From assembly GCA_022072415.1 (NCBI GenBank), contig JAJVHW010000065.1, positions 1-38,010 on the forward strand: a stretch of 38,010 nucleotides of DNA, given 5' to 3'. This stretch comes from Planctomycetota bacterium. Lineage in GTDB: Bacteria; Planctomycetota; JAJSAM01; JAJVHW01. Shown here in pieces: positions 1-38,010 of the stretch. The notes beneath the pieces are model-generated. The model was not told the DNA's origin. It did not search any database and was given only the letters and a program-made list of their open reading frames with translations. How positions within the stretch are numbered: position 1 is the first letter of the stretch; each line of letters begins with the position of its first letter. Both the position numbers and the translations under genes were made by a program.

Positions 1-1
1 C

Positions 2-1465
2 CCGGAACACGCGGCGACGGGCGCGGCGCACTCCCCGCGGCCGCGTGCGTCGCGCGTCGCGTCGGGTTCTTCGCCCGAAGCCCCGGACGCGGCCCGCGAC
101 GAGGCGTCGGCGGCCGGCGTGCACGAGGTCGAAGGTCCGGTCCTGCGCATTCGCGCGGCGCTCGCCGACGGTTCCGACGCGCCCGCGGCGCGCGTCCGGC
201 TCCAGGGATGGAAGTCCGCGCAGGTCCGGGATCTTCGGTCCGGCGATCCCCTCGTCGTCCGGCTGCCTGCGGACGAGGAGCCGCCGAACCACGTGTTCGC
301 ATGGACGGACACGCTCTGCGGCTCGGCTTCCGTTCCGGAGCCCGGCGAGGGCGGCGTGCGCGAGGTCGCGATCACGCTCGCGGAGGGGCGGATCCTCCGG
401 GGGGTCGTCGTGGACGGACGCGACGCACCCGTGGCGGGCGCGACCGTCGTCGGCGCGGGCGAAGTCGAGGGCGGCGCGGTCGCCGCGGCGGAGTCCGTCA
501 CCGGGCCCGACGGCTCGTTCGCGCTCCCGCCGCTCCCTCCGTCGCACTGGACGAGCGGCGCCACCCTCGAGGTCCGCGCGACCGGGTTCTCGACCTCGTG
601 GACCGGCTTCGACGAGTTCGGCGGCGACACGAACGTCAGGATCTCCCTCGAGCGCGGGATCGTGGTCGTCGGGCGCGTGCTCGACCCGGACGGGAACCCG
701 GTCGCCGGCGTGCAGGTGGATCCGTCGTCGGGCGACACGACGAGCACCGGCGCGGACGGGCGGTTCCGCACCGACCATCTCCCGCAGTCGAAGTTCCGCC
801 TCTCGATCCTGCCGGACGACTTCGCGGCCCACGTGGTGCAGTTCGGGAGCGTGGAGCCCGGCACGAGGGACCTCGGCGACGTGCGGCTCGCGCGCGGCGT
901 GGCCGCGACGGTCCGCGCGCTGCACCCCGACGGTTCACCTGCGGCGCACGCGTGGATCGGCGCCGTGGACGCGGAGGCCGGGCAGTACGTGCGGCAGGGC
1001 CAGGCCGACGCCGAAGGCCGCATCACGTTCGAACACCTCTCGGACCGGGCCCACCGCTTCGAGTCCCACGCGAACAACGGGCCGTTCGAGGGAGCGCGCG
1101 GATCGGCCGAGCGCACGCCGGACGGCGGAGAGATCGAAGTGCGCCTCGAGACCGGGACGAGCGTCGTGCTCGAGTTCCGCACCGGCGACGGCGCGGAGCC
1201 GGTCTGCCCGAGCGAAGTGTCCGTGAAGCTCGAAGCCGAGGGCGACACGCGCGGGGGGCCGGGCGGCGACGAGGTGGGCGTCGGCTTCTCGCTCGGCGGA
1301 TCGACGAGCGCCGTGCGCTGCGACCTGCCGCGCGAAGGGACGTGGCGGATCACGGTCCGCGCCCGAGGCTGGTCGCCGCCGCCGCCGTTCGCCGCCGTGC
1401 TCGCCCGCGGGGAGCAGCGTCTCCGCGTCCTCCTGCCGCCCCTCCCCCCGCCGGCGGGGAAATGA
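2..1465 (+). CDS. Secreted-type protein with carboxypeptidase-regulatory-like repeats (5' partial)
   Basis: The frame is open from the left edge, so the gene probably begins upstream; the first start inside the window is GTG 119. Three tandem beta-sandwich units resemble the CarboxypepD_reg family, each with a V-x-D/H-(P)-D-G-x-P-A/V-A opening and a D-G-R/S-F type turn. The units lie at about residues 85-150, 165-235 and 245-310 counted from GTG 119, followed by another beta-rich stretch and a Pro-rich end. Such repeats usually occur in exported or surface proteins of planctomycetes and myxobacteria. No catalytic domain is visible in the part present, so its function cannot be stated. It converges with the following minus-strand gene, leaving only 2 bp between stops. 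Confidence 0.75.
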   Translation, partial: PEHAATGAAHSPRPRASRVASGSSPEAPDAARDEASAAGVHEVEGPVLRIRAALADGSDAPAARVRLQGWKSAQVRDLRSGDPLVVRLPADEEPPNHVFAWTDTLCGSASVPEPGEGGVREVAITLAEGRILRGVVVDGRDAPVAGATVVGAGEVEGGAVAAAESVTGPDGSFALPPLPPSHWTSGATLEVRATGFSTSWTGFDEFGGDTNVRISLERGIVVVGRVLDPDGNPVAGVQVDPSSGDTTSTGADGRFRTDHLPQSKFRLSILPDDFAAHVVQFGSVEPGTRDLGDVRLARGVAATVRALHPDGSPAAHAWIGAVDAEAGQYVRQGQADAEGRITFEHLSDRAHRFESHANNGPFEGARGSAERTPDGGEIEVRLETGTSVVLEFRTGDGAEPVCPSEVSVKLEAEGDTRGGPGGDEVGVGFSLGGSTSAVRCDLPREGTWRITVRARGWSPPPPFAAVLARGEQRLRVLLPPLPPPAGK

Positions 1466-1467
1466 CG

Positions 1468-1830
1468 TCACGCCGCGCGGAGCGGCTCGCGGAAGACGAA
1501 GTACACGGCGCCGAGCAGGCAGAGCCCCGCCCACACGAAGTCGAGCCGCAGCGGCTGCTTCATCCAGAGGACCGCGAAGGGGACGAACACCGCGAGGGTG
1601 ATCACCTCCTGCACGATCTTCAACTGCGCGAGCGAGAGCTGCGAGCTCCCGATCCGGTTCGCCGGGACCTGCAGGCAGTACTCGAAGAACGCGATCCCCC
1701 ATGACACCGCGATGGCGGCGACGAGCCCGAGGGACCCCTTGTGCTTCAGGTGGCCGTACCACGCGAAGGTCATGAAGACGTTCGAGAGCACGAGAAGGCC
1801 GACGCACTGGACGACGGGCGAGAGAGTCAA
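1468..1830 (-). CDS. DMT_6 (DUF486) family small membrane protein
   Basis: The 120-residue protein has four hydrophobic segments, at about residues 5-25, 33-52, 68-88 and 96-113, with short charged loops. Length, the N-terminal pattern of a hydrophobic helix followed by W-Y-G-H-L-K, the F-F-E-Y-C-L-Q-V-P-A-N-R-I-G segment and the L-K-I-x-Q-E motif all match the DMT_6/DUF486 family, small relatives of drug/metabolite transporters. The family substrate is unknown. The start is ATG 1830. It lies downstream of the metalloprotease gene with a 67 bp gap and may be co-transcribed with it. Confidence 0.85.
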   Translation of the reverse strand: MTLSPVVQCVGLLVLSNVFMTFAWYGHLKHKGSLGLVAAIAVSWGIAFFEYCLQVPANRIGSSQLSLAQLKIVQEVITLAVFVPFAVLWMKQPLRLDFVWAGLCLLGAVYFVFREPLRAA

Positions 1831-1897
1831 GCGGGACCTCCGTGGTGCGCCGCGGCGGTTCCGGCGGGGCCTCGGGCGCGCGGGCCGGCGGCCGGGG

Positions 1898-2623
1898 TCA
1901 GAGATCGAGTTCGTCGCCGTGCCGGCGGAGCCAGCGGCGCTGCTCCTTCCAGCCGTCGCAGTGCTCGGCGACCTTGCGCCAGAACTTCTGCGAGTGGTCG
2001 GGGACGTCGATGTGGCAGAGCTCGTGGACGAGCACGTAGTCCACGACGGCGTCCGGCGCGAGGACGAGGCGCCAGTTGAGGCTCATCTTCCGGTCCGGGC
2101 CGCAGCTCCCCCACCGGGTCGCCATGTCCTTGATGACGACGCGGCGGGCCGACTTCCCGACGCGGCGCGCGGCCGCCTTGTGCTTCTCGTGGAAGACCTC
2201 GCGCGCCTGCTCGAGGAGCCAGCGCAGCACGGCGTAGCGCACGACGGCGCGCCGCTGCGCCAGCTCGAGCCCCCGCGGCACGAACACGCGGAGCGTCGCG
2301 TCCTCGCGCACCGCCTCGTCGAGCCCCGCGCGGTCCGTCTCGACCACGTCGAGCACCAGCGACGCGCCGAGGAACGGCACCTGGTCGCCGGAATCGAACG
2401 ACCGGAGGCGCTTGCGGCGCAGGCGCTCCTTCGTCTCCTCGAGCCGCTTCTCGATCCACGGGCGGAAGCGCTCGACGATGCGGCGCACCTCGCTCTGCGG
2501 CGTCGTGAGCGGGGCGCGGACCTGCACGCGCCCGTCGGGGCGCACCGCGACGCCCACCGTGCGGCGGCGGCGGCGTTCGATCTCGTAGTCGAGGGTCTCG
2601 GAGGAGAGTCGTAGTTCGGGCAC
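1898..2623 (-). CDS. YgjP-like (DUF45) zinc metallopeptidase domain protein
   Basis: The 241-residue protein carries the YgjP/SprT-like architecture. It has an N-terminal beta-rich segment with a run of arginines (I-E-R-R-R-R-R-T), then K-D-M-x-T-R-W-G-S-C-G, and the zinc site V-H-E-L-C-H near residues 195-200, followed by D-H-S-x-x-F-W. HExxH plus the downstream His is typical of this family; E. coli YgjP is linked to nucleic-acid metabolism but the substrate is uncertain. The start is assigned to GTG 2623, because a hexamer GACAAT ends 6 nt upstream and no Shine-Dalgarno is seen. The open frame runs much further upstream as a GC artefact. Confidence 0.85.
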   Translation of the reverse strand: MPELRLSSETLDYEIERRRRRTVGVAVRPDGRVQVRAPLTTPQSEVRRIVERFRPWIEKRLEETKERLRRKRLRSFDSGDQVPFLGASLVLDVVETDRAGLDEAVREDATLRVFVPRGLELAQRRAVVRYAVLRWLLEQAREVFHEKHKAAARRVGKSARRVVIKDMATRWGSCGPDRKMSLNWRLVLAPDAVVDYVLVHELCHIDVPDHSQKFWRKVAEHCDGWKEQRRWLRRHGDELDL

Positions 2624-2629
2624 GGGGAG

Positions 2630-2635
2630 ATTGTC
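2630..2635 (-). promoter_or_regulatory. Putative -10 of a leaderless promoter for the YgjP-like gene
   Basis: GACAAT, read on the minus strand, keeps the A2 and T6 of a -10 hexamer and ends 6 nt before GTG 2623, the spacing of a leaderless transcript. Inferred from a pattern shared by many genes in the window. Confidence 0.4.
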
Positions 2636-2682
2636 GCCGGGAGGGGGACATCGGACGTCGTGCGGCGGCGACGCGGACGATC

Positions 2683-4062
2683 CTACCGCGTGACGCGGCA
2701 GAGGACGTTCTTCAGGTAGCGCGCCTGCGGGAAATCCGAAGGCACGCCGTGGTCCGCCGGCGCGCCGCGCACCTCGAGGAACGTGACGTTCCTCCGCGCC
2801 GACGCCGCCGCGCGCGCCAGCGTCGCGAGGAAATCGTGCTCCGACACGACGCCGGTGCACGAGCACGTGAGCACGAGCGCGCCGTCGGCCGCCTTCTCGA
2901 ACACGAGCGCGTTCAGGTCGTGGTACGCGCGGAGCGCCTTGTCGCGCTCCTCCTTCCGCTGCGCCTGCTTCGCGGGGTCGCACACGATCAGGTCGTGCTC
3001 GCCGCCGCGGAGGCCGCGGAGGAACGGGAAGACGTCGGCGTGGACGAAGTTCACCTTCGCCGACAGCGAGTTCTTCTCCGCGTTGCGCTTCGCCTGCGCG
3101 ACGGCCGTCTCGTCGAGGTCCACGGCCGTGACGAGCGCCGCGTCGCCCTTCGCCGCGTTCACCGCGAAGCCGCCCGTGTACGAGCAGAGGTCGAGCACGT
3201 TCCGCCCGCGCGCGAGGTCGCGCACCTTCCGCCGCGACTCGCGCTGGTCGAGGAAGAACCCCGTCTTGTGGCCGCGCGCGCAGTCCACGTCGAACTGGAG
3301 CCCGTGCTCCTGCACGACCGCGCGGGCCGATTCGCCCGCGGAGTCGGGGATCGGGAACCCTTCGAGCTTCGCGAGCTTCGGGTCGCTCTGCACGTGCACC
3401 ACGCGCGCGTGGAACGCCTTCTTCAGCTCGTCGGCGAGCACGGGGAACGCGCGGTACGCGCCGAGGGTGGACACCTGGCAGGAGAGGACGTCGCCGTAGC
3501 GGTCCACGATCAGGCCCGGGAGATGGTCGGCCTCGGAGAAGACCGCGCGCCACCCGTTCGTCACGCGGTCGAGCTGGAGGGTGTCGCGGCGGAGCGACAC
3601 GGCGTCGCGCACGGCGCGGCGGAGCCATCGCTCGTCGCACGGCGCGGGGTCCCTCGTGAGCACGCGGAGCGCGATCTCGCTCCGCGGGTTCCAGAACGCC
3701 CACGCCACGAACGTGCCCTCGCGGTCGAGCACCTTCACCACGGCGCCCGGCTCGGTGCGCGGCGACGGCTCGCGCACCATCTTCCGGAAGATCCACGGTC
3801 CCGTGGACGAGACGACCGTGCGGAGCAGGACCACGTTCGGGCCGAGGTCCGGCGGGAGCTTCGTCATCCGCTCCGGCGGCGCGGCGCCGTCGGCGGGCGG
3901 GGACGGGGCTTGCGGCGTCTGCGACGGCGGTTGCGGAGGGGACGGCCGTTGAGGTGACGGCATGTGAGGCGACGTCCTGTGAGGTGACGTCCGCTGAGGC
4001 GACGGCGGCCCCCCGGGACCGCGGGGCGGGCGCGGCGGGCGGGGAGGATGGCGCCCGTTCAC
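2683..4062 (-). CDS. rlmI: Class I SAM-dependent rRNA (cytosine) methyltransferase, RlmI-like
   Basis: The core of about 390 residues is an N-terminal PUA-like domain (V-x-K-V-L-D-x-x-G-x-F-V-A-W) followed by a Rossmann methyltransferase. The latter shows D-Q-R-E-S-R, the SAM loop V-L-D-L-C-S-Y-T-G-G-F, the acidic V-D-L-D-E-T and V-C-D-P-A motifs, and the catalytic-type T-C-S-C-T. RlmI methylates C1962 of 23S rRNA in E. coli. The start is uncertain. GTG 4062 overlaps the upstream stop as GTGA and gives 459 residues with a 65-residue Pro/Ser-rich extension. ATG 3963 and ATG 3867 are internal alternatives, and the conserved fold begins only after 3867. The extension is encoded by 15-bp tandem repeats. 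Confidence 0.85.
   Translation of the reverse strand: MNGRHPPRPPRPPRGPGGPPSPQRTSPHRTSPHMPSPQRPSPPQPPSQTPQAPSPPADGAAPPERMTKLPPDLGPNVVLLRTVVSSTGPWIFRKMVREPSPRTEPGAVVKVLDREGTFVAWAFWNPRSEIALRVLTRDPAPCDERWLRRAVRDAVSLRRDTLQLDRVTNGWRAVFSEADHLPGLIVDRYGDVLSCQVSTLGAYRAFPVLADELKKAFHARVVHVQSDPKLAKLEGFPIPDSAGESARAVVQEHGLQFDVDCARGHKTGFFLDQRESRRKVRDLARGRNVLDLCSYTGGFAVNAAKGDAALVTAVDLDETAVAQAKRNAEKNSLSAKVNFVHADVFPFLRGLRGGEHDLIVCDPAKQAQRKEERDKALRAYHDLNALVFEKAADGALVLTCSCTGVVSEHDFLATLARAAASARRNVTFLEVRGAPADHGVPSDFPQARYLKNVLCRVTR
3936..4010. repeat. Five degenerate 15-bp tandem repeats in the rlmI 5' end
   Basis: Five consecutive 15-bp units, each with the form GAGGnGACGnCnnnT on the plus strand, begin at 3936, 3951, 3966, 3981 and 3996. 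On the minus strand they encode pentapeptides such as S-P-H-R-T, S-P-H-M-P and S-P-Q-R-P. Because the period is a multiple of three, the unit can expand without shifting the frame. Confidence 0.8.
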
Positions 4063-5228
4063 TGCGAGGGCGCCGCCGCGGCGAACACGAGCTTCACCCC
4101 GACGCGCGCGCCGCCGCGCACCACGGTGACCTCCGTCCCGTCCATCCCCGCCTCGTGGCAGAGGTCGAGCGCCATGCGCAGGTCCGTCGCGTCGCGCACG
4201 TCGATCTCGCCGCCGGGGATGCCGATCGACGCGAGCACGTCGCCCTTCGCGAGGCCGGCCTTCGCGGCGAGCCCGTCCTTCACGACGTCCTCGACCACGT
4301 TCCCGGGCGCGCCGAGCCGCACGCCCGCGCGCGGCGCCTCGCCGAGCGGGTCCTCCGGGGTGCGGACCACGAAATCGCCGAGCCGCGCGTCCGGCGGATC
4401 GTCGTCGCGCGCGACGCCGGCGCGGCGCATCACGATCACCGTCATCGGCTGCGCCGCGGACCCCGCGCGCCGGAGCAGGCGGTCGGGGATGCCGTCGAAC
4501 TCCTGCACGTGGTAGCTCCCCGCGATCACGAGCATCCGCGCGTCGCGCCCGGCGGCGAGGAGGGCGTTCGCGGCGGACTCCGCCATCGTCTCGTCCCAGA
4601 TCACCTGTCCGAGATAGAGACCCTCGAGCCGCGCAGGCGGCATCGGGTGCGCGCCGCCGGTGAACACCTTCATGATCCGTTCGCGGTGCGAGGCGACGCC
4701 GAGGTCGAGGTCGGCCGGGAGCGCCGCGCGCTCGTCGGCCGAGAGCGCGTCGAGCCCCTGCCGGTTCGCCTTCCGGTGGAGCTCCGCCGCCGGGTTCAGG
4801 GCGACGATGCGCATCCCCTTCTCGCGGCAGAGGCGCCAGAGCGGCGCGTAGAACGTGTGGTCGAACGACCACCGCGAGAAGTACTCCGTGCGGCGGAGCA
4901 TCTCGCGCTCGTCGATCCTCCCCGCGACGTAGTCGTCGAGGTGCTGCTGCCACGGGCGCTGGAACATCTCCATCCCGAGGAGCACCGGACCGCCGCCCTC
5001 CTCGCTCATGCGCCGGAGCACGTCGAGCTGGAACTCGTGATGCGCGCGGTCGTCGTGGGACTCGCCGACCAGCACGACCTTCGACTCGTCGATCGCCGCC
5101 TCGATCGCGCGATCCGCGGTGCGCCCCGCGGCCACCTCGCGCCCCGGCGCGGAGAGCGGCGCGACCGTGCGGCAGGCCGCCGCGAGGAGCGGAAGCGCCG
5201 CGAGGAGAGCCGTGATCCGTTGCTTCAT
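4059..5228 (-). CDS. ChaN-family lipoprotein with C-terminal PDZ domain
   Basis: This 389-residue protein begins with a lipoprotein signal (L-L-A-A-A-C near residue 19), so it is predicted to be membrane-anchored outside the cytoplasm. Residues 45-270 match the ChaN / Cofac_haem_bdg_2 family: V-L-V-G-E-S-H-D-D near the N-terminus, G-M-E-M-F-Q-R-P, L-N-P, and the late G-S-Y-H-V. Campylobacter ChaN binds haem and is tied to iron uptake. Residues 305-385 form a PDZ-like domain (V-V-E-D-V-V-K-D-G-L-A-A-K-A-G-L-x-x-G-D-V-L). The start ATG 5228 is supported by TATCGT 7 nt upstream. It is divergent from the next gene, sharing a 48 bp intergenic region. Confidence 0.85.
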   Translation of the reverse strand: MKQRITALLAALPLLAAACRTVAPLSAPGREVAAGRTADRAIEAAIDESKVVLVGESHDDRAHHEFQLDVLRRMSEEGGGPVLLGMEMFQRPWQQHLDDYVAGRIDEREMLRRTEYFSRWSFDHTFYAPLWRLCREKGMRIVALNPAAELHRKANRQGLDALSADERAALPADLDLGVASHRERIMKVFTGGAHPMPPARLEGLYLGQVIWDETMAESAANALLAAGRDARMLVIAGSYHVQEFDGIPDRLLRRAGSAAQPMTVIVMRRAGVARDDDPPDARLGDFVVRTPEDPLGEAPRAGVRLGAPGNVVEDVVKDGLAAKAGLAKGDVLASIGIPGGEIDVRDATDLRMALDLCHEAGMDGTEVTVVRGGARVGVKLVFAAAAPSQ

Positions 5229-5235
5229 CCCTGCG

Positions 5236-5241
5236 ACGATA
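5236..5241 (-). promoter_or_regulatory. Putative -10 (TATCGT), leaderless promoter of the ChaN-like gene
   Basis: TATCGT on the minus strand ends 7 nt before ATG 5228. No Shine-Dalgarno lies between them. Its divergent partner hexamer is at 5265-5270. Confidence 0.45.
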
Positions 5242-5264
5242 CGCAGAAGGCGGCGGACGGAGGA

Positions 5265-5270
5265 TAGGAT
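5265..5270 (+). promoter_or_regulatory. Putative -10 (TAGGAT), leaderless promoter of the small protein at 5277
   Basis: TAGGAT ends 6 nt before ATG 5277. Together with the opposite-strand TATCGT at 5236-5241 it forms a compact divergent promoter region. Confidence 0.45.
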
Positions 5271-5276
5271 CCCGCC

Positions 5277-5519
5277 ATGGCACCCGCGACGGAGCCGTGG
5301 ATCCCCGCCGATACGACGCCCGAAGCGTGGGCGGAGCAGACCCGCCTGATCCGCCGCCTCACCCCCGGAGAACGCGTCGCGCGTTCCCTCGAGCGCAGCG
5401 CGTGGATGCGCGCGGCGATGCTCGCAGGCATCCGCATGCGACGTCCGGAGGCGAGCGAGCACGAGGTCCGCCGCGAGTTCGCGAGACTGCTCGGATTCGA
5501 GATTCCCGGCGGCCCGTGA
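5277..5519 (+). CDS. Small helical protein paired with nucleotidyltransferase (antitoxin-like candidate)
   Basis: This 80-residue protein is charged and predicted mostly helical, with the pattern T-P-E-A-W-x-x-Q-x-x-L-I-R-R-L-T-P-x-E-R followed by A-G-I-R-M-R-R-P-E-A-S-E-x-E-V-R-R-E-F-A-R-L-L-G. From memory, similar short proteins often lie directly upstream of nucleotidyltransferase genes in many phyla. Its stop overlaps the start of the next gene as GTGA, so the two are probably translationally coupled. A role as antitoxin or regulatory partner of the nucleotidyltransferase is an inference from size, order and coupling only. Confidence 0.8.
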   Translation: MAPATEPWIPADTTPEAWAEQTRLIRRLTPGERVARSLERSAWMRAAMLAGIRMRRPEASEHEVRREFARLLGFEIPGGP

Positions 5520-6079
5520 GCACTCCCCGGGCGTTCCACGACCTTGCCGACCGGTTGGACGCCGCGGGAATCCCCTGGGTCGTCACGGGTTCGGTCGCCG
5601 CCGCGGTCCACGGGCTCTCCCGGACGACGGTGGACTTCGATCTCGTGATCGACCCGTCGGAGCGCGCGCTCACGTCATTCCTCAACTCGCTCCCTGCCGA
5701 GAGCTACTACGTCGATCGGGGCGCCGCGATCGACGCGCTCCGGCGGCGATCTCTGTTCAACGTCATCGACCAGTCCGATCTGTGGAAGTTCGACCTGATC
5801 GTCTCGCATGGCGATCCGTTCGCGCGCGCCCTCTTCGCGAGGCGGTGCCGGGCAAGCGTGGGAGGCCGCGAGGCCTGGGTGGCCTCGAGCGAGGACGTCG
5901 TGGTCTCCAAGCTCGTCTGGGCTGCGGGAACCGCGTCCACCCGCCAGGTCGCGGACGTTCGCGAGGTGCTCCGCATCCAAGGTGCGCGCCTCGACCGCGC
6001 CTACGTCACCGCGTGGGCAGACCGGCTGGGGGTCGGCGGCTTGTGGCGCACCGTGACGGCGGGCGAGCCCCCCGGTTGA
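5516..6079 (+). CDS. Nucleotidyltransferase-fold protein (AbiEii/DUF6036-like)
   Basis: This 187-residue protein opens with G-I-P-W-V-V-T-G-S-V-A-A-A-V-H-G and then T-V-D-F-D-L-V-I-D. That is the G-S...D-x-D active-site pattern of the polymerase-beta nucleotidyltransferase superfamily, in the arrangement seen in AbiEii-like and DUF6036 proteins. A later K-F-D-L-I stretch could supply the third acidic residue. The start GTG 5516 lies inside the upstream stop (GTGA). Small pairs of this type include toxin-antitoxin and phage-defence systems, but many are uncharacterised. No transposase or other defence gene is adjacent. Confidence 0.8.
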   Translation: MSTPRAFHDLADRLDAAGIPWVVTGSVAAAVHGLSRTTVDFDLVIDPSERALTSFLNSLPAESYYVDRGAAIDALRRRSLFNVIDQSDLWKFDLIVSHGDPFARALFARRCRASVGGREAWVASSEDVVVSKLVWAAGTASTRQVADVREVLRIQGARLDRAYVTAWADRLGVGGLWRTVTAGEPPG

Positions 6080-6103
6080 CGGGCGGGCGGGGCCGGGTAT
6101 CGT
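6076..6103 (+). promoter_or_regulatory. Putative sigma-70-type promoter for the HEAT protein gene
   Basis: TTGACG (6076-6081) is separated by 16 bp from TATCGT (6098-6103). The -35 overlaps the stop codon of the upstream nucleotidyltransferase gene. A leader of roughly 25-30 nt with a GGAAGG Shine-Dalgarno then precedes ATG 6139, so unlike its neighbours this transcript would have a leader. Confidence 0.5.
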
Positions 6104-6138
6104 CGGGGGCGAGACCCGGGATCCGGAAGGACGTGTCC

Positions 6139-7275
6139 ATGCGCCGCTCCGCGCTCTTCGTGCTGCCGCTCCTCCTCGCATCCGCCGCCGCGCACGCCGG
6201 CGACGCCCCCTGCTGCGCGTCCGATCTGGAGGCGCGCCGCGCGGCGCTGGCGAAGGAGGCCCCGTCGCTCGCGAAGGACGAGGCGGCGAAGCGTCACTAC
6301 GCGCTCGGGCTCGAACTGCGCGCGGCGACGCAGGAGTCCGCCGCCCGCGAGGAGTTCGCCGCGGCGCTCGCGGCCGATCCGGACCACGAGCCCTCGCACG
6401 CGGCGCTGGGGGACGTGAAGCACGGCGACCGCTGGATCCCGTACGCCGAGGCCATGCAGGCGAAGGGGCTCGTCCAGCGCGGCGGCGCGTGGATCCTCCG
6501 GGAGGAGGCGGCGATCCTCGACCTCCCCGCGAAGGAGCGCGAGCGGCGCCGGGCGGAGCAGGCGAAGGTCGAGGCGCTGATCGGGCAGTACGAAGCCGGC
6601 GACGCGATGCGGCGGAGGTTCGCGCTCGACGCGCTCGGCGCCGTCGAGGACCGCTTCAAGATGGAGCCGTTCGCGTTCGCGCTCCGGTCGAAGAGCCGCG
6701 ACGTGCGCGAGCTCGCCGCGAAGGAGCTCGGGCGCCTCCGCGACCGCCGCGCGCTGAAGACGCTGCTCCACCGCGGCATCTACGACAAGGACGCGGGCGT
6801 CCGCGCCTCGGCCGTGGATGCGGCCGTCACGATCGGCGACGACAACCTCGCCGCGCCGATGGTGAAGGCGCTCGGGTCGGAGAGCGCGGACACGCGGATG
6901 CACGCGGCGCAGGCGCTGGCGCGCATCGGCAGCCGGGCGTCGGTGCGGTACCTCGTCTGGAAGATCGAGTCGGCCGGCGGCGGCGGGCCGCGCGTCCACT
7001 CGTTCTTCGGGAACCAGCTCACCTACATCCAGGACTTCGATGTCGAGGTGGCGCAGACGGCGTTCATCGCCGACCCGCAGGTCGGCACGCTGCAGGAGGG
7101 CATCGTCCTCGACGCGCAGGTCCACGGGCTCACCCGCGAGACGGTGATCGTGGAGCGCGAGGTGTTCCACCAGTCCCTGGTGAAGCTGACGGGCGCCACC
7201 GGCGTGAAGAACGAGCCCGGCGCGTGGGCCGCGTGGTGGAAGGAGCACGGCGAGGCGTTCGTCGCGGCGGAGTAG
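6139..7275 (+). CDS. Secreted HEAT-repeat protein
   Basis: The 378-residue protein has a clear Sec signal (M-R-R-S-A-L-F-V-L-P-L-L-L-A-S-A-A-A-H-A, cut near residue 20). A Lys/Glu-rich helical region follows, then HEAT-type repeats at about residues 150-275 (S-R-D-V-R-E-L-A-A-K-E-L-G-R-L-R-D and similar, with the typical L-G-x-I/L turns). The last 100 residues form a separate module ending in A-W-A-A-W-W-K-E-H-G, a tail often seen after HEAT repeats in planctomycete proteins. A scaffolding or binding role outside the cytoplasm is likely; the partner is unknown. GGAAGG precedes the ATG. The next gene is a larger protein of the same general kind. Confidence 0.8.
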   Translation: MRRSALFVLPLLLASAAAHAGDAPCCASDLEARRAALAKEAPSLAKDEAAKRHYALGLELRAATQESAAREEFAAALAADPDHEPSHAALGDVKHGDRWIPYAEAMQAKGLVQRGGAWILREEAAILDLPAKERERRRAEQAKVEALIGQYEAGDAMRRRFALDALGAVEDRFKMEPFAFALRSKSRDVRELAAKELGRLRDRRALKTLLHRGIYDKDAGVRASAVDAAVTIGDDNLAAPMVKALGSESADTRMHAAQALARIGSRASVRYLVWKIESAGGGGPRVHSFFGNQLTYIQDFDVEVAQTAFIADPQVGTLQEGIVLDAQVHGLTRETVIVEREVFHQSLVKLTGATGVKNEPGAWAAWWKEHGEAFVAAE

Positions 7276-7339
7276 CGCCCTGACTCCGCGAGCGCGCAGC
7301 GGAACACGGACATCCGCCCCGTTTCCGCCCCGGTGCGTC

Positions 7340-7345
7340 TACGAT
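7340..7345 (+). promoter_or_regulatory. Putative -10 (TACGAT), leaderless promoter
   Basis: TACGAT ends 6 nt before ATG 7352, and no Shine-Dalgarno fits in the gap. The gene is therefore likely transcribed without a leader, independently of the HEAT gene 76 bp upstream. Confidence 0.45.
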
Positions 7346-7351
7346 CTCCTC

Positions 7352-10000
7352 ATGCGCCGAGCCGCCGCCCTCACGGTCCTCGCCCTGTTCGCCGCAGGCG
7401 CGCCCCCGCGGGCGGCGGCCGACGACGCCGCTCCTCCGGGCGGACCCGCCCCCGCCGCGCCCGGGGACGCCCCGGCCGACCCGCCGAAGGACCCCGCCCG
7501 CGAGCAGCGGTTCGCGGACCGCGGGGCCGAGGACGCGCTGAAGCGTCTCCGGTCCCCGGGCATCGTGGACGTGTGGGAGGCGCTGGAGCACCTCTCCCGC
7601 CTGAAGAGCGCGAAGGTCACCGCGGAGGTGATCGAGGTGATCCTCGGGCGGAAGGAGTTCCACGCCGCCGAGTACGCGGGCTGGGCGTTGGCGCAGTGCG
7701 ACCCCGACGGGGCGATGGAGCGCATGCAGGCGGCCGCGACCGCGTCGAAGGCGCCCTCCCAGGAGACGCTCCTCCAGATCGTCGGCATCCTCGCCTTCCT
7801 CCCCCAGCCGAAGGCGGCCGAGATCCTCGCCTCCGAGCGCTTCGTCGGCGCGCGCGACACGGCGATCCGCCGCGAGTCCATCCGCGCGCTCGGCCTGAGG
7901 CGCAGCCCGCTCGCGATGCACGCGACGCTCGAGGCGCTGGGCAGCCGCGATGCGGGGCTCCGGAACGCCGCGTGCGTCGCCCTCGGACGGATCGGCGACA
8001 AGCGCGCCGTCGCCCCGCTCCTCTCGAAGCTCGACGAGAAGGACGGCGGCACGGGCGGCTTCGCGGCCATCGCGCTCGGCCGCATCGAGGACGACTCGAT
8101 CTTCCCCGCGATCGCGCAGAACGTGGGCGCGGGCAACGCGCAGGACAAGGGCAAGGCGCTCGTCGCGTGCGCGCGCCCGAAGCACGCCGACCGACTCCGC
8201 GCGATGACCCAGAGCGGCTCGCGCGAGGCGAAGGTCGCTGCGTGCGCAGCGCTGGGGAAGATCGCGGACACGTCCCTCGACACCCAGAAGGTGCTCCTCG
8301 ACGTGATGCTCGGCGACGGCGACCGGTTCGTCCGGCACGCCGCGTTCCACGCGCTCGGCCGCTGCGCCACGACCGAGCTCGCCCCGGTCCTCGCGAAGCG
8401 CATGGGCTGGCGCGACGCCGAGAAGCAGATGTACGTCTACGAGATCGCGGGCGACATCGCGGCCGCCGACTGCGCGGCCGCGGCGGAGGACGCCGCGTGG
8501 ACGGAGAAGACGCCGCTCCTCCGCCGCGTGGCGATGGACTCCTTCTGGCGGATCCGCAACGCCGACGCGCTGCGCGCCGCCGAGGCGAAGATCGAGAAGG
8601 CGACGGGGAAGTCGTTCGAGCGCGCGATGGAGTTCCTCTCCCTCCGCCGCAACCGGAACGGGTTCGAGTTCGCGCTCGGGCTCCTCGAGAAGATGCCGGC
8701 GGGGAGCCGCGAGCAGTTCCTCGTGGAACTCGCGCTCGAACGCCAGACGGGGCACTTCTTCGGCCCCGACGTGAAGATCTGGCGCGAGTGGTTCGGGAAG
8801 AACCCGAAGTTCTTCGAGAAGGAGCAGGAGGCGATCGAGCGCGCGAAGTGGCGCGAGGACTTCCTGAAGGAGAACGCGGAGCAGTCCTCCACGTCGAAGT
8901 CCGAGGGCGCGGTCAAGGCGGCGCTCGACTACCTCGCGCGGCACCAGGACCCGTCCGGCGCGTTCGACCAGCAGCACTTCCTCGACATGTGCGCGGAGCC
9001 GGGCTGCCCCACCGCCGACGGGTCCCGCGTCCAGTTCGACTGCGTCGGCGTCACGTCGCTCTGCACGCTCGCGTTCTTCGGCGCCGCGTGCGAGCCCGAG
9101 AAAGGCCCCTACGGAGGCGTGCTCTCCCGCGCCATGGAGTACATGCTGTCGCGGCAGCTCCCGAGCGGCGACTACTTCGACAACGACCTGATCGGCGGCT
9201 ACAACCGCCCGCTCGCGTGCCAGGCCTACGCCGAGGCCGCGCAGGTCACGAAGGACCCGCAGTGGCTCCCCTTCGTGCAGCGGGGCGTGGACTTCATGGC
9301 GTGCATCCAGTCCGAGAAGGCCGGATGGCGCTACCGCGTGGTGGACAACGCGAACGACTCGTCGGTCGTCGCGTGGGTGCTCTTCGCGTCGAAGGCCGCG
9401 CAGAAGGCGGGCGCCCGCGTCCGCACGTCGATCTACGAGGGCTCCGACCTCGTCTTCAACGCGTACCAGACGCGCCCGGGCCCGAAGGACGCCCGAGAGG
9501 ACTTCGTGAAGGACATCGACCCGCGCTACGAGTTCGAGGTCGGCCTCAACACGGACTACGAGTACTGGACCGGCTACCAGAACGCGAACTTCGAGGCGAA
9601 GTACGCGACCACCGGCCTCGGCCTCATGAGCCGGATCCTCATGGGCTACCGCCGCTCCCACCCGTTCTGCATCGGCAGCGCGAACAAGGTCCTCGCGAAG
9701 CAGCTCCCCGAGATCCCGAAGGACGGCGACGTCGCGCAGATGAACTTCAAGCAGGAGTACCCCATGTACCACCTGTACTACGGGACCCTCGCGATGCACC
9801 AGATGGGCGGCACGTACTTCCGCAAGTGGAAGAAGCCCATGAAGGAGATCCTCGTCAACTCCCAGGAGCGCGCCGGCTGCAACGCCGGATCGTGGCAGGG
9901 CTGGGCCTTCGACCGCTTCTTCAGCCGCCTCTACACGACCGCGATGGGCGCCCTCACGCTCGAGACCGAGTACCGGTACGCGCCGATCCTGCAGAACTGA
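7352..10000 (+). CDS. Secreted HEAT-repeat / prenyltransferase-repeat (terpenoid cyclase-like) protein
   Basis: This 882-residue protein has a Sec signal (residues 1-24), a Pro/Ala/Asp-rich linker to about 50, and HEAT repeats across roughly 55-420 (for example A-C-V-A-L-G-R-I-G-D-K-R-A-V-A-P-L-L). From about 515 to the end it has an alpha/alpha-toroid region like the prenyltransferase and squalene-oxidase repeats, with A-L-D-Y-L-A-R-H-Q-D-P-S-G-A-F-D, A-M-E-Y-M-L-S-R-Q-L-P-S-G-D-Y-F-D and Y-R-V-V-D-N-A-N-D-S-S-V-V-A-W. The D-x-D-D motif of true cyclases was not seen, so this is probably a binding or structural toroid rather than a terpene enzyme. Its last 47 bp overlap the convergent ATPase gene. 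Confidence 0.85.
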   Translation: MRRAAALTVLALFAAGAPPRAAADDAAPPGGPAPAAPGDAPADPPKDPAREQRFADRGAEDALKRLRSPGIVDVWEALEHLSRLKSAKVTAEVIEVILGRKEFHAAEYAGWALAQCDPDGAMERMQAAATASKAPSQETLLQIVGILAFLPQPKAAEILASERFVGARDTAIRRESIRALGLRRSPLAMHATLEALGSRDAGLRNAACVALGRIGDKRAVAPLLSKLDEKDGGTGGFAAIALGRIEDDSIFPAIAQNVGAGNAQDKGKALVACARPKHADRLRAMTQSGSREAKVAACAALGKIADTSLDTQKVLLDVMLGDGDRFVRHAAFHALGRCATTELAPVLAKRMGWRDAEKQMYVYEIAGDIAAADCAAAAEDAAWTEKTPLLRRVAMDSFWRIRNADALRAAEAKIEKATGKSFERAMEFLSLRRNRNGFEFALGLLEKMPAGSREQFLVELALERQTGHFFGPDVKIWREWFGKNPKFFEKEQEAIERAKWREDFLKENAEQSSTSKSEGAVKAALDYLARHQDPSGAFDQQHFLDMCAEPGCPTADGSRVQFDCVGVTSLCTLAFFGAACEPEKGPYGGVLSRAMEYMLSRQLPSGDYFDNDLIGGYNRPLACQAYAEAAQVTKDPQWLPFVQRGVDFMACIQSEKAGWRYRVVDNANDSSVVAWVLFASKAAQKAGARVRTSIYEGSDLVFNAYQTRPGPKDAREDFVKDIDPRYEFEVGLNTDYEYWTGYQNANFEAKYATTGLGLMSRILMGYRRSHPFCIGSANKVLAKQLPEIPKDGDVAQMNFKQEYPMYHLYYGTLAMHQMGGTYFRKWKKPMKEILVNSQERAGCNAGSWQGWAFDRFFSRLYTTAMGALTLETEYRYAPILQN

Positions 10001-11132
10001 GGCGGGCTGCGAGGCCGTCGAGGCCGGTGAACGTCACGGGGAGGCCGCCGAGCGTGCGCACGGTGTCGCGATCGACGTCCATGCACACGACGAGGTTCTC
10101 GGCGCCCGGATGCCTCGCCCGGAACGCGCGCAGCCCCGCGGCGTCGAAGTCCGCCGCCGAACGCTTGCACTCCACGGCGACGGGCGGGCGCCCGCGGGCC
10201 GCGAGGACGAAGTCCACTTCGCGTCCCTGCTTGTCGCGCCAGTACCGGACCTCGCGGGCCGGGGACCGGGCCACGATCTCGTTCAGCACGTAGTGCTCCC
10301 AGAGGTGGCCCTCATCCTCCGGGCGGAGCCTGTCCCACCCCCGCATCGCGCAGATGAACCCGGTGTCGAACGCGTAGACCTTCGGCGCCGCGACGATCTC
10401 GGCCGCGGCGTTCCCGCCGAGCGGGCGGATGACGTGGACGAGGTACGTCGCTTCCAGCACCGCCAGGTAGTTGGCGATCGTGGACCGGCTCACCTCGCAC
10501 GGGCGGGCGAGCTTCGACGCTTCGAACATGCCGCCGCTCTGCAGGATGAGCAGTTCCGCGAGGCGAAGGAACGCGGCGCGCCGCTCCAGCCGGAAGAGTT
10601 CCTGGATGTCCCGGGCCCAGTAGGCGTCGAACCACTCGGAGACGTCGCGCTCGGGGAACTCCGGCGAGAGGAACATCGGCGGGAGCCCGCCGTGGTGGAG
10701 CCGCCGCCTCAGGTCCGCGCTGCCGAAGTCGCGCAGGTCCTGCGACATCATGGGAGTCAGCCGGATCTCGCGCTTGCGGCCGGCCAGCGTGTCCCGGAAC
10801 TTCGCCGACGCGCCGAGCGCCGACGACCCCGTCGCGAGCACCCGCGTCCGCGGGAAGTGATCCGCGGCGATCTTCAGCACTTCGGACGGGTTCGCGAGCC
10901 TGTGGATCTCGTCGAGCGCCAGCGTTCCGCCGCCCGCCGAGCGAAGGAACGCTTCCGGATCGCCTTCGATCTCGCGCCGTACGCGCGGCAGTTCGCAGTC
11001 GAAGTACGCGACCTCGGGCAGGCTCCGCGCCAGCGTCGTCTTCCCGGTGCGCCGCACGCCCGACAGCCAGACGACCGACCGGGACCGGAACGCCGCATCG
11101 ATCTGTCCGAGCCAGAACGTCCTCTGCTCCAT
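9954..11132 (-). CDS. AAA+ ATPase with DUF4143 domain
   Basis: The 392-residue protein shows the usual two-part layout. The N-terminal ATPase has Walker A G-V-R-R-T-G-K-T-T-L near residue 25, Walker B T-L-A-L-D-E-I-H and the sensor V-L-A-T-G-S-S-A. The C-terminal DUF4143 region, from about residue 190, contains an R-S-T-I-A-N-Y-L winged-helix stretch and a restriction-endonuclease-like fold with E-V-D-F-V-L and V-E-C-K. The family is widespread, often laterally transferred, and of uncertain function. The stop lies inside the convergent upstream-neighbour gene. A 45-bp perfect inverted repeat sits 2 bp before ATG 11132. Confidence 0.9.
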   Translation of the reverse strand: MEQRTFWLGQIDAAFRSRSVVWLSGVRRTGKTTLARSLPEVAYFDCELPRVRREIEGDPEAFLRSAGGGTLALDEIHRLANPSEVLKIAADHFPRTRVLATGSSALGASAKFRDTLAGRKREIRLTPMMSQDLRDFGSADLRRRLHHGGLPPMFLSPEFPERDVSEWFDAYWARDIQELFRLERRAAFLRLAELLILQSGGMFEASKLARPCEVSRSTIANYLAVLEATYLVHVIRPLGGNAAAEIVAAPKVYAFDTGFICAMRGWDRLRPEDEGHLWEHYVLNEIVARSPAREVRYWRDKQGREVDFVLAARGRPPVAVECKRSAADFDAAGLRAFRARHPGAENLVVCMDVDRDTVRTLGGLPVTFTGLDGLAARLSSAGSARTGTRSRA

Positions 11133-11134
11133 AC

Positions 11135-11179
11135 GCCGATAGTTTGGCGTTTGGTATGACCAAACGCCAAACTATCGGC
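11135..11179. promoter_or_regulatory. Perfect 21-bp inverted repeat before the DUF4143 ATPase start
   Basis: Arms 11135-11155 and 11159-11179 are perfect reverse complements around a 3-nt centre (ATG on the plus strand). Each arm contains two direct GTTTGG/CCAAAC hexamers with a 7-nt period, giving four identical half-sites. The repeat ends 2 bp before the ATPase start codon and begins 9 bp after the dapF stop. There is no T-run, so it is a poor intrinsic terminator. It could be an operator or an mRNA hairpin controlling the ATPase start. Its A/T content is higher than its surroundings. Confidence 0.85.
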
Positions 11180-11188
11180 AGCCCCTCC

Positions 11189-12049
11189 CTACACATCCAC
11201 CTCGCCGCGGAAGACCTCGACGGCGGGGCCGGTCTTGAACACGGGGTGGCCGGGACCCTGCCACTCGATGCGGAGGTCGCCGCCGCGGAGGTGGATGGTG
11301 ACGTCGGGGCCGAGGAGGCCGTTCAACTGCCCGGCCACGGCGACGGCGCACGCGCCGGTGCCGCAGGCCCACGTCTCGCCGCTGCCGCGCTCCCAGGTGC
11401 GCTGGACGGCCTCGCGCGGAGACACGACGTGGACGAACTCCACGTTCGTACGGCGCGGGAAGCGCGGGTGGGTCTCGACGACGGGACCGAGGGTCGTGAC
11501 CGGCGCGGCGTCGGTGTCTTCGACGAACGTGACGCAGTGCGGGTTGCCCATCGACACGCACGTCACGCGGAGCACGCCCCCGCCGCCGACACCCGCGTCG
11601 AAGGGCTCGTCGATCACGCGGCCCGGAGCGCCTGTCATCGGGATCTCCGCGCGGTCGAGGCGCGGCGCGCCCATGTCGATCCGCGCGGCGACGGCCTTCC
11701 CGGACTCGATCACGAGGTCGATGGTCTTCAGCCCTGCGTCGGTCTCGCAGACGATCCGGTCCTTCCGCGCGAGGCCGTGGTCGTACGCGTACTTCCCGAC
11801 GCAGCGGATGCCGTTCCCGCACATCTCGCCGCGGGATCCGTCGGCGTTGTACATCTCCATGCGCACGTCGGCGGCGACGCCGGGGCGCGGCGGCGCGATG
11901 AGGATGAGGCCGTCGCTCCCGATCCCGAATCGGCGGTCGGACACGCGGCGCGCCAGCCCGGCCGGGTCGGCGACCGTCTCGCGGAACGCGTCCACGTACA
12001 CGTAGTCGTTGCCGAGGCCTTCCATCTTGGTGAAGCGGAGCGTCGCCAT
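11189..12049 (-). CDS. dapF: Diaminopimelate epimerase
   Basis: It interconverts LL- and meso-diaminopimelate in the cytoplasm, supplying lysine and peptidoglycan. The 286-residue length is normal. Both catalytic cysteines are in their signatures: Cys77 in E-M-C-G-N-G-I-R-C and Cys229 in W-A-C-G-T-G-A-C. The N-terminal F-x-K-M-x-G-L-G-N-D-Y and G-I-G-S-D-G-L are also present. It starts at ATG 12049, 8 bp after the metallo-beta-lactamase stop, so the two are probably co-transcribed. Aspartate kinase of the same pathway is encoded at 26-27 kb. Confidence 0.97.
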   Translation of the reverse strand: MATLRFTKMEGLGNDYVYVDAFRETVADPAGLARRVSDRRFGIGSDGLILIAPPRPGVAADVRMEMYNADGSRGEMCGNGIRCVGKYAYDHGLARKDRIVCETDAGLKTIDLVIESGKAVAARIDMGAPRLDRAEIPMTGAPGRVIDEPFDAGVGGGGVLRVTCVSMGNPHCVTFVEDTDAAPVTTLGPVVETHPRFPRRTNVEFVHVVSPREAVQRTWERGSGETWACGTGACAVAVAGQLNGLLGPDVTIHLRGGDLRIEWQGPGHPVFKTGPAVEVFRGEVDV

Positions 12050-12057
12050 GGGTCGTG

Positions 12058-13509
12058 TCAGTCTCCGATGCGGAACCACTCGCCGGGCGCGGGCGCGGCG
12101 AGGCCGGTGTGGCCGCGCGACGCGAGGTAGCCCTTGAGCGAGTCCATCTTCTCCGCCTCGCCGTGGACGAGGAACGTCCGCGCGGGGCGCTCCGGCAGCG
12201 CCTCCAGGTACGCCGCGATGCCGCGCCGGTCGGCGTGTGCCGAGAGGCACGGGATCTCGGCGACCTCGCAGCGGAGCTCGTGCTGCTCGCCGAACGCGCG
12301 GTAGATGCGCTCCCCGTCGAGGAGCCTCCGCCCGAGCGTGTGCTCGGCCTGGTAGCCCACGAAGAGCAGCGTGTTCCGCGGGCCGGCGCCGTGGTGGATC
12401 ACGTGGTGGACGATGCGCCCGCCTTCGAGCATGCCCGACGCCGAGATGACCACGGCGGGGCCCTCGAGCCCGTTCAGCGCGCGGCTCTCGTGCTTGTCCT
12501 CGACGAAGCTCGTCTTCGCGGCGTCGAAGAGCTCGCCGCAGCACGACACGAACTGCCGCGCCTCGCCGTCGAAGAGATGCTCGTGGTCGCGGAAGACCTG
12601 CGTGACCGCGCGCGCCATCGGGCTGTCCACGTAGATCGGGACGTTCGGGATGCGCCGGTCGTGGATCAGCCGGTGGAGGACGTAGAGGAGGAGCTGCGTC
12701 CGGCCCACGGCAAAGGCCGGCACGATCACCTTGCCGCCGCGCGCGGCCGTGCGCGACACGACCTCGGCGAGGCGCTCCTCCATGCCGGACTCGTCGTCGT
12801 GCTCGCGGTCGCCATAGGTGGACTCGGTGAGGAACGCGTCGCACTCGCCGAGGGGTTCGGGGTCGCGGAGGAGCGGCACGCCCGTGCGGCCGAGGTCGCC
12901 GGTGAAGCCGATGCGGACGTCGCGCCCGCCTCGCGGGCGGACCGTGAGGTGCACCGCCGCCGAACCGAGGATGTGCCCCGCGTCGGCGAACCGCACGACG
13001 AGTCCGGGGACGGGCTCCGCGTCGCGGCCGTACTTCGTCTCGCGGAGGAGGCGGAGCGTCGCTTCCACGTCGTCGTCGGTGTAGAGCGGCTGCTTGCGCT
13101 CGTGCGGCGGGAGCCCGCGGTTCACGCGCTCGAGGTCGATCGCCTGGATCTTCGCGGAGTCGCGGAGGAGGATCGGGAGCAGCGCGCACGTCGCCTCGGT
13201 GGCGAGGATCGGTCCGCGATAGCCCATGCGGACCAGGTTCGGCAGCGCGCCGCAGTGGTCGATGTGCGCGTGGCTCACGACGACGAGCTTCACGCGCCCG
13301 GGGTCGAGCGGAAGCTCGCGGTTCCACTGCTCGGCCTCGGCGCGGTGGCCCTGGTACATCCCGCAGTCGAGGACCACGTCGCCCTGCGGCGCGCGGACGC
13401 GGTGGAGCGACCCGGTCGTGGTGCGCGCGGCGCCGAGGAAGCGCAGCGTGACCGTTCCCTGCTCGCCGGGACCGTCGACGGGCAGCCGCAGGGGCGGACG
13501 GGGACTCAT
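12058..13509 (-). CDS. Metallo-beta-lactamase / beta-CASP RNA-processing-type hydrolase
   Basis: The 483-residue protein has the metallo-beta-lactamase zinc motif S-H-A-H-I-D-H at residues 79-85, the later A-G-H-I-L-G-S and F-T-G-D-L-G-R motifs, and the beta-CASP insert with I-V-P-A-F-A-V-G-R-T-Q. The C-terminal L-S-A-H-A-D and L-V-H-G-E motifs are also present. This layout is that of the CPSF73-like/YSH1 family of RNA exo- or endonucleases, so it probably cleaves RNA. The exact substrate is not determined by sequence. ATG 13509 overlaps the rnhC stop as ATGA, indicating translational coupling. Confidence 0.92.
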   Translation of the reverse strand: MSPRPPLRLPVDGPGEQGTVTLRFLGAARTTTGSLHRVRAPQGDVVLDCGMYQGHRAEAEQWNRELPLDPGRVKLVVVSHAHIDHCGALPNLVRMGYRGPILATEATCALLPILLRDSAKIQAIDLERVNRGLPPHERKQPLYTDDDVEATLRLLRETKYGRDAEPVPGLVVRFADAGHILGSAAVHLTVRPRGGRDVRIGFTGDLGRTGVPLLRDPEPLGECDAFLTESTYGDREHDDESGMEERLAEVVSRTAARGGKVIVPAFAVGRTQLLLYVLHRLIHDRRIPNVPIYVDSPMARAVTQVFRDHEHLFDGEARQFVSCCGELFDAAKTSFVEDKHESRALNGLEGPAVVISASGMLEGGRIVHHVIHHGAGPRNTLLFVGYQAEHTLGRRLLDGERIYRAFGEQHELRCEVAEIPCLSAHADRRGIAAYLEALPERPARTFLVHGEAEKMDSLKGYLASRGHTGLAAPAPGEWFRIGD

Positions 13510-14405
13510 CCGAACAGTCCCTGCGCCTTCAGCGTCGTCTTGAAATGCACTTTCGCCACCTTCCGGAGTCCTTCGATGCCCTCCGCGCGGAAGATCTCGC
13601 GCGCGACGACGTCCACCGGCGTCCCCGCGCCCTTCGGGAGCTTCCGCCCGCACGCGTCGCCGAGCCGCTTCAGCTCGCGGAGGAACCTCGCCCGCGCGAG
13701 CACCGAAGCCGCCGCGACGGCGGGATGCGACTCCGCGCGCGGCCGCTGCTCGAGGGTGATCTCGACGCCCTTCTTCCGCACGGCGTCGCGGACGAGGCGC
13801 TCGTCGGCGAACTTGTCCACGACCGCGCGCTTCGCGCCGTGCTTCGCCGCGAGTTCCGCGATCGCGGTCGCGTGCGCCCACGCGAGCAGCCGGTTCAGGT
13901 TGCCGCCGAACTCCGCGTGCATCTCGTTGTAGCGTTCGGGCCCGATCACGACGACGGCGACGCGGTCCTTCCACGCGGCCTCGATCTCGTCGGCCATCTC
14001 GCGCGCCGCCTGGTCGGCGACCTCCTTGCTGTCGCGCGCGCCGAGCGTCCGGAGGATGAGCGCGACGTCGGGGTCGACGCACATGGCCGCCACGACGAGC
14101 GGGCCGAAGTAGTCGCCCTTCCCCGTCTCGTCGGAGCCGATGGTCTCCCCGGTGACGACGTCCCGCGGATCGCCGCTCGCCGGCGCCGCGTCCGGCGACT
14201 CGTCGAGGTACGTGATCGCGAAGTCGTCGGCGCCCTTCCCCTGCACGAGGAGCTTCCCCGACGCGTAGTGCGCGACGGTGACGCCGGGCCCGGCCATCGC
14301 CCACGCGGCGTGCGGGTCCTTCCGGTCCTCGAACCCCGCGTCGAGCAGCCGCTCGCGGAGCCCGCGCCCGGCGGCGGCGGAGAGCTTCAGCACCACCTGT
14401 CCCAT
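13506..14405 (-). CDS. rnhC: Ribonuclease HIII
   Basis: RNase HIII cleaves the RNA strand of RNA-DNA hybrids. Residues 1-70 form the N-terminal TBP-like substrate-binding domain. The catalytic domain opens with I-G-S-D-E-T-G-K-G-D-Y-F-G-P (Asp92 and Glu93) and continues with A-R-D-S-K (Asp125) and A-E-S-H-P-A-V-A-A-A-S-V-L-A-R. The N-terminal extension and the D-E pair separate it from RNase HII. It is 299 residues, a usual length. The start ATG 14405 overlaps the SirB1-like gene stop as TGATG, and its own stop overlaps the metallo-beta-lactamase start. Confidence 0.93.
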   Translation of the reverse strand: MGQVVLKLSAAAGRGLRERLLDAGFEDRKDPHAAWAMAGPGVTVAHYASGKLLVQGKGADDFAITYLDESPDAAPASGDPRDVVTGETIGSDETGKGDYFGPLVVAAMCVDPDVALILRTLGARDSKEVADQAAREMADEIEAAWKDRVAVVVIGPERYNEMHAEFGGNLNRLLAWAHATAIAELAAKHGAKRAVVDKFADERLVRDAVRKKGVEITLEQRPRAESHPAVAAASVLARARFLRELKRLGDACGRKLPKGAGTPVDVVAREIFRAEGIEGLRKVAKVHFKTTLKAQGLFG

Positions 14406-15250
14406 CAGTTCACCGAGATCCCGAGCCGCGCGAGCTGCCGCGCCTGGTCGTGGACCCGCGCGAACACGGCCCCGGCGGGAAGCGCCGCGAGCGCGCGGCG
14501 GTAGTCGGCGAGCGCGGCCGCGCGGCGGTCGCTCCGCACGAGCACTTCGGCCCGGCGGACGACGAGCATCGGGTCGCCGGGCGCGAGCGCGATCTGGTCC
14601 GAGACCGTCCGCTCCAGGCGCTCGAGGTCGCCCCGCGCCTCGTAGCTCCGCGCGAGGTTGGCGAGCACGCGGAGGATCGTCTGCCTCGCCGACGTGCGGC
14701 GGAGCCACGCGGGAGACACGGCGGTCGCGCCGCCCGGCCCCATGCAGAGGCGGAGCACTTCGTCGCCCGAAAGCTCGCGCCCGCGGCCGAAGGGATCGAC
14801 GTAGACGCCGTCGTCGTCCTCCCCGCTCTCCGGCTCCACGTACACGGCGAAGTGCCCCGGGAAGGGGACGCCGCGCGCGCCGATCCCCGCCGCTCGCGCG
14901 ACCTCGATCCACACGACGGAGAGGAGGATCGGGAGCCCGCGCCGCCGCTCGATCACGCGGTGGAGGAAGCTGTTCTCGGGATCGTCGTACTCGCCGCCGG
15001 CGCCGCCGAAGCCCTCCTCGCGGCCGAGGACCTCGGCGAGCGCCTGCGCGGCCGGGAGCTTCCCGCCGGATGCCGCGCGCAGCTCCGCCACGCGCTTCGC
15101 CATGCGCCGGATCTCGGCGACCGGCGTCGACGGATCGAGGTGCGGATGCTCCGCAGCGGCGACGAGGAGGCACGCCCGCGCCAGCGCGCCGGGACGGGAG
15201 CCCCGGCGCACCGTGCGGTCCAGCGCCTTGCGGCGGGCGGCGTCGTCCAT
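14405..15250 (-). CDS. SirB1/transglutaminase-like (Transglut_core2) protein with TPR tail
   Basis: The 281-residue protein contains the SirB1 core: N-S-F-L-H-R-V-I-E-R-R-R-G-L-P-I-L-L-S-V-V-W-I-E-V-A-R (split by eye from residues 95-120), then V-P-F-P-G-H-F and Y-V-D-P-F-G-R-G. The conserved P-G-H-F supplies the His of a transglutaminase-like fold, but the usual nucleophilic Cys is not obvious. The final 70 residues look like one or two TPR units. The biochemical role of the family is unknown. A GACAAT hexamer ends 7 nt before ATG 15250. It heads the short SirB1-rnhC-MBL-dapF run. Confidence 0.85.
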   Translation of the reverse strand: MDDAARRKALDRTVRRGSRPGALARACLLVAAAEHPHLDPSTPVAEIRRMAKRVAELRAASGGKLPAAQALAEVLGREEGFGGAGGEYDDPENSFLHRVIERRRGLPILLSVVWIEVARAAGIGARGVPFPGHFAVYVEPESGEDDDGVYVDPFGRGRELSGDEVLRLCMGPGGATAVSPAWLRRTSARQTILRVLANLARSYEARGDLERLERTVSDQIALAPGDPMLVVRRAEVLVRSDRRAAALADYRRALAALPAGAVFARVHDQARQLARLGISVN

Positions 15251-15257
15251 GCGCGCG

Positions 15258-15263
15258 ATTGTC
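15258..15263 (-). promoter_or_regulatory. Putative -10 (GACAAT) for the sirB1-rnhC-MBL-dapF run
   Basis: GACAAT on the minus strand ends 7 nt before ATG 15250. It is the same hexamer and nearly the same spacing as upstream of the YgjP-like gene. Confidence 0.35.
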
Positions 15264-15289
15264 GGGGCGCGGCGGCCGACGACGAGGGA

Positions 15290-16447
15290 TTACTCGTCGC
15301 CCCCGCCGGCGCCCTCGTCCGGCCGCCTCGTGTCGCCTCGGAGCTTCCGCACGCGCTTGCGTTCCTTCGACTCCTGGAACGCGAGCTCCCGCTGGAGGTG
15401 CCGCCACGCCGCCACCCGCTCCTCGTCGAGCGCTCCCGCGGCCACGGCCTCCGCCACCGCGCAGCCGGGCTCCGTGCGGTGCGTGCAGTCGCGGAACCGG
15501 CATGCGCCGCCCAGCTCCTCGACGTCGTGGAACGTCTCCGACACGCCGTCGCCGGCATGCCAGAGACCGAGCTCTCGCATCCCGGGCGTGTCGATCACCA
15601 CGCCGCGTCCCGGGACGAGGAAGAGACGACGCGACGTGGTCGTGTGCTGCCCGGTCTGGTCGTGCTCCCGCATCGCGCGGACGAGTTGCACGTCGCGCCC
15701 GAAGAGCGCGTTCAGCAGCGTGGACTTGCCGACTCCGGAGCTTCCGACGAGCGCGCTCGTCTTCCCCTCGCGGAGGAACGGCGCGAGCCGGTCGAGCCCC
15801 TCGCCGCGCGCCGCCGCGACGGCGATCACGGGCACTCCGGGCGACGCCGCCTCGGCTTCGGCGACGCGCGACGCGACGTCGCCGCACAGGTCGGCCTTCG
15901 TCAGCACGACCACCGGCTGCGCGCCGCCTTCCCACACCTGCGCGAGGAACCGCTCGATCCTGCGCGGACTGAAGTCCGCGTCGAGCGAGGACAGCACGAA
16001 CACGTGATCGACGTTCGCGACGATCACCTGCAGGTCGGCGTCGCGCGCGCCTTCCGCGCGCTTCCGGCCGGCGAACCGCCGCACGAGCACGCTCCGCCGC
16101 GGCAGCAGCGCGCGCAGCACGGCCTTGCGTTCGTTCGGGACGGGATCGACGAACGCGAAGTCGCCCGCGGCGGGGAAGTCGTCGTTCGATTCCGCGTCGT
16201 GGCGGAACCGCCCGGGCACGGTGACCGCGAGGTCGCCGCGTTCGGCGCGAGCGTCGTTGGGATGACTGTCGTTGACATGAGCGTCGGTGACAGGCGCGTC
16301 GTTGACATGAGCGTCAGCGGCGACGAGACCGTCGCGCCGCACTTCGAGGATTCGGACGAGAGTTCGGGTCGTGTTCGCGAGATCGGAGAGGGACGCGGCC
16401 GCGCGTTCCCACGCGGCGTCCCATCCCCACGGTTGGAGAGGGTGCAA
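15290..16447 (-). CDS. rsgA: Ribosome small-subunit biogenesis GTPase RsgA
   Basis: RsgA is a circularly permuted GTPase that helps mature the 30S subunit. In the 385-residue protein the G4-like L-T-K-A-D comes first, then G1 G-S-S-G-V-G-K-S-T, a T-T-T-S-R-R switch and G3 D-T-P-G-M, which is the permuted order. The C-terminal zinc site C-R-F-R-D-C-T-H-R-x-E-P-G-C is intact. The start is TTG 16447: AGGAG lies 8 nt upstream and there is no better start. An unusual 25-residue Asp/His/Asn-rich insertion, encoded by a 30-bp tandem repeat, occurs at residues 44-66 in the OB-fold region. Confidence 0.93.
   Translation of the reverse strand: MHPLQPWGWDAAWERAAASLSDLANTTRTLVRILEVRRDGLVAADAHVNDAPVTDAHVNDSHPNDARAERGDLAVTVPGRFRHDAESNDDFPAAGDFAFVDPVPNERKAVLRALLPRRSVLVRRFAGRKRAEGARDADLQVIVANVDHVFVLSSLDADFSPRRIERFLAQVWEGGAQPVVVLTKADLCGDVASRVAEAEAASPGVPVIAVAAARGEGLDRLAPFLREGKTSALVGSSGVGKSTLLNALFGRDVQLVRAMREHDQTGQHTTTSRRLFLVPGRGVVIDTPGMRELGLWHAGDGVSETFHDVEELGGACRFRDCTHRTEPGCAVAEAVAAGALDEERVAAWRHLQRELAFQESKERKRVRKLRGDTRRPDEGAGGGDE
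16268..16315. repeat. 30-bp period tandem repeat inside rsgA
   Basis: The 18-bp string GTCGTTGACATGAGCGTC occurs at 16268-16285 and again at 16298-16315. It encodes a repeated D-A-H-V-N-D peptide, with a further degenerate copy to the left. The period is ten codons, so copy number can change without a frameshift. Confidence 0.85.
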
Positions 16448-16823
16448 TGCAGTGCTCCTGGAGGAGGCGACGAGTGGCCCCGTCCGCCGCGCGGCGGAGG
16501 GAGGAGCGCGCAGGCGCGGTCCGGTCTGGGACGCGCGGCGCGGTGGCGTCGGAACGCGGCGGGGTGGGCCTCAGGCCGGCCCGGTAGTCGCGCGGAGCGC
16601 GGCTTCGGTCAGGCGCAGGCGGAGGCGCGGCCCGCGGCGAGAAGTGCAGTCTTCGCGGTTGCCATGTGTCGCCTCCGTGGGGTTCGGCCTCGCGCATCGC
16701 CCCGGGCCACGCTGCCCGGACGCATCGCGCGAGGCAGCATCCTGCCGCACCCTGCCGCCGCGCGGGAGGGAATCGCCGCCGCGGCGGTCGACGCGCCTCG
16801 CGACGTATCCGCGAGCGGCGCAG
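16448..16823. other. 376-bp interval without a recognised gene
   Basis: It lies between rsgA and the last gene of the Cys-repeat locus. Frames are open only because of high GC. The sole point of note is an 18-codon minus-strand ORF (16609-16665) preceded by a good GGAGG. No terminator with a T-run was seen. Confidence 0.5.
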
Positions 16824-17210
16824 TCACAGGCTCGCCGCAGCAGCCCGCAGCCGGGCGATCCACGTCACGAGTTCCGCGCTCGACGCAGCGACCGTCAGCG
16901 ACGGCGCATGCCGCCTCAGCCATGCGTCCTCGACCCCCCGCGCCAGCGCACTGGCCCGATTGCCGAGGCTGCGGCCGATGAGTTCGAACGTCCGACGCGG
17001 CCAGACGTCCGCGACGAGTTGCGGCGAGACGAGGATCACCAGGCAGGCGGAGCCGTCGGCCGCTCGTGCGTAGCGAAGCAGCGCGTCCCCGGGTTCGACG
17101 ACCGCGACATCCGCGCCGATCGACGCGGCGAGCTCCGTCGCCGCGTCCGCATCGGCTCGGACGCAGAGGACCCGAGCGCGCATCTCGGTGTCCGCTGCGG
17201 CTGCGATCAC
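16824..17210 (-). CDS. Small GTGA-coupled protein, copy 1 (unknown function)
   Basis: This 128-residue soluble protein has the pattern R-V-L-C-V-R-A-D, an Ala-rich helix, A-D-V-A-V-V-E-P-G, then C-L-V-I-L-V-S-P-Q-L-V-A-D-V-W-P-R-R-T-F. The alternation suggests a small Rossmann/flavodoxin-like alpha/beta fold, but no family was recognised. GTG 17210 overlaps the upstream stop as GTGA. It is nearly identical to copy 2 (residues 1-115) but lacks that copy's C-terminal tail. Its first 29 residues match the chimeric radical SAM gene. It is the last gene of the leftward array. Confidence 0.7.
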   Translation of the reverse strand: MIAAAADTEMRARVLCVRADADAATELAASIGADVAVVEPGDALLRYARAADGSACLVILVSPQLVADVWPRRTFELIGRSLGNRASALARGVEDAWLRRHAPSLTVAASSAELVTWIARLRAAAASL

Positions 17211-17250
17211 TTCGACTCCGGCGCGCGGAGCAGCGTGCGGCCTTTCTCGA
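16857..17250. repeat. Long direct repeat, copy 1
   Basis: This segment matches 19428-19821 at a constant offset of 2571 bp with no indels. I counted about ten differences in roughly 390 bp. It covers most of small gene copy 1 and the 3' end of the upstream gene. Beyond 17250 the two copies diverge progressively. Confidence 0.9.
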
Positions 17251-18319
17251 CCAGGTTCGCGACGGCTGCGGCGTCATCGCCCCAGTCGCGGTCCACGAGG
17301 AACCGCCGGAGGAACCAGCGGCCGTGCCACTCTGGCCAGCCGCTCACGACACCCGGCTGTCCCATCGACTCGAGGCCCAAGGCTCGGATCTCACGAATCT
17401 CCTCCGCCTGGCTCGGACTCGCCTCCTCGCGACCTGCGTGCATCAGCTTCAGGCGTGTGTGCGACTCCCAGTCGACGAGGTCCGCATAGCCGAGCGCCGC
17501 GACGGCCATGACCGCCTCAGCGCGACTCGTCGGCTCGGGCGAGGTTCGCGCCCGGACTTCGAGCCACTCGGCGAATGCCGACACGCGCCAGCCGCCGTGC
17601 GCGTCCCGCAGACTCCCCCACAGCGAAGCAGCGGCGGACGGGCTGCAGTCCGGCACGCGCGGAGTCCCACCGACGGATGTCCATCCGACGGGCGACAGGT
17701 CCCGGCCCAGCGGCCACTCCTCGACCGACCGCGAACTCTTGCGGCAGAACGCCGCGGGCACGGCGGACATGCCGCGCGCCCAGGAACCGACGCGACGGCC
17801 GGCCTCCTCCTCGTCGCCGGCGCTGAACGCGCACACCGCAAGCATCAGGTCGACGGCTGCGGAACTCGGGCGAAGCGTTCCGGCCCCGCGATCCCGGCGT
17901 GTCAGCTCCAGGGTGTTTCCCAGTGCGCCGACACCGCCGCGCTTCAGCGCCTGCACCAGAACCTGTTCGATCTCGGCGGACCCGCAGGCGCCTTGGTCGA
18001 CACGCGGGAGGAGCCACCCGAGTTGCTTCGCCGCCTCCGGAAGCGAGTCCGCGTCGGTGCCACCCCCGAGCGGCGGAGTGCTCTCTGGAGATGCAGGCGA
18101 ATCCGAAGTCGGCTTGGCATCTCCGCCGGATTCCGGACGAGTGGACGGGGTGTCGGCGGCCTCCGCCCGCTTCGGGCGTGGTGACGTCCCGGGCCGCGCG
18201 GAGCTCACGGCTCCTCCGCCCGAGGGAATCCGTGTCTCGGCGCTCTCGCCGGGGTCTCTGCACGCAAGAGGCGAAAGCATCACGATCGACGCAGCGGCGA
18301 CAGCGCGCACGCCGCCCAT
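17207..18319 (-). CDS. Putative exported/lipoprotein-like protein, paralog 1 of the Cys-repeat locus
   Basis: From ATG 18319 the protein has 370 residues. It has a hydrophobic N-terminus ending near S-P-L-A-C, a weak lipobox, then a Pro/Ser/Thr-rich linker to about residue 95. The rest is a helical domain ending in G-R-W-F-L-R-R-F-L-V-D-R-D-W-G-D-D-A-A-A-V and E-K-G-R-T-L-L-R-A-P-E-S-K. The family is unrecognised. Two paralogs follow in the window; their last 30 residues are almost identical while the rest has diverged. GGAG lies 10 nt before ATG 18319. ATG 18457, which overlaps the Cys-repeat stop as ATGA, is an in-frame alternative that adds 46 residues before the signal. Confidence 0.7.
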   Translation of the reverse strand: MGGVRAVAAASIVMLSPLACRDPGESAETRIPSGGGAVSSARPGTSPRPKRAEAADTPSTRPESGGDAKPTSDSPASPESTPPLGGGTDADSLPEAAKQLGWLLPRVDQGACGSAEIEQVLVQALKRGGVGALGNTLELTRRDRGAGTLRPSSAAVDLMLAVCAFSAGDEEEAGRRVGSWARGMSAVPAAFCRKSSRSVEEWPLGRDLSPVGWTSVGGTPRVPDCSPSAAASLWGSLRDAHGGWRVSAFAEWLEVRARTSPEPTSRAEAVMAVAALGYADLVDWESHTRLKLMHAGREEASPSQAEEIREIRALGLESMGQPGVVSGWPEWHGRWFLRRFLVDRDWGDDAAAVANLVEKGRTLLRAPESK

Positions 18320-18453
18320 CGTCGATCCGCTCCAGTTCGCGAGTCGGTCACGCACGTGCGTCGACCGTACGCGGAAGACGGGACGGCTCCGCGCGCGGGG
18401 CCTCACGGACGCTCCGTTGGCGCGGGGCGCCGAGTTCGCTGCGCCGCGGCCGT

Positions 18454-19287
18454 TCATTCCGGGTCCGATCCATCCGGATGCACGCCGCCGGGCCCGGACC
18501 AGGGCATGCCGCAGTCGGAGTCTCCGGATTGAGGCAGCATGCACGCGCTGTCGGAGTGCGTGATTCCGACCAGGGAGTTGGCCCCGCAGTCGTTGTCTCC
18601 GATGGTTCCGAGCAAGCCGCCCTGAGTTCCAGCGACGGCACAGTCATTGTCGCCCTGCGCCCAGACCATCGGAGGTGACCCGATCGTCGTCCCGCATGCG
18701 GCATCCACGAATCGGCCGCCTCCGGGGGCGGCGACTGCGCAGCGCTGATCCGGGTCGGGGTACCCGGACGGCTGTCCCACGACTCCGTGCTTCCCGCAGG
18801 ATGAATCCTGGGATGGCGGGGTGCCGGCGCCGCAGTCGTTGTCCGGATCCAGAGCTCCGCTGGACGCGATCGCGGCCTTCCCGCAGGCATCGTCTGCATC
18901 CAGAGCGGCCGGGTCTCCGGTCGTCTGTCCGCAGTTGAGATCCGCTGCCACGCCTGAGGTTGCGGTGGCTGACTTGTTGCATGCGGCGTCCTCGTACACG
19001 CCGTGTCCCTCCCCGCCGACCGCCCTGCATCGCAGGTCAGCCTCGACGGCCGCCGTGCCGACCGGGTTCCCGCAGGTCGCGTCCGGGACTCGCTCGCCCG
19101 TCTCCGCCCACGTTTGACCGCATCCGGGCTCATCCGCGCGCGCCACCTCTGCCAGGCGGCCTGTCGCAACGAGGGAAAGAGCGAGCGAACCCAGCCCGAG
19201 CTTCGCAACTCGGAGAACCGCCGTTCGACGCGTCACGCGTTCGCCGCTTGCTGGCTCAATATCTCCGGATCGGCGTTGCGACTCCAT
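18454..19287 (-). CDS. Exported D-x-x-C repeat peptide, copy 1 (putative RiPP-like precursor)
   Basis: The 277-residue protein begins with a twin-arginine-type signal (T-R-R-T-A-V-L-R, then a mild hydrophobic stretch and A-R-A just before D-E-P-G-C), pointing to Tat export of a folded or modified protein. The mature part of about 220 residues has 14 cysteines. Thirteen sit in D-x-x-C (DATC, DLRC, DAAC, DLNC, DDAC, DNDC, DSSC, DQRC and so on) and the first in E-P-G-C. Spacing between cysteines is 10-19 residues, with Gly/Ala/Ser/Pro-rich linkers. No globular domain is evident. GGAG lies 9 nt before ATG 19287. It is paralogous to 20933-21736 and sits in the same operon as a SPASM maturase remnant. 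Confidence 0.8.
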   Translation of the reverse strand: MESQRRSGDIEPASGERVTRRTAVLRVAKLGLGSLALSLVATGRLAEVARADEPGCGQTWAETGERVPDATCGNPVGTAAVEADLRCRAVGGEGHGVYEDAACNKSATATSGVAADLNCGQTTGDPAALDADDACGKAAIASSGALDPDNDCGAGTPPSQDSSCGKHGVVGQPSGYPDPDQRCAVAAPGGGRFVDAACGTTIGSPPMVWAQGDNDCAVAGTQGGLLGTIGDNDCGANSLVGITHSDSACMLPQSGDSDCGMPWSGPGGVHPDGSDPE

Positions 19288-19304
19288 GGCGGGTTCTCCT
19301 GAAC

Positions 19305-19781
19305 TCAAGGAACTGCCTGTCCGTCTCGCTCAGAGGATGCAGGGATGCCGATCGACGCCGTGCGTGGTTGCGATCCGGGCGGCTCCGCAATCCCCGGGTT
19401 CACTTCCGGCGCGCGCCTCAGCCGGTCGATCCACGTCACGAGTTCCGCGCTCGACGCGACGAGCGTCAGCGACGGCGCATGCCGCCTCAGCCATGAGTCC
19501 TCGACCTCCCGCGCCAGCGCACTGGCCCGATTGCCGAGGCTGCGGCCGATGAGTTCGAACGTCCGACGCGGCCAGACGTCCGCGACGAGTTGCGGCGAGA
19601 CGAGGATCACCAGGCAGGCGGAGCCGTCGGCCGCTCGTGCGTGGCGAAGCAGCGCGTCCCCGGGTTCGACGACCGCGACATCCGCGCCGATCGATGCGGC
19701 GAGCTCCGTCGCCGCGTCCGCATCGGCTCGGACGCAGAGGACCCGAGCGCGCATCTCATTGCCCGCTGCGGCTGCGATCAC
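19305..19781 (-). CDS. Small GTGA-coupled protein, copy 2, with maturase-like tail
   Basis: This 158-residue protein matches copy 1 through residue about 115 and carries a tail of about 40 residues. The tail (R-R-A-P-E-V-N-P-G-I-A-E, later E-R-D-G-Q-A-V-P) aligns with the extreme C-terminus of the SPASM-domain gene at 21748 (R-R-A-L-E-R-N-L-G-L-A-E, later E-N-D-G-Q-A-V-P-G-T). It therefore looks like a maturase gene whose catalytic part has been replaced by, or never contained, the small alpha/beta domain. GTG 19781 overlaps the upstream stop as GTGA. The Cys-repeat gene follows 17 bp downstream. Function unknown. Confidence 0.7.
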   Translation of the reverse strand: MIAAAAGNEMRARVLCVRADADAATELAASIGADVAVVEPGDALLRHARAADGSACLVILVSPQLVADVWPRRTFELIGRSLGNRASALAREVEDSWLRRHAPSLTLVASSAELVTWIDRLRRAPEVNPGIAEPPGSQPRTASIGIPASSERDGQAVP

Positions 19782-19821
19782 TTCGACTCCGGCGCGCGGA
19801 GCAGCGTGCGGCCTTTCTCGA
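19428..19821. repeat. Long direct repeat, copy 2
   Basis: Near-identical partner of 16857-17250. The part from about 19692 onward also matches 22375-22580 more loosely. Confidence 0.9.
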
Positions 19822-20929
19822 CCAGGTCCGCGACCGCCGCAGCGTCGTCGCCCCAATCGCGGTCAACCAGGAAGCGCTTCAGGAACCACCGCCCCTGAGC
19901 GTCATTCCAGTGCCCGTGAATGCAGCCTTGCTCTCGGAGAGTCCTGAACTCCGTGAGGAGTTCGCGAACATGCGCGCCGGCATCCTGCGGCATGTCGGCT
20001 GGATCGGCCGCCCACCGCCTGCGGTCCGCTGCGCTGCTTCCCAGGGCGAGGTCTGCGTACAGAACCAGAGCTGCCGCCAGCGCGGCGGAAGCGCGGGATC
20101 GGGGCGTGGGTCCATCCTTCGCTTCGGATTCGAGCCACTCCTCGAAGTCGGCGGGGCGCCACTCAGGATGCGCTGTCCTCAGCTTCAGCCAGACAGACGT
20201 CGCACCCTTCGGGGTGCCATCCTTCCGTCCCGACGTCCCATCACCTGTCAGCCACCCCACCGGGGCCAGTTGGCGCCCCTGCGGCCAGGCGAGCCAGCTC
20301 TCCTTGGCCGCCTTGAGGAACGCGCCCTCCACCGCTACGACGTCAGTGCCGAACTCGATCAGCCGGTCCCTCGCGCCCGTCGCATCTCCGGCGCAGAGAG
20401 CGACCGCTGCGAGCAGGAGTTGGATGGATGCCGGTGCAGGCCGAGCGACGCCGGCCGATGCGGGCGCTTGCAGCGCCGTGAGCACCGATTCGAACTCGGC
20501 GAGCCCACCGGCCGCAAGCGAGTGCACCATGCAGTCCCCGACCTGACTTGAGTCCGGGGCCCCTGTCGTCGCAGTTGCGAGAATGCTGGCGAGCTCGGCA
20601 TTCTCCGTGGTCGTTCGTGGCCACACCGGCCCCGCGCCGTTGGCACGATCGGGAGGCCGGTCGCCGCTGGCGGCCTCCGGATCACGAGGAGCCGCGGAGA
20701 CAGGCGATGGCGGAAGACTCTGTCCTGATCGCGCTGCCCGAGGGGTTGGATCCCCGCCTCTCTCCGTTCGAGAGTTTGCGGGTGCCGGTGTTCGTCGTAC
20801 CGGGTCGGAAGCGCTGGACCCATCGCAGGAAGCCGCACCCGCAGCAGCCGTCAACCAAGCAAGAGCGGACGCCGCGACGAGTGAAAGACGGGCCCGCGTG
20901 AAGCGCCGGAGCGTCGATCGCACGCGCAC
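19778..20929 (-). CDS. Putative exported/lipoprotein-like protein, paralog 2
   Basis: The 383-residue protein starts at GTG 20929, only 3 bp after the preceding Cys-repeat stop. The N-terminus (M-R-V-R-S-T-L-R-R, then a hydrophobic Ala/Leu/Val run ending G-A-A-S-C) resembles a signal or weak lipoprotein signal. A low-complexity Pro/Ser/Arg linker to about residue 90 leads to a helical domain with L-A-P-V-G-W, F-E-E-W-L-E-S-E-A and the conserved end F-L-V-D-R-D-W-G-D-D. The same blocks occur in paralogs 1 and 3 (L-S/A-P-V/I-G-W; F-A-E-W-L). No known family was recognised. It is coupled by GTGA to small gene copy 2. Confidence 0.7.
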   Translation of the reverse strand: MRVRSTLRRFTRARLSLVAASALAWLTAAAGAASCDGSSASDPVRRTPAPANSRTERGGDPTPRAARSGQSLPPSPVSAAPRDPEAASGDRPPDRANGAGPVWPRTTTENAELASILATATTGAPDSSQVGDCMVHSLAAGGLAEFESVLTALQAPASAGVARPAPASIQLLLAAVALCAGDATGARDRLIEFGTDVVAVEGAFLKAAKESWLAWPQGRQLAPVGWLTGDGTSGRKDGTPKGATSVWLKLRTAHPEWRPADFEEWLESEAKDGPTPRSRASAALAAALVLYADLALGSSAADRRRWAADPADMPQDAGAHVRELLTEFRTLREQGCIHGHWNDAQGRWFLKRFLVDRDWGDDAAAVADLVEKGRTLLRAPESK

Positions 20930-20932
20930 CCG

Positions 20933-21736
20933 CTACCCCGGCTCCGACCCGTCGGTGTATGTGCCCCCGGTGTACGGATCGCCACAGTCATCGTCGCCGG
21001 AGCTTGGAAGCGTGCATGCTGCATCGGAGTGCGTCCCGGTGGACAGCGACCCGAGGCCGCAGTCCTGGTCGCCTGCCAGTCCGTCTCCGTGCGTCACGGT
21101 GTATGCGCAGTCGTTGTCCCCTTGGAATGCAGAGGGCGAACTGCCGACCAGCGGCTTCCCGCAGCTCTCGTCGCTGTAGCGACCGCTGTCGGGCGCCGAC
21201 TGCGCACATCGCTCGTCCGGCTCTGGATAGCCAGAAGGTTGCCCGGCGACGTTGTGACTGCCACACGCATCGTCCTTGGACACGATCTGCGCACCCATGC
21301 CGGAGCCACAGTCCGTGTCCTTGTCCAGCGTTCCGCCACCACCGATCGCGCTGACTCCGCAGTTCATGTCCTCATGCAGGATCGATGGATCTCCGACACT
21401 CGCACCGCAGGCCCGATCTCCTTTCGACCCGCCGGCAGGCACGGCAGTACAGCATGCCTCGTCTGCGTAGACGCCATACCCTTCGCCTCCCACCGCAGTG
21501 CATCGGGTGTCGGCTTCTACCGTACTCTGTCCATGGACCGTGCCACATGTAGCGTCCTCGGCGCGGGCGCCGCTCGGCTCGCTCTGTCCGCATCCGGCAC
21601 TGTCTGCGCGGGCGGATGCAATTCCTGCAATCGACGCCGCCGCGGAGAGCGAAAGTGAGCCCAGGGCGATCGACGCGATCCGTCGAATGGCGATGCGTCG
21701 CGTCACCGGGGCTGGCGTTCCGGACTCGTTCGACAC
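20933..21736 (-). CDS. Exported D-x-x-C repeat peptide, copy 2 (putative RiPP-like precursor)
   Basis: This 267-residue protein has a signal with T-R-R-I-A-I-R-R and an Ala/Ser/Ile-rich hydrophobic stretch ending A-R-A before D-S-A-G-C, as in copy 1. The mature part has 15 cysteines. Thirteen follow D-x-x-C (DATC, DTRC, DEAC, DRAC, DMNC, DTDC, DDAC, DERC, DESC, DNDC, DQDC, DAAC, DDDC); the other two are the first Cys and the second of a C-C pair. Blocks such as A-V-G-G-E-G-x-G-V-Y and V-x-G-Q-P-S-G-Y-P-x-P-D are shared with copy 1. GTG 21736 is chosen because AGGAGG lies 7 nt upstream, overlapping the stop of the SPASM gene. Confidence 0.8.
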   Translation of the reverse strand: MSNESGTPAPVTRRIAIRRIASIALGSLSLSAAASIAGIASARADSAGCGQSEPSGARAEDATCGTVHGQSTVEADTRCTAVGGEGYGVYADEACCTAVPAGGSKGDRACGASVGDPSILHEDMNCGVSAIGGGGTLDKDTDCGSGMGAQIVSKDDACGSHNVAGQPSGYPEPDERCAQSAPDSGRYSDESCGKPLVGSSPSAFQGDNDCAYTVTHGDGLAGDQDCGLGSLSTGTHSDAACTLPSSGDDDCGDPYTGGTYTDGSEPG

Positions 21737-21743
21737 TTCACTG

Positions 21744-21749
21744 CCTCCT
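21744..21749 (-). promoter_or_regulatory. Ribosome binding site that fixes the GTG start at 21736
   Basis: A perfect AGGAGG on the minus strand, 7 nt before GTG 21736, overlaps the TAG stop of the SPASM-domain gene and suggests coupled expression of maturase and precursor. Confidence 0.75.
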
Positions 21750-22464
21750 AGGTTCCTGGGACTGCCTGGCCATCGTTCTCCACCGGAGTGCTCGGGCCGC
21801 GTGCGGGCGGTTGAGGCGACTTGTCGGTCATCTCCGCGAGCCCCAGGTTCCTCTCCAGCGCCCGCCTCACCGAATCGCACATCGGCGCGTCCGGGCCGTA
21901 CACCTTGCCGGTCGGGTCGGAGAGATACTGCGGACACCCGCCGCCGCACCAGCGGGTGGCCCAGCAGCCTGAGCAGTGCTTGTAGACGGCGAAGACGCGC
22001 TCGTAGTAGGCGGCGACCGACGCGCGGTCCACGCCGCTCCAGATGTCGCCGATCTTGTAGGCCGACATCCCTACGTAGCGGTGGCACGGATAGACGCCGC
22101 CGTCCACGTCGATCCCCTGGTCGTTCCGGCCGACGCCGCACGAGATCTTCGTCTGCGGCCCCTTGCGGTCGCGATCCTTGCGGAGGAGTTCGAGCGACTC
22201 GAGGAACGGGCTGTACGGCTTCCGGCGCCCCGCGCGGATGTCGTCGAGCCCGCCCTGGTCGAGCATCTCCTCGGTCTCCGCGTAAAGGTCCCGGCGATCG
22301 TCGTCGGTCAGGTCGTAGGGGCCCTTGAAGAACGAGAAGCCCTGGTTCGAGCCCATCATCACCTTGCCGAAGCCCTTGGCGGCGAGTTCGGACGCCGCCT
22401 CCGAGTCGGCTCGAGCGCACAGGATCCGAAGGCGCATCGGCGTGCCCGCTGCGGCTGCGATCAC
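21748..22464 (-). pseudogene. Radical SAM/SPASM peptide maturase remnant fused to the small-protein N-terminus
   Basis: From GTG 22464 the ORF encodes 238 residues. Residues 1-29 match the small GTGA-coupled protein; from residue 30 (near position 22377) the sequence becomes the C-terminal half of a radical SAM/SPASM enzyme. SPASM-type cysteines are at 109, 127, 164, 167, 173, 177 and 196, including G-G-V-Y-P-C-H-R-Y-V-G-M and C-S-G-C-W-A-T-R-W-C-G-G-G-C. That pattern resembles maturases that cross-link Cys to other residues (SCIFF/ranthipeptide or QhpD-like). The CxxxCxxC radical SAM core is absent here and elsewhere in the locus. The frame is intact, so it could still be expressed; it is called a remnant because the catalytic core is missing. 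Confidence 0.75.
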
Positions 22465-22580
22465 TTCGACACCGGCGCGCGGAGCATCGTGCGGCCCTTC
22501 TCGACCAGGTCCGCGACCGCCGCGGCGTCGTCGCCCCAATCGCGGTCGACCAGAAAGCGACTCAGGTACCACCGCCCGAA
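22375..22580. repeat. Direct repeat, copy 3 (partial)
   Basis: It aligns with about 19692-19887 and the equivalent part of copy 1, covering the small-gene 5' end, the GTGA junction and the last 30 codons of the upstream paralog. Similarity stops abruptly near 22375, where the SPASM coding sequence begins. Confidence 0.75.
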
Positions 22581-23537
22581 CACCGTGTTCCATCCTTCGA
22601 AGTTCGCGGTCGGCATCGTGCCTCGGATTGCCTCCCCGTAGGACTCCACATCGGCGACTCGATCGGAGGGCGCCAGTTCGCGGCCGGACTCCCAGCCTCG
22701 CAATCGGCGCAAATCCGGCCATGTGGCGAGGTTCGTGTAGGCGACGCAGGCCGCACCGAGGACGCTGGCTGCGCGGAACTCCGGAACCCCCGTCCCGCGG
22801 GCCTCCGTATCCAGCCACTCGGCGAAATCGCCTGTGCGTAGAACGCGGCACCGCATCGTCAGCACCTGCCAGAGTTCCTGAACCGGTTGGGGCGTTGGAT
22901 CGTGCAGACCGGACGTCCGCGCGCGTGTGACCCAGCCGATTGGAGCCAGTTCCGCCGCCATCGTCCAGTCAGACGAGTCTGCCCTGGGGTCCTGCTGGAA
23001 GGATGATTCTGGAGGGGCGAGCTGGCGAGCCCACTGCGTCAGGTGCTCGCGAGCCGCTTCCAGATCACCTGCACTGTGGGCGGCTGCCGACAGCAGAAAG
23101 TGTACGCCGGCCGGTCGAGGCAGCGCCGCCTCAGGGCCATGATCGAGCAGCATCGACTCCAACGCCGATCTCAGCGAGGTGCTGCCGCTACGCTGCGCCC
23201 GCCTCACCAGCAGGCTCACGACTGCCTGCGACCCAGCGTTGCCCTCGCGGTAGCGGAGAGCGAGCTCGGCAACGTCGGCGTCATGCTTGACGCTCGGTGT
23301 CCGCGGTGGATTGGAGGCATCCTCCGGCGTACGGGAGTCGACGTCGTCGTTCCGGTTCTCTTGTGCGCGCCGCTTCTGCCCTCCCTCGGCTCGATGCGGA
23401 AGCGACTCGGGGCGCCCCTGATCCGCATCGCGACGCGGCGCGACTCGCGCGCCCGAGTCATCCGATGGATCGCGACTGCACGCCGTGACGGCGAGTATCG
23501 CCGCCAGCGCGACTCGCCGCGCAGTCTGTGGCGTCAC
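22461..23537 (-). CDS. Putative lipoprotein, paralog 3; first gene of the Cys-repeat operon
   Basis: From GTG 23537 the protein has 358 residues. It has a compact lipoprotein signal (T-P-Q-T-A-R-R-V-A-L-A-A-I-L-A-V-T-A-C, with lipobox V-T-A-C), a charged low-complexity linker to about residue 85, and a helical domain with L-A-P-I-G-W, F-A-E-W-L-D-T-E-A and the shared end F-L-V-D-R-D-W-G-D-D-A-A-A-V. It is the clearest lipoprotein of the three paralogs. TACCAT ends 8 nt before the start, marking the likely promoter of the whole leftward array. The stop overlaps the SPASM chimera start as GTGA. No known family was recognised. Confidence 0.72.
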   Translation of the reverse strand: MTPQTARRVALAAILAVTACSRDPSDDSGARVAPRRDADQGRPESLPHRAEGGQKRRAQENRNDDVDSRTPEDASNPPRTPSVKHDADVAELALRYREGNAGSQAVVSLLVRRAQRSGSTSLRSALESMLLDHGPEAALPRPAGVHFLLSAAAHSAGDLEAAREHLTQWARQLAPPESSFQQDPRADSSDWTMAAELAPIGWVTRARTSGLHDPTPQPVQELWQVLTMRCRVLRTGDFAEWLDTEARGTGVPEFRAASVLGAACVAYTNLATWPDLRRLRGWESGRELAPSDRVADVESYGEAIRGTMPTANFEGWNTVFGRWYLSRFLVDRDWGDDAAAVADLVEKGRTMLRAPVSK

Positions 23538-23545
23538 GAGGGACG

Positions 23546-23551
23546 ATGGTA
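23546..23551 (-). promoter_or_regulatory. Putative -10 (TACCAT) of the Cys-repeat operon
   Basis: TACCAT on the minus strand ends 8 nt before GTG 23537. The eight genes downstream are joined by overlaps or short gaps of 3-17 bp, except the 134-bp gap before ATG 18319, so this could drive all of them. Confidence 0.4.
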
Positions 23552-23620
23552 CGCTCCCCCGTCCTACCCTCAAGCGCACCGTCCGCGCGGCGCGGGTTCG
23601 ACGCGAGCGAGGGCCGACGT

Positions 23621-24517
23621 TCAGCCCGCACGCTCCCCCACGATCTCCACGACCCGGCACGGGGCGGTCTTGCCTTTCAGCGCGACGGTTGCGGTGCGGC
23701 CGCGGAGGAACGAGGCGGGGAGGCGGGCGTCGGCGTCGGCGGACACGAGGAGACGGGTGTCGGCGTCCTTGTTCGCGGACTCGATGCGCGAGGCGACGTT
23801 GACGGCGTCGCCGATCACGGTCTCCCGGCGGTTGTGCGCGGCGCCGAGGGTGCCGACGACGGCGGACCCGAAGTGGATGCCGGTGCGGGCCGTGAACGAG
23901 CGCCCGTAGGCCGCGGTCGTGTAGCGCGAGATCTGCGCCGCGGCGTCGGCGAGCGCGAGCGCGGCGCGCACGGCCTGCGGCGCGTCGGGGAAGACGGCCA
24001 TGAACCCGTCGCCCATGTAGTTGTCGATGCGGCCCCCGTGCGCGGCCGCGACGTCTCCGGCCGCGGCGAACCATCGTTCGAGCACGTGGACCACGTCGTA
24101 CGCGGGCAGCGCCTCGGAGATCGACGTGAACCCCGCGATGTCGGAGAAGAGGATCGCCATCTCCTCCTCGCGTCCGACCGCGCCGCCCGCGCCGGCGGCG
24201 GCGGACGCGAGCCGCACGTCGAGTTCGTCGAGCACGAGGCGCCGCACGGTGACGCCGCCGCCGCGGGCCGTGGTCTGGCACGCGAGGCGCGTCGCGTCGT
24301 CGAGCGACAATCGCGCCGCCATCGCGGACTCGGCGGCGTTCCGGGGCGCGCAGAGGTCCGTCCCGGACTCCACGCGCACGCGGCACGTCGAGCATCGCGC
24401 CTTCCCGCCGCACGCGCGGGCGATCGGCACCCCGGCCGCGACGAGCGCGTCGAGGAACGTCGCTTCCGGCGGGACGTCCACGGTCACGTCGTCGGGCAGC
24501 GCACGGAGATCGGTCAC
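23621..24517 (-). CDS. 2Fe-2S ferredoxin domain / class III adenylate-guanylate cyclase fusion
   Basis: The 298-residue protein begins with a plant/adrenodoxin-type 2Fe-2S domain: A-C-G-G-K-A-R-C-S-T-C (C-x5-C-x2-C) near residues 36-46 and a fourth Cys in R-L-A-C-Q-T. From about residue 115 it is a class III nucleotide cyclase with L-F-S-D-I-A-G-F-T (metal Asp), N-Y-M-G-D-G-F-M (second metal Asp) and G-D-A-V-N-V-A-S-R-I-E. It probably makes cAMP from ATP under redox or iron-sulfur control; that coupling is an inference from the fusion. GTG 24517 is preceded by TAGGCT 7 nt upstream. Confidence 0.92.
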   Translation of the reverse strand: MTDLRALPDDVTVDVPPEATFLDALVAAGVPIARACGGKARCSTCRVRVESGTDLCAPRNAAESAMAARLSLDDATRLACQTTARGGGVTVRRLVLDELDVRLASAAAGAGGAVGREEEMAILFSDIAGFTSISEALPAYDVVHVLERWFAAAGDVAAAHGGRIDNYMGDGFMAVFPDAPQAVRAALALADAAAQISRYTTAAYGRSFTARTGIHFGSAVVGTLGAAHNRRETVIGDAVNVASRIESANKDADTRLLVSADADARLPASFLRGRTATVALKGKTAPCRVVEIVGERAG

Positions 24518-24524
24518 CTGCGCC

Positions 24525-24530
24525 AGCCTA
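24525..24530 (-). promoter_or_regulatory. Putative -10 (TAGGCT), leaderless promoter of the cyclase gene
   Basis: TAGGCT on the minus strand ends 7 nt before GTG 24517 and lies across the end of the upstream acyltransferase gene (stop at 24528). Confidence 0.4.
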
Positions 24531-25289
24531 CCTTGCGGATGCCGGCGGCGCGACGGGCTCGCGCTCCTCCGGAGCCACGCCGATCGCGGCGCACGCGTCG
24601 GCGTGCGTGCGGTCCAGCGCCGCCTCCACGCGGCGGCACCACGCGGCGCGGGAGGCGTCGTCGAGTTCGCGGGGGACGCGAAGCTCCTCGCCGATCCGGA
24701 ACGCCACCTTCGTGAAGAACCAGGGCACGATGAAGCGGTCCCATGAGCGGAGCCGCTTCGCGCTGCGGCACTCGAAGGCGAGGGGGACGATCGGCGCTCC
24801 CGTGATCGCGGCGGCCTCGATGCATCCCGCCTGCGCCACGAGGCGAGGACCGCGCGGGCCGTCGGGCGTGATCGCCACGTCCCGTCCGCTCTCCAGCGTC
24901 TCGATGATCCCGCGGAGCGCGCGCGCGCCGCCCCGGCTGCTGGAGCCGCGGACCGAATGGAGCCCGATCCGCTCGATCGTGCGGGCGATGTACTCGCCGT
25001 CTCCGTGGAGCGAGATGAGGGCGTGGATGTCCTGGTCCGCCTGCGTGGAGACGCCGAGGAGGATCCGCGAGTGCCAGAGCACGTAGATGACGCCCGGCGA
25101 AGGGCGCCCCGCCGCGATGCGCGCGGCCCGCGCCGCCGCGAGCGAGCCGTCGGGCGGGCCGTCGTGGCGCCACGAGGCGCGCATCGCGCGGAGCAGCCAG
25201 GCGCCGAGGAACGACGCGACGCGGAACTTCAGACGGACCGTCTCCGGGCGTCCGCGCGGATCGCGTTCGGGCTCTTCGGGTTCGGGCAC
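24528..25289 (-). CDS. Lysophospholipid acyltransferase-like protein (DUF374)
   Basis: The 253-residue protein matches the DUF374 branch of glycerolipid acyltransferases: V-I-Y-V-L-W-H-S-R-I-L-L in place of the usual H-x4-D box, G-S-S-S-R-G-G-A-R-A-L, and A-I-T-P-D-G-P-R-G-P. These proteins are thought to move acyl groups onto lipid A-like or phospholipid acceptors at the inner membrane. A hydrophobic patch near residues 25-40 could anchor it. The start is GTG 25289, preceded by GACACT 7 nt upstream. Confidence 0.88.
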   Translation of the reverse strand: MPEPEEPERDPRGRPETVRLKFRVASFLGAWLLRAMRASWRHDGPPDGSLAAARAARIAAGRPSPGVIYVLWHSRILLGVSTQADQDIHALISLHGDGEYIARTIERIGLHSVRGSSSRGGARALRGIIETLESGRDVAITPDGPRGPRLVAQAGCIEAAAITGAPIVPLAFECRSAKRLRSWDRFIVPWFFTKVAFRIGEELRVPRELDDASRAAWCRRVEAALDRTHADACAAIGVAPEEREPVAPPASAR

Positions 25290-25296
25290 GGCGGCG

Positions 25297-25302
25297 AGTG
25301 TC
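25297..25302 (-). promoter_or_regulatory. Putative -10 (GACACT) for the DUF374 gene
   Basis: GACACT on the minus strand keeps A2/T6 and ends 7 nt before GTG 25289. It is weak alone and supported by the window-wide pattern. Confidence 0.3.
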
Positions 25303-25322
25303 GCCGCGCGGGGACGCGGCGG

Positions 25323-25922
25323 CTACTTCGCGTCCCGCTTGCGGCCGCCGCCCGGATCGTCGTCCCTGCCCTTGCGGTCGCCCTTGCCGTCGCCGCTCTT
25401 GCCGTCGGAGGACGGGGCGTCGCCTTCCGGCTTCCCGAGGAGGTTCGTCAGCACCTTCCCGACCGCGGCCGTGTCGGCGCCCGCGGCGGAGTGCTTCACC
25501 TTGCGCTTCCCGTCGAGGACGACGACGTACGGGAGGCCCTTCTCCGCGAACCGCTTGTAGAGGTCGCCCTTCGGGTCGGCGGCCTGCGGGAAGGAGAGCT
25601 TCGCGTCCTCGGCGAACTTCTTCGCGTCGGCCGCGGTCGCGTCGCGCGCGACGCCGATCAGGACGAGCGCCTGCTTCTCGCGCCCCTTCCGGAGCGCGCC
25701 CACCGCGGCGGCCTCCTCGGCCGCCCGCTTCTGCCACGTGCCGTAGAAGAAGAGGACGACGGTCTTCCCCTCGTGCGCGGAGAGCTTCTGCTCCGTGCCG
25801 TCGGCCATGGCGAGCGCGAGGTCGGGCGCCTCGTCGCCCACGGCGAGGACCCCGGCGAACGCCGCCGCCGCGGCCGCGACGAGCGCGGCGGGCGCGAGCA
25901 GGGCTCCGAGGTGGCGGTGCAT
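25323..25922 (-). CDS. Exported thioredoxin/redoxin-fold protein lacking the active-site cysteines
   Basis: The 199-residue protein has a Sec signal (L-L-A-P-A-A-L-V-A-A-A-A-A-A-F-A) and a redoxin-like core: G-D-E-A-P-D-L, T-V-V-L-F-F-Y-G-T-W-Q-K-R-A, V-L-I-G-V-A-R-D, and G-L-P-Y-V-V-V-L-D. In thioredoxins and TlpA the W is followed by C-x-x-C; here it reads W-Q-K-R, so no thiol-redox chemistry is expected. The C-terminus is a Lys/Asp/Gly-rich tail of about 35 residues. TACTCT at 25933-25938 would initiate downstream of the first in-frame ATG (25931), so ATG 25922 is preferred. Confidence 0.82.
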   Translation of the reverse strand: MHRHLGALLAPAALVAAAAAAFAGVLAVGDEAPDLALAMADGTEQKLSAHEGKTVVLFFYGTWQKRAAEEAAAVGALRKGREKQALVLIGVARDATAADAKKFAEDAKLSFPQAADPKGDLYKRFAEKGLPYVVVLDGKRKVKHSAAGADTAAVGKVLTNLLGKPEGDAPSSDGKSGDGKGDRKGRDDDPGGGRKRDAK

Positions 25923-26081
25923 GGTGCGCATGAGAGTACCCGATCTGCGGGGGGATCGAGGGCCCGCCCCCGAAGGGGAGGCCCGCGGCAGGTCCCGCAG
26001 AGGGAGGGATGCGAGCGATGTGCCGGGCCGCCCCGGCGCACCGTCAGGCTCGGCTCAGGCTCGCGGGCGGGGCGGCGGCGA

Positions 26082-26099
26082 TGTCCCCGCGCGGGGACA
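26082..26099. terminator. 18-bp perfect palindrome after the aspartate kinase stop
   Basis: TGTCCCCGCGCGGGGACA begins 2 bp after the lysC stop on the minus strand. It could fold as a short GC-rich hairpin. No T-run follows, so terminator activity is unproven. Confidence 0.4.
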
Positions 26100-26101
26100 G
26101 G

Positions 26102-27430
26102 TCAGACCCCGAAGAACTCCGCGTGGAGCGCCTTCACGGCCCGCTTCTCGTCTCCGCGGTCCACGAGCAGCGACACGTTGATCCGGCTCGCGCCGACCGA
26201 CACCATCCGCACCGGCACGGACTCGCGCTGCAGCACGGCGAAGACGCGGGTCAGGACGTCCGGCACGTCGCGGAGCCCCTCGCCCACGAGGCAGAGGATC
26301 GCCTTGTCGCCGTCCACGCGCACTTCGCTGAACTCGCGGAGCTCCGCGTCGGCGGCGGGGAGGTTCTTCGGGTTGTCGGTGGTCACCGTGACCGACACCT
26401 CGGACGTCGAGATCATGTCGATCACGATCTGGTGGCGCTCGAACACCTCGAACATGCGCCGCATGAACCCGACCTGGAGGAGCATCCGGTGCGACGTGAC
26501 GTGCACGGCGGTGATGCCGCCCTTGCTCGCGATCGACCGCACGCCCGGCTCCGACGCGGACGCGCGCAGGATGAGCGTCCCGGGATGCTCCGGCCGCATG
26601 GTGTTCAGCACGCGGATCGGGATGTCCTTCCACACCGCCGGCTGGATCGTGGCCGGGTGGATCACCTTGGCGCCGTAGTACGCGAGCTCCGCCGCCTCCT
26701 CGAAGCTCATGCGATCGAGGCTCCGCGCGCCGGCGACGATCCGCGGATCGGCCGACATCACGCCGTCCACGTCGGTCCAGATCTCGATCTCCGCCGCGCC
26801 GAGCGCCGCACCGAAGATCGCCGCCGAGTAGTCCGACCCGCCGCGGCCGAGCGTCGTGATGTAGCCGTCGCCGTCCTTCGCGACGAATCCGGTCACCACC
26901 GGCAGGAGCCCGTCGTCGAACGCCGCGTCGAGCGCCGCCTCGATCCGCTCGTAGCTCTCGGGCTGCACGTGCGCGGAGCCGTAGGTGGCGTCGGTGACGA
27001 GGCCCACGTCGTACGCCATGTACGCGCGGGCGGGAAGCCCTGCGGCGACCATCGCCGCGGCAGAGATCCGCGCCGAGCAGCGCTCGCCGAAGCTCATCAT
27101 GCGGTCGAGGCTGCGGAGCGTGAGGTCGCCGACCAGCGAGATGCCGCGGAGGAGCGTCTCGAGCTCGTCGAGCTCGTCGTCGATGAGCCCGGGTTCGAGC
27201 GAGAGGTCGGCGATGAGCCCTTCGAGCCGCGCCCGGAGCGGCGCGGGGTCGGCGTGTCCGGCCGCCGCATGGTGGGCGAGCTCGATGAGCTGGTTCGTGA
27301 CTCCGGACTGCGCCGACACGACGACCGCCACCCGCCCGTCGGCCGCCGCGCGGCCGCGGACGATCGCGACGACGCCGCGGATCCGCTCCGCATCGCCGAC
27401 CGACGTGCCGCCGAACTTGAGGACGCGCAT
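26102..27430 (-). CDS. lysC: Aspartate kinase
   Basis: Aspartate kinase phosphorylates aspartate at the first step to lysine, threonine, methionine and diaminopimelate. The 442-residue protein begins K-F-G-G-T-S-V-G, has M-S-F-G-E-R, G-R-G-G-S-D-Y-S-A and E-I-W-T-D-V-D-G-V. Two C-terminal ACT domains (about residues 300-370 and 375-440) are the usual site of feedback inhibition; which amino acid binds cannot be told. The start is ATG 27430, where the conserved N-terminus begins. It is divergent from the LeuA-family gene across a 117-bp gap. Confidence 0.96.
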   Translation of the reverse strand: MRVLKFGGTSVGDAERIRGVVAIVRGRAAADGRVAVVVSAQSGVTNQLIELAHHAAAGHADPAPLRARLEGLIADLSLEPGLIDDELDELETLLRGISLVGDLTLRSLDRMMSFGERCSARISAAAMVAAGLPARAYMAYDVGLVTDATYGSAHVQPESYERIEAALDAAFDDGLLPVVTGFVAKDGDGYITTLGRGGSDYSAAIFGAALGAAEIEIWTDVDGVMSADPRIVAGARSLDRMSFEEAAELAYYGAKVIHPATIQPAVWKDIPIRVLNTMRPEHPGTLILRASASEPGVRSIASKGGITAVHVTSHRMLLQVGFMRRMFEVFERHQIVIDMISTSEVSVTVTTDNPKNLPAADAELREFSEVRVDGDKAILCLVGEGLRDVPDVLTRVFAVLQRESVPVRMVSVGASRINVSLLVDRGDEKRAVKALHAEFFGV

Positions 27431-27547
27431 GGGGACGATGATGCAGCGGAGACGCCGCCGATCCGCGAACTTCCGCATTGCGCAAGTTGGTCCGGGAGGG
27501 GCGTCCCCCGCTACGATCCCCGATTCCTCAGACACCGGAGACGCCCC

Positions 27548-28777
27548 ATGCCGACCGAGCCGCGCCGCGAGGACCTCATCTACGACTGGAACACGGTGGA
27601 CGCGCCGCCGAAGCCGACGCACAAGGCGGCGTTCGACGACGAGTCCCTCCGCGACGGCCTCCAGTCCCCCTCCGTCCGGAACCCGACCATCGCCCAGAAG
27701 ATCGAGATCCTCCACCGCATCCACGCGCTCGGGATCGACTCGGTGAACCTCGGCCTCCCCGGGGCCGGCGCGCACGCGGTGGCGCACGTCGAGGCGCTCG
27801 CGCGCGAGATCGTGTCCACGAAGATGGCGATCGACCCGAACTGCGCGGCGCGCACGCTCGAGGCCGACATCCGCCCCGTGGCCGAGATCCAGCAGCGCAC
27901 CGGGCTCTCGCTCGAGTCCGCGGTGTTCCTCGGGTCGTCGCAGATCCGGCTCCTCGTCGAGGAGTGGGACATCCGGAAGCTCCTCAAGCTCACGATCGAC
28001 GCGGTCACCTTCGCGAAGAAGGAGGGGCTCCGCGTGATGTACGTGACCGAGGACACGACGCGGACCCACCCCGACATCGTGGACCAGCTCTACCGCGCGG
28101 CGATCGAGCACGGCGCGTCCCGCGTCGTGGTCTGCGACACGGTCGGCCACTCCACGCCGAACGGCGTGCGGAAGCTCGTGTCCTTCGTGAAGGACCTCAT
28201 CCGGAAGACGAACCCGTCGGTCCAGCTCGACTGGCACGGGCACCGCGACCGCGGGCTCGACGTGATCAACGCGATCACCGCCTACGAGGCCGGCTGCGAC
28301 CGCCTCCACGGCGCGGGCATCGGGATCGGCGAGCGGGCGGGGAACTGCCCCATGGACACGCTCCTCGTGAACATGAAGCTCCTCGGCTACATCGACAACG
28401 ACCTCCGCGGCCTCATGGAGTACGTCCGCGCGGTCTCGACCTACACCGAGGTCCCGATCCCGAAGAACTACCCCGTCGTCGGGTCCGACGCCTTCGAGAC
28501 GGCGACCGGCGTCCACGCCGCGGCGGTGATCAAGGCCCTCGCCCGCGGCGACACGTGGCTCGCGAACCGCGTCTACTCGGGCGTCCCCGCCGACGAGTTC
28601 GGGCTGGAGCAGGTCATCACCGTGGGCCCGATGAGCGGGAAGAGCAACTGCGTCTTCTGGCTCCAGCGCCACGGCTTCGAGGCCACGGACGACCGCGTGG
28701 ACCGCGTGTTCCGGGCCGCGAAGCAGGCGAACAAGGTGCTGACCGACGCCGAGATCCGCGCGGCGCTCACCGCGTAG
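27548..28777 (+). CDS. LeuA/HMGL-family acyltransferase (2-isopropylmalate synthase homolog)
   Basis: The 409-residue protein belongs to the DRE-TIM metallolyase superfamily. It shows D-D-E-S-L-R-D-G-L-Q-S-P-S (metal and catalytic Asp-Arg), H-G-H-R-D-R-G-L (metal His pair) and G-A-G-I-G-I-G-E-R-A-G-N-C-P. It has a helical C-terminal subdomain but no room for the regulatory LeuA domain of full 2-isopropylmalate synthase (about 500 residues). It could therefore be a short LeuA, homocitrate synthase or citramalate synthase; substrate choice is not resolved. GGAG lies 8 nt before ATG 27548, and TACGAT at 27512-27517 is a possible -10. Confidence 0.85.
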   Translation: MPTEPRREDLIYDWNTVDAPPKPTHKAAFDDESLRDGLQSPSVRNPTIAQKIEILHRIHALGIDSVNLGLPGAGAHAVAHVEALAREIVSTKMAIDPNCAARTLEADIRPVAEIQQRTGLSLESAVFLGSSQIRLLVEEWDIRKLLKLTIDAVTFAKKEGLRVMYVTEDTTRTHPDIVDQLYRAAIEHGASRVVVCDTVGHSTPNGVRKLVSFVKDLIRKTNPSVQLDWHGHRDRGLDVINAITAYEAGCDRLHGAGIGIGERAGNCPMDTLLVNMKLLGYIDNDLRGLMEYVRAVSTYTEVPIPKNYPVVGSDAFETATGVHAAAVIKALARGDTWLANRVYSGVPADEFGLEQVITVGPMSGKSNCVFWLQRHGFEATDDRVDRVFRAAKQANKVLTDAEIRAALTA

Positions 28778-28784
28778 GCGTTCA

Positions 28785-29015
28785 CCCGGATCATTCACGA
28801 GGGTTCGCGCGAGAACGGCATTCAACTCGCGGACTGCCTGCACCGTACGTCGATTCCGCCGACGGTCGCCCGGCGACGGACTGTCCTGGCCGAGATCCGC
28901 GGGATGCGATGCAAGGAGGAGACCGCAGAGCGACTTCGGCAAGTCGGTCAAGGGCTCCGACGCAGCAGCGCGCCCGCGGGCTCGGCCAGGCGCGAAGCCT
29001 CGTGAATGATCCGGG
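28785..29015. mobile_element. 231-bp MITE-like element with IS1380-type ends
   Basis: The ends are inverted repeats, CCCGGATCATTCACGAGG at the left and its exact complement at the right. With one mismatch the match continues through TTCGCGC, so 26 of 27 bases pair (28784-28810 with 28990-29016). The 4-bp TTCA occurs on both sides (28781-28784 and 29016-29019) as a target-site duplication. No transposase ORF fits inside, so it is non-autonomous. End sequence and 4-bp duplication recall the IS1380 family. It sits in the gap between two convergent genes. Confidence 0.85.
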
Positions 29016-29016
29016 T

Positions 29017-29265
29017 TCAGGCGCCGTTCGAGGACGGCGCAGCCGCCGCCGGCGCGAGGCCGTTCCGCTGCTTCCAGACGAGGCTCCGGATGCAGGTGCC
29101 GCACTTGTGGTAGTTCTCGGCCTGGCGCTTCGCGCAGATGTCGCGCGAGATCAGGTGCGTGATCAGGCCGGGCACCTCGGTGGCGCGCTGCGGGCAGAGG
29201 ATGTAGTACTCCGCGTCCGGACCGGTGCTGATCGTCCCCGTAGGGGTGTTGATCTGGATCGTCAT
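29017..29265 (-). CDS. Small four-cysteine protein of unknown function
   Basis: The 82-residue soluble protein has Cys in Y-Y-I-L-C-P-Q-R, R-D-I-C-A-K-R and H-K-C-G-T-C. These four cysteines, two in C-x-x-C, could bind zinc or an iron-sulfur cluster. A tail of Ala/Pro/Ser follows. No family was recognised. The stop codon TGA lies in the TTCA duplicated by the adjacent mobile element, so the C-terminus is at the target site but not interrupted. ATG 29265 is the only start before the conserved part. The 151 bp upstream to the isomerase gene hold no other ORF. Confidence 0.65.
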   Translation of the reverse strand: MTIQINTPTGTISTGPDAEYYILCPQRATEVPGLITHLISRDICAKRQAENYHKCGTCIRSLVWKQRNGLAPAAAAPSSNGA

Positions 29266-29416
29266 GGCTCTCTGGCGGATTCTTATCGGCAGCGGAGGCC
29301 CGGAACAAGGGGGAATCCCGGGGCCGGGGGGCCTCTCAGGCTCGGGCAGGCTCGATTTTCCCCCCGGATTCCGGCCGCGGCCGGGGTCCGGACGGGGGGT
29401 TCCGGGCGTGACGAAA

Positions 29417-30256
29417 TCAGAACCCGAGGCGCCGGAGGTGAGTCCCCGCCGCGGGCAGGACGGCGTGCGCGCGGTGGGAATCGCGGCTGAGTTCCACGGA
29501 AACGGGGCCCCGGAAGCCGATCTCGGCGAGGACCGCCGGCACGCCGGAGAGATCCAGGGTGCCCTCCCCGAACGGGAGGTGTTCGTGAACCCCCTCGCGC
29601 ATGTCCTCGACCTGCACGTCGAGGAGGTGGTCACGATGTTCCCGGAGGATCGCGGCGGGGCTCCCCTCGCGCTGGCAGTGGACGTGCCCGAGGTCCAGTG
29701 CGAGCCCGAATCCGGGGTGCCGCACGCGCGACCTCAGCGCGTCGAATTCCGCCACGGTCGCGACGAACATCCCGGGCTCGGGCTCGAGCGCGGCGCGGAG
29801 CCCGGCGGCGGCGCAGTCGGCGGCCGTGCCCTCGCACTCGGCGGCGAGGCGCGCGAGGCCCGCCTCCCGGCCGAGGTCCGCGGGCGCCGCGCCGCTCCAG
29901 AAGGACAGCACGGTCGCCCCGAGGTCGCGCCCGGTCGCCGCGCAGCGGCGGTAGAAGTCCCGACGCGCGGCGCGGGCCGCCGGGTCGGGGTCCATCAGGT
30001 TCGGGTGGTGCTTCCGCCGCGGGTCGAGCACGTAGCGGGCGCCCGTCTGGATCGAACACGAGAGCCCCCGGCGCGCGAGGTGCGCCGCCACCGCCGCGAC
30101 CTCGGACGCCGCGGCGCGGAACGGGTCCAGATGGGCGACGTCGGGGGTGAGCGCGATCCCGTCGAAGCCGTGGTCGGCGACGAGATCGATGGCGTCGGCC
30201 AGGCGGTGGTGCGCGAGGCCGTTCGTGTTGTAGAGGAGGGGACGCTCGCGGGACAT
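29417..30256 (-). CDS. Sugar-phosphate isomerase/epimerase-like TIM barrel (AP endonuclease 2 family)
   Basis: The 279-residue protein has the xylose-isomerase-like TIM-barrel pattern: H-G-F-D-G-I-A-L-T near the start, E-P-E-P-G-M in the middle, L-A-L-D-L-G-H-V-H-C, D-V-Q-V-E-D-M and V-S-V-E-L-S. Asp, His and Glu of these motifs form the metal site in the family. Members act on diverse sugars, myo-inositol derivatives or DNA, so the substrate is open. ATG 30256 has TACGAT 8 nt upstream. It is divergent from the aminotransferase gene with a 37-bp gap containing opposed promoters. Confidence 0.85.
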   Translation of the reverse strand: MSRERPLLYNTNGLAHHRLADAIDLVADHGFDGIALTPDVAHLDPFRAAASEVAAVAAHLARRGLSCSIQTGARYVLDPRRKHHPNLMDPDPAARAARRDFYRRCAATGRDLGATVLSFWSGAAPADLGREAGLARLAAECEGTAADCAAAGLRAALEPEPGMFVATVAEFDALRSRVRHPGFGLALDLGHVHCQREGSPAAILREHRDHLLDVQVEDMREGVHEHLPFGEGTLDLSGVPAVLAEIGFRGPVSVELSRDSHRAHAVLPAAGTHLRRLGF

Positions 30257-30264
30257 CGACCCGC

Positions 30265-30270
30265 ATCGTA
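30265..30270 (-). promoter_or_regulatory. Putative -10 (TACGAT), leaderless promoter of the isomerase-like gene
   Basis: TACGAT on the minus strand ends 8 nt before ATG 30256. Confidence 0.45.
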
Positions 30271-30280
30271 GCCCGCGCGG

Positions 30281-30286
30281 TAGCCT
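30281..30286 (+). promoter_or_regulatory. Putative -10 (TAGCCT), leaderless promoter of the aminotransferase gene
   Basis: TAGCCT ends 7 nt before ATG 30294. It is back to back with the opposite-strand hexamer at 30265-30270, so the two -10 boxes lie within 22 bp. Confidence 0.4.
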
Positions 30287-30293
30287 CCGCCCC

Positions 30294-31406
30294 ATGCCGG
30301 ACGCCCGCCCCCGCGACGTGATCGCCTTCACGCCCGGGCCCGTCCACGTGCGTCCCGAGGTGCTCGCCGCGATGGCGACCCCGCCGCTCCCGCACCGCTC
30401 GGAGGCCTTCCGCGCGGTCGTCCGCCGGGTCGGGGCGGCGCTGCCGCGGGCCGTCGGGTCCCCGTGGCCCGTGGTGCCGGTGCTCGCCTCGGCCACGGGC
30501 GGGTTCGAGGCGTCGCTCGCGGCGCTCGCGCGGCGGAGGGTCCTCTGCCTCGCGAACGGCAGCTTCGGGGAGCGGTGGGCGCGCGTCGCCGCGGAACTCG
30601 GGTTCGAGGTCGAGTCGCTGGGATTCCCCCACGGCGACGTCGTCGATCCGGACGCCGTCGAGCGGGCGCTCTCCGCCGGTTCGTTCGACGCGGTGACGTT
30701 CGTCCACTCGGAGACGTCCACCGGCGCGCTCTCCGACGCGGCGGCGGTCGGCGCGGCCGTCGCGCGGCGGGCGGGCACGGCCCTGCTCGTGGACGCCGTG
30801 TCGTCGCTCGGCGCGGTGGAGCTTCCGTGGGCCGCGTTCCCGGCGGAGACGGTCGTCGTCGGCTCGACCGGGAAGGGGCTCGCATGCCCGCCGGGCATGG
30901 CGGTCGTGGCGGTGTCCCCCGGCGGCGAGGCGCGGGCGCGGGAGAGCCGGGCGGCCGTCTCGACGCTCCGGCTCGCGGCGCTCCTCGACTGGCACCGCCG
31001 CGGCGAGACGCCGCAGACGCCCGCCACGTCGCTCTGGCACGCCCTCGACGTGCAGATGGCACGGATGACGGCCGAGGGGATCGCCGCGCGGGCGGCGCGG
31101 CACCGGGAGATGTCGGCGACGGCCGTCGCGTGGGCCGCGGAGCGGTTCGCCGTGCTCGGCGGCACGGCCGGGCGCACGCCGGGGGTCACCGTGGTGGAGA
31201 ACACGCGCGGGATCGGCGTACCGGCGCTCCTCGACGCCGTCGAAGCGCGCGGCTTCCGGATCGCCGACGGCCACGGCGCGCTCGCCGGAGCCACGTTCCG
31301 GATCGGCCACCTCGGCGACGTGACCCCGGCCGAGCTGGCGGCGTGCCTTGCCGCGCTCGACGCCGCGGGGACGCCCGTCGATCCTTCACGTCCGGCGCGA
31401 AAGTGA
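30294..31406 (+). CDS. Class V aminotransferase (alanine-glyoxylate/serine-pyruvate type)
   Basis: The 370-residue PLP enzyme has F-T-P-G-P-V-H-V near its start, P-L-P-H-R-S-E-A-F, an A-T-G-G-F-E-A stretch, H-S-E-T-S-T-G, L-L-V-D-A-V-S-S-L-G (PLP Asp) and V-V-G-S-T-G-K-G-L-A-C-P-P-G with the Schiff-base Lys. That arrangement is typical of alanine-glyoxylate or phosphoserine-like class V aminotransferases; the amino donor is not determined. The last residues (T-P-V-D-P-S-R-P-A-R-K) are encoded inside a large inverted repeat and probably replace a native tail. Confidence 0.88.
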   Translation: MPDARPRDVIAFTPGPVHVRPEVLAAMATPPLPHRSEAFRAVVRRVGAALPRAVGSPWPVVPVLASATGGFEASLAALARRRVLCLANGSFGERWARVAAELGFEVESLGFPHGDVVDPDAVERALSAGSFDAVTFVHSETSTGALSDAAAVGAAVARRAGTALLVDAVSSLGAVELPWAAFPAETVVVGSTGKGLACPPGMAVVAVSPGGEARARESRAAVSTLRLAALLDWHRRGETPQTPATSLWHALDVQMARMTAEGIAARAARHREMSATAVAWAAERFAVLGGTAGRTPGVTVVENTRGIGVPALLDAVEARGFRIADGHGALAGATFRIGHLGDVTPAELAACLAALDAAGTPVDPSRPARK

Positions 31407-31425
31407 AGAATCGAAGGGCGTCCCC
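31367..31425. repeat. REP-like long hairpin overlapping the aminotransferase stop
   Basis: A 23-bp arm at 31367-31389 pairs with 31403-31425 with two mismatches, around a 13-nt loop. The arms start and end with GGGGACGCCC and its complement, the style of REP palindromes mobilised by RAYT (Y1) transposases. There is no T-run after it. The stop codon at 31404 lies in the right arm. Confidence 0.75.
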
Positions 31426-31501
31426 GTATCACACGGCGGTCTCGAGGCCCTTTCGCGCGTCCGGCGGATGACCTGCCGGGAGACAAACGAAGGAACCACC
31501 C

Positions 31502-32554
31502 ATGCGAATCTCGAAGCCGCTGGTCTTCTCGCTCGTCGCCGCCTGCGCGATGCTGCTCGCCACCCCGGACGCCGAGGCCCGCCGCGGACGCGGGCGGGGC
31601 GGCGACCGCTTCCGCGACCGGATCGAACTCGTCGAGGCTCCGACCTCGCCGTTCTCCGCGGCCGAGGCGCGGATCCGGATCGAGAGCCGCGACGCTTCGC
31701 GCCAGGAGCTCCGGGTCAGCGTCGAGGGCGCCCCGGCGGGCCTCGACCTGCGCATCCGGATCGCCGACGCGCAGGGCGCGATGACCGAGGTCGGCGCCAT
31801 GGAGGAGGAACTCGCCGGCGAGTACCAGTGGCGGCTCCGCTCGAAGAAGGGTGACGCGCTCCCGTTCGGGGTCGCCGAGCTGTCGGCGCTGTCCGGCCGG
31901 AAGATCGAGGTCCGGACCGCCGCGGGCGAGATCGCGTACGCCGCGACCCTGCCGGACATCCCGACCGCGGCGGCGCCGCGAGGGCTCCAGCGGAAGGGCC
32001 TCCGGTCCGGCCTGGCCGCCGGGAGCGGCGCCGCGCTGCTCGGGCTCGAGGGCATCGAGGCGCGCATCAAGGTGCGCATCAAGCGCCCCGGGGACGAGTC
32101 GTTCGAGGTGTCCGTGGAGGACGCCCCGGCCGGGACCGTGCTCGAGATCTGGATCGCCGACCCGGTCACCGGCGAGATGACGTTCATCGCGTCGATGGGA
32201 GAGCCGCTCCCGACCGCGAAGCGCGGCGGGGACGACGATTCGGACGATGACGAGGACGGCGACGACGATGGGGACGACGATGGAGACGATGACGACGACG
32301 GGGGCGACGACGGGGATGACGACGACGGACTCGAGCTCGAGTACGAAGTCGAGACCGAGGACGGCGACGTGCTCCCCTTCGGCGTGGCGTCGGTCGCGGA
32401 CCTGTCGGGCCTGCGCCTCGAACTCCGCGCGCCGACAGGTGAGATCGCGGCCGAGGGCGTGATCCCGGCCGTGGGCGCGGGACGCGACGACGGGGACGAT
32501 GACGACGGTGACGACGACGACGACGGCGAGGACGAGCAGGACGACAAGTCGTAA
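31502..32554 (+). CDS. Secreted Asp-rich protein with duplicated beta-type domain
   Basis: The 350-residue protein has a Sec signal (residues 1-26, A-T-P-D-A-E-A), an Arg/Gly-rich stretch, and two related domains at about 70-160 and 195-320. Each contains A-P-A-G-x-x-L-x-I-x-I-A-D, G-D-x-L-P-F-G-V-A and L-S-G-x-x-x-E-x-R. The second domain is interrupted by a block of about 35 residues that is almost only Asp and Gly (32230-32333), and the C-terminus is again Asp-rich. Such stretches can bind calcium, but no EF-hand or dockerin motif was seen. GGA precedes ATG 31502. Function unknown. Confidence 0.78.
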   Translation: MRISKPLVFSLVAACAMLLATPDAEARRGRGRGGDRFRDRIELVEAPTSPFSAAEARIRIESRDASRQELRVSVEGAPAGLDLRIRIADAQGAMTEVGAMEEELAGEYQWRLRSKKGDALPFGVAELSALSGRKIEVRTAAGEIAYAATLPDIPTAAAPRGLQRKGLRSGLAAGSGAALLGLEGIEARIKVRIKRPGDESFEVSVEDAPAGTVLEIWIADPVTGEMTFIASMGEPLPTAKRGGDDDSDDDEDGDDDGDDDGDDDDDGGDDGDDDDGLELEYEVETEDGDVLPFGVASVADLSGLRLELRAPTGEIAAEGVIPAVGAGRDDGDDDDGDDDDDGEDEQDDKS

Positions 32555-32640
32555 CACCCATCACCTCCGCCGCGGACTCGGGCGGTTCCCTGTGATGCCG
32601 GTCACGCAGTTCCGGTCGGGGCGTGTGATTGCATGCGGGG

Positions 32641-33558
32641 ATGGCATTCCCCATCTCCCGGCGGGGTCTCGCGATCGCCGCCATCCCGCTTGCCGTCGCG
32701 GCACTCGCCGCGCTCCGCCGCAGTCCGGCGGAGGCGCAGCAGACGCCGCCGTCCACGCCGGTCCTCACGCTTGCGGACTGGCCCATGAGCGAGTCCGCCA
32801 CCCGCGGCCGCGTCGTCTACGAGCGCTGGTGCGCCGGCTGCCACGGAGACGACGGCCGCGGGCAGGGGCCCGCCGCCCGCCACCTGGACCCGCTCCCCCG
32901 GGACTTCCAGGCCGGCCGCATCAAGTTCCGCAGCACGCCGCAGGGCTCCCTGCCGCTTGCTGAGGACCTGATCGCCACGATCACGCGCGGCCTCCCCGGC
33001 TCGTCGATGCCCGAGTTCCGGCTGCTGCCCGACCCCCACAAGCGCGACGTCGCCGAGTACGTCATCGCGCTCGTGCAGTTCGGACGCGCGGCCCGCGCCG
33101 CCGAGGCGCTCGCGCGGGGCGGCGAGTCCCGCGAGGCGATCCTCCGCGACAACCTGAAGGACTGGCTCGCCGAGGCGGCGGCCGACCGCGCGTCCGTGCG
33201 GCCGGTGGCCGTCGGTCCCGAGCCGGCCGACGACGCGGCGTCCCGCGCCCGGGGCAAGGCGCTCTACCTGGAGAAGTGCCACAACTGCCACGGCGAGAGC
33301 GGCCGCGGCGACGGCTCGGCCGCCGGCAACCTCCGCGACGCGCTCGACGCGAACATCCTCCCCCGCGACTTCACCCGCGGATCGCTCCGCGGCGGCGACG
33401 CGCCGGAGGACGTCTTCCGCCGCCTCCGCACGGGGATCGACGGGACGCCGATGCCGGCCTACACGCTCTCCGACCAGGACACCTGGGACCTCGTCCACTA
33501 CGCGATGTCGTTCCGCAGCGCCGCGGGCAAGGGCGGCGCGAAGGGAGGCTCGAAGTGA
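32641..33558 (+). CDS. Diheme cytochrome c of the cbb3 oxidase operon
   Basis: The 305-residue protein has an N-terminal hydrophobic segment (about 8-27) that serves as signal or anchor. Two c-type haem sites follow: C64-A-G-C-H68 and C213-H-N-C-H217, each later followed by a candidate axial Met (S-S-M-P-E near 123; G-T-P-M-P-A near 271). No recognisable CcoP follows in the operon, so this may act as the diheme electron-donor subunit or the direct electron donor to the oxidase. ATG 32641 is chosen over TTG 32629. Its stop overlaps the ccoN start as GTGA. Confidence 0.9.
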   Translation: MAFPISRRGLAIAAIPLAVAALAALRRSPAEAQQTPPSTPVLTLADWPMSESATRGRVVYERWCAGCHGDDGRGQGPAARHLDPLPRDFQAGRIKFRSTPQGSLPLAEDLIATITRGLPGSSMPEFRLLPDPHKRDVAEYVIALVQFGRAARAAEALARGGESREAILRDNLKDWLAEAAADRASVRPVAVGPEPADDAASRARGKALYLEKCHNCHGESGRGDGSAAGNLRDALDANILPRDFTRGSLRGGDAPEDVFRRLRTGIDGTPMPAYTLSDQDTWDLVHYAMSFRSAAGKGGAKGGSK

Positions 33559-35030
33559 GCTCCATCACCGCATCCCCCGCGGGCGACGCGGCGCACGACG
33601 GCGCGGCCGAGTCCGCGGTCCCGCTCGTCGCGAAGAACCTCGTCAAGCTGCACCTGATCGCATCGATCCTCTGGATGATCTCGTCCATGACGTGGGGCTT
33701 CCTCGCGTCCCTCCAGTTCCTGCACGCGTACCCCGCCGAGGGGATCGAGTGGTTCTCGTTCGGGAGGATCCGCCTCCTCCACACGAACGAGATCGCCTAC
33801 GGCTGCCTCGTGAACGGCTTCATCGGCTGCCTCTACTACGTCGTGCCGCGCCTCACGGGCCGGAAGGTCCTCTCGGCGGGGCTCGGGCTGCTCGTCTTCT
33901 GGGTGTGGCAGTTCCTGACCGTCGCCACTTCGGTCGGCCAGCTCCTCGGGAAGACGCAGGCGCTCGAGTGGGGCGAGACGCCGACGGGCTTCAAGCCCGG
34001 CACGTTCGAGCTGAACTACATCCCGGTGGACTTCCTCATCGAGGTCGGCGCCGTGCTCGTGGCGCTCCAGTTCATGACGCCGATCGTCAAGGCCATGAAG
34101 GAGCGGATGTACGTCTCCCTCTGGTACATCTCCGCCGGGATCGTGTGGCTCATCCTCACCTACGTGATGGGCAACACGCTGGTCGAGTGGAACTTCCCCG
34201 GGAGCTCCGGCGCGGCCGCGTCCGGCCTGTACATCCACGACCTGGTGGGCCTGTTCGTCACGCCCATGGGCTGGGGGATGATGTACTTCTTCGTCCCGAT
34301 CATCCTCCGGAAGCCCATCTGGAGCCACGCGCTCTCGGTGATCGGCTTCTGGTCGCTCGCGTTCTTCTATCCGCTGAACGGCGTGCACCACTACCTGCTG
34401 TCGTCGATCCCGATGTCCGTCCAGTACGGCGCGGTGATCAGCACGATGGCGGTCGAGATCGTCGTCACCACCGTGATCGTGAACTTCTTCGGCACGATGT
34501 GGGGCCGCGGCCGCGCGATCCACTCGAACCTGACCATCCGCTGGTTCTACACGGGAATGATCCTCTACTTCATCACGTGCCTCCAGTGCGCGGTGCACAC
34601 CACGCTCAGCGTGCAGAAGGTCATCCACTTCACCGACTGGGTGCCGGGGCACGCGCACCTCGTGATGCTCGGCGTCTTCTCGTTCTGGATCATCGGCATG
34701 ACGCAGTGGCTCTGGCCGCGCATGACGGGGAACGAGTGGTACTCCCGCCGCCTGAACCACTGGCAGTACTGGCTCACGCTGATCGGGCTCTTCACGATGT
34801 TCGTGGACCTGCTCGCCGCGGGCGTGATCCACGGCTACATGCTCGACGCGCTCTCGCCCTGGATGGACATCGTCCGCGCGATGTACCCCTTCTGGCTGCT
34901 GCGCACGATCGCCGGCGGGATGATCCTCGCCGGGCAGATCCTCTTCTTCTGGAACCTGTGGAAGACGGCCCGCACGCCGAAGCCGTACGACCACCGCTGG
35001 GACCTCGTGGACGCGGGAGGTGCGGCATGA
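33555..35030 (+). CDS. ccoN: cbb3-type cytochrome c oxidase subunit I
   Basis: Subunit I binds two b-type haems and CuB and reduces O2 at the inner membrane. The 491-residue protein has about twelve hydrophobic helices. It shows L-H-T-N-E-I-A-Y-G, N-G-V-H-H-Y (the CuB His pair), G-H-A-H-L-V-M-L-G and Y-P-F-W-L-L-R-T-I-A-G-G, as in CcoN/FixN. The start GTG 33555 overlaps the upstream stop and has GGGAGG about 8 nt before it. It is followed by ccoO with an ATGA overlap. Confidence 0.95.
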   Translation: MSSITASPAGDAAHDGAAESAVPLVAKNLVKLHLIASILWMISSMTWGFLASLQFLHAYPAEGIEWFSFGRIRLLHTNEIAYGCLVNGFIGCLYYVVPRLTGRKVLSAGLGLLVFWVWQFLTVATSVGQLLGKTQALEWGETPTGFKPGTFELNYIPVDFLIEVGAVLVALQFMTPIVKAMKERMYVSLWYISAGIVWLILTYVMGNTLVEWNFPGSSGAAASGLYIHDLVGLFVTPMGWGMMYFFVPIILRKPIWSHALSVIGFWSLAFFYPLNGVHHYLLSSIPMSVQYGAVISTMAVEIVVTTVIVNFFGTMWGRGRAIHSNLTIRWFYTGMILYFITCLQCAVHTTLSVQKVIHFTDWVPGHAHLVMLGVFSFWIIGMTQWLWPRMTGNEWYSRRLNHWQYWLTLIGLFTMFVDLLAAGVIHGYMLDALSPWMDIVRAMYPFWLLRTIAGGMILAGQILFFWNLWKTARTPKPYDHRWDLVDAGGAA

Positions 35031-35863
35031 TGGACCGTCTGACCACTGTGCTCGGCGTCGGCGGCATCGGCTGCTTCGCCGTCGCCTTCCTGCTCTCCGG
35101 CGCGTATCCCTACGCCATCACCGACGGCCGCGAGCCGGAGGCGGGATGGGACGAGATCGCGAAGGACGTCTCCCCCGACTTCAAGGACATGGCCGTGCGC
35201 TTCCCCGGCGGGTTCGCCGGACTGGAGGGCGGGCCGGACGCCGCGAAGGCCGGCGCCCCGGAGGACGCATGGCGCGCGGCGTACGCGAAGGCGATCCGCC
35301 GCGGCCGCGACATCTACATCGCGGAGGCGTGCTGGCACTGCCACAGCCAGTACGTGCGCCCCGTCGCCAACGAGGACATCCGCTTCGGCAAGGTGCGGTC
35401 GTCGCGCGACGACAACAACGTGGCGCAGCGCCCGGTGCTCTGGGGCACGCGCCGTGTCGGGCCCGACCTGACGCACGAGGGCGGCCTCCGGAGCAACGAC
35501 TGGCACGCCGCGCACCTGCTCGATCCGCAGTCCACGTCGCCGGGGTCCGTGATGCCCCGGTACGAGTGGTACTTCGCCGACGGGTGGCAGGTCGCGCGCA
35601 GGGTCGATCCGGCCGTCGCGGCGCGCGAGCGCCTCGACCCGGCGACCGCGCGCGCGGTCTCCGGCGTCTACGCGTCCGAGGACGAGGCGAAGGCCGAGAT
35701 GGCCCGCATCGCGGCGTCTCTCCCCGACGAGCGTTCGTCGGAGAAGACGCGGATGTCGGTCGTCCGCGCGAAGGGCCCGACGCCGGACGGCGTCGCGGTC
35801 CTCGCGTACCTGCAGTGGCTCGGCACCTGGGAGGCGCCGCCGAAGGAAGGAGGCGCGGAATGA
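35027..35863 (+). CDS. ccoO: cbb3-type cytochrome c oxidase mono-haem subunit
   Basis: CcoO passes electrons to CcoN. The 278-residue protein has an N-terminal membrane helix (about 7-27), a haem c site C102-W-H-C-H106 in the family context I-Y-I-A-E-A-C-W-H-C-H-S-Q-Y-V-R-P, and the later G-T-R-R-V-G-P-D-L. A Met within M-P-R-Y could be the axial ligand. It is about 40-70 residues longer than many CcoO proteins, mainly in the Ala/Glu-rich region after residue 180. The start overlaps the ccoN stop (ATGA). Confidence 0.93.
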   Translation: MMDRLTTVLGVGGIGCFAVAFLLSGAYPYAITDGREPEAGWDEIAKDVSPDFKDMAVRFPGGFAGLEGGPDAAKAGAPEDAWRAAYAKAIRRGRDIYIAEACWHCHSQYVRPVANEDIRFGKVRSSRDDNNVAQRPVLWGTRRVGPDLTHEGGLRSNDWHAAHLLDPQSTSPGSVMPRYEWYFADGWQVARRVDPAVAARERLDPATARAVSGVYASEDEAKAEMARIAASLPDERSSEKTRMSVVRAKGPTPDGVAVLAYLQWLGTWEAPPKEGGAE

Positions 35864-36171
35864 GCGCGCACGTCGAACGCGACAAGCCCTCGCTCGCCCG
35901 GAAGATCACGCTCGCGGTGTTCCTCGCCGGATGCGCGATCGCGGGCGTCGGCTTCTGCATCAAGATCTATGAGTTCCTGACCGACGCCCTCGCGGAAGAG
36001 GGCATCGGGTTCGCGGGGGCGCACCTGCTCGTCTACGCCCTCGTGGCCGGCGGGTTCCTGATGCTCCTCGCCCACGCCTTCATGCGCGGGCACCTGGCCG
36101 ACATCGAGAAGCCGAAGTACGACCTGATCGAGAAGGAGGAGGCGTATGACCGCGACGCCTGGGGGGCCTGA
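35860..36171 (+). CDS. Two-helix membrane protein of the cbb3 operon
   Basis: The 103-residue protein has two hydrophobic segments (about 17-38 and 53-74) and a charged C-terminus (D-I-E-K-P-K-Y-D-L-I-E-K-E-E-A-Y-D). It starts at ATG 35860 overlapping the ccoO stop as ATGA, and its 3' end overlaps the next small gene. It is not a recognisable CcoQ (usually about 50 residues with one helix). An accessory or assembly role in the oxidase is inferred only from position. Confidence 0.8.
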   Translation: MSAHVERDKPSLARKITLAVFLAGCAIAGVGFCIKIYEFLTDALAEEGIGFAGAHLLVYALVAGGFLMLLAHAFMRGHLADIEKPKYDLIEKEEAYDRDAWGA

Positions 36172-36322
36172 GAACGGCGACGACGTCCGCGCGGAGTTCG
36201 ACTACGGGCACGCGCGGATGCCGGGCTTCATGAAGATCGCCTGGATCGGGTTCCTGGTCTTCATCGCGTGGTACGTCGCCTCGTTCCTGATCCCGGCGGC
36301 GGGACGCGAACTCGGCGGCTGA
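36146..36322 (+). CDS. 58-residue single-helix membrane protein of the cbb3 operon
   Basis: This short gene encodes a 58-residue protein with one hydrophobic segment (I-A-W-I-G-F-L-V-F-I-A-W-Y-V-A-S-F-L) and an acidic N-terminus. ATG 36146 is preceded by AAGGAGG at good spacing and lies inside the 3' end of the previous gene. Size and single helix are like CcoQ or other small oxidase subunits, but sequence identity to them is not apparent. Confidence 0.75.
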   Translation: MTATPGGPENGDDVRAEFDYGHARMPGFMKIAWIGFLVFIAWYVASFLIPAAGRELGG

Positions 36323-36323
36323 C

Positions 36324-38010
36324 GTGACGACTCCCGCGGCGCCGCCCGCGCCGTGCGCGGGAGCTTCGTGCGCCCACTGCGGACTTCCCGTGCGGTCGCG
36401 CCGCGGGGCCGCGCCCGACTTCTGCTGCGCGGGCTGCCGCCTCGCCCACGCCGCCGCGGGAGGCCGCGGCGCGGTCGGGTTCCTCGACGCGCGCCTCCTC
36501 GTCTCCGCGTTCCTCTGCATGGGCGTGATGGAGTTCACGCTCGTCCTCTACGGCGACTCGCTCTTCTCCGCGCGCGCCGACGAGGCGGCCGGCGGCATCC
36601 GCGGGATGGGGCGCATCGCGCTCGTCTTCTTCTCGCTCCCCGTGCTGCTGCTCCTCGCCCCGCCGATCGTGCGCGGCGCGTGGCAGGACCTCCGCGCGGG
36701 ACGCGTGCGGACCGACGGGCTGGTGATGATCGCGGTGGCCGCCGCCTGGGCGCTCTCGGCGTGGCACTCGATCGCGGGCACCGGCGAGGTCTACTTCGAG
36801 ACCGCCACGATGCTCCTCCTGCTCTTCGCGTTCGGCCGGCGGCTCGAGGCGCACGCGCGCGTGCACGGACGCGACGCGGCGAAGGCGATGGCCGCCTGCC
36901 TGCCCGAGAAGGCGCACCGCATCGCGCCCGGCGGCGAGGAGGACGCGTCGCCGGAGAGCCTCTGCGCCGGCGACGAGGTGCGGATCGCTCCCGGCGAGTC
37001 GGCGCCGGCCGACGTGATCGTCGTCTCCGGCGAGAGCGAGGTCGTCGCGGCGCACGTGACCGGCGAGGAGGCGGCGCGCCCGGTCTCGCCGGGCGACGAG
37101 GTCCCCGCCGGCGCGGTGAACGGACCGGGCGGTCTCACGGCCCGCGTGGTGCGCCCGGCGCACGAGGGGACTCTCGGGCGGATCACGGCGCTCCTCGACG
37201 CGCCGCTCCCGCCGACGCGCACGCTGCGGATGACCGACGCGCTCTCCACATGGCTCGCGATCGTGGCGGTCGCCGCCGCGGCGCTCGGTGCGTGGCTCGC
37301 GGTCCCCCGCGGCGGGATCGACGAGTCGGTCCGCACCGCGCTCGCGGTGCTCGTCGTCGCATGCCCCTGCGCCCTCGGCCTCGCGACGCCGCTCGCGTAC
37401 CGCGCGATCCGCGCGGCGCTCGCGAAGCGCGGCGTGCTGGTGCGCGATCCCGCGGCGCTGGAAGTCGCCGCAACCGCGACGCACGTCTTCCTCGACAAGA
37501 CCGGCACGCTCACCGACCCGCGCGCGCCGCGCCTCCGCCGCGTGACGGGCGAGCGCGCCGCGTGCGAGCGGCTCGAGTCCCTCGTCGCGCACTCGGGGCA
37601 CGCGCTCGCGTCGGCGGTGAGGGGACGCTGCGCGGCGCCGACCCGCGTCCGCCAGCATCCCGGCGCCGGAGTCGAGGGAGAGGTCTCGGGCGTGCCCGGC
37701 CGCGCGGGCAGCCCCGCGTGGATGGACCGCGAGGGACTTCGATGGCGCGCGTCCACGGCCCGAGCGAGGTCGCGGCTCGACGGCCGCGGCGCGACGCTGG
37801 TCGCGTACGCGGAGGAGGGCGAGGTCGTCGCGCTCGGAGCGGTTCGCCAGACGCTCCGCCCGTCTGCCCGCGACGCGGTCGCGCGGCTCCGCGCGGCGGG
37901 ACTTGAGGTGGCGATCCTCTCCGGCGACCGCGCGGAGACCGCGGCGCGTGCGGGCGCCCGTCTCGGCGTGCCCGCGCACGGTGCGCTCCTCCCGGAGGCG
38001 AAGGTCGAAC
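36324..38010 (+). CDS. ccoI: Copper-type P1B ATPase, CcoI/CopA-like (3' partial)
   Basis: 562 codons are present and the gene runs off the window. It starts at GTG 36324, 1 bp after the previous stop. The N-terminus has C16-A-H-C19 and F-C34-C35-A-G-C38, the ATPase-cat_bd type metal-binding region seen in CcoI. Membrane helices follow, with the transport motif C347-P-C349, the phosphorylation site D391-K-T-G-T-L-T, an N-domain H-S-G-H-A-L-A-S-A and the start of the G-D-R hinge near the edge. CcoI supplies copper for cbb3 oxidase assembly, which fits its place in the operon. Confidence 0.93.
   Translation, partial: MTTPAAPPAPCAGASCAHCGLPVRSRRGAAPDFCCAGCRLAHAAAGGRGAVGFLDARLLVSAFLCMGVMEFTLVLYGDSLFSARADEAAGGIRGMGRIALVFFSLPVLLLLAPPIVRGAWQDLRAGRVRTDGLVMIAVAAAWALSAWHSIAGTGEVYFETATMLLLLFAFGRRLEAHARVHGRDAAKAMAACLPEKAHRIAPGGEEDASPESLCAGDEVRIAPGESAPADVIVVSGESEVVAAHVTGEEAARPVSPGDEVPAGAVNGPGGLTARVVRPAHEGTLGRITALLDAPLPPTRTLRMTDALSTWLAIVAVAAAALGAWLAVPRGGIDESVRTALAVLVVACPCALGLATPLAYRAIRAALAKRGVLVRDPAALEVAATATHVFLDKTGTLTDPRAPRLRRVTGERAACERLESLVAHSGHALASAVRGRCAAPTRVRQHPGAGVEGEVSGVPGRAGSPAWMDREGLRWRASTARARSRLDGRGATLVAYAEEGEVVALGAVRQTLRPSARDAVARLRAAGLEVAILSGDRAETAARAGARLGVPAHGALLPEAKVE

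Follow-up and report, generated by a model that had tools for sequence, protein, structure and literature searches.

A broken maturase operon in a Planctomycetota genome and its intact relatives suggest an undescribed family of Tat-exported Asp/Cys-repeat RiPPs

The window, the whole stretch of 38,010 nucleotides analysed here, probably holds a degraded copy of an undescribed, ranthipeptide-like family of RiPPs, in which Tat-exported Asp/Cys-repeat proteins would carry many rings closed by Cys-Asp thioethers. This reading is built on several direct observations: maturase genes are paired with precursor genes in intact relatives, the spacing between Asp and Cys is fixed, RR motifs (read by eye) are present near the precursor N-termini, the maturases form a clade, and the window copy has lost its catalytic core. 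The source genome is in 174 contigs and 76% complete.

The original prediction placed eight leftward genes in close order, and every one of these ORFs was recovered on the minus strand, joined to the next by stop/start overlaps or short gaps. The operon begins with lip1 (22461-23537), a lipoprotein-like protein of 358 aa in unit 1 with paralogs lip2 and lip3, followed by a SPASM chimera (21748-22464) and the first repeat precursor, DxxC-1 (20933-21736, 267 aa). Lip2 of unit 2 (19778-20929), the small protein small2 (19305-19781) and the second precursor, DxxC-2 (18454-19287, 277 aa), come next, and lip3 of unit 3 (17207-18406) and small3 (16824-17210) close the series. The sequence also has an ATG in frame at 18457, from which lip3 would be longer and overlap the DxxC-2 stop. 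The gene upstream of lip1 (23621-24517) runs leftward too, stopping 83 bases short of lip1. The three paralogs of the original prediction are lip-small units, and a 199-nt repeat, D1, covers the lip 3' end and the start of the small gene or chimera in each of them; the unit 1 copy (22379-22577, minus strand) and the two others (19696-19894 and 17125-17323) include a middle copy to which the remaining two are 91% and 87% identical. Small3 is 91% identical to small2, and the two match at 97% over 300 nt. The lip and small proteins matched no Pfam or NCBIfam family above cut-off, no lip homolog was found in other genomes among the 149 searched (its own included), and the small protein had a single other match, a weak one (E 6e-4). 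Neither search gave useful relatives, and these results lend no support to the proposal that the three paralogs act on the product outside the cytoplasm.

The predicted SPASM domain of peptide-maturase type is borne out in the chimera, which matches TIGR04085 at 52.5 bits against a cut-off of 27 and has the full set of seven SPASM cysteines, with a Pfam SPASM score of 19.9 bits, just below the cut-off of 21.5. Its N-terminal part consists of the first ~29 codons of a small gene, counted from GTG, in frame with the end of a maturase from about residue 300, comprising the end of the barrel and the SPASM region; the radical SAM core and the CxxxCxxC motif are absent. The C-terminal part matches models of Nif11-type (4e-23), PapB (1e-21), SCIFF (1.4e-15) and QhpD (8.8e-13) maturases, each far under its whole-protein cut-off. 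The junction lies at the downstream end of the unit 1 D1 repeat. A weak maturase alignment had offered maturase sequence as the source of the first residues of the chimera, and this was rejected because the 199-nt repeat makes an origin from the small gene more likely. Small2 ends in a C-terminal tail that small3 lacks; this tail is similar to that of the chimera (43% over 42 residues, E 0.14) and is possibly the trace of a second lost maturase. The fusion could instead be an error of metagenome assembly, the living organism having an intact small gene and an intact maturase in unit 1, and a 76%-complete genome of 174 contigs with three similar units gives this some ground; however, in the stretches around the junction that were compared, units 1 and 2 have no exact run in common longer than 28 bases, which is short for a usual mis-join, and the fusion is in frame and coupled, so that we consider an assembly error improbable.

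The two predicted peptides with regular Asp/Cys pairs are also as described. Both have a Tat-type signal (RR) followed by D-x-x-C repeats: 13 of the 15 cysteines of DxxC-1 and 13 of the 14 of DxxC-2 have Asp at position -3, whereas 5000 shuffles gave 1.69 on average and 6 at most for DxxC-1, and 1.46 and 7 for DxxC-2. The pattern is far beyond chance. The two precursors are 52% identical, with identity at 26/26 Asp/Cys positions versus 92/191 other positions of the repeat region, and they differ by a dN of 0.46 and a dS of about 2, the latter close to saturation. No third such gene emerged when the source genome was searched with a precursor profile (best other match E 0.28), and a scan of genome contigs with both sequences found no relatives of the window precursors; relatives surfaced only via profile search or via the maturase.

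A full-length CxxxCxxC enzyme beside homologs of the Cys-repeat proteins had been named beforehand as a check, and such an enzyme is present in nine loci spread over two phyla, where an intact maturase ORF adjoins a D-x-x-C protein (L033, L034, L035, L036, L038, L054, L055, L140 and L193); sister maturases adjoin D-x-C proteins in four more (L037, L056, L067 and L076). Homologs consistently without a radical SAM gene, the outcome that would have counted against the prediction, were not observed. The ranthipeptide trait of a radical SAM/SPASM maturase beside its precursor is found in nine relatives, and the window has the remnant only. Pooled over 12 proteins, the D-x-x-C class has Asp at -3 for 148/165 Cys, and over 5 proteins the D-x-C class has Asp at -2 for 111/121. 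The precursors are 175-383 aa long (L037, which is cut by a contig end, apart) and contain 8-32 Cys each. An RR motif, often R-R-x-F-L-K/R-like, was read by eye near the N-terminus in 16 of 17 precursors and is absent in L067; among the eight scanned with Pfam, L056 alone matched TAT_signal, at 17 bits against a cut-off of 22.7.

The repeat proteins might also be ordinary secreted disulfide or thiol proteins beside which a maturase is found by coincidence. They are Cys-rich and have export-type signals, and modelling the precursor structure gave nothing informative (mean pLDDT 34.9). Nevertheless, the adjacency in nine intact D-x-x-C loci of two phyla, together with the D-x-C sister branch, brings this explanation close to refutation, and we give it very little credence.

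Some loci are incomplete. L057 has an intact precursor next to a maturase with two in-frame stops, the precursors of L069 and L071 are short with one D-x-C each, and L195 is a short RR-type fragment only. In G253 the precursor has no N-terminal signal and lies on a 5.7-kb contig that carries no maturase, which we count against the thioether reading; the adjoining ORFs are transposase-like by eye. The searches covered samples of 294, 392 and 324 genomes of the window phylum, 288 of the phylum of G396 and 76 of the genus of G426, with three (392-genome sample), five (288-genome) or seven (324-genome) candidates scored per genome, and absences are accordingly soft. For example, G388 was found via its maturase in the 392-genome sample and is missing from the precursor-profile matches of the 324-genome sample. 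Of the 376 relatives in one maturase search, the best 80 were kept. To count in the precursor screen, an ORF had to span 40 codons or more, contain five or more Cys and show the same residue at a single offset from no fewer than 55% of these; the neighbor screen around tree rows required a protein with six or more Cys lying no farther than 5 kb from the maturase, and many loci have flanks of only about 1.5 kb.

Seven of the 13 intact maturases and 14 of the 17 precursors were scanned against NCBIfam, and eight of the 17 precursors against Pfam. The best matches of the seven maturases are PapB, QhpD, SCIFF and Nif11, and no listed cut-off was reached. The PapB model (NF047865, cut-off 340) gave 241.5, 224.4, 230.3 and 220.7 bits for L033, L034, L036 and L038, and 288.8, 277.0 and 258.8 bits for the D-x-C maturases L037, L056 and L067; it is among the top two for six of the seven and fourth for L033. 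The best QhpD scores (TIGR03906, cut-off 453) are 251.3 for the four D-x-x-C and 283.3 for the three D-x-C maturases, and the best of the seven are 247.0 bits for the SCIFF maturase (TIGR03974, cut-off 425) and 269.5 for the Nif11-type maturase (TIGR04064, cut-off 518.7). With the nine intact pairs and with PapB and QhpD among the best matches, the idea of a RiPP-like system with a PapB/QhpD-type maturase holds up. The best solved match is 5wgg, which we take to be CteB and whose entry title refers to thioether bond formation (1.1e-83 by sequence, 2.2e-23 by fold); the match takes in the N-terminal region. The weak family matches of four precursors are all under cut-off.

In a 112-row tree, twelve labelled maturases (eight D-x-x-C and four D-x-C) together with L069 and L071 form one clade (support 98), and in a more careful tree that includes the window remnant the D-repeat clade is recovered at 100/99 with the chimera inside it. 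D-x-x-C and D-x-C maturases fall on separate branches in both trees, so that spacing follows the maturase tree. The available flanks of the 98 other rows of the 112-row tree contain no Asp-Cys repeat neighbor. The rows were reduced from 116 to 112 by dropping one duplicate fragment and three short low-scoring rows, the L057 maturase was excluded from alignment and trees owing to its in-frame stops, and L193 was found after the trees. Long branches meet in the 112-row tree, including those joining the Akkermansia/Kiritimatiellae and the L069/L071 rows, and these joins are therefore less sure; the careful tree kept them and flagged L055.

Homology argues for the proposed thioether chemistry of the D-x-x-C pairs. 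It is nonetheless conceivable, although unlikely, that the maturase modifies these precursors by C-alpha thioethers, links to other residues or epimerization, with Asp at -3 or -2 serving in recognition or metal binding. SPASM and other radical SAM enzymes are described as catalyzing several peptide reactions, and the precursors are Asp-rich, one of them with a sub-threshold match to a MopE metal-binding motif (E 0.048, 14.4 bits against 27). Against this, three of the four best-matching families (PapB, QhpD and SCIFF) make links from sulfur to non-alpha carbons in the published accounts available, two of them to Asp, and the spacing changes with the maturase branch, so that an acceptor residue fits better than a general metal site. 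Enzymes of the clade could catalyze a different radical reaction, which we count against the thioether reading.

The window copy cannot work from its own maturase, because it lacks the catalytic core and the 76%-complete genome yielded no intact member of the clade; we count this, too, against the thioether reading. The system in the window is broken, and the precursors are presumably unmodified in this organism at present. The only other related enzyme in the source genome (G000:C1:64035, L002/L048) falls outside the clade, together with Ruegeria proteins (100 in the 112-row tree, 100/100 in the careful tree), and the only ORF flagged in the 20 kb around it is 1264 codons long, with 9 Cys of which 3 are in D-x-x-C. 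This enzyme was considered as a stand-in maturase and rejected on its grouping and on the lack of an Asp-Cys repeat gene seen nearby. A system that still works, with an intact maturase encoded in the portion absent from the assembly or another radical SAM enzyme acting in trans and the SPASM remnant as a helper, is a less likely but real alternative: the shared Asp/Cys sites are all kept, and the remnant retains its cysteines in an open, coupled frame. However, the Ruegeria-like enzyme, its single flagged neighbor and the lack of a third precursor gene all speak against it, and the Asp/Cys conservation may be older than the loss of the maturase.

Under the preferred reading of a Cys-Asp thioether family, the N-terminal recognition domain of the radical SAM/SPASM enzyme would bind the leader of a long Tat-type precursor, and the enzyme would link each Cys sulfur to an Asp that precedes it by a set interval, which is three residues in D-x-x-C and two in D-x-C. 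By analogy with PapB, the bond would most likely be to the Asp C-beta. Modification would precede export, and the many-ringed acidic protein would then leave by Tat. The evidence is evenly balanced on a broader proposal, namely that these proteins are polythioethers exported by Tat and form a new class, with some 8 to 30 Asp-Cys rings in each chain and a spacing code set by the maturase branch (Asp at -3 or -2, always before Cys). The class would be patchily distributed and repeatedly broken in Planctomycetota, Verrucomicrobiota, Kiritimatiellota and Chloroflexota. Should the cross-links prove real, we know of no radical SAM products as heavily stapled into rings, and the products would be proteins, not short peptides, that leave the cell by Tat. 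The existence of two sister branches of enzymes, each with its own spacing, constitutes a natural test of how SPASM enzymes choose an acceptor residue. The family would further supply maturases to protein engineering and give a way into the secreted proteins of phyla that have been little studied, one Akkermansia strain among them.

Among known systems, SCIFF (CteA-CteB) provides the closest solved maturase in sequence and fold. SCIFF precursors, as far as we know, have neither Asp-Cys repeats nor Tat signals. In published descriptions CteA differs further: its six Cys lie within 45 residues, and the acceptor is Thr. PapA-PapB, whose product freyrasin has a Cys-Asp link at C-beta, is similar in placing several Cys-Asp pairs at fixed spacing within one precursor. 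However, PapA is described as Cys-X3-Asp, with Cys first, whereas Asp comes first in the new family: Asp at +4 occurs for 29/165 Cys in the D-x-x-C class, versus 148/165 at -3, and for 12/121 in the D-x-C class. In the literature available, Asp-accepting enzymes use this opposite order, Cys before Asp, which we count against the thioether reading. The new family also differs in PapB scores (220.7-288.8 against 340 bits), in precursor length (175-383 aa) and in the Tat-type signal of 16/17 precursors (by eye). QhpC-QhpD likewise involves Cys to Asp/Glu thioethers formed in the cytoplasm in an exported protein, but the qhp product is reported to contain three links in which Cys precedes the acid, to carry a quinone cofactor and to leave through an ABC transporter, whereas the proteins of the new family have 8-32 Cys each and a signal of Tat type. 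The Streptococcus ranthipeptide pair NxxcA-NxxcB is similar in having its acceptor three residues ahead of Cys (Cys23-Asn20, i-3, at C-beta). NxxcA is described with a single link and an Asn acceptor, whereas the new family has Asp and many sites; in a set of ten proteins the -3 residue is Asp for 120/134 Cys, and Asn is outside the eight commonest residues there.

Between positions 23537 and 16824 the window carries eight leftward open reading frames, spaced by short gaps or by stop/start overlaps and arranged in three units: lip1, SPASM chimera and DxxC-1; lip2, small2 and DxxC-2; and lip3 and small3 (lip, lipoprotein-like protein; small, small protein; DxxC-1 and DxxC-2, the D-x-x-C repeat precursors). 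Within the two precursors, Asp lies at position -3 for 13 of 15 cysteines in DxxC-1 and 13 of 14 in DxxC-2, compared with a mean of 1.69 and 1.46 Asp-Cys pairs, respectively, when the mature regions were shuffled (5000 trials; maxima 6 and 7). Both proteins begin with what appears by eye to be an RR-type signal, and neither has any Pfam or NCBIfam match at E 1. Their overall identity is 52%. All 26 Asp/Cys positions are common to both proteins, as against 92 of 191 other repeat-region positions, and dN, at 0.46, lies well under dS (~2, near saturation); selection therefore acted on the Asp-Cys pairs for at least some of the period since the precursors diverged.

As judged from its sequence, the window holds these precursors with no working maturase. 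In the SPASM chimera, a small gene supplies the first ~29 codons, and the remainder aligns to full-length maturases from about residue 300 and stops after the SPASM domain. It retains seven of seven SPASM cysteines, lacks CxxxCxxC, and has the Nif11, PapB, SCIFF and QhpD maturases as its best models. It is unlikely that this fusion is a common assembly mis-join, because the segments compared near the junction have no exact run in common with unit 2 longer than 28 bases; the source assembly comprises 3.86 Mb in 174 contigs and is 76% complete. The tail of small2 is 43% identical to that of the chimera over 42 residues (E 0.14), a weak hint that unit 2 may also once have had a maturase, since lost, of which this tail is a remnant. 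The only further related enzyme found in the genome is a radical SAM/SPASM protein that has CxxxCxxC (L048, G000:C1:64035-65000); it groups with Ruegeria proteins in a clade other than that of the D-repeat maturases, and no Asp-Cys repeat precursor was seen near it.

The three units also share a 199-nt repeat, consisting of the final 117 bases of the lip gene and the first ~82 bases that follow, with 91% and 87% identity to the middle copy. The small2 (19416-19715) and small3 (16845-17144) genes are 97% identical over 300 nt, whereas the whole lip proteins are only 34-39% identical to one another (39% for the lip neighbours of small2 and small3). This discrepancy suggests that a module made of the lip end and the small gene was copied between units, recently, or was subject to gene conversion. 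Just upstream of the operon, a leftward gene at 23621-24517 appears by eye to encode an adenylate/guanylate cyclase with a ferredoxin-type domain fused to it, and could share the operon's transcript.

Intact pairs of maturase and precursor are encoded elsewhere. A profile of DxxC-1 and DxxC-2 matched one further genome, G107, among 119 searched (the window's own included), and the matching precursor directly adjoins a radical SAM/SPASM gene. Searching the SPASM part against 294 genomes of the window's phylum, Planctomycetota, from which 20 regions were taken and scanned, placed a D-x-x-C protein beside an intact maturase at three G107 loci (L034, L035, L036), in G155 (L033) and in G137 (L038). 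With five maturases as queries against contigs of named genomes, an Asp-Cys repeat neighbour was present for 7 of the best 80 of 376 relatives: D-x-x-C proteins at L053 (the same as L038), L054 and L055 (Planctomycetota) and L057 (Verrucomicrobia), and D-x-C proteins at L056 (Thermoflexus), L067 (Akkermansia muciniphila CSUN-56) and L076 (Kiritimatiellae), the last with two precursors. Further intact D-x-x-C pairs were found at L140 (in G388, whose 7.7-Mb genome is a single contig) and L193 (G647), and a D-x-C pair at L037 (G154), with its precursor truncated at the contig end. The D-x-x-C type is thus represented by nine intact pairs and the D-x-C type by four intact maturases. The precursor follows the maturase, except in L055, L057, L140 and L193, where it precedes it.

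In twelve D-x-x-C proteins (the nine of the intact pairs, the window's two and that of L057) Asp is at -3 for 148 of 165 cysteines and at -2 for 13, while in five D-x-C proteins it is at -2 for 111 of 121 and at -3 for 11. By eye, 16 of these 17 precursors have an RR motif close to the N-terminus, L067 being the one without it.

A phylogeny of 112 maturases recovered eight D-x-x-C rows, four D-x-C rows, L069 and L071 as one clade with support 98, although Treekit warned of meeting long branches, some of them inside this clade. Within it, the D-x-x-C rows form a branch (94), as do the D-x-C rows with L069 (Lentisphaerae) and L071 (Verrucomicrobia) (99). L069 and L071 each adjoin a short protein that carries a TTRRKF signal and a single D-x-C. 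No Asp-Cys repeat neighbour was found beside the other 98 rows within the flanks examined. A second, careful tree of 30 rows placed the window remnant inside the clade (100/99) and inside its D-x-x-C branch (90/90). The clade rests on the tree and not on score, since L076 (316 bits) and L067 (308 bits) are level with L078 from Acetobacterium (309 bits), which lies outside it. The seven maturases tested, which had 72-81 NCBIfam matches apiece, fell under the cut-off of every model among their best 25, including PapB (221-289 bits, cut-off 340), QhpD (up to 283, cut-off 453), SCIFF (up to 247, cut-off 425) and Nif11 (up to 270, cut-off 519). The general Pfam model Radical_SAM is passed by L034, the single maturase scanned. 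The closest solved protein is 5wgg, both by sequence (E 1.1e-83, profile positions 28-492) and by Foldseek (E 2.2e-23, using a maturase model of mean pLDDT 74.3).

A CarboxypepD_reg protein adjoins the pair at L035, L036, L067 and L076, and just below threshold at L038 (31.2 vs 32.3 bits), which if counted gives five of the ten loci with a neighbour scanned in Pfam; the scanned neighbours at L034, L054, L055, L056 and L173 had no such match. Around the D-x-C pair, L067:6627-13563 and L076:3012-13752 have their genes in a common order. A protein of 430-450 aa (in L076 RHS-like, below threshold) is followed by the maturase, by one or more D-x-C precursors and by the CarboxypepD_reg protein; next come a protein that by eye is hydrolase-like and another of ~490 aa.

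Breakage of the maturase-precursor set recurs outside the window. At L057:2163-3825 the maturase contains two in-frame TAG stops, one of them at the Trp of the relatives' CxxCWAR, and adjoins a D-x-x-C precursor that is intact; these codons may reflect decay, recoding or an error in the sequence. G253 (L207:3409-4110) encodes a precursor with 13 of 13 cysteines in D-x-x-C but a missing signal, on a contig without a maturase, adjoining transposase-like ORFs (by eye). At L195 only a short RR fragment and then a transposase-like frame (by eye) come after the maturase, and at L033:7534-8502 a second precursor copy adjoining the intact one has a signal that by eye is damaged, as well as a stop ahead of the final repeats.

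The set is also rare. A repeat protein beside a maturase was seen in 5 of 392 sampled Planctomycetota (G107, G137, G155, G388, G154), in up to 4 of 288 sampled Verrucomicrobiota, counting broken sets, and in 1 of 76 genomes of the genus of G426, an Akkermansia genome. The reverse search, for precursors in 324 Planctomycetota genomes, gave 5 with a match: G107, G137 and G155 with an adjoining maturase, the window's own with the remnant, and G253 with none. Among the matches listed from the open-licence literature, none dealt with Asp-Cys repeat RiPPs exported by Tat; there, the terms 'DxxC', radical SAM and precursor returned one unrelated paper only, and 'Tat signal', RiPP and radical SAM returned none. 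This absence is weak evidence that such RiPPs are novel, as it covers open-licence papers and, for the longer sets of matches, the part that was listed.

Papers on related radical SAM chemistry (PMC8172795, PMC9413430, PMC7876137, PMC8326336) describe six Cys-to-Asp C-beta links made by PapB in Cys-X3-Asp motifs, with other spacings tolerated; three Cys-to-Asp/Glu links made by QhpD in the cytoplasm before export; and a Cys23-Asn20 C-beta link in NxxcA, with the acceptor at -3 of Cys. PapB and QhpD thus use the Asp acceptor of the D-x-x-C site, and NxxcA has its geometry of an acceptor three residues before Cys; from these two likenesses we infer that each D-x-x-C site would form one ring joining Cys sulfur to Asp C-beta. 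Ring formation would take place in the cytoplasm while the precursor still bears its leader, and the stapled acidic protein would then be exported by Tat. The proposed substrates differ from PapA in their spacing, as the Asp at +4 that is characteristic of PapA is found for a minority of cysteines here (29 of 165 in the D-x-x-C proteins and 12 of 121 in the D-x-C proteins).
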